Source: a virus. From it: 46,682 bases of DNA. The position numbers were made by a program, and so were the translations under genes. The stretch covers positions 1 to 46,682 of IMG/VR virus record IMGVR_UViG_3300049595_001259; one strand, written 5' to 3'. Below the pieces are notes generated by a model. That model had not been told where the DNA came from. It was given only the letters and a program-made list of their open reading frames with translations, and searched no databases. Positions within the stretch are counted from its first letter, which is position 1. Every line of letters begins with the position of its first letter. Positions 1 through 46,682 of this stretch are shown here, in pieces.

Positions 1-681
1 AGCTTCACGCTCTGCAGTGGCTTCATCGTATATTTTCTGACCATTAAATGTAAGACCACCTGGCATTTTCATACCTTCAAACTTTTTAAGGTTCTGACCC
101 CATTGTTGTTTAATAAGACAAGAAGCGTAACGCCCCAACCAACGATCGCCCCAAGCATCAGAATAAACTGCAGGGTCTACGATTTGATATGCTTCTACGA
201 TTAGATAATTACCAACAGCAACTTGATCCCAAGACATGTCAATGTAAAGTCTATTAATATGTCTATTGTATCTTAATGGTTGCTGACCAACTAGCATCTG
301 TTCTAGGAACTGAACATGGTTCATGGCCATATAATATGGCACCATAGAAACTGATGTCAAAGTGTAAAGATCGTTTAGTGCAATCTGGTAACGGATATTG
401 AATAGGTTATTCAAACCAAGCGCAGAACCAAGAGGGAAGATATTTACCGCTCCAATTATGTTCTCTGGGAGAGTAATATATTTGTTGGCAATATCAGTTG
501 AGTCTATTTGTCTTTTATAATAGGTCTTTTCAGAACCATCAAAATGATAATCCCAATAATATCTTAGAGCTTCGTCAATACGATCTGAAACCTGATCGTC
601 GTCGACGTTGATTTCAACGACTGGTTTACCTAATTTTCTTAGGCAATATTCAGAAAATTCTGCTCTAGTTGTTGGTACCAT
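1..681 (-). CDS. gp13: Neck protein gp13 (3' end missing at window edge)
   Basis: T4 gp13 homologue, a head-tail connector (neck) protein that completes the head before tail joining. The 227 visible codons are open and run off the window start, so the C-terminus is missing. Collinear landmarks with T4 gp13 are CLRKLGKPVVEINVDDDQ near residue 13, ALRYYWDYHFDG near residue 38 (T4: ALELYGEYHFDG) and MPGGLTFNGQKI near the visible end (T4: LPGGVTVDGQRL). The start is the ATG at 681, preceded by GGGTAGGAAATA with a weak AGGA ribosome site. A late-promoter-like AATAAATA box lies about 35 bases upstream. In T4, genes 14 and 15 follow 13 and would lie outside this window. Family assignment is by remembered similarity and is strong. 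Confidence 0.9.
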   Translation of the reverse strand, partial: MVPTTRAEFSEYCLRKLGKPVVEINVDDDQVSDRIDEALRYYWDYHFDGSEKTYYKRQIDSTDIANKYITLPENIIGAVNIFPLGSALGLNNLFNIRYQIALNDLYTLTSVSMVPYYMAMNHVQFLEQMLVGQQPLRYNRHINRLYIDMSWDQVAVGNYLIVEAYQIVDPAVYSDAWGDRWLGRYASCLIKQQWGQNLKKFEGMKMPGGLTFNGQKIYDEATAEREA

Positions 682-714
682 TATTTCCTACCCTTTGGTG
701 GATCTGTTTTATTC

Positions 715-722
715 TATTTATT
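715..722 (-). promoter_or_regulatory. Putative T4-type late promoter for gp13
   Basis: AATAAATA reads on the minus strand in the short gap between the hydrolase-like gene and gp13, about 35 bases before the gp13 ATG. It matches the T4 late -10 box TATAAATA at 7 of 8 positions. The same variant recurs in other gaps of this window. T4 late boxes are read by host RNA polymerase with the phage sigma-like gp55 and co-activator gp33. Confidence 0.5.
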
Positions 723-729
723 AATTGTT

Positions 730-1434
730 TTATACATATATTTTTTCCAAATTTTCATAGATAATATCAGATATAACTTTATGTTCTTCGAAACTGGGAT
801 ACTCTAAACTTTGGGGCAATCCGCATATTTCTTTAACAACGCTATTTATAGTTGTCCCTCTAACAATATATTGTAACACGTCGCCGAATAGATTCTTATC
901 GCAATGAACCATCCATCCATCAAAAATAATAAATTTACATTTTGATTTTTGTAAAGCGTACAAAGAACTAGTAAGCATCACCTTAAACATTTCATGATGC
1001 CATTTTTCGTTCCAGAAAGTATTGTATACATGAAACATAAATTTCTTACTATATTCGTCGGTTGTGTGTGGTAGAATAGTTCTACACATATTTTTGGTAC
1101 GAACGCCATAATCTTCTGTAGTATCATCCAATATTTTGTATTTGTTTTCTTTGTCCATTGTAGATTTGTATTCATAAGTTGGATTAACACCCATTTCAAT
1201 TCTGTCAAACCCGGACCATTGGACCACGACAACATCTTCTTCGGTTAATGGTAATGATTGAATTATCCTCGCAGCACGCCAATTACTAGCGCCTGGAAAT
1301 GATAAATTTTGTAATTTCATATCAAGTTTTTGCGACAGTATACCAGGCCATGTCAATGATTGGCGTTCTTTTTCTGAACATTCTTTATAAAAATTCCAAC
1401 CATATGTCATACTGTCGCCAAATGTATAAAGCAT
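730..1434 (-). CDS. SGNH/GDSL hydrolase-like protein
   Basis: Protein of 234 residues with the layout of an SGNH/GDSL esterase or deacetylase. Block I is LYTFGDSMTYGW with the candidate nucleophile Ser8. A block II-like SFPGASNW follows near residue 47. Block III is degenerate (QWSGFDRIE rather than GxND). A C-terminal PSFEEHKVISD supplies the candidate catalytic His near residue 218. The open frame extends 15 codons further upstream, but the ATG at 1434 is preferred: it has GGAG six bases upstream and sits one base after the stop of the preceding gene, so translation is probably coupled. The substrate is unknown; O-acetyl groups or esters on a surface polysaccharide would fit its place beside the fibre genes. 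The weak block III leaves room for a catalytically altered protein. Confidence 0.65.
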   Translation of the reverse strand: MLYTFGDSMTYGWNFYKECSEKERQSLTWPGILSQKLDMKLQNLSFPGASNWRAARIIQSLPLTEEDVVVVQWSGFDRIEMGVNPTYEYKSTMDKENKYKILDDTTEDYGVRTKNMCRTILPHTTDEYSKKFMFHVYNTFWNEKWHHEMFKVMLTSSLYALQKSKCKFIIFDGWMVHCDKNLFGDVLQYIVRGTTINSVVKEICGLPQSLEYPSFEEHKVISDIIYENLEKIYV

Positions 1435-1435
1435 A

Positions 1436-2218
1436 TCAATCTCCAAAACCAAATGGACATTTTTTCTCTCGCTTATCATTACGCCTCACAAGAGAAATAG
1501 TTCTCCTCCATCCCATAGAAGTTCCAGTGACATTATATGTTTTTGTTTTAAGTTCTTCTTCAGTAACAATATGATTGTGTATTTTGATCTTTTTATCTGT
1601 CAACGGTATAAATTGGACCAATGGAGTGCCCATTGATAAACAGAATTGATCATATCTATTTTTGTTTATCGCCAAAAACGCATTACTTCCTGTTTGGTAA
1701 TGAAAATTTACCATACCAGGAAGAATATGAAAATCAAAATTTTCCAAAGACCATTGAGCGCCGAAACAAGCAAAAGGAATATCTTCTTTGGTTTGTATTT
1801 TCCATGGGCTATTCAGCTTTAACAACCAATGATTCAAAAACCCAGGATTTACCTGATCGTTATTGTGCAATATCGGAGGCGTACCGTTGGAATAATGAAA
1901 GGACAACCCTTTTTCGTGAACATTAACAGCTAAATCACACCAGTTTTCTAAAATAAAACCACGACTATATAGATCATGGAAACCTGGACAAGATTTTATA
2001 GACCTTAGCGATATGTGCCAATTAAAATTTATGCCACCGTTTTCATCAACTTTATATTGAGGCCATTTGGTGTTAGATGGTTGCGTTTTTATTACCTTAT
2101 CATACCATTCGGGTTTGGCTTTGCTTGATTTTACGATGGGCGTAAATTTGTATGCGTCATTATTTGAAGTAAAACAATCAATATTCACAACAGAAGATCT
2201 GTGAAAAAAACTAAACAT
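1436..2218 (-). CDS. Conserved phage protein of unknown function
   Basis: Protein of 260 residues that I cannot assign. It is rich in Trp, His, Phe and Asn, with no signal peptide, membrane segment or repeat. The N-terminus MFSFFHRSSVVNIDCFTSN and the motif KPEWYDKV (residues 35-42) resemble proteins of unknown function found in other T4-like phages, but this is recalled rather than searched. The ATG at 2218 has AAAGGAAC about nine bases upstream. Its TGA stop overlaps the ribosome site of the hydrolase-like gene that follows one base later, so the two are probably made together and may work together. It lies between the adhesin cluster and gp13, where host-specific accessory genes are common. 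Confidence 0.6.
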   Translation of the reverse strand: MFSFFHRSSVVNIDCFTSNNDAYKFTPIVKSSKAKPEWYDKVIKTQPSNTKWPQYKVDENGGINFNWHISLRSIKSCPGFHDLYSRGFILENWCDLAVNVHEKGLSFHYSNGTPPILHNNDQVNPGFLNHWLLKLNSPWKIQTKEDIPFACFGAQWSLENFDFHILPGMVNFHYQTGSNAFLAINKNRYDQFCLSMGTPLVQFIPLTDKKIKIHNHIVTEEELKTKTYNVTGTSMGWRRTISLVRRNDKREKKCPFGFGD

Positions 2219-2232
2219 AACATATGTTCCTT

Positions 2233-2240
2233 TATAAATA
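2233..2240 (+). promoter_or_regulatory. T4-type late promoter (plus strand)
   Basis: A perfect TATAAATA box in the 52-base divergent gap, 31 bases before the ATG of the plus-strand gene at 2271. It is the only late box in this part of the window that points along the plus strand, and it supports the reality of that small gene. Confidence 0.65.
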
Positions 2241-2270
2241 AATAAAATCGCTTCAACAAGAGGGTTAATA

Positions 2271-2498
2271 ATGCCTAAGACAAGAACTTTTGAATTGCCA
2301 GAATTTGATGATTATAACATCAGAACCGAAACCAACCCAACTACGGGAACTGTTGCAATTCAGGAATACTTCTTGAAAGGGGAATTGGTAGCTCAAGCAG
2401 AAATTTCTTTCCACGTTATCGAAGGCGAACCTTTAAAGTGGCCATATAAATTTGTAATCAAAGATCCAAAAGATTTGATCAAATTTACTGAGACATAA
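2271..2498 (+). CDS. Small protein of unknown function, transcribed against its surroundings
   Basis: Protein of 75 residues, acidic to neutral, with no family I recognise. It starts MPKTRTFELPEFDDYNIRTE and contains a likely beta-hairpin stretch (TGTVAIQEYFLKGELVAQAE). Three things argue that it is real: it fills the gap between 2218 and 2503 exactly, it has a perfect late box TATAAATA 31 bases upstream, and an AAGAGGG ribosome site sits six bases before its ATG. It converges with the glycine-rich adhesin gene, the two stops being only a few bases apart, and no terminator hairpin is visible between them. Late expression suggests a virion or assembly role; the orientation suggests separate acquisition. 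Confidence 0.7.
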   Translation: MPKTRTFELPEFDDYNIRTETNPTTGTVAIQEYFLKGELVAQAEISFHVIEGEPLKWPYKFVIKDPKDLIKFTET

Positions 2499-2502
2499 TA
2501 AT

Positions 2503-3183
2503 TTAAGTCCACTCAATATAGACGCTACCGTTACCTCCTCCACTGGCCGCAGGTGCGTTTTCGCCACCGCCACCACCGCCACCACCTGCGCCGATACTTA
2601 TAGCAATAGATGCTCCATAACCTGGGGCATCGGCATCATTCCAATTCCATGTTTTAACAACTTTGCCACCAGCGCCTCCGGAATTACAACCAGTACCACC
2701 GCCAGCGCCGCCTCCTGATGTAACTGTTCCTCCAGAACCTCCTCCAGCAGCACCACTTGGTGGACAATAATCTTGACCACCGCCTCCTCCGCCAGTACCA
2801 CCATTTGCAATTACGTTATTACTACTGTAGAAAGTTGTATTGCCACCAGAAGCTCCAGCCCCCCCACAATATCCATAAGCAAATCCATCGTTACCACAAT
2901 AACCAGTTGCACCACCGCCCCCTGCATTTATTGTAACAGTAAGAGTTTCATATCTGGGTACAGAGAAATATTGTGTAGATCCGGTATAACTAAACGAATT
3001 ATTGCCAGGTGTAACCCATCTTTTCCCATAAGCGGTAGAAATACTTATTTGCCCAGATGGAACTCCTAATAATGTTCGAACATCAGCATCATTCAAAGAT
3101 CTTTGCGAAGTAGAAGATCTTAAAATTTCTACAGAAATATTGGCAAAAGAAATAACACCAGAACCTGGTAAACCAGTAGTCAT
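2503..3183 (-). CDS. Glycine-rich tail-tip adhesin candidate
   Basis: Protein of 226 residues in two parts. Residues 1-55 are a common phage structural motif (SGVISFANISVEI, LNDADVRTLLGVPSGQISI, AYGKRW). Residues about 60-226 hold a beta-rich segment followed by long Gly-rich runs (AGGGGATGYCGNDG, GGTGGGGGGQDYC, GAGGGGGGGG). Such runs resemble the polyglycine-II sandwiches of T-even gp38-type adhesins, where loops between glycine strands contact the receptor; this is analogy, not proven homology. It is the last gene of the fibre transcript, directly after the S74 fibre, with a TAA-TAA-ATG junction. Several Cys residues lie in the Gly-rich part. Likely role: receptor-binding tip or accessory adhesin. 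Confidence 0.65.
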   Translation of the reverse strand: MTTGLPGSGVISFANISVEILRSSTSQRSLNDADVRTLLGVPSGQISISTAYGKRWVTPGNNSFSYTGSTQYFSVPRYETLTVTINAGGGGATGYCGNDGFAYGYCGGAGASGGNTTFYSSNNVIANGGTGGGGGGQDYCPPSGAAGGGSGGTVTSGGGAGGGTGCNSGGAGGKVVKTWNWNDADAPGYGASIAISIGAGGGGGGGGENAPAASGGGNGSVYIEWT

Positions 3184-3186
3184 TTA

Positions 3187-5265
3187 TTAAATCCCTATTT
3201 TTAATTTCAATTCATCAATTTGTTTCTGCTGTTCTTTGATTGCTTCAATCAACAAAGCAACAATTCTATCATATTTAACCGCTTTAGTGCCGTCGTCTTT
3301 AGTTGCAACTACTTCAGGCAAAACCTTTTCAATGTTTTGAGCAATAACACCGACGTCATGTCTACGGATAAAGTATCCATCTTCACCACCACGAGCGTCC
3401 ATGAATTCCTGGGTCCAATCGAATTCAACGCCGTCGACTAACATAATCTTTTCAAGGGCGTTTTCGATGGGTTTTACGTTTTCTTTGAAGATGGCGTCTG
3501 AAGTATAATAAGCTGTGATGTTATTATTTGCTCTAATTTCGCCAGCAGTTCCGGAAGCAGCAGTACCAACACCAATTGAATTAAATTGTGAGTTCTGCGA
3601 AGTAGAAGTGAATGTTGCAGAGCTTCCATCAATCGAGACGCCTGTAAGAGTTTGAGACCCTGTTGTTCTATTAATTGTCAGTGAAGTAGTACCAATAAAC
3701 ATTGTTTGATTTGTTGCTGCAGCGCCGATCTCACCAAGAGTCCATGAAACAGCAGCAGATCCATCAACAGATTTACCAGTTGATCCGATAGTAATAGTTC
3801 TTGACGTACCCCATGTAGCAGTTGTAATAGCAGCAGAACCATTGAAGGCGGAACCATTAATGTTTCTAGAAGTAGCCAATGTGGCTGCACTGTTGACGTT
3901 AAGATTTCCTTCAGTCTTACCATAAGCTGTTGTGGCATTATTGACGTTAAGATTTCCTTCAGCCTTACCATATGGTCCAGTACTATTACCAATTAAGGTC
4001 GTTCCTACGTAATATGATACTGCATTTACAACAGTAGCATTGGCAGTAAATGCGGTTCCTACTGTATGACTAGCAGCGTTCATCGTTCCTGTATGATAAA
4101 CGCCAGTGGCATTGGCAACAAGAGATGTTCCTACTGTATGCGAAGAACCATTAACTACGCCAGTATAAACCGGAAGATAAGCAGCGATATTAGCGTTTAA
4201 TGTTGAATTGAGTTGGTAAGAAGAAGCTGCTGTACCGCCTAAATTGGTTGAGTTATTAGCAATTAATGCGCTGTTAACGTTAAGATTACCTTCGGACTTA
4301 CCATTAACAAATGTTGTATTGTTAGATGAAATCGTTCCAATATATGTTGCATTAACATGAACGCCAGTGGCATTAACAACTGCACCAGTTCCTGGAGTAA
4401 CAAACAAACCTGTAGAATTGGCTGTAATACCATTATTAGCTAGAACTGACAATGTTCCAGAACTTGTGATAGCGCCGCCAGTTAGACCGTTTCCGGAACC
4501 AACAGATGTTACAGTTCCTGCATTAACGTCGTCGACTGCCCAATAAGTGGCTGTACCATTAGAGTGAAGAACTTGGCCAGCGGTGCCGTAAGTACCATTA
4601 GCAGAAAGACCAGAACCTAACACTACGTTAGCATTATATGTATGAACGCCAGATATTGTAAATGCAGCAGTAGTATTAATAACGTTGGCTGGTATTTGAG
4701 CGTATGGAAGAACGCCTGTGGTTATATTAGTAGCATTGGTGTAAAAAGAACCAGGTTGGCTGTTTAGGTTAGTAGCATTAGTTGCCTGCACAGCACTGTT
4801 AACATTTAGAGTAGCTTCTGTTTTACCATAAGGTCCAGTAGCATTACCGATTAATGTTGCGCCAACATAATATGAAACAGCATTAACAACAGTAGCATTA
4901 GCAGTAAAGGCAGTTCCAACAGTATGACTAGCAGCATTAACGATACCAGTATAAACGCCAGTAGCGTTAGCAACAGTAGAAGTGCCAACTGTATGACTAG
5001 CAGCGTTCATAGTGCCAGTGTGATACGCACCAGTAGTATTGGCGATAAAAGTTGTTCCGACAGAAACACTAGTGCTGGTATTAGCGAAACCAACAATCGT
5101 TGTATTTCCGAGATAAACATCCCCTAGAGTAGAAAGACGATGGGTGGGAGCCGAATTATTGATACCCACATTACCTGTAGCGGTAACAGTGACTGCTGTT
5201 CCTAGTAAGGTGGTATTTGAGCCTGTTTCTAGACCATTCTTGACGACGAAATTTTTATCTGCCAT
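3187..5265 (-). CDS. Tail fibre with C-terminal S74 intramolecular chaperone
   Basis: Fibre protein of 692 residues. The N-terminus MADKNFVVKNGLETGSN is followed by a VGINNSAPTHRL motif typical of trimeric phage fibres. The long central shaft (about residues 40-500) is rich in Asn, Ser and Thr, with 23-residue-type units such as NAASHTVGTSTVANATGVYT. A C-terminal peptidase S74 domain starts near residue 589: SDAIFKENVKPI carries the expected Ser-Asp dyad and Lys, with VGVIAQNIEKVLPEVV after it and a closing coiled coil (LLIEAIKEQQKQIDELK). In this family the domain drives trimer folding and then cuts itself off before the Ser. A block near residues 240-340 is nearly the same as one in the fibre at 6191-8848. 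The ATG follows GGGGACAGGGAACC. Confidence 0.9.
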   Translation of the reverse strand: MADKNFVVKNGLETGSNTTLLGTAVTVTATGNVGINNSAPTHRLSTLGDVYLGNTTIVGFANTSTSVSVGTTFIANTTGAYHTGTMNAASHTVGTSTVANATGVYTGIVNAASHTVGTAFTANATVVNAVSYYVGATLIGNATGPYGKTEATLNVNSAVQATNATNLNSQPGSFYTNATNITTGVLPYAQIPANVINTTAAFTISGVHTYNANVVLGSGLSANGTYGTAGQVLHSNGTATYWAVDDVNAGTVTSVGSGNGLTGGAITSSGTLSVLANNGITANSTGLFVTPGTGAVVNATGVHVNATYIGTISSNNTTFVNGKSEGNLNVNSALIANNSTNLGGTAASSYQLNSTLNANIAAYLPVYTGVVNGSSHTVGTSLVANATGVYHTGTMNAASHTVGTAFTANATVVNAVSYYVGTTLIGNSTGPYGKAEGNLNVNNATTAYGKTEGNLNVNSAATLATSRNINGSAFNGSAAITTATWGTSRTITIGSTGKSVDGSAAVSWTLGEIGAAATNQTMFIGTTSLTINRTTGSQTLTGVSIDGSSATFTSTSQNSQFNSIGVGTAASGTAGEIRANNNITAYYTSDAIFKENVKPIENALEKIMLVDGVEFDWTQEFMDARGGEDGYFIRRHDVGVIAQNIEKVLPEVVATKDDGTKAVKYDRIVALLIEAIKEQQKQIDELKLKIGI
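3960..5010. repeat. Imperfect direct duplication inside the S74 fibre gene
   Basis: About 150-190 bases near 3960-4150 recur near 4830-5010. Both copies encode a segment of the form MNAASHTVGTAFTANATVV followed by a YYVG-x-TLIGN-x-TGPYGK element. The copies differ mainly at third codon positions, which points to an old in-frame duplication of shaft units kept under protein-level selection. Confidence 0.6.
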
Positions 5266-5289
5266 GGTTCCCTGTCCCCTATGGTGTTG

Positions 5290-5297
5290 TTTTTATA
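5290..5297 (-). promoter_or_regulatory. Weak late-promoter candidate upstream of the S74 fibre
   Basis: TATAAAAA on the minus strand, 25 bases before the fibre ATG, matches the late box at 7 of 8 positions. The gap 5266-5347 holds no gene and no terminator hairpin that I can see, so a local promoter is plausible. In an AT-rich genome this match alone is weak. Confidence 0.35.
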
Positions 5298-5347
5298 ATA
5301 TTTAGTCATATCGAAGGTTAGATTGCTCGCTCTATGTTGGAAATAGA

Positions 5348-5527
5348 TTATTTAATGACTTTATCAGCCAAAGGTCCATCTGGGCGTGGAGCTCTCAATT
5401 GAGCGTCTGCCTGTTTCTGAACCTCTGTGAAAGTTACTAGAACAGTTTCTAATGGCAACTTTGAAAGACCAAGCATAATTACATTTAGTTGATCGATTGT
5501 CAATTCAAGTTTAATATTCTTATCCAT
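5348..5527 (-). CDS. Small conserved phage protein of 59 residues
   Basis: Read directly from the sequence: a 59-residue protein beginning MDKNIKLELTIDQLNVIMLG and ending PRPDGPLADKVIK. It looks like a beta strand followed by one or two helices (LNVIMLGLSKLPLETVLVTF, then EVQKQADAQLRAP). Short proteins of this pattern, with a hydrophobic start, a Leu/Gly-rich helix and a Q-rich helix, are common in phage tail clusters, but I know no function for them. The ATG is preceded by GAAGGGAAT with good spacing and follows the stop of the 125-residue gene by 12 bases, so it belongs to the same transcript. It is one of several small genes following the fibre at 6191-8848. Confidence 0.75.
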   Translation of the reverse strand: MDKNIKLELTIDQLNVIMLGLSKLPLETVLVTFTEVQKQADAQLRAPRPDGPLADKVIK

Positions 5528-5539
5528 AAGTTATTCCCT

Positions 5540-5917
5540 TCAGTTATTGCTAGTTACTGTATTTGATACAGGCGTTGAATTTGTTACTGGAGCCCAAGGT
5601 AGAGAGTTATCCACAACTGGGTTCTTTTTCTCGTCAATCTGTTTCTGAATTACTTCGTTTACATGATTCTCATAAGTGTCAACAACCACTGCTTTGATCC
5701 AAGTAAGAACGTCATTTTCAGTCAAATCTGAAAATGGAATGAAAGAAGTATTAGCTGGCATATTATTAGAAGAAAATGGAGTTGCTCCAGAAAATTCTCC
5801 AACAAGATCGCCATCGGTTCCTATTTTCTTCCAATATGTCTGCACGACAACATCAGAAGTATTAGCAACAGTTGTAGTTTTTAGTCCAGTTACTTTCCAT
5901 GTATATGATACTGCCAT
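5540..5917 (-). CDS. Small virion-cluster protein, paralogue of the one at 8852-9178
   Basis: Protein of 125 residues. It starts MAVSYTWKVTGLKTTTVANT and has the motifs DVVVQTYWKKIGTDGDLVGEF, FIPFSDLTENDVLTWIKAVV and KNPVVDNSLPWAP. The same plan (short strand, variable strand ending TYW or IHW, GTDGD or KDGD, PF/PY-x-DLT-x-DV, then NP-VV...LPWA) is found in the protein at 8852-9178, so the two are paralogues. The family is frequent in T4-like and other marine phages (I recall it as a DUF, possibly DUF7936) and has no assigned function. It follows the 885-residue fibre and a 79-residue gene in the same transcript; a dedicated fibre chaperone or connector is a reasonable guess. The C-terminus has an added Asn/Thr/Val-rich tail. 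Confidence 0.75.
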   Translation of the reverse strand: MAVSYTWKVTGLKTTTVANTSDVVVQTYWKKIGTDGDLVGEFSGATPFSSNNMPANTSFIPFSDLTENDVLTWIKAVVVDTYENHVNEVIQKQIDEKKNPVVDNSLPWAPVTNSTPVSNTVTSNN

Positions 5918-5945
5918 TTTAATCCTCGTAGTTTATGTTTTAGGT

Positions 5946-5953
5946 TATTTATT
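5946..5953 (-). promoter_or_regulatory. Putative late promoter, AATAAATA
   Basis: AATAAATA on the minus strand in the 34-base gap before the 125-residue gene, 28 bases upstream of its ATG and overlapping the stop of the preceding gene. It is the same variant as at 715 and at 41297/41316. Confidence 0.45.
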
Positions 5954-6191
5954 ATAATCCTAATGCTTGTTTTAATTCATCAATAGTCAGACCAGCACGC
6001 TGCAGTTTTTCCTGAACTGTTGGTTCTGGTAACGGTTCTGGTAATGGGTCAGGATCTTCTGGCGTGTTGCCTTTTTCTAACCATGCCTGATATTCAGCCC
6101 ATTCTTCTTCGTGTTCTGGACCAATAATCATATTGTCAGTAAGTCTGACTACTGCTTCTGTATCAAATCTTGATCTATAATTTAATGCCAT
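5952..6191 (-). CDS. Small fibre-associated protein with Pro-Glu linker
   Basis: Protein of 79 residues in three parts: an N-terminal strand region (MALNYRSRFDTEAVVRLTDN), a W-rich helix (EEEWAEYQAWLEKGNTP) joined to a Pro/Glu-rich linker (DPLPEPLPEPTV), and a C-terminal helix (EKLQRAGLTIDELKQALGL). The YQAWLEKGNTP element and the closing GLTIDELKQALGL helix recur in small proteins next to tail fibres of many phages, often called tail fibre assembly or chaperone-like, though evidence for that role is thin. It overlaps the end of the 885-residue fibre gene by one base, which indicates translational coupling to the fibre. Confidence 0.7.
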   Translation of the reverse strand: MALNYRSRFDTEAVVRLTDNMIIGPEHEEEWAEYQAWLEKGNTPEDPDPLPEPLPEPTVQEKLQRAGLTIDELKQALGL

Positions 6192-8848
6192 TAGTTATAT
6201 CCGTATATTCTTACTGTTCCAGATATATTGCCTGAATCAGAATATATCTGGAAACCTGTGATTGCTACTTGAGAACCTGTATACCATCCACCGCCTTGAA
6301 CTCTTGCTGCATAACCTGTTGTATAAGTAGGACCGCATAGATTGTATTGGTATGCTTTATTAGTATTCGTGTTGTTCGTATTATATATTGTAAATGTTCC
6401 ACTCATACCGGTGCCACCAGTTGCAGCAGTAATAAAATAAGCAGGATATGTCATATATATGAACGTTCCCGAAGATGAATGACCGCCAGAACTGTTGTTG
6501 TTAAAATACGTAAAGACTGCATTATAGTAGTTACCAGTCAAGAACGCACCACCACCATGTAGCTGCATACAAAGCGTTCTGGATTGTGTTATTGGAACCA
6601 AACTGTCAAATTCAATTTCATAACTACGATAACCAGATAGCGATGTATAGTTTAGAGTAGCAACATTGGTACCAGTAACAGTGGCAACAAGTGTTCTAGA
6701 ACCAGAACCTGTAACAGATAGATTACCACTAAAGCTGGCATTACCAGAAGAATCAATAGTAAGTCTGGTAGAACCATTACTACGAATATAGAAAGGAACA
6801 GCCGAGTCTGTTCCAACGCCGCCTGCAGTTCCATCAAACCACAATGATCCCCATTGAGAGTTCTGTGCGCCATTGGTAAATTGTAGAATAGATGCTGTAG
6901 CGCTTGAACCACCGCCTGGATAAATTCTTACGCCATAGTTACCACCACCAGTTCTAGCAATAAGACCGTTAGAATCGATGGTATGTAGTCCAGCAAATGT
7001 GGCAGTATTGAATACAGACGAAGAAGCAGGATCACAATAATAAGCGCTGTTTCCACTATCATAGAATATCGGAGCCCAAAGGTTTCCGCACTGGAATGAT
7101 TCGTATGCATTACCAGGATTGTTCAAGATACTAATTTGACCAAGTGAACTCATAGCAATCTGTGATGCTACACGACCGCCCCAATGGAAACCAATACGTG
7201 GTGCATATGACCAAGAATCTGTTTGTGCGCCACCAAAGTTATATTCACGAACTTCGATGGCTGCTTGAGAGTAAGATGCTGCTAACTGGTTACTAGCCAC
7301 ACCACCTTCAATCATTATATTATTAAAGTTTGAGGTTGATGATGGGTCAACATAATATGCTGTGTTATTTGAATCATAGAATATTGGTGCACGCCAATCG
7401 GTAGAAGCCTGACCAGTACCATCCCAAGTTAGGTTACCATCGCCACCAAATCTTAGGACCTTTGTTCCACCGCCGCCTGTGAATGTTCTTAGATTAGCAA
7501 AAGAATTGTTGGCGCCATTACCTGTGGATGGATAATAATGCACATATGTGTTTGTGGAATCATACATATTAGTATAATAATGCTGCGACATAACAAATGC
7601 GGCAGAAGAGAAGTTCCATCCACCTGTGACTGAAGCAGATTCTGCTTTTCTTGGGTAATCAGTAGATACGTATGTTCCAAGATAAGAAGAATTGTTAGCA
7701 GTTGGCCAAGTACCGGAAGCGTTTGAAGCATCAGTAAATGCTAAATCTTTATATGTGCTATAAGCAGAGGTGTTACCTGTTGTTAAGTTTGACCATGCTG
7801 CTTGATAAACACGAACACCAATAGCAGACTTATTAAACATTAAAAGGTTATCTGATCCCCCAGAAGAATCAGAATAACTTCTCATATGAAGGAAGTCGGC
7901 CCATGGTGAAGTATTATTGTTATTAAAAGAAGTAAATCCAAAACGAAGAGTTTGTGAAGGAAAATCATTTGCTATGATAATTCTATCATCAATCCTTAAA
8001 AGCACATTAGCATAAAGAGAACTGTTAACGTTCAGATTACCTTCTGTCTTACCATTGACGTAGGTAGTATTATTAGCAGATAATGTTCCAATATATGTTG
8101 CATTAACATGAACGCCAGTAGCGTTTACAACTGATCCAGTTCCTTGTGTTACGAATAAACCATTAGTATTTGCTGTTATACCGCTGTTTGCTAAAACAGA
8201 AACAGTTCCTGTTGTCGAAATAGTACCACCAGTAAGACCGTTACCAGTTGCAACAGAAGTTACTGTACCTCCTGAATTATCATCAGCCGCCCAATATATA
8301 GAAGAACCGTTAGAGTGTAAAACTTGACCAGCAGTTCCTAGACCACCATTAGCATAGATGCCAGCGCCGGCAGAAACTATCAATTCACCAGCAGCGCCAA
8401 TACTAACATTAGCAGTTGTCGTTAGACCAGAGGAATTAGCAGTAAAAACAGACCCAACAGTATAAGAAGCAGCATTAATTGTTCCAGCAACAGTCAGACC
8501 GTTTAGATTTGATGTTCCCGCAGCGTCTACATAATAAGCTGTATTGTTGGAATCGTAGAATAATGGAGCACGGAAATCCGAAGTAGCAAAAGCTGTTCCT
8601 TGAACATGTAACTTCTGTGTTGGCGCTGTGTTACCGATACCAAAATTACCATTGGCAACAGAATAAGCAGCAGTGCCAATGGTAAATGTATTGGTGGTAG
8701 TAGAATTAATAGAGACAGACGTTGCATTCAATGATGCATTTACTGTCGAGTTACCAACAGTAATAGATCCAGACACCAACAGATTATTGGTAGAAGGATC
8801 AACAGTTATTAACTGACCTAGATCGCCTAATTCTCTATTTTGTGCCAT
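6191..8848 (-). CDS. Large tail fibre with RAP-FYDSNNTAYYVD repeats
   Basis: Fibre protein of 885 residues. Start: MAQNRELGDLGQLITVDPST. The shaft has VGNSTVN units and a FGIGNTAPTQKLHVQGT motif, followed by at least three copies of a module around RAPIFYDSNNTAYYVDPSSTS (near residues 95, 485 and 600). This module is familiar from fibres of cyanophages and other marine T4-like phages. The C-terminal 190 residues form a separate beta-rich tip (Tyr, Gly and Asn-rich) ending SDSGNISGTVRIYGYN, like the receptor-binding end domains of other fibres; no S74 domain is present. A block near residues 200-290 is nearly the same as one in the S74 fibre. Its TAA-TAA-ATG junction couples it to the 108-residue gene before it. 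Confidence 0.85.
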   Translation of the reverse strand: MAQNRELGDLGQLITVDPSTNNLLVSGSITVGNSTVNASLNATSVSINSTTTNTFTIGTAAYSVANGNFGIGNTAPTQKLHVQGTAFATSDFRAPLFYDSNNTAYYVDAAGTSNLNGLTVAGTINAASYTVGSVFTANSSGLTTTANVSIGAAGELIVSAGAGIYANGGLGTAGQVLHSNGSSIYWAADDNSGGTVTSVATGNGLTGGTISTTGTVSVLANSGITANTNGLFVTQGTGSVVNATGVHVNATYIGTLSANNTTYVNGKTEGNLNVNSSLYANVLLRIDDRIIIANDFPSQTLRFGFTSFNNNNTSPWADFLHMRSYSDSSGGSDNLLMFNKSAIGVRVYQAAWSNLTTGNTSAYSTYKDLAFTDASNASGTWPTANNSSYLGTYVSTDYPRKAESASVTGGWNFSSAAFVMSQHYYTNMYDSTNTYVHYYPSTGNGANNSFANLRTFTGGGGTKVLRFGGDGNLTWDGTGQASTDWRAPIFYDSNNTAYYVDPSSTSNFNNIMIEGGVASNQLAASYSQAAIEVREYNFGGAQTDSWSYAPRIGFHWGGRVASQIAMSSLGQISILNNPGNAYESFQCGNLWAPIFYDSGNSAYYCDPASSSVFNTATFAGLHTIDSNGLIARTGGGNYGVRIYPGGGSSATASILQFTNGAQNSQWGSLWFDGTAGGVGTDSAVPFYIRSNGSTRLTIDSSGNASFSGNLSVTGSGSRTLVATVTGTNVATLNYTSLSGYRSYEIEFDSLVPITQSRTLCMQLHGGGAFLTGNYYNAVFTYFNNNSSGGHSSSGTFIYMTYPAYFITAATGGTGMSGTFTIYNTNNTNTNKAYQYNLCGPTYTTGYAARVQGGGWYTGSQVAITGFQIYSDSGNISGTVRIYGYN

Positions 8849-8851
8849 TTA

Positions 8852-9178
8852 TTATGCCCAAGGAAGTGGTGGTGTTACTACAGGTGGGTTCTTCTGGCCA
8901 GCAATAGCAGAAGCCAATGAAGTTTCAAACTCTGTAATCTTTTCTTCGCCTATAGCTGCCTCGAGCCAAGCAACAACGTCGTCTTTTGTTAGATCAGCAT
9001 AAGGTTTAAAATTCTTCAAACTGTCAACGTTCAAAACCTGAGAACCATAAACGTCGGCATAATAGTCGCCGTCTTTGGCTGTGTATCTCCAATGAATGTT
9101 GAAAACAACGTCAGTCTTTTTATCTTTTTCTGGGTAGCATTCAAGCTGAGAAACAACCCAATCATATACAATTGCCAT
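8852..9178 (-). CDS. Small virion-cluster protein, paralogue of the one at 5540-5917
   Basis: Protein of 108 residues beginning MAIVYDWVVSQLECYPEKD. It shares the family plan of the 125-residue protein: VVFNIHWRYTAKDGDYYADV, then FKPYADLTKDDVVAWLEAAI, then QKNPPVVTPPLPWA at the very C-terminus. The ATG has a TAGGAG ribosome site. It sits immediately before the 885-residue fibre gene, while its paralogue lies after it, so the two copies bracket that fibre and may serve different fibres. Function unknown; a chaperone or adaptor role is inferred from position only. Confidence 0.75.
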   Translation of the reverse strand: MAIVYDWVVSQLECYPEKDKKTDVVFNIHWRYTAKDGDYYADVYGSQVLNVDSLKNFKPYADLTKDDVVAWLEAAIGEEKITEFETSLASAIAGQKNPPVVTPPLPWA

Positions 9179-9194
9179 GTTTTACTCCTATGTT

Positions 9195-9446
9195 TTAATT
9201 ATTTAGTGGTGTGTTCATGGATGCTTGGTATGCTTCAAGAACTTCTTGAGTCCAGGCGACATTAGCAATATCTTGAACATTCTGAGGCATCTCTGAAATG
9301 TCTGAACCGGGAGCAAAAGACCAACGGTGATAGGTCTGAGCGATCTGTTCGCCGTCACGAAGGACTCTGGTAGCCTCTCTAACGAGTAGGGTGCCATTCT
9401 CGGTGACTGTGATTTGATCAATTACTTTTGTTTCTGTTAGTGCCAT
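9195..9446 (-). CDS. Small conserved phage tail-cluster protein
   Basis: Protein of 83 residues: MALTETKVIDQITVTENGTL, then a basic strand (VREATRVLRDGEQIAQTYHRW), then PGSDISEMPQNVQDIANVAW and TQEVLEAYQASMNTP. The TYHRW...PG-D...V-IAN-WT-EV-AY pattern is common in small proteins beside phage tail fibres and probably folds as a beta-hairpin followed by helices. No function is known to me. It follows the 552-residue fibre after a 52-base gap holding a short inverted repeat. Its ATG has AAAGGTAA upstream. Confidence 0.7.
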   Translation of the reverse strand: MALTETKVIDQITVTENGTLLVREATRVLRDGEQIAQTYHRWSFAPGSDISEMPQNVQDIANVAWTQEVLEAYQASMNTPLNN

Positions 9447-9468
9447 TGTAATTACCTTTCTGTGTCCG

Positions 9469-9489
9469 ACTACGCCAATCCAGCGTAGT
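9469..9489. other. Short inverted repeat in a fibre/small-gene gap
   Basis: ACTACGC and GCGTAGT (7-base arms, 7-base loop) in the gap between the 552-residue fibre gene and the 83-residue gene. No run of T follows on either strand, so it does not look like a terminator. It could shape the 5' leader of the small gene or slow mRNA decay. Confidence 0.4.
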
Positions 9490-9498
9490 TAATTAGGT

Positions 9499-11157
9499 TT
9501 ATGCTGATGTATAATAACTAAACATTCCTGTTATGATAGTACCAATACCAGCAACCATTGTTGCTACTGTGATAGTATTAGTTGCCACATCCCATACCAT
9601 TGCTGTTGTTGATCCTTGATTGACATACAATTGATCTGCTTTATAATCTGGAGAAGCGGGATGCCAACTCCATGACATAATTCTAGATGCCATACCATAT
9701 CCGGGCGAAGATGCTGTAAAAGGAAGACCACCTAGCATTAAACTTCCTGAACCACCAGAAGCTGATGATTTAACTATTTTTACGAAACAAACAACCAATC
9801 TGCCTATTTTTATATAACTACCTAATTGTTCGCTATAAGAAACAGTAGGATTACTAGTAGAACCCAAATAAGTAGGAGTCCATGTGCCTTCCTCATAATC
9901 ATCAAGGGTGTTGGCGTCAGACGATGCAGATTGTGATGCTTGGAATTTGATACCTTGGAGACCAGATAAAGATAATATGGTACTATTTGCAGTAAAAATC
10001 TCAGTGTTTCTAAAATAAAACTCATGTTTTTCGGCAACATATCTAAGGTTCGTCCAAACAGCTCCGCTTCTATTATAAGAAAGAATTTGAGAAGTATTCG
10101 CTTCAGCATTAGGTATAAACTCTATACCTTTGGCGCCAGCGTCAGAAACAACTAATGGGTACGAAGGAGAAGTTGTTCCAATACCAATATAACCCGTAGA
10201 AGTTATTCTCATGCGTGCTGCGTTATTGGTGTATAATATTAAAGGAGAATTTTGTGAAGTACCAACCCAATATTGACCATTATTCGACGAATAATAAGTA
10301 TATCCAATGCCGCCGCCATATATAAGATTATATAACGATCCAGAATATGTTCCACCCACAGTAACTTTGTGGTAAGCCCAATCAGAATTTGTTCCAGAAG
10401 CGCCACCACTTACTGTGTCAGAATATACTGTATTTGCACCATAAATTGTTAATTTATCGTTTGGTGTGGATGTTCCAATACCAACTCTGCCGGCAGAATC
10501 AATACGTACACGTTCTGTAGAATTTATTTTGAAATTTATACTTCCGCCAGCATACGTAGAAGTGTTTTCAAGCGTAAATCCTTCGTCGCCAGAGTTATAA
10601 TAAATCAATCCTTGATAACCAGCATATTCACCAATAGCCAATTTGTTTTGACTGTTAGAATTAACATAACTACCAATATGTAATCTATATAATGGTGTAG
10701 ATGTACCAATACCAAAGTTACCATTAGCGACAGAATAAACAGCTGTTCCTATAGTAGCAGTGTTGGTGGTGGTTGTAAGGTCTACTGACTTAACACCTTT
10801 ATTAAAAACAAAATCATCAATGGAACTATCATACAGCATGGTCGCTGAAGCGCCGTCGATAGTTAATCCTGCGCCGTTGGCAGCAGCAGCGCTTGCTGCG
10901 CCTTTAGCAATAGTAATGTTTAGATCTTTAACATCCAACACGGTAGTATTAACATACATTGTCGAACCGGTAACAGTAAGGTTACCAGTAATTGTTACGT
11001 TGTTACTAAATGTTACTGGTCCAGAAAGGCCAGATGAATTGATTGCAACGCCACCAACATTAACAGATGTGATTGAACTGGAATTGACCGTGATGGCCGA
11101 AACCAATACATTAGCACTAGTAGCGAGTCTAGCTAGATCATTTGTTAATGTTGACAT
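9499..11157 (-). CDS. Tail fibre with EEGTWTP-type tip domain
   Basis: Fibre protein of 552 residues. The N-terminus has an Ala/Ser/Asn-rich helix-like start, then VTITGNLTVTGSTMYVNTTV and the segment AKGAASAAAANGAGLTIDG, which is common in virion structural proteins of T4-like marine phages. The middle holds several GIGTSTP motifs (VANGNFGIGTSTPLYRLHIG, VGIGTSTPNDKLTIYG, IGIGTTSPSYPLVV) spaced by beta-rich blocks with phrases like INSTERVRID. The C-terminus begins LDDYEEGTWTPTYLG and continues YIKIGRLVVCFVKIV ... GLPFTASS, a recurrent tip domain in phage tail fibres. No S74 chaperone is present. It follows the 92-residue gene in the same transcript. Confidence 0.85.
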   Translation of the reverse strand: MSTLTNDLARLATSANVLVSAITVNSSSITSVNVGGVAINSSGLSGPVTFSNNVTITGNLTVTGSTMYVNTTVLDVKDLNITIAKGAASAAAANGAGLTIDGASATMLYDSSIDDFVFNKGVKSVDLTTTTNTATIGTAVYSVANGNFGIGTSTPLYRLHIGSYVNSNSQNKLAIGEYAGYQGLIYYNSGDEGFTLENTSTYAGGSINFKINSTERVRIDSAGRVGIGTSTPNDKLTIYGANTVYSDTVSGGASGTNSDWAYHKVTVGGTYSGSLYNLIYGGGIGYTYYSSNNGQYWVGTSQNSPLILYTNNAARMRITSTGYIGIGTTSPSYPLVVSDAGAKGIEFIPNAEANTSQILSYNRSGAVWTNLRYVAEKHEFYFRNTEIFTANSTILSLSGLQGIKFQASQSASSDANTLDDYEEGTWTPTYLGSTSNPTVSYSEQLGSYIKIGRLVVCFVKIVKSSASGGSGSLMLGGLPFTASSPGYGMASRIMSWSWHPASPDYKADQLYVNQGSTTAMVWDVATNTITVATMVAGIGTIITGMFSYYTSA

Positions 11158-11184
11158 TTAATAACCTTATTGTTTTTTAAATAT

Positions 11185-11463
11185 TTAGGTATTGGATACT
11201 GGAACAGCGGCTAGTGCTTCTTCGTTTCTCTGTGCTGCTGTCTTAACCCAACCGTTAGCAAAAGCAGCGGCTACGATTTCATCTTTTGAACCAGGAATGG
11301 ACTGCCCAGCCTCTAGGAACTTCTCAACTGCAACCTTAACGATCTCGTCAATAGCAATACGAGCACGTTCGTGAGCGGCATTCTGAATCCAATCATCAAC
11401 AGAAGCGGCTGCATACTGCATTGCCTTATCTTCTGTTTCTGTGTATTCAACTGTGTATTTCAT
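11185..11463 (-). CDS. Small fibre-cluster protein, mostly helical
   Basis: Protein of 92 residues starting MKYTVEYTETEDKAMQYAAA. The open frame runs 13 codons further upstream, but this ATG is chosen because AAAGGAGAA lies seven bases before it; the upstream extension would overlap the end of the 984-residue fibre. Ala-rich helices dominate (AHERARIAIDEIVKVAVEKF, DEIVAAAFANGWV). A similar N-terminus and WIQNAAHERARIAID-type stretch occur in small proteins of other phage tail regions. It lies just after the C1q-tipped fibre; function unknown. Confidence 0.75.
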   Translation of the reverse strand: MKYTVEYTETEDKAMQYAAASVDDWIQNAAHERARIAIDEIVKVAVEKFLEAGQSIPGSKDEIVAAAFANGWVKTAAQRNEEALAAVPVSNT

Positions 11464-11474
11464 AATTTTCTCCT

Positions 11475-14429
11475 TTAACCTAATAATGCGTAACTTGCCC
11501 AAGCAGCAGCCAAAGCAGCAGGGCTTGGACTGTCATGATTGAAATTAAATTGGACATAATCGCTTGCCGCTAGATACCTAATATGAGATAGTGATGCGCC
11601 AAATGCTTTACCACCTGATGTATCATAAGCCCAACTCTCAACAACAGTTGAACCATTATGTAATAACGATATATTAAAATCTGAACCACCAGTACCAGCG
11701 GTTCTTCCGATACAAGTAAATAGATAATAACCAGCAACAGGAGCAGTGAGTCTATAAGTAGATGTATTCCAAAGTGTAAATCTTTCTTGATTGACTGTAG
11801 CAAAAGGAATTATGTTTCCTCTTGTAAGAGTTCCTGACCATGATACAGATCCCGCTGGCTGATACGGAGTAGTAATACGGCCTGATCCATCAATCTGCAT
11901 ACGAACAGCACCAGCAGAATGATCATATACTTGGAAGTTCCCACCATCAATACGAATACCACGTGTATCGCCACTATTTTGACAAACGAATCCAGAAATA
12001 CCCGCTCCAGCAGCGCTATTTCTTGCCAATACAAAATTGGTTCCGTTATTATGAACTTCTAATCTACCATAAGCAGGAGTAGATGTGCCAATACCTACGT
12101 TACCGCCAGATGTTATTCGCATTCTTTCATAAGCAGTTCCGTCTTGTGTAGTCCAGAAACTTAATCTAGCATCTTGAGTTGATGCTGTAGTATTCCATGA
12201 ACTATCACCATCAGCAACAACTCTTGCCATTTCAACAAGAGTGCCACCAGATGATGTTCTTGATTGAAATGTGATGCCAGCGCCGTAACCGTTTGTTCCA
12301 CCTTCTAGTAAAAGTTGTGGTGCGTCACTAACAGAACCAGAAGCAAAAATATGTAATTTTTTAGATGGTGATATTGTGTTTATACCGAAATTACCGGACG
12401 CATCAATTCTTCCACGTTCAATTTCATTAATACCAAATAATAAATTGTTACTACTGTTTGTAGTAACCATACCATTACCTTGTAGTATGAAGCTATTACC
12501 AGATTGGATAGTGTCTCCTGCGTATATCTTACCGTTTACTTGTAATTTTCCATATTGAGGATTAGTAGTACCAATACCAGTGTTACCATTACCATCAATA
12601 TAAAAAACAGATCCACCACCAACATTAGAAATTTGAAAAGAGTTAGCTGCTGGAGAACCTAACCAAATTCCATTAGTAGAACTATTATATCTCAATCCAA
12701 TAGCATATGCTTCGCTAGATGGTGCGAATTGTGCTCTACCACCATTCAAATCGAATTTGAAAGCAGGGGAGTTAGTACCAATACCTACTTTACCATCAGT
12801 TTTAACAGTTAAACCATAACTCGAAGAGGTATCACCATACAAGGTTATAGAATTACTTCCTGTGATCCAGCCATCTACGTTTTGTAAACGAATATTACCA
12901 CCATTGACTGTGAATTTATATCCAGCTAATGGTGTTGTACAAGCTATACCAACGCTACCATTAGCTACAACATATAACGATGAACCAATAGTAAAAGTAT
13001 TAGTAGCAATAGCATTAATGCTTGCAGGACCAGTTCCAAAAGAAACATTAGAACTACTATTAGAAATAGTAAGAGTAGTTCCTGTAATAACAACATTTGA
13101 TGTTGAATTACCAATTAATAAAGTAGAACCATTAAGAGCAATATTACCAGCAGTGATTTGAGTATTAACAGTGCTATTACCAACTGTGATACTATCAGAG
13201 CCAATAGTTACATTAGAACCAACAGTAATAGCATTAGCGCCAAGACCAACAGTTGTTTGATAACCATAAATGTCAATGATATTACCATTGCTTGGAGTGG
13301 TATAGAATCCAACGTTAGCTCCTGAAGTAATAGCAACATCTGTATTTGGCGCTTGTTTAACACCGTTTAAAAACACCAATAGAGTATTTGGTATATAACC
13401 GCCAGATATAGCAAAAGAATTAGCAGTTCCGTTGGCTGTGATCTGCTGATTAACAACAGTATTAACTCCTGTAGAATATAATCTAGATGGACCAATAACA
13501 TCTATCAAAGAGCCGTTTGAAGGTGCTGGAGAAATTACAAAATTTGTTCCTGATGTTACTGTAACTTCTGAACCATTACGAAGCAACACACCATTAAGAA
13601 AAACTGAAATAGAATTGGGGATGTATCCACCAGCTACAGCGAATGAAGTGGTTGATCCATCGCCTGTGTATTGTAGCTGTAATGGAAGAACGCCGCCAAT
13701 TGGAGTAAACCAATATGTAGAAGAACCATTAGTAGCAAGAACCTGACCATTAACACCAAGAGTTCCGTTGGAATAGATACCAGCACCATTAGCAAGAATT
13801 AGTTCGCCAGAAGTTTCAATACTAAGGTTTCCGGAAATAGAAGTTGCGCCTTCAACTCTTAGTTTATGTGCAGGAGTAGTGTTACCAATACCAAAATTAC
13901 CACCGTTAAGAAACCTAGCAATTTCCGCCATAGATGTGCCATTGTTGGCATAAAAAATCAACGGAGCATTGGATGAATAGGGTAGTGATAATATTGATGC
14001 AGTACCGACACCCTGATTTTGAAATATTACACCACCGTCACTAGTTCCGCCGGCATTCAGAACTATTCCTGCTCTACCTGCTCCATTATTTTTAACTTGA
14101 ATATAATGATTGCTACCTGTATTCGCTTGAATGTCTAGTCGGTAGCTTGGAGTTGAAGTACCAATACCAACATTACCATTGGCAACCACATACATGGTTG
14201 TGCCAAATGTGGATGTGTTAGTTGTAACGTAAAGGGTATTAATGTTGGCTGTATTTGATACGCTGAGGTTAGTTAGATTAGCGCCAGTTTCCCAAACATT
14301 GGTACCATCCGAAGAGAACAGTTTTCTATCTGTAAGATTTAAACCAAGTTCGCCGATCGCCAGCGTGGATGTATTCGGTACTTTACCTGCGACTGATGAT
14401 CGACGCAGTTTGAAAATTGTATTTGCCAT
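11475..14429 (-). CDS. Large tail fibre with C1q/TNF-like C-terminal domain
   Basis: Fibre protein of 984 residues. The N-terminus IFKLRRSSVAGKVPNTST followed by LAIGELGLNLTDRKLFSSDG is a start shared by many phage fibre and virion proteins, probably the part that attaches to the baseplate. The shaft has at least four VGIGTSTP-type motifs. Near residues 260-390 are two copies of a roughly 65-residue unit (GDGSTTSFAVAGGYIPNS, then ANGTANSFAISGGYIPNT, each followed by VFLNGV). The last 130 residues (SWSGTLTRGNIIPFATVN, YRLTAPVAGYYLFTCIG, YLAASDYVQFNFNHDS) look like a C1q/TNF jelly roll, a trimeric ligand-binding fold. The start ATG lies downstream of a near-palindrome; AGGAGAG is its ribosome site. 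Confidence 0.85.
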   Translation of the reverse strand: MANTIFKLRRSSVAGKVPNTSTLAIGELGLNLTDRKLFSSDGTNVWETGANLTNLSVSNTANINTLYVTTNTSTFGTTMYVVANGNVGIGTSTPSYRLDIQANTGSNHYIQVKNNGAGRAGIVLNAGGTSDGGVIFQNQGVGTASILSLPYSSNAPLIFYANNGTSMAEIARFLNGGNFGIGNTTPAHKLRVEGATSISGNLSIETSGELILANGAGIYSNGTLGVNGQVLATNGSSTYWFTPIGGVLPLQLQYTGDGSTTSFAVAGGYIPNSISVFLNGVLLRNGSEVTVTSGTNFVISPAPSNGSLIDVIGPSRLYSTGVNTVVNQQITANGTANSFAISGGYIPNTLLVFLNGVKQAPNTDVAITSGANVGFYTTPSNGNIIDIYGYQTTVGLGANAITVGSNVTIGSDSITVGNSTVNTQITAGNIALNGSTLLIGNSTSNVVITGTTLTISNSSSNVSFGTGPASINAIATNTFTIGSSLYVVANGSVGIACTTPLAGYKFTVNGGNIRLQNVDGWITGSNSITLYGDTSSSYGLTVKTDGKVGIGTNSPAFKFDLNGGRAQFAPSSEAYAIGLRYNSSTNGIWLGSPAANSFQISNVGGGSVFYIDGNGNTGIGTTNPQYGKLQVNGKIYAGDTIQSGNSFILQGNGMVTTNSSNNLLFGINEIERGRIDASGNFGINTISPSKKLHIFASGSVSDAPQLLLEGGTNGYGAGITFQSRTSSGGTLVEMARVVADGDSSWNTTASTQDARLSFWTTQDGTAYERMRITSGGNVGIGTSTPAYGRLEVHNNGTNFVLARNSAAGAGISGFVCQNSGDTRGIRIDGGNFQVYDHSAGAVRMQIDGSGRITTPYQPAGSVSWSGTLTRGNIIPFATVNQERFTLWNTSTYRLTAPVAGYYLFTCIGRTAGTGGSDFNISLLHNGSTVVESWAYDTSGGKAFGASLSHIRYLAASDYVQFNFNHDSPSPAALAAAWASYALLG

Positions 14430-14445
14430 TCTAGGCTCTCCTGGA

Positions 14446-14463
14446 ACTCAGTATATACCGAGT
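14446..14463. promoter_or_regulatory. Near-perfect 18-base palindrome upstream of the C1q fibre
   Basis: ACTCAGTATATACCGAGT, symmetric except for one base pair, 17 bases upstream of the fibre ATG and in its leader. It could form a hairpin near the ribosome site or be a protein-binding dyad. No late box is present in the gap. Nothing else in the window has this sequence that I noticed. Confidence 0.4.
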
Positions 14464-14466
14464 GTA

Positions 14467-15060
14467 TTAAAATTCATCTGGCAATGTTGCCGGAGTTTCT
14501 TTCTTTTTAGGCTTTTTAGTTTCTTCTTCGCCTTTTAATTTTTGATTCTCAACATAAAGAGTATTTAGTTGGTCAACCTGATTGCGATATTCAGAATTCA
14601 ATTCTGCAGATCTAGAATTACACAATGCTAATTCTTCTTCTAATTGTTTTATTCTGATTCCGGCATCATTTAATTTCAACTGCATCTCGCCTTGAGTTTC
14701 TTTAACTATTTTATCTTTTTCGGAAATAATCTCTTGATTTTTCTGCTGAAGAGCAGTATAATTATTCTGTAACGATGATCTATCAGATTTAACTTTTTCT
14801 AACTCTTCATGAAGTTTATCTCTCTCCACTGTAAGAGTCTCAATACTAACTGCTGCTTGACGCAGCATCTCGTTACCAATCTCTACCTGTCTCTGAGATT
14901 CCTCATAACGGGCATTAGCTTCATTGATTGTGTTGTTGAGGGCAATAATTCTAACTTCAGCATCGATGTTCTTACGCATGAAATCTAGAAGCAATTGTTC
15001 TTGCTTCTGGATGTAATGTATTGTATAGAGGTCTACTTGTTCTTTTTTCTCTTCGTCCAT
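14467..15060 (-). CDS. Coiled-coil protein
   Basis: Protein of 197 residues, nearly all predicted long coiled coil by its heptad pattern of Leu, Ile and Val with abundant Glu, Lys and Gln (VSIETLTVERDKLHEELEKV, SDRSSLQNNYTALQQKNQEI). It ends in a Lys-rich stretch (EETKKPKKKETPATLPDEF). No enzymatic motif. It sits between two fibre genes and could be a rod-like spacer, an assembly scaffold or a fibre chaperone; nothing in the sequence decides between these. Its Glu/Lys-rich composition is very different from the Asn/Ser/Thr-rich fibres around it. Start ATG preceded by GAGGAT. Confidence 0.75.
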   Translation of the reverse strand: MDEEKKEQVDLYTIHYIQKQEQLLLDFMRKNIDAEVRIIALNNTINEANARYEESQRQVEIGNEMLRQAAVSIETLTVERDKLHEELEKVKSDRSSLQNNYTALQQKNQEIISEKDKIVKETQGEMQLKLNDAGIRIKQLEEELALCNSRSAELNSEYRNQVDQLNTLYVENQKLKGEEETKKPKKKETPATLPDEF

Positions 15061-15077
15061 AATATATCCTCAGTTTA

Positions 15078-16916
15078 TTAGAAACTACCACCATCTAGAT
15101 AATCATATACTAGATGACTGCCATTTGACTGTAGAACGTATCCACTAGTTCCAAGTGACAATCTATCATAACCGTTTGAAGAGTTACCAACTAGCAATGC
15201 CTGGTTAATTGTTGTCTTATAACCAGTACCACCTTCTGTACCTGCGAGAGCAGTAGAAAGAACCAATGTATTGGCAGTGATGTTAACATTACATGTTGAG
15301 TTTGCAGTAATAGTTAGTGTGGTGTTGTTAGATACAATAGCACCAGACTCTAGGAAAGTTTCTAGAATTGCTAGTGTAAAGCCGTTTGCTGCAGTATTAA
15401 CAACGTTGTTTCCTGAAAGCTCTTGTACCGAACCAGTGAAGAGCTTATAGATGCCACCATCAGAAGCATCGCGGAATAGACCAGTATGTCTTTGATTTAG
15501 ACCGTCGAAGTAGTTAGCAGCAAAACCGATATCCAAAAGATCGCTGGTATAGTTGTTACCAGCAAGATAGATCATTGGATCAGAAACGATAACAGATGAT
15601 ACGTTAGTTGTTACAAGGTTACCAGTAACGATAATATCGCCAGCAACTTCAACGTTACCATCGAAGTAACCTGTTGTCGAATGTAGATTTGATGAATGGA
15701 TTTCGTTCCATCTTAGAGCATTCGTACCTAGATTGTAGGTTACGTTAGCAGATGGATTGATATTGCCTGTAACTCTTGCAGCAACATTGATAACATCAAC
15801 AGAACTATTACCTAATGTAGTGTTACCTTGAACAATGACGTTAAGGAATTCGGCAGTAGCTGATGTAGCGGCAATATTTGCGCCAGTAAATACGACTTTT
15901 GAAGAGTTGGCTGTGAAACTTGAACCAACGCTGACAAGGGAAGCATTAACTGTTCCAGTAACAAACAAACCACTTGAGTTACCAACAAGGCTGGTACCTA
16001 CTGAATGAGAGAACGCATTAATAGTGCCAGTAGCGAATACACCAGCGCTGTTGGCTATAGTTGCGCCGTTAACATTTAGCCCTGCAGAAGAGATAACTGT
16101 ATTAACGGTGTTGTTACCAACAAAGAAATTGGTTGTATTTTGTACGGAGCCGCCTGTACCAGTACCAATAGCGCCAGCATTGAATGAAGTTGAATTAACA
16201 ACGCCAGTTACATATGCGCCAGTAGAGTTAACTACTAGGCCATTAGATTGTAAAATGGTTGAGTTAGCAATGAATACAGAGCCAACAGTATGAGAAGAAG
16301 CGTTAACTACGCCTGTGGCAAATACACCGCTGGAATTAGAAATAACATTTGTGCCAACACTGATAACAGCAGCATTAACTGTACCTGCGTCTGTCCACAA
16401 ACCAGTTGAATTAGCTACTAGAGCTGTTCCAACAGAATGAGTTGCTGCGTTTACTGTTGTTGCGTTTACTGTTGTAGTGTATACGTTATTGCCAACAAAT
16501 AACGTGTTCGAAACTTTATTGAACGTAAAACCAGCAGTAGCGTTAGCAACGCCTGAATCGTTAAACTGGACCTGTGTATTAGCGCCAGAAGTACCTGTAC
16601 CCCAATATATCGCCGATCCGTTGGTAACAAGAACCTGACCATTGCCTCCTGGAGACCCATTGGCCACCAACGATGTAATGACCGCATTAGCTACGATAAC
16701 CTTATCGATGCCGCCAGAAGTATTAGCTACAAGCGCATGATTATTGGTCAGGGTGCCTGGGTACTGAGCGCCGCCAATTCTGAGAACGCCTGAACCGTTT
16801 GGAAGACCTATATGAAGGGTGTTAGAGGCTTGGGTGAACGCTAATTCACCATTCGAAAGACCGCTAACTGTAACATTAGCCACCGATCTTTTAATTTGAA
16901 TTCTGTTGTTGGCCAT
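15078..16916 (-). CDS. Virion structural/fibre protein with LDGG-type C-terminus
   Basis: Protein of 612 residues. The N-terminus RIQIKRSVANVTVSGLSNGE plus LAFTQASNTLHIGLP is of the fibre-attachment type. The centre (about residues 120-370) is built of roughly 23-residue repeats such as NAASHSVGT and VFATGVVNASSHTVGSVFIA. Residues about 380-500 form a recognisable virion domain (GNINPSANVTYNLGTNALRW, GDIIVTGNLVT, VSDPMIYLAGNNYTSDLLDIGF, RHTGLFRDASDGGIYKLF) known from T4-like cyanophage structural proteins. It ends YDYLDGGSF. A perfect late box lies 29 bases before its ATG, with AAGGAG as ribosome site. Likely a baseplate-attached fibre or wedge-outer protein. Confidence 0.8.
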   Translation of the reverse strand: MANNRIQIKRSVANVTVSGLSNGELAFTQASNTLHIGLPNGSGVLRIGGAQYPGTLTNNHALVANTSGGIDKVIVANAVITSLVANGSPGGNGQVLVTNGSAIYWGTGTSGANTQVQFNDSGVANATAGFTFNKVSNTLFVGNNVYTTTVNATTVNAATHSVGTALVANSTGLWTDAGTVNAAVISVGTNVISNSSGVFATGVVNASSHTVGSVFIANSTILQSNGLVVNSTGAYVTGVVNSTSFNAGAIGTGTGGSVQNTTNFFVGNNTVNTVISSAGLNVNGATIANSAGVFATGTINAFSHSVGTSLVGNSSGLFVTGTVNASLVSVGSSFTANSSKVVFTGANIAATSATAEFLNVIVQGNTTLGNSSVDVINVAARVTGNINPSANVTYNLGTNALRWNEIHSSNLHSTTGYFDGNVEVAGDIIVTGNLVTTNVSSVIVSDPMIYLAGNNYTSDLLDIGFAANYFDGLNQRHTGLFRDASDGGIYKLFTGSVQELSGNNVVNTAANGFTLAILETFLESGAIVSNNTTLTITANSTCNVNITANTLVLSTALAGTEGGTGYKTTINQALLVGNSSNGYDRLSLGTSGYVLQSNGSHLVYDYLDGGSF

Positions 16917-16944
16917 TTAAATAGCGCTCCTTGAAATTTTTATA

Positions 16945-16952
16945 TATTTATA
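16945..16952 (-). promoter_or_regulatory. T4-type late promoter, perfect box
   Basis: TATAAATA on the minus strand in the 39-base gap before the 612-residue structural gene, 28 bases before its ATG. It would drive the distal fibre block (15078 downward) separately from the baseplate genes before it. Confidence 0.65.
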
Positions 16953-16955
16953 AAT

Positions 16956-17225
16956 TTAGAAAACTCCACCATCTAAATCACCGTCTATATTACCAAAATC
17001 CAAATGTTTAACTTGATAGGTGTCTGTTGTATTATCGTAGATCAGTGTGGATCCATCAGTTCTTTGCGATAAACCAACATCCCTTAACTCATCAATTGTG
17101 TCAAGACCAGAAGAAATAATCGGAGTGTTCTTCAACGTCACAGGTATAGTTGTATCGATAACGCCAGCTGTGGCGTTAGTAGAAACCTTTACATTTCTTT
17201 TTCTCGAAACAACAACATTTACCAT
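16956..17225 (-). CDS. Small virion structural protein with LDGG-type C-terminus
   Basis: Protein of 89 residues: a basic beta-rich start (MVNVVVSRKRNVKVSTNATA), a middle (PIISSGLDTIDELRDVGLSQ, then TLIYDNTTDTYQVKHLDF) and the end GNIDGDLDGGVF. Small proteins of this kind with an LDGG-aromatic end are found next to fibre genes in T4-like cyanophages and are reported there as virion proteins; the recall is general, not a search. Its last residues match the style of the 612-residue protein that follows (YLDGGSF). The start follows the TAA-TAA-ATG junction with the 110-residue gene. Confidence 0.7.
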   Translation of the reverse strand: MVNVVVSRKRNVKVSTNATAGVIDTTIPVTLKNTPIISSGLDTIDELRDVGLSQRTDGSTLIYDNTTDTYQVKHLDFGNIDGDLDGGVF

Positions 17226-17228
17226 TTA

Positions 17229-17561
17229 TTATCTCGTAACTTGTGGTGTGACCGTCACTATACCTTCGACTACTCTAGAAATAGCGTTAGTAGATGTTTC
17301 TCTTAATTCCACATCGTAAACATATCTTCCAGCAGTTAACAAATTAGTCTGATTAGCTGATAGGGTCAAAATGATTTGGCCCGAGTTAGTATTTATCGAC
17401 GTGGTAAATGCAGTAGAATTAGAAGAAGTATACCATTTTCTCATCTGAGCGTTAGCCGTAAATCCGTCAAGATTTAGGACGTCTCCAGTGTCGTCGCTTA
17501 AATCTAATTCAACCGAAAAAGTGGTTCCTTGATCTATTACTAGATTAGCTTTTGTTGCCAT
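17229..17561 (-). CDS. Ig-like virion protein (BppU-like N-domain type)
   Basis: Protein of 110 residues with an all-beta, single-domain pattern: LVIDQGTTFSVELDLSDDTG, then LDGFTANAQMRKWYTSSNST, then a strand-rich end (GRYVYDVELRE, VEGIVTVTPQVTR). The opening QG-TF-V-L-L-DD-G and Y-YDV-L pattern is shared with N-terminal Ig-like domains of baseplate proteins such as BppU, and this short stand-alone form is common in T4-like marine phages. Likely a baseplate adaptor or decoration. It overlaps the stop of the preceding 1079-residue gene by one base in a TAATG junction. Confidence 0.75.
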   Translation of the reverse strand: MATKANLVIDQGTTFSVELDLSDDTGDVLNLDGFTANAQMRKWYTSSNSTAFTTSINTNSGQIILTLSANQTNLLTAGRYVYDVELRETSTNAISRVVEGIVTVTPQVTR

Positions 17562-20500
17562 TATCCTACAATTGTCCTAACGTATTTAACTGTGGTATTA
17601 GAAGAAACTGGAGTAAATTTCAATGAAACGTGAGACACGTTTGGAGCAGAGAAAGAGAAAGTTCCTACGTTTGTGTTTGTTGTGATTGTAGCAAATTCTG
17701 TCATATATCCTGCACCACGGTCGTGAGTTGTAAGGATCTTTGACATGTAACGGTTGTTAGCGACATTGTCGACAACGCTGATAATATATTCAGCTGCTGG
17801 ATAACTAACCATTGAATAAGCATCAATTTCCTGGGCGGTTGTACCGGTAGTAGTAATTGATGCATTTGTGGTCGCTGATGCAATAATGCTCCAAACGCCA
17901 TTTGCGTTTAAGAAATACTGACCGGAAGCGATAGCTGCTGAATTTGGAGTAGTTATAGATAGATTTACAGTTGAATTGGAAATCTTAATAGTTGAAGAAT
18001 TCGCAACCAAATTAGCTGTAGCAGTGCCAATGAAAATATCAGTCAATACATCAATCGAAGCAGTGTTTATGCCGCTAGAATTGGCAGTGAACGATGTTCC
18101 AATATTCAACGATGTAGCGTTAATTACGCCAGTATAAACACCAGTTGAATTTGCTATTGTTGAAGTGCCAACGGTATGACTTGCAGCGTTAATAGTTGTG
18201 ACATAAGCGCCGGAAGAATTAACAACTGAAGAACCGCCAACACTTATTGTATTACCAAAAATGGCGCTCTGAGTCACGTTTGCGTTAGTAACCCAAAGCA
18301 AAGCCCATTTGTTTGATGTGTTACCTAGAGTATAAGTGTCGTTTGTCGCTGGGACAACGTCGGCAGAAGATATACCAGTATATGTTAGATTACCAGAAAC
18401 TTGTAGATCTCCAAGAACGTTCAGTTTACCAGCCACATTAGCATAAGTGCCGTTGAATTGAGCATTTCCACCAATGGTCATAACACCAGTGTGATTTATG
18501 GTAGTGGCGTTAGCGACAAAAGAAGAACCCACAGTAACAGAAGAACCGTTAACAACACCAGTATATACACCAGTCGAATTGGCAACAGTAGAAGTACCAA
18601 CTGTGTGACTAGCAGCGTTTACTGTAGTAGTATAAACGCCAGTAGCATTAACGATGCTAGAAGTTCCGACAGTGATAGAAGAACCATTGACAACTCCAGT
18701 GTAAACACCAGTAGAGTTGGCTATTGTAGAAGTTCCGACTGTGTGGCTTGCAGCATTGACCGTTGAAGTATAAACACCAGTAACGTTAGCAATAGTACTA
18801 GTACCTACGGTAAACGAAGCAGCATTAGCAGTTGTCGCATACAGACCGCTGGAATTAGCAATTGTTGATGTACCAACTGTATGACTTGCTGCATTAACGC
18901 TAGTAGCATTAACAATACCTGTATAAACCCCGCTAGAATTAGCAATTGTGCTAGTTCCGACAGTGTGTGCAGAAGCATTAACTGTTCCTGTTGTCCAGAA
19001 ACCAGTAGTATTTACGATTGTAGCTGATGTAACCTGTAAGGCTGTTGTATTAGCAGTAAACCCACCAGCGCCAGTAGTAATAACAGTGCTATTGACTATT
19101 GAAGTGCCAACTGTTAGGCTGATTGGGTCTAGATTAGCAGAACCAGAGTTGTTTGCCATAATAAGGCGATTAATGCTCTGAACAGAATAAACTGTAGTAT
19201 TACCAACAAAATATGAAGAAGTATTAATCTGTATATTAGCAGCCACTTTAACCATGCTAGTATTAGCAATAAAACTGTTAGAACCTGTGGTAATAACAGT
19301 GCTGTTTACTAGCGATGAACCAACAGTCAAGCTAATTGGGTCTAGGTTGGCTGTACCAGAACTATTTGCTACAGTAAGACGGTTTGTATCTAGATTAGAA
19401 TTTGCAGTTGTATTGCCGACAAAATATGAAGATGTGTTAATCTGGATATTTGCAGCTATTTTAACGGCGCTAGTATTGGCAGTTATACCATTAGCTCCAG
19501 TAGTAATCACAGTGCTATTTACAACCGAGGTTCCGACTATCAAACCAATTGGATCTAGATTAGCGGATCCTGAGTTATTAGCGATAGTGAATCGATTGAT
19601 GCTCTGATCAGAATAAACGCTGGCGTTACCAACGAAGTAAGAAGATGTGTTAATTTGTATATTTGCTGCTACTTTTACTGCGCTGGTGTTAGCAGTTATG
19701 CCGTTAGCTCCAGTAGTAATAATGGTGCTATTGACCAGAGAAGTTCCAATAGTTAAACTGATTGGATTTAGGTTAGCTGAACCAGTAGAATTAGCAATTC
19801 TGATTAGGGTTGCATTAGATAGTGCATTAACAGTGCTGTTACCAACATCAACAGCTATAGCGTTTACCACAACATTTGAAGTAGCAACTGCAACATAGAA
19901 CTGAGAAGTATTTGCTACAACGTTTGAACCAACGGTAATAGCAGTTGTATTAGCAATCAAACCACCAGCACCAGTAGTAATGATTGTGCTGTTTACTAGG
20001 GAAGTACCTACAGCAAAACTTACGGGGGTGATATTAGCTGAAATAGTAGAATTGGCAACCTTAACTAATGAAGAGTTAGCAAAGGTGTTTATGGTTGTAT
20101 TACCAACAAGAATTGAACTAGAATTAGATAATACATTTGTTGTTGTATTACCTATAACTATTGTTGACGTATTCATGAATACGTTTGCACCAACGGTCAC
20201 AGCCTGTGTATTAGCAAAAAGACTGTTAGAACCGACCATTGAAATAGAAGTGCTATTTACTAAAGAATTACCAATAGAAAGCGAATTAAAATTCAATACA
20301 GCTAGTGCAGCACCATTTGTGATTTGTAATTGAGTAGAATTCGCTAATGTATTGACAGTAGTATTAGATCTGAAAAGTAATGTAGTGCTGTTAGCTATTA
20401 GATTGGTTGTGGCGGCACCAGTATGAGTTATGTATAGTTGGTTGGTATTAACAACGACATTAGAACCGACATAAACAGCATAAGTGTTTAGAGATTCAGA

Positions 20501-20800
20501 GTCCAAATAAGAATTTACTGTAGAATTACCAATAGAAATCGCCGAAGTGTTAACATATGTAAAATTGTAAATATCAACAGTATTATTGCCAATAAGTAAA
20601 GAATTATTAACATGTGCTGTGGTATTAATGACCAACGAATCAGCAGTGAACTTACCAGTGATAGCGGCATTACCTACCGCTGCGTTAGAACCATTGGCTG
20701 TAACGGCCAACACTGAGAAAGTGTAAGCCAGTTCATTGGTTCTATTACGCCAGAAATCAAAAGTGTTATTTGTTCCTACATTGGAAATATTTACTGTCAT
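17561..20800 (-). CDS. Giant repetitive fibre/structural protein
   Basis: Protein of 1079 residues, extremely rich in Asn, Ser, Thr and Val. The N-terminus has NTFDFWRNRTNELAYTFSVL, a motif found in other T4-like virion proteins. Residues about 250-590 carry a 71-residue tandem repeat (VNSTVITTGANGITANTSAV ... IQINTSSYFVGN ... ANLDPISLTVG). Residues about 610-900 carry 23-residue repeats (NAASHTVGTSTIANSTGVYT). The last 130 residues form a domain seen in other virion proteins (ASGQYFLNANGVWSI, AQEIDAYSMVSYPAAEYIIS, ending TTVKYVRTIVG). The repeats probably wind as a trimeric beta fibre, length set by repeat number. It follows the 71-residue gene by a TAA-TAA-ATG junction. Confidence 0.8.
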   Translation of the reverse strand: MTVNISNVGTNNTFDFWRNRTNELAYTFSVLAVTANGSNAAVGNAAITGKFTADSLVINTTAHVNNSLLIGNNTVDIYNFTYVNTSAISIGNSTVNSYLDSESLNTYAVYVGSNVVVNTNQLYITHTGAATTNLIANSTTLLFRSNTTVNTLANSTQLQITNGAALAVLNFNSLSIGNSLVNSTSISMVGSNSLFANTQAVTVGANVFMNTSTIVIGNTTTNVLSNSSSILVGNTTINTFANSSLVKVANSTISANITPVSFAVGTSLVNSTIITTGAGGLIANTTAITVGSNVVANTSQFYVAVATSNVVVNAIAVDVGNSTVNALSNATLIRIANSTGSANLNPISLTIGTSLVNSTIITTGANGITANTSAVKVAANIQINTSSYFVGNASVYSDQSINRFTIANNSGSANLDPIGLIVGTSVVNSTVITTGANGITANTSAVKIAANIQINTSSYFVGNTTANSNLDTNRLTVANSSGTANLDPISLTVGSSLVNSTVITTGSNSFIANTSMVKVAANIQINTSSYFVGNTTVYSVQSINRLIMANNSGSANLDPISLTVGTSIVNSTVITTGAGGFTANTTALQVTSATIVNTTGFWTTGTVNASAHTVGTSTIANSSGVYTGIVNATSVNAASHTVGTSTIANSSGLYATTANAASFTVGTSTIANVTGVYTSTVNAASHTVGTSTIANSTGVYTGVVNGSSITVGTSSIVNATGVYTTTVNAASHTVGTSTVANSTGVYTGVVNGSSVTVGSSFVANATTINHTGVMTIGGNAQFNGTYANVAGKLNVLGDLQVSGNLTYTGISSADVVPATNDTYTLGNTSNKWALLWVTNANVTQSAIFGNTISVGGSSVVNSSGAYVTTINAASHTVGTSTIANSTGVYTGVINATSLNIGTSFTANSSGINTASIDVLTDIFIGTATANLVANSSTIKISNSTVNLSITTPNSAAIASGQYFLNANGVWSIIASATTNASITTTGTTAQEIDAYSMVSYPAAEYIISVVDNVANNRYMSKILTTHDRGAGYMTEFATITTNTNVGTFSFSAPNVSHVSLKFTPVSSNTTVKYVRTIVG
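18121..19000. repeat. 69-base (23-residue) tandem repeats in the giant fibre gene
   Basis: Units encoding NAASHTVGTSTIANSTGVYTGVV and variants. Equivalent positions lie at 18605, 18743 and 18881, each 138 bases (two units) apart. The next unit is displaced by an extra five codons (VNATS). Related units recur in the 612- and 692-residue proteins. Confidence 0.75.
19086..19985. repeat. 213-base (71-residue) tandem repeats in the giant fibre gene
   Basis: The same GTGCT-containing point of the unit recurs at 19086, 19299, 19512 and 19725, exactly 213 bases apart, with a fifth copy at 19985 after a 260-base interval. Copies differ mostly at silent positions and a few substitutions, so the amplification is not recent but the spacing is strictly kept. 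Confidence 0.8.
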
Positions 20801-20803
20801 TTA

Positions 20804-21019
20804 TTAACTTCTTTTTAAGAGTTGGCCGAGCATATTCTTTATCTCTTCTAAATCTTGTTCCACCTTTTGAATTCTTTCTGAGTTCTTCATACCATCCATA
20901 ATCATCTGTTTTTGTTTTTTATATGCAGAAAGTTTTCGATTATCGACATTAAGTATAGCCCCGCTGGTTGGGTCTTTAACGATTCCTTCGAAATCTGTTT
21001 TATAATATTTATTTTCCAT
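20804..21019 (-). CDS. Small conserved protein with C-terminal coiled coil
   Basis: Protein of 71 residues: MENKYYKTDFEGIVKDPTSG, then AILNVDNRKLSAYKKQKQM, then a coiled coil (RIQKVEQDLEEIKNMLGQLL) ending KRS. The opening ENKYYKT-FE-IVKDP-S-AI-N-D pattern is found in small proteins of many T4-like phages next to structural genes. Function unknown; the layout (globular head plus coiled coil) would suit a trimeric connector or foldon-like helper. It lies four bases after the 910-residue gene and is coupled to the giant fibre gene after it. Confidence 0.7.
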   Translation of the reverse strand: MENKYYKTDFEGIVKDPTSGAILNVDNRKLSAYKKQKQMIMDGMKNSERIQKVEQDLEEIKNMLGQLLKRS

Positions 21020-21022
21020 TTT

Positions 21023-23755
21023 TTACATCTGTAACGCTATGGCTCTTAAATCATCAATAATAGGCACTTTTGAGCTATCATTTGATTTAAGAATGATTTT
21101 GATTTGAAATTGTTTGAATGTAGTATATGTCTTACCATCAGCGCTTGAATAAGTGACACCCAGAGGAGTTTCTAGATAAACATTAGCTCCGGATGCATTA
21201 GAGCTCCATGGAGTTCCTACAGACAAATACGTATTATTAGAAATAGAAACAACTATTTGCGAATCATTAGCAACTTGAACAATATTACCAGGTCTGAAAT
21301 CTGTTACGAAAGTTGTGCCGCTACCAATAATAGCATTATTGGTTGTTGAAACCGTTACGTTACCTGTTACCTGGGTAACATTTTGTCTTGACATGAAAGC
21401 TGTAGTTGGTGGGAAGGCCAAATAAGCTGTCTGTGCAGTAGCATTAGCACTAGGAGCGGACTCTAGAGTCAAGCTAGTGTTACTTGCAATACTAATAACT
21501 TTTCTGCTGTAAATTGTAGTAACTGCTGTATCGTTTGGTATAGAATACATATACCAACCAGGACTCAATTCTGTATTGAATAGAGTGCTTGTTCCTGTGA
21601 CTGTGGTACATGCAGTGTTACAAGTAACTGATCCTGTTAGTTTAAGAGCAGGATAATTTGAAGATGTAGTAAATGTATATTCCTTGAAATCGTTTGGATT
21701 ACTTGGATCTGAATAATATTCCAAAGAACTATTGATCAAAGGAGTCCATGTTTTCTGCGAAATTGGTTCAGGATCTTCACCATTAAGAAACTTGACCCAA
21801 ACTTCTACTTCTGAACCAACTGGTCTGAACGCAGTTAGAACAACTTGAATGTCCTCTGCATCTTGACCTGCAGCAAGGCTGACAACCTTTGATACATATT
21901 TTGATTTCGCATCGCCAGAATTAAAGAATTCGTCGTATTGGAAATTGACCGGATCAATTTCATTCTTAATTACTAGCTGCTGATCTCTGACAGTGTCAAT
22001 AGCAGGAGAAAGGAAAGCACTATCACTGACCATTCTAGCTTTATAAGTGAACGATTTAGCGCCACTCATGCTAGTAATTTCGTTTGATCTACTAGCAACT
22101 ATTCTTTCTCTGTCGTAGAATTCAGATTCATAACCAGGAGTTACTCTGTTATCTACAGTGTCTACTGAGTATGAATTACTTGTGCCTCTATAATAAAGGT
22201 CCATAGTTGTTCCTGCAGGGGTAATAAATGCTAACTGAGGAACAACAGCGTCTACTACTGGATTATATAATGTGCCACTATTAGCGTATGCAATCAGAGT
22301 TGTGTTATTTGGGCTTGAAATCGTTGTGTTACTAAATCTATGAATCTGAACATAAGAGTTACCACTAAAATTACCAGTAGAAGAATCGCAATATAGAATG
22401 TTCTTAACAGCATCATAATAATTGATTGTAGCATAAACACTAGTATTGACCGTTCCACCAGTAGCATTTGATGTTGAATTTGTTGATTTGAATACGACAT
22501 CTCCGGAAATGATACTTGCACTAGTATTGACGTAACCTACGTTATATACCGAAACATATTCGTTATTACTGTTGTAGAATACAGCCTGACCTTCATTGGT
22601 CTTAAAATTTGCTCTATATAAATTGAACTTTACGTATTCTTCCTGAAGAGCAGTCCATTGTTTTTCGGTGGCGCCATAAAAAGCTGTCCCCACTACGGGC
22701 TGACTGTACACTTGATAACCAGTTTCAATATCAACGTCTCCGAGATTACAAGTCCATACATGATAATCTGGGTCGTTTGCGTCAGGTCTTACCACGAAAG
22801 CATATGTTTTGCCATTCATCAAAAAAACTGGAGATTGAAAAGTAAATGTAGTCGGATTTGTAGCATCTGCGCTAATGTTTATTTCATCGTAACTTTTATG
22901 AACTTTGGAAAATGGCAATATAACATCACCGTTAGGATAACCGTTTTCAGTTTCGCACAAATAGACAGTAACACCGTTTTCTTTAACTTGAGATTTTTGT
23001 TTGAAGAAAAGTCTTAGAGCTGTGGCGTATATTCCTGCTTCTCCATTTGGAGTATTAATTGTCAACGCCTGCGCTAACGGTTCTAAAAAGAACAACCAAA
23101 TTGGAGGAGGTGGAGGTGGCGGAGGAGGCAGAATAGTAACGACATCTAGAATATTAGTTTGTGATGTTACTGTGTTACTCTGAATTACAGTTTGATTTAC
23201 GGGAACGAAACCTAAATCCGGAGTTACTGTAGTCAAAGTAACTGCTTGTTTAGTTACGCTCAAATTAGAAGCAGTAAATACAGCAGAAGCCAAAGTTGTA
23301 AGAGCATCACTACCTAAAGCCAAACTATCGACGTCTGCAATCTGAAATGCTCTATCGCCTGTTTTGAATTTACCGGCAGGAATATTGAACTGTCCTGCTA
23401 CTCTACCCCATTTATCAGAATAGATTGCATCTCCCCAATTACCGCCCTTTGGTACAATTGTATAATCTGCAGCATTTAGAGGTATGCTATATGTATTGCT
23501 GCCAAGAAGTCTGAGCGCTGGCGCACAATATTGATCAACCTTAATACTATCAAAGAAAAAATGCAATCTCTGATTAGGGCGCATATTGTATGCGACGAAT
23601 GAAACAATTCTATTGGCGATAAATGGTTGATTGGAAACAGAAGTAGCAAAATTACCTACCTGTTGAAGATCAGTCTGAGGCGTAACAGTAATCTGAGTAC
23701 CATCTCTGGTATTAGTTACTGTTGTTGTAGTAGCTGTTGTATTTACTGCTGCCAA
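21023..23755 (-). CDS. Large baseplate/fibre structural protein with poly-proline hinge
   Basis: Protein of 910 residues. The N-terminal part has SFVAYNMRPNQRLHFFFDSI and GDAIYSDKWGRVAGQFNIPA near residues 50-135. A run of nine prolines lies near residues 209-217 (DNA about 23102-23128), followed by a second large domain (YATALRLFFKQKSQVKENGV, VYLCETENGYPNGDVILPF). Similar segments occur in large virion proteins encoded next to DUF4815-type proteins in T4-like cyanophages. It is probably a peripheral baseplate or proximal fibre protein. The start is TTG at 23755, not ATG: AGGAGAAATTTAAATTG supplies a good ribosome site, two late boxes lie upstream, and the next internal Met is about 56 residues in. 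Confidence 0.75.
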   Translation of the reverse strand: MAAVNTTATTTTVTNTRDGTQITVTPQTDLQQVGNFATSVSNQPFIANRIVSFVAYNMRPNQRLHFFFDSIKVDQYCAPALRLLGSNTYSIPLNAADYTIVPKGGNWGDAIYSDKWGRVAGQFNIPAGKFKTGDRAFQIADVDSLALGSDALTTLASAVFTASNLSVTKQAVTLTTVTPDLGFVPVNQTVIQSNTVTSQTNILDVVTILPPPPPPPPPIWLFFLEPLAQALTINTPNGEAGIYATALRLFFKQKSQVKENGVTVYLCETENGYPNGDVILPFSKVHKSYDEINISADATNPTTFTFQSPVFLMNGKTYAFVVRPDANDPDYHVWTCNLGDVDIETGYQVYSQPVVGTAFYGATEKQWTALQEEYVKFNLYRANFKTNEGQAVFYNSNNEYVSVYNVGYVNTSASIISGDVVFKSTNSTSNATGGTVNTSVYATINYYDAVKNILYCDSSTGNFSGNSYVQIHRFSNTTISSPNNTTLIAYANSGTLYNPVVDAVVPQLAFITPAGTTMDLYYRGTSNSYSVDTVDNRVTPGYESEFYDRERIVASRSNEITSMSGAKSFTYKARMVSDSAFLSPAIDTVRDQQLVIKNEIDPVNFQYDEFFNSGDAKSKYVSKVVSLAAGQDAEDIQVVLTAFRPVGSEVEVWVKFLNGEDPEPISQKTWTPLINSSLEYYSDPSNPNDFKEYTFTTSSNYPALKLTGSVTCNTACTTVTGTSTLFNTELSPGWYMYSIPNDTAVTTIYSRKVISIASNTSLTLESAPSANATAQTAYLAFPPTTAFMSRQNVTQVTGNVTVSTTNNAIIGSGTTFVTDFRPGNIVQVANDSQIVVSISNNTYLSVGTPWSSNASGANVYLETPLGVTYSSADGKTYTTFKQFQIKIILKSNDSSKVPIIDDLRAIALQM

Positions 23756-23778
23756 TTTAAATTTCTCCTAATAATCAT

Positions 23779-23796
23779 TATTTATAGTTATTTATC
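23779..23796 (-). promoter_or_regulatory. Tandem late promoter boxes (TATAAATA and GATAAATA)
   Basis: In the 39-base gap before the 910-residue gene, a perfect TATAAATA (23779-23786) follows GATAAATA (23789-23796) on the minus strand. The perfect box is 24 bases before the TTG start. Together they suggest strong late expression of this protein and the fibres after it. Confidence 0.65.
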
Positions 23797-26700
23797 AAAG
23801 CAACGACAAGAGGTTAGACAAGTTTACGCCACCAGCTATAAACTGTAGCAAACGATTTCTAGTTGCATCAACTGTTGTGGTGACAGTAGTAGTATTACTT
23901 GCGGCAGTCAAACCTATTGTTCCTGAAACTCTTTGTGCTTCGGTCAAACTTTGTTGCGCTGTTGCTGCAACTGAGCTTTGAACTGTTTGAGTGTCTCCTG
24001 TACTCCAAGAAGTAGTAGTTGTTGATGGTCCAATAATTGGTGTCGAACTTACTAATCTACCCCAAGCATCATAAACTAGACTTGATGCAGTTCCTGTGAT
24101 TACCGTGGTTCTAGAAACGTCTGTTCTAGTTCTCCAAGCACCCCATTGAGTGCCGAAAGGACTTGCAGCGAATTCTTTCCATGGTGCAGTCATATCAACT
24201 GTCATATTAACTGACGCTGTTTGGTTGATGTCAATGTTATTATCATATGAAGGTATTAATTGCGCCTGACCGTTCCAAGCGTATGCAACTAATGCAGAAG
24301 AACGATATTTGGTTGCAAATCTTTGTGATATGAATGACACAGAATCATACTGAAGTGTTATCAATCTACCAGTTTGAACAACATTTGAAGAAGCTGCAGA
24401 ATTGAAACGAATATTAACAATTTCTCTTGTGATTCTTGGTCTTGCTACACCAATATCAGAATCAATTGCAATAGCAAATTCAGGATTAGATACATCACTT
24501 AGACCAAAATCGGTAAAAGGATCAACGAAGATACCATTTTTGAATCTATCAAGACCATAACTATCTGTTACAGTTAGATCCTTGGCCTTTTTTTCTAGTA
24601 GAGAAAGCTGTGCATAATACTCTAGATTTGTAATTCTGTTATCTAGAGTGCCAATATCCTTCATGGTATATCTGCGGTTAGTTACAAGGCTACTGGTTAT
24701 AGTAGTAGAAGTGTCTCTAATTAGATTGACAGCATTCTGGTTAATTGTCTGGAATTCGTCTATCTGATCGCCAGAAAGAGAAGGATATGCAGGAACATTT
24801 AGCACTGCCAAAGCCATTGCATTTTCTGGATACAATGGAGTCTGCGGGCTAATGCTTGAAACACCTTCTTTCACCTTCAAAGTGTTTTCTGGCGTAATTA
24901 GCAACAGATCCTTTCTTGGCAAATACATGGTATAGTCAGCTTCTAGATTCTTACCATATGTTGGGAAATTCAACCCATCAATTGGTATATTAAGAGAAAC
25001 TGTTGAAGAAGGATTTAAAGTTGCATAAGAAACCGCAGCATTAATCAATGCAGCGTTTGATAGGTTTGTGATAATACCAGTATCGTTAGCTGTAATGACA
25101 CATGGTGTTCTAAAATCTACAACATCTCTTAGATAAATTCTAGAACCAGTAGAAGCCACATAAAGCGGAATGTCTTTAGTTTGGATGGCGCTTGTATTAG
25201 CTGTATTAGCATCGTCAACGGGATAAGATTCAACAGTGAAGAATCCAACGCCAGCTGAAGTGCTAGCAGCAAAATAATCAAGTTCGACCAATAGATATGG
25301 GTAGCTAGACTGACTATAACTAGATTTAGCGTAAATATAAGCTAGACCGTAATGAGTGTCTTGCTGACCTGTATCATAACTGAAATTGGATGTTAGATCT
25401 ACAGCAATGATACCATTAGCGTTTGTAAAGCTAGTAGTTGCTGAACCGTAAATTTTACGAACTCTATGAACGTCACTGTATCCAAGGCACCATGGCCCCT
25501 TTGGATTTGTTGCAGTGTTTATCTTTACGTATCTATTTTTACGTATGGCCTTTGAAGCTGGGTTAGCAACAGTTCTCTGCATATTAAATGAAACTTCTAC
25601 ACCTACTGTAGCGCTTGGGAATTCGCCTGAGTAAACGTTGAACGAAGTTGTATTTGTTACAGTAACGTATGCGTTTGGACCAACAGTTGATCTTGCAATC
25701 TGAAGAACTTTGCCCTTTGGATATCTCTTGTAATAAGTTTGACCAGCAGCATTTGCACTGAATGCAGCATCAACGTTAAGGAATGTAGCATTAGTTACAC
25801 TTGTTACAGTTCTTACATCACTGGCACCAACTCTAATATTATCTCCTGGCTTGAAGTTTGTAGTAAAGGTAGTGCTAGAACCAACAACGTTTGTTGAGGT
25901 ATTATATACTGTTACATTACCAGTCAGCGCAGAAGAATCTGCATTAGCTGAGAATGTAACAACAATTTCAGAAGCAGAAGAATCGGATAGAGTTGTACTT
26001 GAACCGTATGTTAATATGTCAGAACCACCAGCCTGAGAACCAGGAGCTCTAACAACAATCAGACCAGTACTCAACATTTGACATGAAGAGTTTGTGGTTC
26101 TATATGTGTAATCAGTGTTGATAATATTTCCAGCGTCTCTTAGGTTCTTAATACCAGGAACGCCGAAACTATAAAGTTGCATCTTATTCTGAGAATCAAC
26201 AGTGCCATTAGAGACAACGTCGCCAACAGCCTTATTAGTTCCATCGTAATATATTGATTTGATCTGATTGATGCTGTATCCGCTCAATAGCTGAACATCA
26301 AATACATGTAACAAATATTCTGCAGAAGCAGAACCAACAACGCCTGCATTATATGTGAAACATCTAGCTTTAGCTGTCCCAATGTATGTTCCAGCTGGTG
26401 ATACTGAAGAATAGGTTCTGTTTGTGACAGCTTGTTGAGCCGCAGAATATAGTTTTACTGTCTGTGCTTTGTCTGTTAAAAATGTTCCTGCAACTTCTTT
26501 AAGAGCAAAGAAGCTACCATAATTGAAACTGATTATCTGCGATTTGTTAACGGTGGTGTCAACACCACGGCGCATATTAATATGAGCAGATTTTAATAGC
26601 TCAACTCTGTTACCCTGAGCGTATCCAATACCAGGGCTTACTCTGGCTATAACGTTATTAGAACTTGAAGGAGTGATCTCGTTACCCAACACTGACGTCA

Positions 26701-27682
26701 AAGTATCAACTGTGAAGTTCTTAACGATATAATTACCAGATTCTTCATATGTTCTAGTAGCTAGAATATCACCAACAATAGAATAAACATTGACTGATGG
26801 ATTTACTTTGGCAACCAAAGATCCATAATTGTAGAAAGCAATAGGGTTAAAATCTTCAGTTAATGATGCTTGTTCTTGTGATAGAGAAACTAGTTTTGGA
26901 ACCAGTTTTAATCTATGAGCTCCAGGCGCATTTTCATTAGGATAACCAAGAGCGTTGTCTAGCAGACTAGTATCTTGGGTTTCAGTAACAATTTGTTCCA
27001 CTAGAGTGAAACCAACTACGTTATTAGAAGCGTATGTATTGAAGTTGTTGACTAGGCCAAAAGTTTCTTCAGGAACTTTAATAAAGAAACCATTAATAAA
27101 GATAATACCATTACTGCAAGTAATACCATGAGCCTCGCCAGAAGTATATGTGTCAGTAAGAACGTTTGCCCAAGTATATACATTAGCAAGAGAAACATTA
27201 CCTTGAGGTGTGACTTGATGGAAAGTAAGCAGTTCTCCATTAGAGAATACAGTCTCTCCGCCTTCGCCAGTATCAAGATACTTTATATAAAGGATATTAT
27301 TGTCTGGATAATTGGTAGAAAACCCAGCATTAGCATAAAGAACCTTGGCGGTCAAATTACTTGTTACGCTAGTTGCGACAGCGTTAATATATTCAGTAAC
27401 ATCTAGGGTTGCTGTATTAGCAGAACCGTTTGAAGCAAAATCCATGAGACGAATATAAGGAACTTTTGGAAGATCTGTTACAGTACAACCTTTAACGACG
27501 TCTCCGCTTCTCCAAGCCCAGCTACCAAATGTTTCAATCTGATTCTGTAAAATAGTCTGTAGTTGTGTCAATTCTCTCGCTTGAACAGCAACAGAAGGAC
27601 GAAACATAATACGATGATAATTCTTATCTACATCATAATCGTCGTAATATGGAGCTACGTTAAAATCAGTCTTTAATGGCAT
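23795..27682 (-). CDS. DUF4815-type large virion protein (baseplate/fibre)
   Basis: Protein of 1295 residues. The N-terminus MPLKTDFNVAPYYDDYDVDK, NYHRIMFRPSVAVQAREL and TQLQTILQNQIETFG is the hallmark of the DUF4815 family, large virion proteins of T4-like cyanophages and relatives thought to sit at the baseplate rim or form the proximal fibre. Later parts are beta-rich, with a helical region around residues 990-1040 (IDEFQTINQNAVNLIRDTST, NRITNLEYYAQLSLLEKKAK) and a C-terminal Ala/Ser/Thr-rich tail. The ATG at 27682 has CAGGAACT upstream. It follows gp8 by 15 bases and precedes the promoter-bearing gap to the 910-residue gene. Family call is firm; position in the virion is inferred. Confidence 0.85.
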   Translation of the reverse strand: MPLKTDFNVAPYYDDYDVDKNYHRIMFRPSVAVQARELTQLQTILQNQIETFGSWAWRSGDVVKGCTVTDLPKVPYIRLMDFASNGSANTATLDVTEYINAVATSVTSNLTAKVLYANAGFSTNYPDNNILYIKYLDTGEGGETVFSNGELLTFHQVTPQGNVSLANVYTWANVLTDTYTSGEAHGITCSNGIIFINGFFIKVPEETFGLVNNFNTYASNNVVGFTLVEQIVTETQDTSLLDNALGYPNENAPGAHRLKLVPKLVSLSQEQASLTEDFNPIAFYNYGSLVAKVNPSVNVYSIVGDILATRTYEESGNYIVKNFTVDTLTSVLGNEITPSSSNNVIARVSPGIGYAQGNRVELLKSAHINMRRGVDTTVNKSQIISFNYGSFFALKEVAGTFLTDKAQTVKLYSAAQQAVTNRTYSSVSPAGTYIGTAKARCFTYNAGVVGSASAEYLLHVFDVQLLSGYSINQIKSIYYDGTNKAVGDVVSNGTVDSQNKMQLYSFGVPGIKNLRDAGNIINTDYTYRTTNSSCQMLSTGLIVVRAPGSQAGGSDILTYGSSTTLSDSSASEIVVTFSANADSSALTGNVTVYNTSTNVVGSSTTFTTNFKPGDNIRVGASDVRTVTSVTNATFLNVDAAFSANAAGQTYYKRYPKGKVLQIARSTVGPNAYVTVTNTTSFNVYSGEFPSATVGVEVSFNMQRTVANPASKAIRKNRYVKINTATNPKGPWCLGYSDVHRVRKIYGSATTSFTNANGIIAVDLTSNFSYDTGQQDTHYGLAYIYAKSSYSQSSYPYLLVELDYFAASTSAGVGFFTVESYPVDDANTANTSAIQTKDIPLYVASTGSRIYLRDVVDFRTPCVITANDTGIITNLSNAALINAAVSYATLNPSSTVSLNIPIDGLNFPTYGKNLEADYTMYLPRKDLLLITPENTLKVKEGVSSISPQTPLYPENAMALAVLNVPAYPSLSGDQIDEFQTINQNAVNLIRDTSTTITSSLVTNRRYTMKDIGTLDNRITNLEYYAQLSLLEKKAKDLTVTDSYGLDRFKNGIFVDPFTDFGLSDVSNPEFAIAIDSDIGVARPRITREIVNIRFNSAASSNVVQTGRLITLQYDSVSFISQRFATKYRSSALVAYAWNGQAQLIPSYDNNIDINQTASVNMTVDMTAPWKEFAASPFGTQWGAWRTRTDVSRTTVITGTASSLVYDAWGRLVSSTPIIGPSTTTTSWSTGDTQTVQSSVAATAQQSLTEAQRVSGTIGLTAASNTTTVTTTVDATRNRLLQFIAGGVNLSNLLSLL

Positions 27683-27697
27683 TATAAGTTCCTGTTA

Positions 27698-29233
27698 TTA
27701 AATCTCAATAACCAGCTTAAAAGATTCTGTTTGAGAATTGGATCTATTTACGTTATTTATATCTTGGACGTATAACGGTTTTATGTCTTTGGCGTAAATA
27801 GAGCCATTATCAATAATGTCTATCTCAGAGCTTATAGAAGAATCGCTAGATAAAACATATTCCCCGTTTGTGAAAGTTTTGTCGCCTACGACCTTTATTC
27901 TTGACGTATTGGCAAAGGCTACGATGCCATAAGCATTACTAGTGTTTCCATAAACTCTATCTCCAACAGTGAATAATACAGGATTCAATAAATTTGCTTC
28001 TAAAGTTTGACTAAATGTTGCAGAGGTATAGGCAACATTACTTTTGGCACCGTTAGCATATAGTCCATATGGATTTTTAATTATACCAACCTTGTTATAC
28101 AAGATATTATCAGGAATAGTGCTGACCTCACTATTAGCAAAATGAAAATTGATACCTAATGCTTTTACATTTAATTCTGAAACTGGGTCGGAACCATGTC
28201 CTCCTGGAGGAGGAACAATAGCATAAACATTAACACCAGAACCAACAGAAGATGTAATATATACATTAGCCCAAGAAACATCAGCGCCAATATCAAGCAT
28301 TACAATATCGCTGATAGAATTAGTGGAAGTATTTACTAAACTATAAGCGGAAGGTTGTGTGCCTCCATCAGTAACAAACACAACTCTTGGGGAAATTTTA
28401 TATTGTGTTGCTTCTGGAACGATATTTGTTGTATTAGCCTCGCCTTCTAAATATACCCATTTACCTACGCTATTAGAAACATAGTTTGAAATCTGGAATA
28501 TCTGAGAAGTAGTTGCTGTAGTGTTATAGATATAAATTGCACTATTAGTATAAAACCCAGAAGCATTACTTGCAGTGTTACCAACCTGAACAACAGTACT
28601 ATTGGCAGAAAGAATGATTCCATCATGATAAGTGGAATATCCAGAACCAGCGTTTGATATAGCTACTTTTTCTACACCACAGTAAACATTAGCATATAAA
28701 GAAGTTACACTATTTGCATATACTGGAGCATAATCGTTTGTAGAAAACATCTTATAAACTCTATATGGAACAGAGGTGATGTATTTCCAAACATATCCAT
28801 CAGATGTTTCGAAAGAAGTTACTTGTGGTATAGAAGGTTTTACAGTAGAAGGGGAATTGTTAGCATTATCGATACATTTATAAATGTCATAAGTCCCGCC
28901 AGTATAATCTGGAGGCGATATTACATAAAATTTATTATTTGAGTATAGATCTGCATCGTTGTTATCATACATTCTATAAACATAACCATTGGCCCAAATA
29001 TTATTGTCCACCAAAGGTGCAAAATTTGATATTATTAATTTTTTACCAAACAACATTAACCAATCTGATTCAAATTGGGTGTTATAATCGTCAGCAGTAG
29101 TGTTAGAAAGCGGTCCAACTCTTTCTATAGGATTAGAAGCGACAGCGTAATAATATGAAGTGTTTGATTTAACATTATCAAGCATTTCATCTATTAGAGC
29201 CTTTCTATAAAAAGGTTGTAATACTCCAGACAT
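27698..29233 (-). CDS. gp8: Baseplate wedge protein gp8
   Basis: T4-like gp8, a baseplate wedge subunit bridging gp7- and gp10-type parts. At 511 residues it is longer than T4 gp8 (334). The N-terminal part matches gp8 of T4-like marine phages (FESDWLMLFGKKLIISNF, NIWANGYVYRMYDNNDADLY, DIYKCIDNANNSPST), and SFETSDGYVWKYITSVPYRV corresponds to the T4 segment around DGYVWEYLF. The C-terminal 300 residues are an expanded beta-rich region with many NTS/NST phrases (ISNAGSGYST, VGNTASNASGFYTNSAIYIY). The ATG at 29233 has AAGG in a GGTATTTAAATG context. It sits between the mini-fibre and the DUF4815 protein. Confidence 0.8.
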   Translation of the reverse strand: MSGVLQPFYRKALIDEMLDNVKSNTSYYYAVASNPIERVGPLSNTTADDYNTQFESDWLMLFGKKLIISNFAPLVDNNIWANGYVYRMYDNNDADLYSNNKFYVISPPDYTGGTYDIYKCIDNANNSPSTVKPSIPQVTSFETSDGYVWKYITSVPYRVYKMFSTNDYAPVYANSVTSLYANVYCGVEKVAISNAGSGYSTYHDGIILSANSTVVQVGNTASNASGFYTNSAIYIYNTTATTSQIFQISNYVSNSVGKWVYLEGEANTTNIVPEATQYKISPRVVFVTDGGTQPSAYSLVNTSTNSISDIVMLDIGADVSWANVYITSSVGSGVNVYAIVPPPGGHGSDPVSELNVKALGINFHFANSEVSTIPDNILYNKVGIIKNPYGLYANGAKSNVAYTSATFSQTLEANLLNPVLFTVGDRVYGNTSNAYGIVAFANTSRIKVVGDKTFTNGEYVLSSDSSISSEIDIIDNGSIYAKDIKPLYVQDINNVNRSNSQTESFKLVIEI

Positions 29234-29242
29234 TTAAATACC

Positions 29243-29827
29243 TTATCTTCCTATTGCTACGTAATATACGTTAATAGCTGTTGTGTTTGATGTTCTAATT
29301 ACTGCTACTGATGTATTTGTTAGTGTTACAGCTGCACTATATGTAGCTCCAATAGTATTAGATGTTGCTGTCACTACGTAACAGGCAGTAGCAAACGCAG
29401 AAGAAAATGTAGCATTTCCTACGCTATCATTAGCAAACACATATCCATAGTTCATTTTAAACCCATTCGGAAGATATGTATAACCGTTTGCAGCGGCGGT
29501 GTATGTACCAACATTAATGGTGTTTGAGATACACTTTACAGTATTGGCTGATACAGTTCCACCATTGGCCCAAAACCCAGTGGTATTAGCCACAGCGTTA
29601 ACTGCTGTAGTACCGACACGGATCGTAGAACCGTTATTACCGAATGCCAAAGAGGTAGAGTTCACAAAAACGTTTACTGAAGAGTTACCGACTGTGATCG
29701 CTGTATTAACAACCGGATTGGTATAAAGTTCTAAAAAGTTATCATTGATGATAACCATAGCATCTCTAAGTGGAGTGCCAGTTCCATCATTTGGGCTACT
29801 TCCCACGTTAACTACTTGTCTTGCCAA
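29243..29827 (-). CDS. Mini tail fibre with gp53-like tip domain
   Basis: Protein of 194 residues. The N-terminal 35 residues (QVVNVGSSPNDGTGTPLRDA, MVIINDNFLELY) are a widespread phage fibre/structural attachment motif (VN-G-SPNDGTGDPLR-AF-KIN-NF-ELY). A short Asn/Val/Thr-rich shaft follows (VGNSSVNVFVN). The end (NGYTYLPNGFKMNYGYVFAN, FSSAFATACYVVTATSN, NTTAINVYYVAIGR) resembles the small lectin-like C-terminal domain of putative fibre proteins in other phages (tail fibre gp53-like C-terminal family, not T4 gp53). The start is TTG at 29827, with AGGGGATTTAAATTG upstream; the next Met is residue 24, inside the conserved motif. Its place between wedge genes suggests a wedge-bound short fibre. 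Confidence 0.75.
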   Translation of the reverse strand: MARQVVNVGSSPNDGTGTPLRDAMVIINDNFLELYTNPVVNTAITVGNSSVNVFVNSTSLAFGNNGSTIRVGTTAVNAVANTTGFWANGGTVSANTVKCISNTINVGTYTAAANGYTYLPNGFKMNYGYVFANDSVGNATFSSAFATACYVVTATSNTIGATYSAAVTLTNTSVAVIRTSNTTAINVYYVAIGR

Positions 29828-29848
29828 TTTAAATCCCCTATGACTAAA

Positions 29849-32800
29849 TTAAGATGGTAAATCTTCTGATATTCTATCGGAAGTTATTGTTCTGTTGTCT
29901 GAATATGTTGTATTTATATCAGCCCCAAAATAATTGTTAGCGAACACATATTGGTCCACGGTCAAAATTACACCTGGTAAAGTAGTGCCGTTTGGTAGTT
30001 CCTCGTAATAAACATCAGCGCTGACCCTGTGATCTAAAATATCACAGGTTATATAAAGAGGCCAAGAAGTATTTGCAACAGCGTCATAATTCAGTTCTAT
30101 TGCGCTGGGTAGAACAAACGGCTGAAGCTCATATCTTCCGAATAGAGCAGATCCAGCTGTATGGAATGTTGAATAGAAAATATCTTTATATGTTTCTAAA
30201 CTTAAACCAGTTCTTATTTCATAAGAATAATCTTGATAAAAATAGCTATCTTGGATGACTTTATCAGAATTCAAAAGACTGTCAGTTGTAGCCCAATAAC
30301 CAATACCTCTACCAATACCACCTTTTCTTACTAGTCCTCTAATTTCATTAGCTGTGTCGAATGGTATATATTTGGTAGATAGAATAGCGCCGTTTGCTGC
30401 ACTGTTCACGGATCTGATTGTCATTTCAGGTAGTGAATTATAACCAACGCCGCCATACCAAGCGCCTTCAGAAGTATTAACTGAAACAACATTGCCTTGA
30501 GAATTTGTTAGAATAGAACCTCTTGCTGGGTTTTCTGTAACGCCTCCAGTGAAAACAATGGTATCACCGTTAACATATCCTCTACCAGCTTTAACAACTG
30601 TTGGGACTTGTAGAATTCCATAACGATAAGCATGAACAGATTCACCCTCAACGTAACCCTTTCCGGAATTAATAGCAGTAACTTTTTCTACGATATTATT
30701 ACCACTAGAGTTCAGAGCTTCAATATTATCATTTATGCCATTAATTGTGCCATCTAGTCTTTTCATAATATTAGCTAGATTAGTGTAATCTAAAGTACTA
30801 TATGTGTAAGATAGAATACTGAAAATAACAGAATTACCAGTTGTCTTATTTCTACCAGAATATTCAGAATCGTCAAACTGCGCTGGCATAATAACAACAG
30901 ATCTACCATACAAAGAACTAGAAGTAGAACTATTATTTGTGAAACCATACAATTGTATTGAAACATCGCTTATTATGTTTCTGATAACAGCCAACTCTAA
31001 AGTGTTTGCATTTGAGCTATTTGCTTGAAGATAGATAATATCGTCGTTGGCAAAATATTTACTGAATTTGGCTGTTTTGATAAAATGTTTTTCTGCAGCA
31101 ACAGAAGACCCTGTATATATTTGAATTACCGGACCACCAGCTGAATTACTTAAAGTAATAGCTGATGAATTGGTAGTCTTAATATAAAGCACAGAATTTG
31201 CTGATAGATTAGCTATGGCTGTATTACCAGCCGGAACGTCGTAATATACTCTATCGTTGACTGCAAAATACAAATCAGCATTTGCTATTTTGAACGCATA
31301 ACTAGTATTATTAATCGATGTAGTATTAGCATAAACTGATGTTATAAATCCATTAACGTATGGATAAGTGTTACGTAAAGTATCGTTTAATAAGTAATGA
31401 GTTTCACCAGCCAATATAACACTAGTTGATATTTCAATAGGATCTGAGTTACCAGTAAATGTATCGCTTAATGTTATTGCAGTAGAATTAGAACTTTCAA
31501 CGTAATAAAAAGAATTTGGCGTGAGACCAATTATACCTGTATTTCCGCTAGGAACTAGGTAATAAACGTAATCGTCTGGGTAAAAATATGTATTGGCATT
31601 TGTTAACAGAATAGAATAGGCTGAATTATTTACTGAAGTAGTATTTGCATAAAAACTTGTTGTCAAAGCCTTTGTTATGAAAGAATGTCTTTCTGTAGTA
31701 TTAGCAGCAACAGCAGTAGTAATACTTAATTCAGCGCCGCCCTGTGTTGCGCTCAATGTAATACCAATTGAGTTAGTTGTTTTTACATAATATCTAGTAT
31801 TTGCTGTCAATCCGGTTATTGCTGTATTACCTGCTGGAACAATATAATCAACATAAGCATTAGCGTCATAATGTTTTAAAGCATTAGGTATAAGAATTAC
31901 ATTACTAGAAATATAAGAAGTATTGACATATACTTGACTAGAATACGCATTAACAAAATCGTTGCTATTATACCAAGTCAATTTACCTGGAATATTTTTA
32001 GACATAAAAGTTGATCTAACGAATACGTTTGCGGGCGCAATATATCCGTTACCAGCCAAAACGTTTGTAAGGGCTGCAATTCTTCCGAAGCTATTAGTTT
32101 CGTAACTAAAACACTCATCTAATGTGGAAGAAGCATTAGCGTTTGGGTATTTGTAGAACCCATAAATTTCGTTTAATTGAAGGTCTTGATAATCTAGAAA
32201 TAAATCAGTATTATATGTCAAAGACTTTACGTCAGCCAATTTAATATTAAAACTAGCGCCCTGACCTGTTTGATCTAATATATTTTTATATAAAAAGATA
32301 GCAGCATTAGCAGCAAAGCCAAACCCACCGTTCTTAATATTAAAGTTAAGAGAACCATAACCACGAAACAAGGATGTAACAACTATTAATCCTTGATCGC
32401 CGAACGAATCAACTTCATTAGTATCTGGATCTTTATATGCTATTTTTAAAATGTCACCAACGTTAAATGAATTTCCACTGTTGAAAACATCTAATCTATC
32501 AAGAGAGCCTAGAATTGTTGGGGATAGACCAATCAAATTAGAATCTGTTTTATATCTCTCATCAACTATTTTTTCAGCAACGATGAAGTCTCCGCCTTTT
32601 GGAGCAACATGGTTAATATACATAACATATATTTCATTTTTGTTGAAATGTTCTTTTACAATTCTTTCAACTACTGCTGTAGTATGAGAAGAAATGCCGT
32701 ATATTGTTTTACCAATCAGATCCTCTAATACAGGACTCCAAGTTACTTCTAGGTATTTTGGTTCAACCCATTTACCGTCAGAAACTCTTAAAACATCTTG

Positions 32801-33169
32801 GCCTGGTAAGTAAATATCTACGTTTTCATTATAAACCAATTTAAATAATAGTTTATAACCTTGTATAGTTCCTTTAGAACGATAAACGTCTAGAATATGT
32901 TTTAATAGAAATCTTTTATTAGCAATGATATTAAACGGAATGCCGTAAAGATATTTTTTCTGAAAATACTCCAGAAATCTTTCAATGGTAGTGTCAATAT
33001 CTCTATATTCAAATAATTCTCTAGCTTCTTTAATTGGCTGGCCTTCTTGTTCCATCCACTCAAAGTAAGTCTTTACGAACAAAATGAAGTTTTCACCCTC
33101 TTCTTGGTAGAATTGGGGGAACTGATTTTGAACAAAATTCGAGATTGTTTTTTCTATTGTTAAATCCAT
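29849..33169 (-). CDS. Baseplate wedge protein, gp7 equivalent candidate
   Basis: Protein of 1106 residues, close in size to T4 gp7 (1032). The N-terminal 150 residues are strongly conserved in T4-like marine phages (FVQNQFPQFYQEEGENFILF, YFEWMEQEGQPIKEARELF, NKRFLLKHILDVYRSKGTIQ, YKLLFKLVYNENVDIYLPG, VLRVSDGKWVEPKYLEVTWS). The middle (about residues 425-700) contains three related beta-rich repeats. The C-terminal part carries NSGKGYVEG- and AGRGYVNGDTI-type units and a final domain ending DRISEDLPS. It follows gp6 with a one-base gap and lies two genes before gp8, the place of gene 7 in T4, hence the gp7 suggestion; direct similarity to T4 gp7 is not visible to me. Confidence 0.7.
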   Translation of the reverse strand: MDLTIEKTISNFVQNQFPQFYQEEGENFILFVKTYFEWMEQEGQPIKEARELFEYRDIDTTIERFLEYFQKKYLYGIPFNIIANKRFLLKHILDVYRSKGTIQGYKLLFKLVYNENVDIYLPGQDVLRVSDGKWVEPKYLEVTWSPVLEDLIGKTIYGISSHTTAVVERIVKEHFNKNEIYVMYINHVAPKGGDFIVAEKIVDERYKTDSNLIGLSPTILGSLDRLDVFNSGNSFNVGDILKIAYKDPDTNEVDSFGDQGLIVVTSLFRGYGSLNFNIKNGGFGFAANAAIFLYKNILDQTGQGASFNIKLADVKSLTYNTDLFLDYQDLQLNEIYGFYKYPNANASSTLDECFSYETNSFGRIAALTNVLAGNGYIAPANVFVRSTFMSKNIPGKLTWYNSNDFVNAYSSQVYVNTSYISSNVILIPNALKHYDANAYVDYIVPAGNTAITGLTANTRYYVKTTNSIGITLSATQGGAELSITTAVAANTTERHSFITKALTTSFYANTTSVNNSAYSILLTNANTYFYPDDYVYYLVPSGNTGIIGLTPNSFYYVESSNSTAITLSDTFTGNSDPIEISTSVILAGETHYLLNDTLRNTYPYVNGFITSVYANTTSINNTSYAFKIANADLYFAVNDRVYYDVPAGNTAIANLSANSVLYIKTTNSSAITLSNSAGGPVIQIYTGSSVAAEKHFIKTAKFSKYFANDDIIYLQANSSNANTLELAVIRNIISDVSIQLYGFTNNSSTSSSLYGRSVVIMPAQFDDSEYSGRNKTTGNSVIFSILSYTYSTLDYTNLANIMKRLDGTINGINDNIEALNSSGNNIVEKVTAINSGKGYVEGESVHAYRYGILQVPTVVKAGRGYVNGDTIVFTGGVTENPARGSILTNSQGNVVSVNTSEGAWYGGVGYNSLPEMTIRSVNSAANGAILSTKYIPFDTANEIRGLVRKGGIGRGIGYWATTDSLLNSDKVIQDSYFYQDYSYEIRTGLSLETYKDIFYSTFHTAGSALFGRYELQPFVLPSAIELNYDAVANTSWPLYITCDILDHRVSADVYYEELPNGTTLPGVILTVDQYVFANNYFGADINTTYSDNRTITSDRISEDLPS
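31080..31890. repeat. Three beta-rich repeats inside the gp7-like protein
   Basis: The phrase V-P-A/S-GNT-AI/GI-x-L-x-x-N is followed each time by YYVKTTNS- or YVESSNST-like and AITLS segments, at about residues 443, 540 and 645 of the protein. The period is roughly 97-105 residues, and the units are joined by linkers containing VYANTTS-INN or FYANTTS-VNN. The DNA copies are diverged. Confidence 0.7.
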
Positions 33170-33170
33170 T

Positions 33171-34985
33171 TTACTTTATTGTTTCTATAATTTCTATATT
33201 AACATCTACTGGATCGATCAAAAGCACAACATTCTTTGATGCAATAATATCTTTATTCTTAGTAGTCAAAGACAATTCTATATACCCATCATAATCTGCA
33301 GTCTTAAGATTTGATATTGTTACCATACCAGTGTTATAATCGATAGTTCCTATATCAGCTTTAAGAACTGTTCTTACGCCTTTCAAATAAGTATAAACAA
33401 TAACATTTCCAACAGCGTCATCTTCCAAATAGCAATTAGGATAGATATTATCATCTTCGTCTACGTATGAGAACGATGTGCTTCCTAAAACTCTTTCGTC
33501 AGGATAAGCGACACCATTATAATATCCTTCTTGTTCGGCGCCATTATTAAATCTTATATCAAAAGAAGTAGCAAATAGTAATTTAGGAGTTAATCTTTTA
33601 ACGATTTTAACACGTGTATCGTTACTAGTTATACTTTGATCTAACGAATCAATATGAGTAACGAATCTACTATATCTAAAATCATTGCCAAATTTTTCCA
33701 AATGATCTTTACTGAAATTTATTATTCCATCTAGAATCATACTCTTAATTTCAGTAGAATATTTTGTTGTTAGTTTAGAATTAAACTGAACAGTTGTAGT
33801 AACATCAATATAGAAATATTCAGGATCTGTAACTATAATTCTATTTGGTAATGCTATGTAATCTTGCAAATAATTGATAATATCATTTTTCAATAAAGAT
33901 GAAGCAGTTATTGATGCAGTTGGTTTAATAGATACAATAACTCTTCCATATAGTTTTGGTTCTAAATCTTGACCGCCGTAAATAATAACGTCATCTACCG
34001 CACCACCAAACTCAGCACGTACTAATGAATAATAGTCATCTACAGAAACTGCTCTTTGTTGTGTAGCATAATATCTTGGAGCATTAAATCTTATATTCTC
34101 AATGCTTTCTTGATTTGCACCTTGTATAGAGCTAGTGATAACTGTAATATCTGAAACAGTAGCCTCACCGCCGTTACCAGGTCCAAGATTGTCTGATAAT
34201 ACGAAATTCTCTACACCATTACCGTCTGAACCATTTGTTACAATGTAATCAACGTTGATAGAAGCACCATTAATAGGTTTCTTACCAAATAAACCGTCGC
34301 CAAACTTTATCTCATATTTTCCGCCTTCTACAGCTTGAATAAAGTAAACTGTAGAAACGTCGTTCAATCCAAAAAGTGTAGAAGCGTAGGTATATTCTGT
34401 ATTAGAACCGTTTTCAGCAACATAAACTGATAGACTTGATGTATCAACATTTTCATTAGATAATGTAAATTTTTGATTTTCTATATCATAATCTACCACA
34501 AAAGAATCTGAGAAGTATGTTCCTTCGTTTACTTGGATGTTATCAACCAAATATGTGTTATTCGAAGAAACAAATGTCTGTGAAAGATCGGTAACAAAGG
34601 TATATGATCCATTGGAATTATACCCAGTAAATCTAGTGCCTTTTGGTAGAGTTAATTTGTTTGATGTTAGACCAGTGGTTTCTACAGTGAATGTGATATT
34701 AGCAACGGCGCAATGGGCGCTTCTTGGAATATAGTTCAGTTCTTTGGCGTGTGAAATAACAGAATCGATTTTCTGAGCGGAGTCCAAAAACATCTCAGAT
34801 GCAACCATATTCAAATAGAATGAATTCAAGAATGAATTATATGACATAACATCAAGTAGAACGTTGATGTTTGAACCGTCAAAATTATAATCTTTGAATG
34901 CTGATTGTGTCTTAAGGAATTCTTTAAAATTACTCTTAAGAGTATCGAAGTCTAAAGACGATAGATTAAGTGAACTATTTGCCAT
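33171..34985 (-). CDS. gp6: Baseplate wedge protein gp6
   Basis: T4-like gp6, which with gp7 and gp53 forms the inner ring of the baseplate wedges. At 604 residues it is close to T4 (660). The N-terminus is diagnostic: SLNLSSLDFDTLKSNFKEFL, KTQSAFKDYNFDGSNINVLL, YNSFLNSFYLNMVASEMFLD, SAQKIDSVISHAKELNYIP. Further on, ARYY-QRAVSVDDYYSLVRAE-like text (NAPRYYATQQRAVSVDDYYS) is the gp6/baseplate J-like region. The start ATG abuts the gp25 stop with no gap (TAAATG), and the gene is followed one base later by the gp7-like gene. Confidence 0.92.
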   Translation of the reverse strand: MANSSLNLSSLDFDTLKSNFKEFLKTQSAFKDYNFDGSNINVLLDVMSYNSFLNSFYLNMVASEMFLDSAQKIDSVISHAKELNYIPRSAHCAVANITFTVETTGLTSNKLTLPKGTRFTGYNSNGSYTFVTDLSQTFVSSNNTYLVDNIQVNEGTYFSDSFVVDYDIENQKFTLSNENVDTSSLSVYVAENGSNTEYTYASTLFGLNDVSTVYFIQAVEGGKYEIKFGDGLFGKKPINGASINVDYIVTNGSDGNGVENFVLSDNLGPGNGGEATVSDITVITSSIQGANQESIENIRFNAPRYYATQQRAVSVDDYYSLVRAEFGGAVDDVIIYGGQDLEPKLYGRVIVSIKPTASITASSLLKNDIINYLQDYIALPNRIIVTDPEYFYIDVTTTVQFNSKLTTKYSTEIKSMILDGIINFSKDHLEKFGNDFRYSRFVTHIDSLDQSITSNDTRVKIVKRLTPKLLFATSFDIRFNNGAEQEGYYNGVAYPDERVLGSTSFSYVDEDDNIYPNCYLEDDAVGNVIVYTYLKGVRTVLKADIGTIDYNTGMVTISNLKTADYDGYIELSLTTKNKDIIASKNVVLLIDPVDVNIEIIETIK

Positions 34986-35414
34986 TTATCGGACTCTTTT
35001 TAGTACTAAGTTAAGAGTTAACTCTGTTGGATTATTTATTAGATTATAAATTAATGTTATTTCTATTTGGTTTTCATTAATGTTATCAGTATTTACAATA
35101 GTTTGTAAAAGATTAACTCTAGGTTCATTGTTCTCGACAGTATTATTAATAAAAAGTTCTAGAGAATCTCTGGCTTCATCGGTATTAAGTTCAAATAAAG
35201 TTGCCATTACATCCGAACCAACTGTAGGCTGAAACAGTCTTTCGCCTAGATTAGTTCGTATAAGATTTTTCAGAGATTGCATAACAGCATGCTCGTTAGT
35301 AACTCTTGCTAACTGATTGCCTACTGGTGTTTTTGCAAAACTTGTCATAAAATCTGAAAAATATTCAATTTGTTTTTTTGAACCTGTAAAGGTGTCTGCT
35401 CTTGTTAATGCCAT
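34986..35414 (-). CDS. gp25: Baseplate wedge protein gp25
   Basis: T4 gp25 homologue (GPW/gp25 family, 142 residues; T4 132), the small wedge protein binding gp6 and the sheath initiation site. Visible family features: SDFMTSFAKTPVGNQLARVT, NEHAVMQSLKNLIRTNLGER, LFQPTVGSDVMATLFEL, and a basic C-terminus LTLNLVLKRVR. gp25 has a lysozyme-like name in older databases but is structural. TAGGATAAAA precedes its ATG, two bases after the stop of the PAAR gene. Order PAAR-25-6 fits contractile injection systems in general. Confidence 0.92.
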   Translation of the reverse strand: MALTRADTFTGSKKQIEYFSDFMTSFAKTPVGNQLARVTNEHAVMQSLKNLIRTNLGERLFQPTVGSDVMATLFELNTDEARDSLELFINNTVENNEPRVNLLQTIVNTDNINENQIEITLIYNLINNPTELTLNLVLKRVR

Positions 35415-35416
35415 TT

Positions 35417-35701
35417 TTATCCTACGTCTACTAAGCTGCTTCCGGATGAAGCCTTTGGATTACAGTGTTCTCCTCCAGCCGATGGACATAAATTATCTGG
35501 ATTGGCGCTATCAGTCACAACTATTATCTTTTTGCCGTCTATCGTAATGTAAGATTTACTGGCGATTAACCCACCCGCCCCATGAGTGTTTTGGTCGTTT
35601 TCTACTGCCCATAATTTGTTATCAATAGTGACGAAACTTTGACCACTAACCACTGTAGTAGCCCCACAAGATCTTTGGTCATCTTGTCTATGTGCTTGCA
35701 T
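35417..35701 (-). CDS. PAAR-domain spike tip protein (gp5.4-like)
   Basis: Protein of 94 residues with a PAAR-like pattern: HRQDDQRSCGATTVVSGQSF near the start, two inner repeats of a strand-turn unit (FVTIDNKLWAV, YITIDGKKIIVV), and Cys/His residues near the end (NLCPSAGGEHCNPK) that may bind a metal. PAAR proteins cap the spike of T4 (gp5.4) and of type VI systems with a sharp cone. It lies between the beta-helical spike and gp25, the usual place. The ATG follows AAGG at a long spacing. Confidence 0.85.
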   Translation of the reverse strand: MQAHRQDDQRSCGATTVVSGQSFVTIDNKLWAVENDQNTHGAGGLIASKSYITIDGKKIIVVTDSANPDNLCPSAGGEHCNPKASSGSSLVDVG

Positions 35702-35708
35702 ATACTAT

Positions 35709-36527
35709 TTAACCTTGCTCAAACTTAATAGATGCAGATTTAATTGTTATGGTGCCGCTTTCTATGACAATACTAGAACCACCAACCTTTATAGTTACCT
35801 TAGATCCAGCATCTATTGTAATATCAGTTGCTGCTTTGACGTTAGCATCTGAAGCAGAATTGATGGTAGCTGTTGAACCCGTCTGCACCATCATAGTGCT
35901 TCCTGTTTCTATTTTACCTTTTTCTTTGATAAAATTGTCATAATTAGAACCTGCATACATCGAAACATCTTTTTGGAATACTTCGATCTTTTTCTTTTCA
36001 CCCATAGAAACATAATCGCCTTCAGTGGCGTTGAATCTATCGCCCTTTACTCTATGGCGATTAGTTCCTGCATCAACGTTACAATGAACAGGAGCAGAAC
36101 CTTGCTGAACGCCGTTGTATCTGGAATCCCCAGACATTTTAAATTCTTTTTTACCAGTTCCTCTATAATAGTTTTTACCAGTAGACATTCCATAATCGTC
36201 ACCATGTTCCATTCTACCAGTTTTTTCACCATTATGATCAAAGTGACCATCAACCTGAACTGATTTACCACCTCCAACATAACCTCTATGTTCTCCAGGG
36301 TTTACTGATGTATGTATTTCTTTTTTCTTCTGATCATGATGCGTTATTTGATAACTGCCGCTTGGCGTTAATGATTCAGAATATGATTTTTCATGTTCGT
36401 CTGGATTACGATAAGTTAGATGATGACCTCCAAGAGCATCCCACTCTCCATGAACGTAACCATATTTTGGTTGTATTTCATTTTCATCTAATGCTGACTT
36501 TGGGACTTTTTTGTTATGATCTACCAT
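35709..36527 (-). CDS. Baseplate central spike, beta-helix part (gp5 C-terminal / VgrG-like)
   Basis: Protein of 272 residues. The C-terminal 80 residues show the repetitive short-strand pattern of a gp5/VgrG triple beta-helix (VQTGSTATINSASDANVKAA, TDITIDAGSKVTIKVGGSSI, VIESGTITIKSASIKFEQ). Before it is a His/Gly/Asp-rich region (HGEWDALGGHHLTYRNPDEH, SGSYQITHHDQKKKEIH) without any lysozyme motif. In T4, one polypeptide joins OB-fold, lysozyme and beta-helix; here the OB-fold is a separate gene at 37996-38403 and the lysozyme is missing. The ATG lies in a TAATG junction with the 489-residue gene before it. Likely forms the membrane-piercing needle capped by the PAAR protein. Confidence 0.85.
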   Translation of the reverse strand: MVDHNKKVPKSALDENEIQPKYGYVHGEWDALGGHHLTYRNPDEHEKSYSESLTPSGSYQITHHDQKKKEIHTSVNPGEHRGYVGGGKSVQVDGHFDHNGEKTGRMEHGDDYGMSTGKNYYRGTGKKEFKMSGDSRYNGVQQGSAPVHCNVDAGTNRHRVKGDRFNATEGDYVSMGEKKKIEVFQKDVSMYAGSNYDNFIKEKGKIETGSTMMVQTGSTATINSASDANVKAATDITIDAGSKVTIKVGGSSIVIESGTITIKSASIKFEQG

Positions 36528-37996
36528 TAACTTACACCTAACAATGTTAACATCTGAGCAATATTTTTCTTACCTGTATCAGTAACTCCACCACCAGAAT
36601 AATAACCACCACCAGAAGCTCCTGGGAATCCGCTACCAGCGCCTCCTCCGCCACCACCAGATCCTCCACCGAATCCGCCAAAACTACCTAGTAAGTTTCC
36701 TCCACCAAGATTACCAAGCACTCCTCCAATACCACCGCCACCAGAACCAAAGCCACTCATGATATTTGATATACCGCCCATATTACCAAGAGATCCTAAA
36801 GCTCCACCCATGCCGCCGCCCATGGCTTGATTACCCATTTCAAACAATTGATTGTTGAATGTCATATCTTTGGTATATTGATTCATTGTTTTTTGTATGT
36901 CACCTTGATTTAATACAGATTTTGGTAGCTGTTGTGAGAGTAACATTTGCATAAGAGACTGTAACTGACCTCCCATATTACTACCACTACTATTATTTTG
37001 ATTTGCATTATTTCCCATATTATTGTTTGTCATATTATCTTCAACGTTTACAACTTGTTTAGCTAATATGTAATTTAATATTTCTATGGTCAAAATTGGT
37101 TGTGGGGTTTGTATCCAAATATATGGTTTTAGATCTGTAGCAATTTCCAACTCAGACAAAGAATAAGTTTCTTCGTTTGGTGTTGTGTAAACAAAAGATC
37201 CGGGTTCTCTTCTAGTATAGACCTTTTCGGTTTTGTCCGGAGAAAGCCATTCTATATAACCTGGATATGGATCAGCAGAAATTTGATAGTATTGCTTAAC
37301 ATAACCATCAGGGACATTACTTGTTGTTACTAATGGACTTGGAACAATATCGCCATAAATTGTTTCATCATATACCGATACAGGAATATTCAATGGTCCA
37401 TAATATAATGCAACCTTAATTAGATTGGCTATAGAATTCTTAACAATTTCCTGAAATCTATCATCAACTTCGTCAATACCACCGTTATCCAAAAGGGTTG
37501 TGAAAACTTCTATTACTCTTTCAAACCCATATTTCAACGATAATAAAGCCAAAGCGCCAGTAAACGAATCATTAATAACAGTTGTAATACCGGCAGGTAT
37601 AGGATCAGGACTACCCATAATACCTTCTGGAGTATTTTGCCCAGAACCGCCTGAACCCATACCGCCCATCATTCCGCTACCCATACCAAGGATATTTGTC
37701 ATCTGCATCAATTGTTGATACATCTGCGGTAGCACTTGAGCCTTACCTTCAGGGTCAATTTGTTTCATCAACTGTGGTAAATCGGTTTGACCCTTTTCAG
37801 CCGATGCAGAAGTTGGCTTATCTGCGTTTGGTGCAAACTTATCTCTTGCGTCTGACAATGACTTAGAATCATCTGGTTTTACTGCTGGCGAATCTGCATA
37901 TTTTACTTCAGCATTAATTTTAGGTTTCTTACCACCTAATGTCTGATGATTTGGACTAACAGTTTTATTGTTGTTATCAAAAGCCTTTTCTGCCAT
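36527..37996 (-). CDS. Glycine-rich hub-associated protein of unknown function
   Basis: Protein of 489 residues inserted between the OB-fold and spike genes. Residues 1-75 are polar and probably disordered. Residues about 85-125 are Met/Gly/Gln-rich (MYQQLMQMTNILGMGSGM). A compact helical core lies at about 135-195 (INDSFTGALALLSLKYGFER, ANLIKVALYYGPLNIP). A beta-rich segment follows (SADPYPGYIEWLSPDKTEK), then a helix (PQPILTIEILNYILAKQVVN). The C-terminal third is Asn/Met- then Gly-rich. Both ends use TAATG junctions, so it is locked into the hub operon and probably made in matched amounts. No family recognised; a hub or spike linker is inferred from position only. Confidence 0.75.
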   Translation of the reverse strand: MAEKAFDNNNKTVSPNHQTLGGKKPKINAEVKYADSPAVKPDDSKSLSDARDKFAPNADKPTSASAEKGQTDLPQLMKQIDPEGKAQVLPQMYQQLMQMTNILGMGSGMMGGMGSGGSGQNTPEGIMGSPDPIPAGITTVINDSFTGALALLSLKYGFERVIEVFTTLLDNGGIDEVDDRFQEIVKNSIANLIKVALYYGPLNIPVSVYDETIYGDIVPSPLVTTSNVPDGYVKQYYQISADPYPGYIEWLSPDKTEKVYTRREPGSFVYTTPNEETYSLSELEIATDLKPYIWIQTPQPILTIEILNYILAKQVVNVEDNMTNNNMGNNANQNNSSGSNMGGQLQSLMQMLLSQQLPKSVLNQGDIQKTMNQYTKDMTFNNQLFEMGNQAMGGGMGGALGSLGNMGGISNIMSGFGSGGGGIGGVLGNLGGGNLLGSFGGFGGGSGGGGGGAGSGFPGASGGGYYSGGGVTDTGKKNIAQMLTLLGVS

Positions 37997-38403
37997 TAGC
38001 TACTTTTCCTTGTCCAAGCAGGATTATCAATACCAGGTTTTCTTATTTTACCGCCAGAATTTTTCTGAGCTTCTTGAGATTGTTGTCCAACACCACCATT
38101 ACTATCATCATGACCTTCTGGCATATCACCACGTGCCAATGAACCTATAACAATAGGATATTGCATAGCAGTATCATGAGGTAAATATGTAACTAATACC
38201 CTAGAACCAACTTTAAGACCAGAAGGCGAAACACCAATTCTTGATGTCGCTGCTGATGTTACTGGTTGAACGACCATCGCCCATGGAAGTTCTTCGTCTT
38301 TAATTGATTGTTCATCATTATGTTCATTATACAATCTTACTCTAACTCTTCCGGATTTAGTCGGATCGTCTTCAAAATTTCTTACTTCGGCAATATAAAA
38401 CAT
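37996..38403 (-). CDS. gp5-type OB-fold baseplate hub protein
   Basis: Protein of 135 residues matching the N-terminal OB-fold of T4 gp5 and baseplate assembly V proteins: MFYIAEVRNFEDDPTKSGRV, RVRLYNEHNDEQ, LPWAMVVQPVTSAATSRIGV, LKVGSRVLVTYLPHDTAMQY, PIVIGSLARGD. The C-terminal 40 residues are a Gln/Gly/Ser-rich tail. This domain joins the gp27 trimer to the spike. Here it is a stand-alone gene between gp27 and the 489-residue gene; both junctions overlap by one base. It may be called gp5 in related genomes. Confidence 0.88.
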   Translation of the reverse strand: MFYIAEVRNFEDDPTKSGRVRVRLYNEHNDEQSIKDEELPWAMVVQPVTSAATSRIGVSPSGLKVGSRVLVTYLPHDTAMQYPIVIGSLARGDMPEGHDDSNGGVGQQSQEAQKNSGGKIRKPGIDNPAWTRKSS

Positions 38404-39659
38404 TATCCTTGACCTCCACCGCCACGTTTATATGAAGCCTTAACAACTCTAAGAATCATTGTGCAATTTGGTGGTTCCGCTGCAACTCTATATTTTGTTC
38501 TTATAGCAACCACCAAACATTTTCCATTGAATTGTGATTCACCTTCTTCCCAATCACTGTTTGATTTCTTTGGGATGTCAAGCTCAATCATAGAACCCAG
38601 AGTAATTTTAGGATTATAATATACTTCTAATTCTGCTGAATTTTGCGCTAGATGAGCAAGAAATGCAGCCCTTTTAGTTTTAGCCTCTGAAGTTGTGTGC
38701 TTGTCTTTGTTGTTAGCTTTATCATGTATATATCTAACAGGCACTGAATTAGCATACGAGGGAGACTGGTCATAAACTCCTTGACTGTCTGCGAACTTAA
38801 ACTTGTTTTGTTTTTTTGTGTTTGTAGCAATAACCTTATGACTGGTCAAGTCAACAGCATATTCTTCTGTTTTATCTAAAGCCCTTGGTCCAGCATCGAA
38901 ATTCTTAGAGGGTTTAAACCACATGATAGAATTTTGTCTGTCTTGCTGATTTGCTCTAGAAAAATTTAAATTGGTAGTTTGTCTTAATTTAACTACAGGT
39001 GACTGTTCAAACAATTCTTCAAAAGTCTTAAACACATATTTGTGTTCGCCCCCGCTGTCCCCTTGTTGGAATAAAGCAAAAGTTGAAGATTCATATTTTT
39101 CAGAAACGTGCTCTGTATTCATTTTCTTCAATGCATCTAGAGGATGCATTCTAGGAATAACAATTCTGCGATTTCCTTTGGTGTCAGCTTTATCTATTTT
39201 TCTTTTAGTCTTAAACCCTTCTTTGAGGATATGCTCGACTACTTCACTGGTTTTACCTTTAAAGCTCTTTTCAATATGATTACCCTGAGCGTTTAGAAAC
39301 TCAGGAGAAACACATCTTATGTCGTATTGTTTATTGTGACCAGACCCAGTGTTATTAAAAGATTCATCGTTTAGATTTTTATTCTGGAACATTTTAAATT
39401 TGAAGTTACCACCGCCACCAGAACTAAAAATGTTATCATCTCCAGAAAATCTTATCTCGACATCTTGATCATATGAACCATTAATTCTGTTTTGGCCTAA
39501 TGCATCAGAAGCATCAATAACTCTTACTTCACCAACTGGTCCGTAAGGATTCAATATATCTTCATATACGTTGAAACCAACCAATGAAACTTTCTTGTCC
39601 TTGGTTAGATCCATATTACCAACTTTTACGTTGGATATTTTTATATCACCTGCAGCCAT
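38403..39659 (-). CDS. gp27: Baseplate hub protein gp27
   Basis: T4-like gp27 (418 residues; T4 391), the trimeric hub torus between tail tube and spike. Features: LVGFNVYEDILNPYGPVGEV near residue 26 followed by a typical two-tube-domain layout, YDIRCVSPEFLNAQGNHIEK, SFKGKTSEVVEHILKEGF near residue 135, and a C-terminal domain (ITLGSMIELDIPKKSNSDWE, GKCLVVAIRTKYRVAAEPPN). It precedes the OB-fold gene by a TAATG overlap, the same gp27-gp5 adjacency as in many contractile systems. The C-terminus ends in a short glycine run. Confidence 0.85.
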   Translation of the reverse strand: MAAGDIKISNVKVGNMDLTKDKKVSLVGFNVYEDILNPYGPVGEVRVIDASDALGQNRINGSYDQDVEIRFSGDDNIFSSGGGGNFKFKMFQNKNLNDESFNNTGSGHNKQYDIRCVSPEFLNAQGNHIEKSFKGKTSEVVEHILKEGFKTKRKIDKADTKGNRRIVIPRMHPLDALKKMNTEHVSEKYESSTFALFQQGDSGGEHKYVFKTFEELFEQSPVVKLRQTTNLNFSRANQQDRQNSIMWFKPSKNFDAGPRALDKTEEYAVDLTSHKVIATNTKKQNKFKFADSQGVYDQSPSYANSVPVRYIHDKANNKDKHTTSEAKTKRAAFLAHLAQNSAELEVYYNPKITLGSMIELDIPKKSNSDWEEGESQFNGKCLVVAIRTKYRVAAEPPNCTMILRVVKASYKRGGGGQG

Positions 39660-39660
39660 T

Positions 39661-40536
39661 TTATTCCTTCAATAAATCTGTTAGGTTATCAACTGCTACT
39701 TGCTTCAATCTGTTATCAAGAACTCTGATGGTTTTATTAAATTCGTTCTTATCTTCTTCAAATTCTAAGTAAGTAACAGCTTTCCAATATGCCTCTTCTT
39801 CTACTGGTATATTGGAAGAAACTACATTTGAAGATGTAAACACAGTGTTTACCGAACTCTCAGAGCCATAGATATAACTGTTAGAAGTTATAGAAACTGT
39901 TGCACTGTTTTTATATACTCCGCTAACATGACAAATAGAAACTTTATTATTAGAAACTGACAACACCTGTCCTCTTCCATAATTCTCATTACTGAAATTT
40001 ATGTAACAAATTTCATCTTTTATGAAAGAAGTATTACTGACGGTGTACTGAACAATTTTGTTGGTATTAGTTTTCCAATCAATCTGTTTTCTCTTGTATG
40101 ACATGGTTCTTCCGTTAGAACCAAATACAGGCTCCCAATATCTTTGCATACCAGGAGTCAATGCATTATAACCACCAATTGTCAGCTGATCTCCGTCTAC
40201 CCAATTATTAACATAATGTTTAATTTTAGATTGAGCGTTATAATAAGAACCATATTTCTTGTCTAAGAAATCGACCATTTCTCTTTCGTGTAAATACCAT
40301 TCATAATATGGGTCAATGATTTTGTTTACAATATAAAGGATCCAACTTTTGTATTGATCGTCATAATATCTAGCACTTAGCTGATCGGCTCTTTCGTTGT
40401 CAGTAATTTCATAAGGATAATAAACAAATGGAATTGTTTCAATCTTATCCAAAACAGTAACACGCCTAGTGATATCTATGGCTTGATTATTAGCATAGGT
40501 TATAACAGGGAATTTGTCGAAATATCTTTGTGGCAT
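39661..40536 (-). CDS. gp53: Baseplate wedge protein gp53
   Basis: T4-like gp53, which joins wedges around the hub. At 291 residues it is longer than T4 gp53 (196). The N-terminal half carries the family pattern: PFVYYPYEITDNERADQLSA, RYYDDQYKSWILYIVNKIID, PYYEWYLHEREMVDFLDKKY (T4: ELANAIYGNPQLYWVLLMCN, YDPYYGWITSQEA). A beta-rich insert with Ser/Asn/Val repeats lies at about residues 170-245, and the end is helical (KTIRVLDNRLKQVAVDNLTD). The ATG has AAAGAG upstream, ten bases after the gp48 stop. Confidence 0.88.
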   Translation of the reverse strand: MPQRYFDKFPVITYANNQAIDITRRVTVLDKIETIPFVYYPYEITDNERADQLSARYYDDQYKSWILYIVNKIIDPYYEWYLHEREMVDFLDKKYGSYYNAQSKIKHYVNNWVDGDQLTIGGYNALTPGMQRYWEPVFGSNGRTMSYKRKQIDWKTNTNKIVQYTVSNTSFIKDEICYINFSNENYGRGQVLSVSNNKVSICHVSGVYKNSATVSITSNSYIYGSESSVNTVFTSSNVVSSNIPVEEEAYWKAVTYLEFEEDKNEFNKTIRVLDNRLKQVAVDNLTDLLKE

Positions 40537-40546
40537 GTCTTACTCT

Positions 40547-41278
40547 TTAGGTTATTTCTTCTGAAGTCCAGAGCTGAATTTCTTTCAACTGCAATGTAAG
40601 GTTGATTACTGTTGGTGCACCACTTCTAAAGAAAGATGGAGTTCCAGAGCCATTATAATCAACTTGAACTGATATGATGGCACATGGCTTCAGTTTGAAT
40701 AGATATTTCTCTGGCTTAAATGACACCAAAGCAATCTTAGGGTATTTCTGTAACCCCCAAATTCCAGTGGTGCTAGGTAAGGCAGCTGCCTTACATTCTT
40801 TTATTATACTCAATAAAGTCTCTGATTCGCTTTCTGTATTTGGAGCCAAAGTCCAACTTAATGTAAATTCTTTAAATCCGGGTCTTTTGAACATCATAAA
40901 CATGAAAGGATTGACAACACTACCTGATGCTATTTCTCCGCCTTTCATTCCTAGGCTCAAACCTGAAAGCAAGGCGCTACCAAAATTACCTAAGTATTGT
41001 GCGGCAGCTTGTGAAGCTATTCCGCCAACTTCATTAGTGGCACTCCACTCTTCCCACAAGATAACTTCATTATCGTTTAATCTTCTTGGAATTGGCAGCT
41101 TGAACCCACCACCATATGATATAGCTCCTAAACCGCTTGACACCAAACTGTATTCATAATTCACCAAGCTGATGTTAGTATAAAACCCTCTATTAGACTG
41201 AATCAAGTCCTCAGGGAAAGTTTTTGATTGTCTGTTAAATCTTCCGGGCGGTTGCGGAAAGTTCTGTGTAAGAGCCAT
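40547..41278 (-). CDS. gp48: Baseplate tail-tube cap gp48
   Basis: T4-like gp48 of 243 residues (T4 364), which caps the hub and starts the tail tube. Recognisable text includes GFKLPIPRRLNDNEVILWEE near residue 58, NPFMFMMFKRPGFKEFTLSW near residue 122, LAPNTESESETLLSIIKECK near residue 143, and a C-terminal strand pair (KPCAIISVQVDYNGSGTPSF, TLQLKEIQLWTSEE). It is the first gene of the long minus-strand baseplate transcript and has its own late box 38 bases before the ATG, overlapping in space with the divergent promoter of gp4. Confidence 0.8.
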   Translation of the reverse strand: MALTQNFPQPPGRFNRQSKTFPEDLIQSNRGFYTNISLVNYEYSLVSSGLGAISYGGGFKLPIPRRLNDNEVILWEEWSATNEVGGIASQAAAQYLGNFGSALLSGLSLGMKGGEIASGSVVNPFMFMMFKRPGFKEFTLSWTLAPNTESESETLLSIIKECKAAALPSTTGIWGLQKYPKIALVSFKPEKYLFKLKPCAIISVQVDYNGSGTPSFFRSGAPTVINLTLQLKEIQLWTSEEIT

Positions 41279-41296
41279 AGTATCCCTTAATCTTGT

Positions 41297-41304
41297 AATA
41301 AATA
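41297..41304 (+). promoter_or_regulatory. Putative late promoter for the plus-strand gp4-tape measure block
   Basis: AATAAATA on the plus strand, 33 bases before the gp4 ATG. It faces the opposing minus-strand box at 41316-41323 within the same 58-base gap. Confidence 0.55.
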
Positions 41305-41315
41305 TTACTTTACCT

Positions 41316-41323
41316 TATTTATT
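41316..41323 (-). promoter_or_regulatory. Putative late promoter for the minus-strand baseplate block
   Basis: AATAAATA on the minus strand, 38 bases before the gp48 ATG. The two boxes of this gap point away over each other (crossed divergent arrangement), so the predicted leaders of the two transcripts overlap by roughly 20-40 bases. Confidence 0.55.
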
Positions 41324-41336
41324 AAACTGAAACAAG

Positions 41337-41783
41337 ATGGCGACAACTAAAGGTTATTTTAAACCACTAAACCCCAATAAATACAAAGGTGATACTTCAA
41401 ATATTGTCTATAGAAGTAGATGGGAATTTGTCTATATGGCAAGATTAGACAAAGACCCAGATGTCGTATGGTGGCAAAGCGAGGAAACTATAATTCCTTA
41501 CAGGTCTCCGGTGGACAATCGGATTCATAGATATTACCCTGATTTTGTGGTAAGGAGAAAAACTAAAGAAGGCTCTAAAACCATAGTGGTTGAAATCAAA
41601 CCTTATGCTCAGACTTTACCGCCGACAATTACCGAGGCCAAAAAAAAGTCTAGAAAGTATTTGAACGAGGTTATGACTTGGGGTGTAAATTCTGCTAAGT
41701 GGAAAGCTGCAAGAGAATTCTGTAAAGATCGTGGTTATGAATTTGTGATTATAACCGAAAAAGAACTAGGACTTATGTTTTAA
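41337..41783 (+). CDS. gp4: Head completion protein gp4 (gp50)
   Basis: T4 gp4 homologue of 148 residues (T4 150), which completes filled heads and has a nuclease-like TnsA/restriction-endonuclease fold. Key text: FKPLNPNKYKGDTSNIVYRS, RWEFVYMARLDKDPDVVWWQ, SEETIIPYRSPVDNRIHRYY, PDFVV, then VVEIKPYAQ. The W-x-x-E...PDF/Y...EIK pattern holds the nuclease-type Glu, Asp and Glu-x-Lys residues. It is the first gene of the plus-strand block; only a weak ribosome site (GAAACAAG) precedes its ATG. Confidence 0.92.
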   Translation: MATTKGYFKPLNPNKYKGDTSNIVYRSRWEFVYMARLDKDPDVVWWQSEETIIPYRSPVDNRIHRYYPDFVVRRKTKEGSKTIVVEIKPYAQTLPPTITEAKKKSRKYLNEVMTWGVNSAKWKAAREFCKDRGYEFVIITEKELGLMF

Positions 41784-42358
41784 TGCCAAACACTTTTAAT
41801 AGTCTTATCAAAGCCAGCTCTAGGGCGATAGCTGATAAATCAACAACGGCTCAAGATTGGTTTTCGGCTTCTGTTGAAGATTTGAAGGCCAATAAAACAA
41901 AAGGCGATCCTAATAAGATCTTTAAAAAGTCCTCTATGCCTTTTATTGGCGGTATGTTTCTTTATATGTATGACCCAAAATACAAAGACACTTTACCTTT
42001 CTATGATATGTTCCCTTTGACTATGCCCGTTGAAATGTATCTGAATGGGTTCCTAGGCATAAACCTACATTATCTGCCTCCGTTGGGTAGAATTAAGATT
42101 TTGAATTCTCTTATCGATTTGACAGATGAAAATAAATACAACAAGAATAAAAGGTTGAGTATCTCTTATGAATATCTAAGAGGTTATTCAAACCAATTAA
42201 AGGGCGTTGAGGGCTGCGTGAAAAGATACCTTTTTTCGCACGTTAGAAGTTCTTTCCATGAAGTTGATCCTTCAGATTGGGAAAAGGCTGCTGTGTTACC
42301 GCTTCAAAGATGGAAAGTTAACAGTAACAAAAGATACGCTGGTTCACCACCTTACTAG
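41783..42358 (+). CDS. Conserved T4-like virion/assembly protein, unassigned
   Basis: Protein of 191 residues with the pattern SLIKASSRAIADKSTTAQDWF, KSSMPFIGGMFLYMYDPKYK, DTLPFYDMFPLTMPVEMYLN, GFLGINLHYLPPLGRIKILN and CVKRYLFSHVRSSFHEVDPS. This text is strongly conserved in T4-like cyanophages and relatives and always sits near gp4, gp53 or gp48, but I do not know an agreed function. No catalytic motif or membrane segment is evident; the Tyr/Pro/Phe-rich centre suggests a compact structural protein. It starts in a TAATG overlap with the gp4 stop. Confidence 0.8.
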   Translation: MPNTFNSLIKASSRAIADKSTTAQDWFSASVEDLKANKTKGDPNKIFKKSSMPFIGGMFLYMYDPKYKDTLPFYDMFPLTMPVEMYLNGFLGINLHYLPPLGRIKILNSLIDLTDENKYNKNKRLSISYEYLRGYSNQLKGVEGCVKRYLFSHVRSSFHEVDPSDWEKAAVLPLQRWKVNSNKRYAGSPPY

Positions 42359-42366
42359 GACGAAAA

Positions 42367-43032
42367 ATGCCATTTAACATAAACGCTTATCAAACGAATT
42401 TAAGGGACTTTGGTTATCTAGATAATAACTCATTTTCTGTTCTGATACAGACCCCAAGAATTTTGTCTAACGCTGTTCTTAGTAACCAAGGCACACCAAC
42501 AGCGATATATAAAATCGCCAAAAATATGGAGTTTAGAATAGACCAGGTTAGAGCTCCTGGTATTTCTATTATGACGGCTGACATAAACCGTTTCGGTATT
42601 GGCCCAACTCAGAAAATGCCAATAAACGCCCAATTCCAAGAAGTAAGTTTATCAATGCTAGGCGATCATTATTGCGAATTCTGGCAATATTGGTATCAGT
42701 GGACCAGAGCAATTTTCCAATTTAATGGATCATCAACAAACAATACCGCCCCGAACTATACTGCAGAATACAAAGAAAATTATGCAACAACCATGTGTAT
42801 TTTCATATATGATCATTATGGCAATATAGTCCAAAAGATTAATCTATTTGACGCCTTTCCGACAGCTATTAGAGAGTTTCCTCTTTCTTGGGGCGATTCG
42901 AATCTTATGAAAATCAACGTTTCAATTGCTTACACTGAATACACTATAGAAAATTCTACCGTGCAAGCAACCAACTCTCAACAAAGAACCAATCTAAGAA
43001 CAGGAACTGCGAGAGACACTATAACAAATTAA
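42367..43032 (+). CDS. gp54-like tail-tube initiator / baseplate tube protein
   Basis: Protein of 221 residues with a tube-protein-like pattern: FSVLIQTPRILSNAVLSNQG, FRIDQVRAPGISIMTADINR, PTQKMPINAQFQEVSLSMLG, IFIYDHYGNIVQKINLFDAF, PTAIREFPLSWGDSNLMKIN, VSIAYTEYTIEN. Proteins like this are annotated gp54 (baseplate-to-tube adaptor) or tube-like in T4-like marine phages. It would join the gp48 cap to the first gp19 ring. It is shorter than T4 gp54 (320 residues), so the exact equivalence is uncertain. AGGACGA is its ribosome site. Confidence 0.65.
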   Translation: MPFNINAYQTNLRDFGYLDNNSFSVLIQTPRILSNAVLSNQGTPTAIYKIAKNMEFRIDQVRAPGISIMTADINRFGIGPTQKMPINAQFQEVSLSMLGDHYCEFWQYWYQWTRAIFQFNGSSTNNTAPNYTAEYKENYATTMCIFIYDHYGNIVQKINLFDAFPTAIREFPLSWGDSNLMKINVSIAYTEYTIENSTVQATNSQQRTNLRTGTARDTITN

Positions 43033-43047
43033 TGATGGAGTATATTA

Positions 43048-43758
43048 ATGTCATTACCGAAAATTGACTACCCTGTATATAAGATAAATGTTCCTTCTTT
43101 GAAAAAGGACTATCAGTTTAGACCCTTTTTGGTCAAAGAAGAAAAGTTATTATTAATGGCAAAGGAAAGCGATAATCAAGCTGATATCCTTTCTGCTATT
43201 AAACAGGTAGTTAATAACTGTTCTGTTGACCCAAAATTAGATGTCGGTAAACTAGCTTTATTTGACATTGAGTTTATCTTTTTAAAACTTCGCTCGGTTT
43301 CTGTAGACAACGTGGTTAAAGTTTCTTATAGAGATTCAGAGGATAAGAAGGTTTACGACTTTGACATCAATCTAGACGAAGTTAAGGTCAATTATCCAAA
43401 GAAGTTGGATAACAAGATAAAAATAACGCCACAGTCAGGTATTATAATGAAATACCCTTCGGCGTCGCTATATGATGATACTGATTTCTTGAATCTAGAA
43501 AAAGATTATATGTTTGAGCTTATCATTAGATGTATTGATTCCATTTATTTTGAAGATCAGATTTATGAATGCAAAGATTATAAGAGGGAAGAACTGAATG
43601 AGTTCCTGGAAAACCTGAATATCAAGACCTTTGAACAGGTCCAGAACTTCCTGTTGAATGTTCCTAGAATGGAATACAAGATAATCTATCAAAATGAACT
43701 TGGGAACGATCGTGAAATTGTATTGTCTTCGTTAAACGATTTTTTTACGTGGCGCTGA
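43048..43758 (+). CDS. gp26: Baseplate hub assembly protein gp26; zero-frame part of a putative frameshift pair
   Basis: T4-like gp26 (T4_baseplate family; 236 residues, T4 208). Family text: IDYPVYKINVPSLKKDYQFR, PFLVKEEKLLLMAKESDNQA, ILSAIKQVVNNCSVDP, KLALFDIEFIFLKLRSVSVD, YMFELIIRCIDSIYFEDQIY. T4 gp26 is placed with the hub, but its small size, position and partner gene suggest a tail-assembly chaperone role. GGAG lies eight bases before its ATG. It ends LNDFFTWR just after a T-TTT-TTT run; a -1 shift there would join it to gp51, giving a protein of about 294 residues. The following gene is the tape-measure-like protein. Confidence 0.88.
   Translation: MSLPKIDYPVYKINVPSLKKDYQFRPFLVKEEKLLLMAKESDNQADILSAIKQVVNNCSVDPKLDVGKLALFDIEFIFLKLRSVSVDNVVKVSYRDSEDKKVYDFDINLDEVKVNYPKKLDNKIKITPQSGIIMKYPSASLYDDTDFLNLEKDYMFELIIRCIDSIYFEDQIYECKDYKREELNEFLENLNIKTFEQVQNFLLNVPRMEYKIIYQNELGNDREIVLSSLNDFFTWR
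43740..43746 (+). promoter_or_regulatory. Putative -1 ribosomal frameshift site (T TTT TTT)
   Basis: Seven T in a row, placed in the zero frame as X-XXY-YYZ (GAT TTT TTT ACG). Zero-frame gp26 stops at 43756-43758. The -1 frame is open from 43716 through gp51 to 43931. Re-pairing after one base back gives TTT TTT TAC GTG GCG, continuing into gp51. I see no strong stem-loop just downstream. Confidence 0.6.
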
Positions 43759-43931
43759 GTCATAGTACATTATCTAATTATTTTGCTACTATATTCTCTT
43801 TGGCTCAGCACCATAAATATTCAATTAGTGAAATAGAATCTATGATACCCTTTGAAAGAGATATATACGTTCAAATGCTCGTCAACTACTTAAAAGAAGT
43901 AGAAGAAGCTAAAAAGAAAAGCAGCGGATAA
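43749..43931 (+). CDS. gp51: Baseplate hub assembly catalyst gp51; -1-frame part of a putative frameshift pair
   Basis: Small gp51-type protein (60 residues if begun at GTG 43749; text SHSTLSNYFATIFSLAQHHK, ISEIESMIPFERDIYVQMLV, NYLKEVEEAKKKS). The helix with MIPFERDIYVQML is typical of gp51 in T4-like marine phages, where it is much shorter than in T4 (249). In T4 gp51 acts catalytically in hub assembly and is not in the virion. There is no purine-rich ribosome site before the GTG; the preceding 20 bases are AT-rich with the T run. So it is more likely made as a gp26-gp51 fusion by -1 frameshifting, or by coupled re-initiation near the gp26 stop. Confidence 0.8.
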   Translation: MALSHSTLSNYFATIFSLAQHHKYSISEIESMIPFERDIYVQMLVNYLKEVEEAKKKSSG

Positions 43932-43934
43932 CAA

Positions 43935-45926
43935 ATGGCCATAGAAGCAGAAGAATTAGCGGTAATATCTAGAAGCATTAGAAATGCTGGAGTTGAAACT
44001 GCAGGCGAATTCCGTCAAGCAGCCAATACCAGCAACGCTAATCTCAGCAGAATAGTCAAAGATATTTCTACAACCTTCAAAGCACAGAGAGAAGATATCG
44101 CAGATCTTCATAATGTGCTTGAGGAAATGGTTTCTGAGTCTCAGCAAACTGGTAACAAAATTGACAGTCTAAATTCTCTATTCAGAGAGTCTTTAGAAAT
44201 ACAAAATTCTATGCGCACCGAGATGAGCAATGTTACCAAAAACACTCGTATTCTCAGCGGTGACATTGAATCTTTAAACCGTAACATTATGAATAATACC
44301 AGCAGTGGGTTGTTGGGAAGTATTTCCAATCTAAGCACAGATTTTGCTAAGCAACTAGCATTAATGGGAGTTGGAGCTGCTGTAGCTGGTGGTGGTATGG
44401 CAGCATTAGGTGGCCTTGGTGGTGGTATGAGTCAAGCAATACCTTTCAGCGGTCCAAACAAACCAATTCTTGATACGATTAAAGAAAGAGAATCTAGTAA
44501 CAATTATCAAGCGCAAGCAAAAACAAGTTCTGCTAGTGGCGCATACCAATTCATCGATGAGACTTGGCAAACCTGGCAAAGAAAATCTGGTGTAGGAACA
44601 AATTATGCTAGAGCAAAAGATGCTCCTCCAGAAATTCAAGATAAAGTTGCTGATGCTTATGTCGCTGATATCCTAAAACGTGCAGGCGGAGATGTTTCTA
44701 AAGTTCCTTTAGAATGGTTCACTGGTAATCTACAAGGTCGTATGTCAGCTAAACAGCAGGCAGCTAATCCTGGTGTTACTGCAGAATCATATCAAGCAAA
44801 ATGGTTAAAAGATTTTTCTAAACATGGCGGACAAGCTGCCATGACTGCAGCAGCAACTCAAGTTCCTACAACTCCAACTACTCCAGCTGCTGCGCCTACA
44901 ACTCCTTCAGCAACCCCAGTATCAACTCCTGAAGTAATTCCTTCTGCTACTTCGTCAAGAGTTGAACAAATAGGTAAAGAAGGCGGACATGGACCAATTA
45001 GCGGTGTTGCTCATGAAGGACATGGCCATGGAGAACAAGTAAGTGCTTCATTACCTTCTGGTGATGTTGTTGCTCTTGGTCATGCTCTAGAAAAAATGGG
45101 AATGCGTATCTCTGAACATCCGCAGTTCGGCGGCGTTAAACCTGTTCATAAAGGTAAAGCGCATTATGAAGGCAGAGCAATTGATATCAATTTTGGTGAA
45201 GGTAACGTTGAAGCAAAGGATCCTGTTATGGGAGCCAAGTTTGATCAACTAGCCGAACAATTGACTAGACTAGGATATAAAGTTTATTGGAGAGAAAGCG
45301 GACCATATGCAGCTGCTGGTCATAATAATCATCTACATGCTGAAATTCCAAAAGGTGGGGCGCAGTCTGTTCCAGACACATATCAAATAGCAGGTTCGCC
45401 AGAACAAAGAGCGATGCAAGGAGCAACTCCAGCCGCTGGATCTACTGCATCTACTGCTCCGCCTGCAGCTACACCTATGGCGGCTGAACCAGTAGCACAA
45501 GCGCCTATATCTCCCGGAATTGCAGCCCCACCAGCTGGCGCAAATATGATGGGTCAAATGATGGGTATGATACCAGGAATGATGGGTGGAGGAATTGGTG
45601 GTATTGCAGGAATGTTACTACCAATGATTGCCTCAACTATACAATCAGAATTAGTATCAACACCATCGATGCCAGCATTGAACGCACAAGCATTAAACCA
45701 AGCTGCAGTTACTTCGCAAGCTACTGAACAAACAGTTCAAGAAGCTCAAGTTTCTTCGCACACCCCACAAGTCAATGCAGAACCAAATAGAATGCATAAT
45801 TCAAATCAAGCTGGATTTGCTTATAATATGCCAGGAGATATTGAGTGGCCAGATTGGGCTGGTATGCTTGGTGGCAATCATTACGAAGAAATGAATTTGT
45901 TTAAACCTAGAATGTCTAGAGGATAA
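43935..45926 (+). CDS. Tape-measure/hub-like protein with transglycosylase and M15-type peptidase domains
   Basis: Protein of 663 residues. Residues 1-125 are coiled-coil helices (ISRSIRNAGVETAGEFRQAA, FKAQREDIADLHNVLEEMVS). A Gly/Ala-rich hydrophobic stretch follows near 135-160 (LALMGVGAAVAGGGMAALGG). Residues about 175-290 form a lytic-transglycosylase-type domain (LDTIKERESSNNYQAQAKTS, SASGAYQFIDETW; candidate catalytic Glu in KERESSN). An Ala/Pro/Thr linker follows. Residues about 345-470 resemble an M15-type peptidase, with zinc-ligand-type text HYEGRAIDINFGEG and NNHLHAEIP. The rest is Ala/Pro/Met/Gly-rich. Size (T4 gp29 590), coiled coil and place after gp26-gp51 suggest the tape measure, ejected to cut peptidoglycan at entry. 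Confidence 0.8.
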   Translation: MAIEAEELAVISRSIRNAGVETAGEFRQAANTSNANLSRIVKDISTTFKAQREDIADLHNVLEEMVSESQQTGNKIDSLNSLFRESLEIQNSMRTEMSNVTKNTRILSGDIESLNRNIMNNTSSGLLGSISNLSTDFAKQLALMGVGAAVAGGGMAALGGLGGGMSQAIPFSGPNKPILDTIKERESSNNYQAQAKTSSASGAYQFIDETWQTWQRKSGVGTNYARAKDAPPEIQDKVADAYVADILKRAGGDVSKVPLEWFTGNLQGRMSAKQQAANPGVTAESYQAKWLKDFSKHGGQAAMTAAATQVPTTPTTPAAAPTTPSATPVSTPEVIPSATSSRVEQIGKEGGHGPISGVAHEGHGHGEQVSASLPSGDVVALGHALEKMGMRISEHPQFGGVKPVHKGKAHYEGRAIDINFGEGNVEAKDPVMGAKFDQLAEQLTRLGYKVYWRESGPYAAAGHNNHLHAEIPKGGAQSVPDTYQIAGSPEQRAMQGATPAAGSTASTAPPAATPMAAEPVAQAPISPGIAAPPAGANMMGQMMGMIPGMMGGGIGGIAGMLLPMIASTIQSELVSTPSMPALNAQALNQAAVTSQATEQTVQEAQVSSHTPQVNAEPNRMHNSNQAGFAYNMPGDIEWPDWAGMLGGNHYEEMNLFKPRMSRG

Positions 45927-45927
45927 T

Positions 45928-45957
45928 AAAAAAGGGAGCCTTTTGGCTCCCTCTTCA
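45928..45957. terminator. Rho-independent terminator, bidirectional
   Basis: GGGAGCC-TTTT-GGCTCCC stem-loop (stem 45934-45951). On the minus strand it is followed by six T, an ideal end for the gp32 transcript, eight bases after the gp32 stop. On the plus strand it follows the tape-measure-like gene stop and is followed by TCTTCATTTT, a weaker T tract. The loop is TTTT on one strand and AAAA on the other. Confidence 0.9.
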
Positions 45958-45959
45958 TT

Positions 45960-46682
45960 TTAGTCGTTAGCGAGTTTCTTGAAAAACTCCAATGACTCAT
46001 CGTCATCTTCGTCATCGCTAGAATACTTCGGCGCATGAGTCGCCTTAAAAGTCGGAGCAGTTTCTTCATCCTGCCATGGAACTTCAGTATTCTCAGCTGC
46101 CTTACGCTTCGTTGCAGGAGCATCCTCGGCAAGAACCTTTGCTAGACGAGCACGTAGCTCCTCTTCGGACTTGAAGTTCTTGGGGTCTAGGAATTCCTGA
46201 AGAGAATGTTCGCTCTTCCAGATCTGCTCTAGAACCTTATCGTCATCAGACAGAGCCTCTGACTTACCAAACTCTGACTTATCATAGTTACGATAACCTT
46301 CAACCTGACGGATCTTCAGCTTGAATGGAGCACCCGCCCAAAGATCGAACGGGTTGATTGCTTCCTCGTCAGCAAACTGAGGCTCCATTGCCTCCTTTAG
46401 CTTGTCAAAGATCTTCTTACCATACTTGTAGAGGAAAACCTTACCCTCGTTAGCAGGATTGCCTGGATCGCTGATAACCTGAATATTGCTGATGAAGTGA
46501 AGGCGACGCTTCTGCTTACGAGCAATTTCCTTGTTAGCCTCAATACCAGAGTTCCAGAGCTTAGAATTATACTCAGAAACTGGATCGCTCTTACCAAGAG
46601 TGGTCAGCGAGTTCTCGATATACCATCCGCCCGGACCCTGGAAACCATGATCAAAGATACGAACGAAAGGAACATCTTCACC
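45960..46682 (-). CDS. gp32: Single-stranded DNA-binding protein gp32 (5' end outside window)
   Basis: C-terminal 240 residues of T4-like gp32, the cooperative ssDNA-binding protein of the replisome; the frame is open to the window end, so the N-terminus is missing. Core text matches T4: LWNSGIEANKEIARKQKRRL, NPANEGKVFLYKYGKKIFDK (T4: [20 protein letters not shown]), LWAGAPFKLKIRQVEGYRNY, DKSEF. The end is the acidic tail typical of the family (SSDDEDDDESLEFFKKLAND), which contacts replication partners. The T4 Zn-binding CPVC segment appears here as DPVS. Its codons are more G/C-ending than those of the virion genes, in keeping with high early-middle expression. Confidence 0.93.
   Translation of the reverse strand, partial: GEDVPFVRIFDHGFQGPGGWYIENSLTTLGKSDPVSEYNSKLWNSGIEANKEIARKQKRRLHFISNIQVISDPGNPANEGKVFLYKYGKKIFDKLKEAMEPQFADEEAINPFDLWAGAPFKLKIRQVEGYRNYDKSEFGKSEALSDDDKVLEQIWKSEHSLQEFLDPKNFKSEEELRARLAKVLAEDAPATKRKAAENTEVPWQDEETAPTFKATHAPKYSSDDEDDDESLEFFKKLAND

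Follow-up and report, generated by a model that had tools for sequence, protein, structure and literature searches.

Knowledge of fibre chaperones comes from a few model phages. In the myocyanophage Pam3, the TNF-like fibre gp24 has a separate chaperone, gp25, a protein of 162 aa that combines a beta domain and helices with a Tfa-like C-terminal domain and was undetected in virions. For gp27 of the Alteromonas phage V22 and gp9 of A5, chaperones likewise, a role as 'transient caps' has been proposed, and in the record of phage Mu the genes S/U and S'/U' constitute alternative pairs. We analysed a fibre cluster in a stretch of 46,682 nucleotides that makes up the IMG/VR virus record IMGVR_UViG_3300049595_001259 (hereafter the window), whose source is a water-borne, T4-like phage. 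The original prediction for this cluster, made from the letters of the DNA, held that each large fibre gene is followed by one to three tiny genes, which might encode dedicated chaperones or joint proteins that are swapped together with the fibres.

The layout itself is real, with all the predicted ORFs present on the minus strand in the lengths and order that had been described. In transcript order, the 984-aa fibre gene (11475..14429; defined by its ORF, tail fiber phrogs and a tip profile) is followed by a 92-aa gene (11185..11463), which we start at an ATG that lies after AAAGGAG, the mechanical ORF being one of 105 aa from a TTG start. Next come the 552-aa fibre gene (9499..11157; ORF and tail fiber search), an 83-aa gene (9195..9446) and a 108-aa gene (8852..9178), and then the 885-aa fibre gene (6191..8848; ORF and tip profile) with a 79-aa (5952..6191), a 125-aa (5540..5917) and a 59-aa gene (5348..5527; ORF), beyond which lies a 692-aa fibre gene (3187..5265, minus strand) that has no small partner after it. 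The genes are closely spaced, with gaps of 11 nt (984/92), 52 nt (552/83), 16 nt (83/108) and 3 nt (108/885), a 1-nt overlap of the 79-aa gene with the stop of the 885-aa fibre, and then gaps of 34, 12 and 82 nt. The 1079-aa fibre further upstream also has two small genes after it, of 110 and 89 aa. A nucleotide search of the region against phage records recovered no match. The arrangement of fibres and small genes is beyond chance, because homologous small genes follow the same class of tip in unrelated phages, as detailed below for each of the three tip classes.

The tip of the 984-aa fibre (residues 843-984; 11478..11903, minus strand) was recognized by a profile for C1q-like tips built without any sequence from the window (residues 843-969, E 2.7e-28). 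For the homologous tip of L016, structure modelling gives a C1q jelly roll, with human Caprin-2 C1q as a structural match (E 2.6e-12, TMt 0.87), and the tip in the window, being linked to this model via the profile, is accordingly predicted to adopt the same C1q/TNF-like fold. The 92-aa protein has no match in Pfam or PDB, and its family is predicted to be all-alpha, with four helices in the model. Its relatives are encoded in 97 IMG/VR stretches, and in the fetched loci the 92-type genes follow C1q tips that end in '...GYLLG'; a scan of bacterial genomes with the alignment of the family drew in one locus only, in a Chloroflexota MAG. When the tips were clustered without regard to their neighbours, the C1q cluster comprised 43 tips followed by a 92-type gene and 12 followed by an XkdW-type gene. 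About half of the C1q tips have no immediate 92-type gene, and therefore this partner is not obligatory. In tandem arrays of C1q tips a single 92-type gene closes the run (L013).

The 552-aa fibre ends in a domain typified by the motif 'LDDYEEGTWTP...' (the TW tip, residues 415-552; 9502..9915, minus strand), which matches a TW-tip profile prepared without the window (E 6.7e-34). The modelled fold of its homologue in L151 is similar to the Dettilon tailspike gp208 (E 3.6e-4). The 83-aa protein downstream matches phrog_6228 over residues 1-78 (E 8.3e-17), as do 49 of the 50 aligned members of its family, and the model of the L151 homologue displays three beta strands with two helices after them. 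Of about 157 TW tips, 128-136 have an 83-type gene as their downstream neighbour (136/158 in the neighbour-blind clustering).

The tip of the 885-aa fibre (residues 717-885; 6194..6700, minus strand) bears the motif 'SGN...GTVRIYGYN' and matches the corresponding profile, again made without the window, with E 1.5e-48. The 79-aa protein is a 'W.EYQ.WL..GNTP' domain, and in the fetched loci the genes of this type follow both 'SGN…YGYN' and '…SAEL' tips; in the neighbour-blind clustering 47 of the 52 tips of the SAEL cluster are succeeded by a 79-type or an NRHY gene. In L280 an SGN-class tip with 58% identity is encoded as a separate gene of 194 aa, and the next gene is again of the 79-type. We also detected a protein of 117 aa in L038, in which a 79-type N-terminal domain (confirmed with a leave-one-out profile, E 6e-17) is fused to a Phage_tail_APC domain (PF16778, E 1.6e-13). 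Fusions of a fibre and a small gene into a single ORF were not found in the fetched loci. Models of read-through tip-plus-partner chains were set aside as evidence for binding, given that their pTM of 0.55-0.56 is too low to place the parts, and were used for the folds of the parts only.

Among the approximately 300 loci of our sample, which are mostly metagenomic and were fetched via one of the partners, the type of the small gene fits the class of the tip (92 with C1q, 83 with "DYEEGTWTP", 79 with "SGN…YGYN" and "…SAEL") in 241 of the 244 partnered tips, as against a mean of 94 and a maximum of 120 in 10,000 shuffles. The bias arising from such fetching is avoided only in two sets: upon excluding loci fetched through the tip or partner in question, 80 of 82 pairs match (shuffle mean 37, maximum 50), and of the 11 named isolates retrieved with nothing but the TW tip, nine carry an 83-type gene immediately after it. 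In S-B05, one of the other two, a second TW tip is directly followed by an 83-type gene, and in the other, DSL-LC05, the 83-type gene is located three genes further on. The neighbour-blind clustering yielded clusters that are nearly pure by partner type. Thus, the expectation that a small gene and its fibre tip stay together in relatives was borne out for the 92-, 83- and 79-aa genes by three analyses and by a natural tip swap within one species. In this species, ACG-2014j, isolate US103 carries a TW tip with an 83-type gene at the place that a C1q tip, without an 83-type gene, occupies in US23. The swap lies between homologous flanks, of which the right-hand one (97.4% over 2460 bp) starts where the 83-type gene ends in US103 and where the C1q gene ends in US23. 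The junctions of the exchange are located at the shared head of the fibre and at the end of the small gene.

The specificity of the pairing is, however, of a different order from that envisaged originally: it applies to the fold class of the tip and not to the individual fibre. Small proteins that are at least 80% identical adjoin tips with a mean identity of only 28-34%, and therefore the pairing goes by fold class rather than by receptor specificity. Between distant phages, the small-protein families show pairwise means of 47-55% with invariant residues.

The 692-aa fibre provides an internal contrast. At its C-terminus lies a Peptidase_S74 intramolecular chaperone (about 3307-3501; PF13884, E 8.7e-14), and the 984-, 552- and 885-aa fibres have no PF13884 domain. 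None of the 65 tips in the S74 cluster is followed by a 92-, 83- or 79-type, NRHY or XkdW-type gene; fibres with such a self-cleaving chaperone would need no small partner.

The remaining small genes do not belong to the tip-matched set, and a single matched set of all six was rejected, as the upstream genes of the others vary. Both the 108- and the 125-aa gene encode a DUF7936 protein (PF25590; phrog_7802), with scores of 97.9 and 64.5 bits, respectively, against a cut-off of 27, and the two are paralogues. In relatives, DUF7936 genes stand downstream of 83-type or 79-type genes, of S74 fibres or of a 550-aa gene whose product ends in '...LDGGSF', and in L279 three DUF7936 genes occur in a row. 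Of 21 unique members of the 59-aa family, 10 follow DUF7936 and six an 83-type gene. Neither the DUF7936 proteins nor the 59-aa protein are matched to a tip, and we take them to be putative general accessories of the fibre cluster. Above the cut-off, the DUF7936 proteins of the window match PF25590 alone and no lysozyme family, and the lysozyme label carried by such proteins in the S-EIVl, DSL-LC07 and immuto records looks like a mis-annotation. In a T7-like pelagiphage, a series of small genes that includes a DUF7936 gene separates the fibres from the lysozyme. A search for DUF7936 within a literature library recovered no paper. To our knowledge, both phrog_6228 and DUF7936 are listed without a function; the former now gains a tip as its partner.

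In this phage, each fibre without a built-in folding helper is followed by a tiny gene, whose family is matched to the fold of the tip in many unrelated phages. Given that these families follow the same tip fold in unrelated phages, the tiny genes probably encode helpers that fold or cap a particular kind of tip and move with it when tips are exchanged. We consider it fairly likely that the 92-, 83- and 79-aa genes, each the first to follow its fibre, specify putative helpers matched to the folds of the C-terminal C1q, TW and SGN tips, respectively. Such a helper would be made directly after its fibre and would bind conserved features of the tip class, with the last residues of the C-terminus as the foremost candidate. 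It could then aid the folding and trimerisation of the tip, or cap it, and would subsequently be released or loosely retained, in the manner of Mu Tfa, T4 gp38 and Pam3 gp25. Recognition would be of the fold class, with the variable receptor-binding loops playing no part, and hence a helper that hardly changes could serve many different tips, and tip and helper could be exchanged as one block. The pairing, its restriction to a class of tips, its lack at S74 tips, the exchange as a block and the fusion of a 79-type domain to a tail-assembly-chaperone domain are observed here; the contact between helper and tip, a function as chaperone or cap and docking at the C-terminus are inferred. We favour a chaperone over a joint protein in light of the fusion, the complementarity with S74 and the published cases of Pam3, Mu and V22.

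The same gene pairing would be predicted if the 92-, 83- and 79-aa proteins were permanent parts of the tip or joint in the mature virion, serving as a cap or co-adhesin; Tfa of Mu and Ur-lambda has been reported in mature particles, and the cap role proposed for the Alteromonas phage chaperones, though transient, points in this direction. Yet the small proteins vary far less than the tips that they adjoin, which would not be expected of an adhesin in contact with the receptor; gp25 of Pam3 went undetected in virions; and these partners are missing from S74 fibres, which remove their chaperone themselves. We therefore regard permanent retention as unlikely. A role as passengers, which merely supply conserved homology for tip-swapping recombination and whose proteins have no action on the fibre, would agree with the exchange junctions and with the comparison of US103 and S-CAM4, where the block of homology spans the 83-type gene and not most of the tip. 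This appears quite improbable, as it is at odds with the conservation at the protein level between distant phages, including invariant residues, and with the fusion of one 79-type domain to a chaperone domain; further, a passenger would neither match the tip fold nor be absent after S74 tips. That the small proteins act in another process, such as lysis or host takeover, and merely share a late operon is most plausible for DUF7936, given its pelagiphage location, and the 59-aa gene, but is hardly credible overall, as the pairing of 92, 83 and 79 with their tips is kept in phages of very different gene order.

The pairing offers a testable role for these small and uncharacterised families, which are common among cyanophages, pelagiphages and freshwater phages, and allows one to predict, on the basis of sequence, the helper that should be co-expressed with a given tip. 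It might also explain how tips vary freely without loss of fibre assembly, with the helper reading the fold class and not the variable surface. More tentatively, and with somewhat less than even confidence, we propose that aquatic phages use a modular 'tip code', in which a few unrelated families of mini-chaperones, one per tip fold class and blind to the receptor-binding surface, would allow any tip of the class to be plugged in beside a fixed helper, with S74 tips being self-supplied and the C-terminal residues acting as the key.

The 92-, 83- and 79-aa proteins have no Pfam match above the cut-off, including PF02413 (Caudo_TAP) and PF16778 (Phage_tail_APC), whereas Mu U and U' match the first of these (E 7e-37 and 3e-37). 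In hhalign comparisons with Mu U, profiles of the 83 and 92 families obtained probabilities below 1%, and homology with Mu Tfa was accordingly rejected. A common ancestry of the 83, 92 and DUF7936 families was likewise dismissed, since profile-profile comparisons revealed no similarity among them. Sequence searches of solved structures, including those with the 83 and 92 families, found no relatives. By their descriptions, V22 gp27 and A5 gp9 are comparable in that a small gene accompanies a fibre and both are shared between phages of different morphotypes, and are set apart by a beta-hairpin 'tentacle' on a helical body, which resembles S74-type intramolecular chaperones. Pam3 gp25 serves a fibre with a TNF-like distal part, comparable to the C1q tip of the window, and its beta domain with helices recalls the three strands and two helices of the 83-type model; however, it is longer and has a Tfa-like C-terminal domain, whereas the C1q partner in the window is a 92-aa, all-alpha protein. 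The likeness to Tfa (Mu gpU) lies in a gene that directly follows the fibre, as the 92-, 83- and 79-aa genes do in the window and in relatives, is matched to the fibre end and is exchanged with the fibre, and the 79-type domain forms the N-terminal part of a PF16778 protein in L038. Unlike Tfa, the small proteins of the window are single short domains, in which the conserved C-terminal part of Tfa is absent or possibly encoded by a separate gene, and three unrelated partner families stand side by side in one genome.

The original prediction was that three large fibre genes of the window are each followed by small genes that may be dedicated helpers: the 984-aa fibre by one of 92 aa, the 552-aa fibre by those of 83 and 108 aa, and the 885-aa fibre by those of 79, 125 and 59 aa. 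In this 46.7-kb virus record with T4-like baseplate genes all these ORFs are present at the positions given, on the minus strand, confirming the layout. The 92-aa gene, with an ATG start and a good ribosome site, is nested within a longer TTG-started ORF, and the 79-aa gene shares one base with the 885-aa gene before it. No small gene follows the next fibre downstream of the set, which is 692 aa long and carries a Peptidase_S74 intramolecular chaperone at its end. Upstream of the set, a 1079-aa fibre is also followed by two small minus-strand genes: one of 110 aa (17229-17561) that matches phrog_3304 ('L-shaped tail fiber protein assembly'; E 4.8e-25) and one of 89 aa (16956-17225), whose terminal '...DGDLDGGVF' is reminiscent of the '...YLDGGSF' with which the following 612-aa gene ends. 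A 226-aa protein (2503-3183, minus) whose C-terminal half is rich in polyglycine is similar to glycine-rich adhesin domains known from gp38 and Pam3 gp24, and a 249-aa protein downstream of the fibres (730-1479, minus) shows weak GDSL lipase/acylhydrolase similarity (PF13472, below cut-off).

When the upstream gene was read for each unique relative of the small proteins, we found that one small family follows fibres with one kind of C-terminal tip. C1q-like tips ending '…GYLLG' precede relatives of the 92-aa gene (92-type), TW tips (starting 'LDDYEEGTWTP…YTKIG') precede 83-type genes, and tips ending '…SAEL' or '…SGN…YGYN' precede 79-type genes. With tip profiles, the expected partner was recovered in 241 of 244 partnered tips, against 94 expected by shuffling, and in 80/82 (37 by shuffling) when loci retrieved by way of the tip in question or its partner were set aside. 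As the profiles had been seeded from genes upstream of each small family, all gene ends were also clustered with their neighbours ignored, and these clusters were again nearly pure for small-gene partner. Using profiles devoid of the window's own sequences, the 984-, 552- and 885-aa fibres belong to the C1q (E 2.7e-28), TW (E 6.7e-34) and SGN (E 1.5e-48) classes, respectively. The order of the pairs differs in L008, a relative of the window, where TW-83 comes first, followed by C1q-92 and SGN-79. Of the six small genes, those of 92, 83 and 79 aa bear out the helper reading in its essentials, with the refinement that they are matched to tip fold classes.

Tips accompanying 92-type proteins at least 80% identical to each other average 34% identity (101 comparisons), against 30% generally within the class, and those of equally similar 83-type proteins average 28% (616 comparisons), against 27%; the tips of near-identical small proteins are little or no more alike than the class in general. 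The last residues are among the conserved tip columns in the C1q and SAEL classes. An immediate 92-type gene is absent after about half of C1q tips; those ending in alanine or valine mostly (11/18) have an XkdW-type partner instead, a pairing which is a refinement and not a prediction, because the class was defined after the data were seen. Altogether, 53 of 96 C1q tips are immediately followed by a 92-type or XkdW-type gene; for a further 16, such a gene lies no more than six genes downstream.

A natural swap was noted between US103 and US23, two isolates of one species (ACG-2014j) that differ at one place, where US103 has a TW-tip fibre and an 83-type gene, and US23 has a C1q-tip fibre and lacks the 83-type gene. 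The fibre heads are 84-89% identical, and homology takes up again where the 83-type gene ends in the former and where the C1q gene ends in the latter (97.4% over 2460 bp); hence, tip and small gene were gained or lost together. Searching proteins with only the TW tip of the window yielded 11 separate isolates once duplicate records had been merged, 9 of which have an 83-type gene directly downstream (in KBS-P-1A and Sf-CH5 its placement was judged from match positions). In S-B05 the 83-type gene lies directly behind a second TW tip, and in DSL-LC05 it is three genes downstream of the tip. S-SRM01 alone carries four matched tip/small-gene pairs. Methylophilales phage Melnitz-3 (MZ577098.1) has a small gene after each of its fibre-like genes, one 83-type and two annotated 'tail assembly chaperone'. 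Limnohabitans phage DC33 (PQ492659.1; 39 kb), filed in its record under Inoviridae, which looks wrong, encodes an 848-aa C1q-type fibre and a 92-type gene.

For the 108- and 125-aa proteins, both of the Pfam family DUF7936, and the 59-aa protein, a role as tip-matched helpers was not borne out, their upstream genes being varied. DUF7936 genes are located behind S74 fibres, 83-type and 79-type genes and a 550-aa gene, and also behind one another, and the 59-aa gene mostly follows a DUF7936 or 83-type gene. The 79-DUF7936-59 triple is kept in L008 and a further fetched locus, L280, and in IMGVR_UViG_3300043468_000545 three successive DUF7936 genes directly precede a fibre whose start resembles that of the window's 692-aa fibre. 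The 'lysozyme' label on DUF7936 proteins of Flavobacterium phage immuto, S-EIVl and DSL-LC07 is probably a propagated mis-annotation.

The 83-aa protein belongs to phrog_6228, and for the 92-, 79- and 59-aa proteins no Pfam match exceeded the family cut-off. Relatives of the small proteins are present in IMG/VR; the 92-, 83- and 108-aa proteins have further relatives in named phages, among them pelagiphages and cyanophages of the T7-like and T4-like kinds. By sequence, none of the 92-, 83- and 79-type families belongs to the Tfa fibre assembly chaperones. In the fetched locus L038, one protein combines a 79-type domain, recognised by a profile of the other members (E 6e-17), with a fused Phage_tail_APC domain ('phage tail assembly chaperone'). 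None of the 65 tips in the S74 cluster has one of these small partners; that fibres with a built-in chaperone go without a separate one is counted in favour of a chaperone role. In two loci (L193 and L031), XkdW-type domains are joined either to a second small domain of 'YPDY' type or to Phage_tail_APC, which suggests that other tip classes follow the same modular chaperone plan. For structure modelling, the fibre stop codon was translated through in relatives with both genes in frame, purely as a computing device. The 83-type protein is modelled as three strands plus two helices, the 92-type protein as all-alpha, and the C1q tip, in a homologue of the window's tip (L016), as a C1q jelly roll; the pTM of the read-through models (0.56 and 0.55) is too low to claim a tip/small-protein interface. 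This jelly roll is comparable to the TNF-like distal part of the fibre Pam3 gp24, which depends on a separate chaperone, gp25 (PMC9608196); this parallel and the L038 fusion are further reasons for reading the small partners as chaperones. The fibre-plus-chaperone arrangement is already known, and what is added here is the matching of the small genes to tip fold class.

Follow-up and report, generated by a model that had tools for sequence, protein, structure and literature searches.

The window analysed here is the whole stretch of 46,682 bases that forms positions 1–46,682 of the IMG/VR virus record IMGVR_UViG_3300049595_001259, which comes from a T4-like phage. A gp26-like gene is located on the forward strand (43048–43758, +) and encodes a product of 236 amino acids, the predicted short form of a tail assembly chaperone, with matches to PF12322 T4_baseplate (1.1e-53) and phrog_150 (3.7e-57). 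It was the only PF12322 match in the record, which is possibly a fragment. The 3' end of the gene reads GAT TTT TTT ACG TGG CGC TGA, with the TGA at 43756–43758, and contains a slippery heptamer, T TTT TTT (43740–43746, +), in the X XXY YYZ phase and 9 nt upstream of the stop codon. The -1 frame is preceded by a stop codon at 43713–43715, is open from 43716, and ends at the TAA at 43929–43931. This gp51-like frame (43716–43931, +) matched phrog_634, 'baseplate hub assembly catalyst' (1.8e-25), and weakly phrog_150 at positions 228–278 of 282 (1.7e-5), a stretch lying nearly entirely past the end of gp26 itself. The post-shift part (43746–43931) would encode a long-form extension of 61 amino acids, and the predicted fusion, ...LNDFF|YVALSHST..., consists of 233 gp26 residues followed by these 61. 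The coordinates agree with the first-pass annotation, which had described an overlap of gp26 and gp51 in the zero and -1 frames with an in-phase T TTT TTT near the gp26 stop. Over the 13,819 codon positions of 27 ORFs in the window, in-phase TTTTTTN occurred four times, the gp26 site included, which puts the chance of finding one among the final ten codons of any one gene at about 0.2%.

For gp51, the best start codon in the window was a GTG (43749), whose Shine-Dalgarno match is just 3 nt long. The first-pass annotation had seen no ribosome binding site for gp51, unlike its neighbours, a contrast that held for three of the four neighbours (the two upstream genes and gp26, with 4-nt matches) but failed for the next gene (43935), which also has a 3-nt match. 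The product of that gene (43935–45926, 663 amino acids) gave a weak tape-measure match (phrog_9483, 4.4e-4) in addition to transglycosylase matches, with a transglycosylase-like stretch near residues 176–242; instead of the tape measure that the first-pass annotation saw in it, this product may be a hub protein or a tail lysozyme. A tape-measure match at 0.001 could not be found in the 20 other ORFs scanned. A profile search of solved structures returned a single, unrelated match (E = 0.47).

Relatives were gathered from virus contigs by searching with four gp26 sequences, those of the window, S-PM2, AS-zj, and nt-1, and named phages were added, while a scan of genome contigs found no relatives; T4-type loci were gathered separately. 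The resulting 193 sequences (the window and 192 loci) included 176 with a frameshift-type gp26; the 17 T4-type loci, which lack a gp26 match on the + strand, were dropped at this step. When the frames -1, +1, and 0 were all scored against a gp51 profile made from 16 of the -1 frames, the best gp51 frame was the -1 frame in all 176 frameshift-type loci, the window included; counts over these loci are conditional on the frameshift type, since the loci were gathered by their likeness to such gp26. Clustering at 80% identity over the gp26 C-terminus gave 76 clusters, each of which was represented by one sequence. The heptamer was T TTT TTT in 38 representatives and T TTT TTC in 38. Conservation of the T-run and of the -1 phase in relatives, which had been proposed as a check on the reading, could thus be confirmed in 76/76 representatives of the 176 loci. 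The codon preceding the Phe pair was GAT in 41, TCT in 14, AGT in 11, AAT in 7, and GCT in 3 representatives; the encoded amino acid varies, while the wobble base was T in every case (76/76). Elsewhere within the same gp26 genes, one of 41 in-frame Phe-Phe pairs was slippery. Based on the genes' own codon usage, the joint chance of this codon choice was 10^-30.4, a value that treats the 76 related lines as independent.

The sample was widened by 12 further phages, mostly low-scoring or from other families, of which 11 could be read. Rhizobium phage RL38J1 was not counted because its gp26/gp51 pair is cut by the record start; the record (L202, 1–320) begins near the end of the gp26 gene, inside an annotated 320-bp repeat. 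The gp51-like frame was the -1 frame in 11/11 phages, and T TTT TTN was present in eight of them (TTC in five; TTT, TTA, and TTG in one each). The canonical heptamer was absent in three of the 11, namely the Ackermannviridae phages Kuja, May, and MK-13 (L197, L200, and L201), whose gp26 genes end in AAC CTT TTT CAA TAA, GAG ATT TTC ATT TAA, and GAA ATT TTC ATC TAA, respectively. We take the May and MK-13 sites to resemble the T7 gene 10 site, G GTT TTC. In MK-13, an ATG overlaps the gp26 stop codon. A fourth record placed in Ackermannviridae, SH-Ab 15599, carries T TTT TTT. The same overlap without a slippery sequence, which the first-pass annotation had named as evidence against slippage, therefore occurs far away, in these three Ackermannviridae, and in none of the 76 representatives.

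In -1 frameshift sites, a downstream RNA structure is found about 5–9 nt past the heptamer. The stimulatory stem proposed for the window comprises 9 bp, with a 5' arm (43754–43762, +) that is separated from the heptamer by 7 nt and includes the gp26 stop codon, and a 3' arm (43801–43809, +) within the gp51 codons for L-A-Q-H. It is part of the window's MFE fold, for which the energy as a whole was -22.2 kcal/mol (z -4.55). The window's own fold also contained an outer 4-bp extension of the stem (5' side 43749–43752, +; partner 43811–43814); across 37 sequences, two of these pairs were kept in 36 and 34, and the other two were unpaired in 17 and 29. Folding of the 60 nt from +12 (+12 to +71 from the heptamer start) against dinucleotide shuffles gave a mean z of -4.30 in 37 T TTT TTT representatives and of -2.16 in 38 T TTT TTC representatives, and in five other folding windows per heptamer group the mean z lay between -0.7 and +0.1. 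Against shuffles that keep the gp51 protein and codons, p <= 0.05 was reached by 34/37 T TTT TTT and 19/38 T TTT TTC representatives; the other 19 of the 38 T TTT TTC representatives did not beat these synonymous-codon shuffles.

Comparative analysis of the 9-bp stem in 35 sequences of the window's clade revealed that 91.7% of the cells were paired, compared to 19–39% in slid-partner controls that keep relatedness. Two-sided (compensatory) changes could be observed in five of the nine pairs, in 22 cells. The stem pairing, the two-sided changes, and the covariation score were reached by 0/500 shuffles, which ignore relatedness; a further one of the five covariation measures, the number of further pair types, was reached by 109/500. 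RNAalifold kept seven of the nine pairs on the 35 sequences and six on 37. When two more remote T TTT TTT phages were added (alignment A2, 37 sequences) and the outer four pairs were counted as well, 82.7% of the cells were paired. L085 and L090, present in A2, were left out of the 35-row alignment A4 as separate lineages, and L028 is absent from the stem alignments because its locus ends early. The most variable stem pairs were those of columns 20/65 (GC 12, AU 11, GU 6) and 21/64 (CG 15, UG 10, UA 8); changes in these two pairs alter amino acids, so that protein coupling is formally possible for the stem. A scan of the 35 sequences for pseudoknot pairing of the stem loop with sequence further downstream gave a best 5-bp helix that was possible in 46% of them; this was unconvincing, and the pseudoknot was rejected.

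RNAalifold did not detect a common stem in the T TTT TTC group, as represented by alignment A3 with 33 of the 38 rows (L086, L087, L089, L179, and L181 were left out), and individual folds gave differing local hairpins. An upstream Shine-Dalgarno-like stimulator is an optional, not a defining, component of -1 frameshifting. An upstream Shine-Dalgarno-like match of at least 4 was found in 33/38 members of the T TTT TTC group vs 27% of control sites, and in 4/38 members of the T TTT TTT group vs 21% of control sites, which is no excess. The Shine-Dalgarno-like stretch is in part due to the protein sequence, which has an invariant Gly three codons upstream, often preceded by Glu. The Glu codons at this stretch were GAG in 16 of 28 cases, compared to 27.5% in gene bodies.

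Judged from the sequences, the gp26/gp51 pair is very probably one gene with a -1 programmed ribosomal frameshift. The proposal of the first-pass annotation that gp26 is fused to gp51 by -1 slippage, in the manner of G and G-T, is supported by the conserved heptamer, its phase, and the scarcity of gp51 ribosome sites. The main alternative is that gp51 is a separate gene, translationally coupled to gp26 by re-initiation in the -1 frame after the gp26 TGA, at GTG 43749 or at an overlapping start. Several annotators treat gp51 as its own gene, and a start search that began at the preceding -1 stop and ended 12 codons beyond the heptamer found ATG, GTG, or TTG in 35/76 representatives (ATG in 20, e.g., nt-1 and S-PM2), so that coupled re-initiation could also yield free gp51 there. 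However, the same span contains no ATG, GTG, or TTG in 41/76 representatives, and just 3/76 have a gp51 start whose Shine-Dalgarno match reaches 4 nt; a clear separate ribosome site in relatives, which the first-pass annotation had named as evidence against slippage, is therefore rare. Coupling also leaves unexplained the fixed T TTT TTY with its fixed wobble base as well as the stem 7 nt downstream, and the long form of T4 is a single continuous protein. We regard the separate, coupled gene as very improbable. The gp51 frame is unannotated in the three cyanophage records S-MbCM6, ACG-2014d, and ACG-2014h and in Aeromonas phage AS-zj (L081, L082, L083, and L086).

Frameshifted products could also arise by transcriptional slippage, in which RNA polymerase inserts or omits a U while copying the T run and produces mixed mRNAs, some of them in the gp51 frame. 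The seven consecutive T residues of the window, shared by half of the representatives, would suit such a process, but the other half has just 6 T followed by C, and transcriptional slippage in bacteria usually requires a run of about 8 or more. Such slippage also has no need of an X XXY YYZ phase or of a stem at constant spacing, and we hold it to be very unlikely. Least credible is chance or sequencing error, by which the locus would consist of unrelated overlapping genes or of one gene broken by a homopolymer indel. Homopolymers are indeed error-prone, and L191 shows one gene split into two ORFs; the same frame relation in 176/176 loci and 11/11 further phages, many of them sequenced independently, reduces this explanation to a negligible one.

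Under programmed frameshifting, most ribosomes would terminate at the gp26 TGA and yield the short chaperone of 236 amino acids. A minority, delayed by the RNA stem 7 nt downstream, would slip back one base on T TTT TTT, with tRNA-Phe re-pairing in both the P and A sites; this slippage, its rate, and its stimulation by the stem are what we infer from the nucleotide sequence. The slipped ribosomes would then reach the TAA ending at 43931 and yield a long form of 294 amino acids with the gp51 domain at its C-terminus. By homology of gp26 and gp51 and by analogy with lambda gpG/gpGT, the short and long forms would act jointly as chaperones of the tail rod or tape-measure protein at hub and tail-tube initiation.

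T4 genes 26 and 51 were compared with this arrangement. T4 gp26 and gp51 both matched PF12322 along the entire profile (8.8e-64 and 3.9e-52, respectively) and are therefore homologous to each other. T4 gp51 matched PF12322 at 1–201 and phrog_150 up to position 280 of 282, whereas T4 gp26 stopped at position 235 of 282; about 48 further residues of T4 gp51 matched the frameshift-encoded extension (phrog_634, 1.2e-23). An hhalign comparison of the gp51 frames of nine phages, including the window, with the C-terminus of eight T4-type gp51 sequences gave a probability of 95.8 (E = 6.6e-9). The two T4 proteins thus belong to the same family, gp51 with the long-form layout and gp26 with the short-form layout. 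The T4 genes lie back to back on opposite strands and are divergently transcribed as two separate genes, whereas the window has a single gp26 with a -1 extension. The Phe pair is kept at the end of T4 gene 26 as GAG TTC TTT GAG, which is not slippery. With a separate short gene and an in-frame long gene, T4 has no frameshift at gp26/gp51. The first-pass annotation had read gp26/gp51 as the T4-like version of the G/G-T pair, which would account for the catalytic action of T4 gp51 in hub assembly and its absence from virions; this needs correcting for T4 itself, whose gp51 is already encoded in frame with its C-terminal extension. T4 gp26 (L091, 3806–4429) also weakly matched phrog_1140, 'baseplate hub distal subunit' (9.4e-4), which is gp28-like by name, and the chaperone family may extend to gp28 as another relative.

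PF12322 genes were counted per whole record, and one was found in 9/9 frameshift-type phages compared to two in 4/4 T4-type phages (T4, JSE, PSTRCR_127, and Aes508). Both genes were present in 16/17 T4-type loci, the exception being L176, a partial match. In the T4-type locus L191 (2501–3246), the long-form gp51 gene consists of two ORFs of 120 and 123 amino acids with an apparent frame break. A tree of 48 N-terminal domains, comprising 25 of the 76 frameshift-type representatives, 12 T4-type gp26, and 11 T4-type gp51, separated the frameshift type (99/97), T4-type gp51 (100/100), and T4-type gp26 (72/76). Near-copies of T4 and JSE (L174, L184, L185, and L186) were excluded from the tree, as was the broken gp51 of L191, which is shorter than the length limit. 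The Straboviridae phages nt-1 and AS-zj grouped with the frameshift type. The unrooted tree, in which the T4-type gp26 group is weak, is consistent with an order of events in which the T-even line duplicated the gene and so may have fixed each product in a gene of its own.

These results lead us to favour, by a modest degree, a broader account in which the slippery site of T4-like phages is fixed and its stimulators turn over. The window's clade would combine T TTT TTT with the 9-bp stem, which closes a 38-nt loop, and no Shine-Dalgarno element, and in the cyanophage-type relatives T TTT TTC would be accompanied by a Shine-Dalgarno-like element on its upstream side and by local hairpins that differ between lineages. 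The T-even line would then have lost the frameshift when the gene was duplicated, with 26 as the short copy and 51 as the long one. If this holds, one branch would control the ratio of short to long form at translation, and the other through gene expression. The frameshift arrangement was found in the sampled cyanophage, Rhizobium, Vibrio, Aeromonas, and other T4-like lineages. It gives gp51 a testable role, and the annotation would need correcting in T4-like genomes that leave gp51 unannotated or list it as an independent gene.

A 2010 article describes T4 gp51 as essential for hub assembly, missing from the finished particle, and without a known function; it also lists gp26 and gp51 as hub assembly chaperones and cites studies that place gp26 in the hub (PMC3004832). 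One short gene together with one longer fused gene has been described for some T4-like phages (PMC10274946, citing Vladimirov, Gautam and Davidson 2022), and poly-T slippery sequences are known in the TAC-N genes of T4-like phages (PMC12846349, citing Vladimirov et al. 2022). The idea is therefore not new, since both the T4-like layout and the poly-T chaperone sites are credited to Vladimirov et al. 2022. The published short and long genes would correspond to gp26 and gp51 by the profile matches obtained here; the consulted passages of PMC10274946 and PMC12846349 do not name them so. While the mechanism is already known in kind, no earlier report of the covarying stem of the window's clade or of the stimulator contrast between the two heptamer classes was found in print among open-licence papers. 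With the outline already published, the gain lies mainly in the breadth, the controls, and the stem.

The G/G-T pair of lambda adjoins the tape-measure gene, whereas the downstream neighbour in the window matches a tape measure weakly (phrog_9483). The lambda heptamer and stimulator differ from those of the window, and the likeness is one of arrangement, with no sequence kinship claimed. In both systems, a -1 slip near the end of the short form leads, or in the window would lead, to a long form with a C-terminal domain; neither lambda gpG nor gpGT is present in mature virions, according to a 2016 review (PMC5009743). The chaperone locus of phage Adele (Vandenendeviridae/Andersonviridae) resembles that of the window in its T-rich -1 frameshift site and in a -1 frame open through the locus, but it uses a GTTTTT motif instead of T TTT TTT, and the two are likened by arrangement and not by protein kinship (PMC12846349). 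According to the 2016 review, conservation of G-T frameshifting is widespread among long-tailed phages 'except T4' (PMC5009743); the comparative data presented here would place T4 within this rule, with the T4-type phages keeping both products as two genes.
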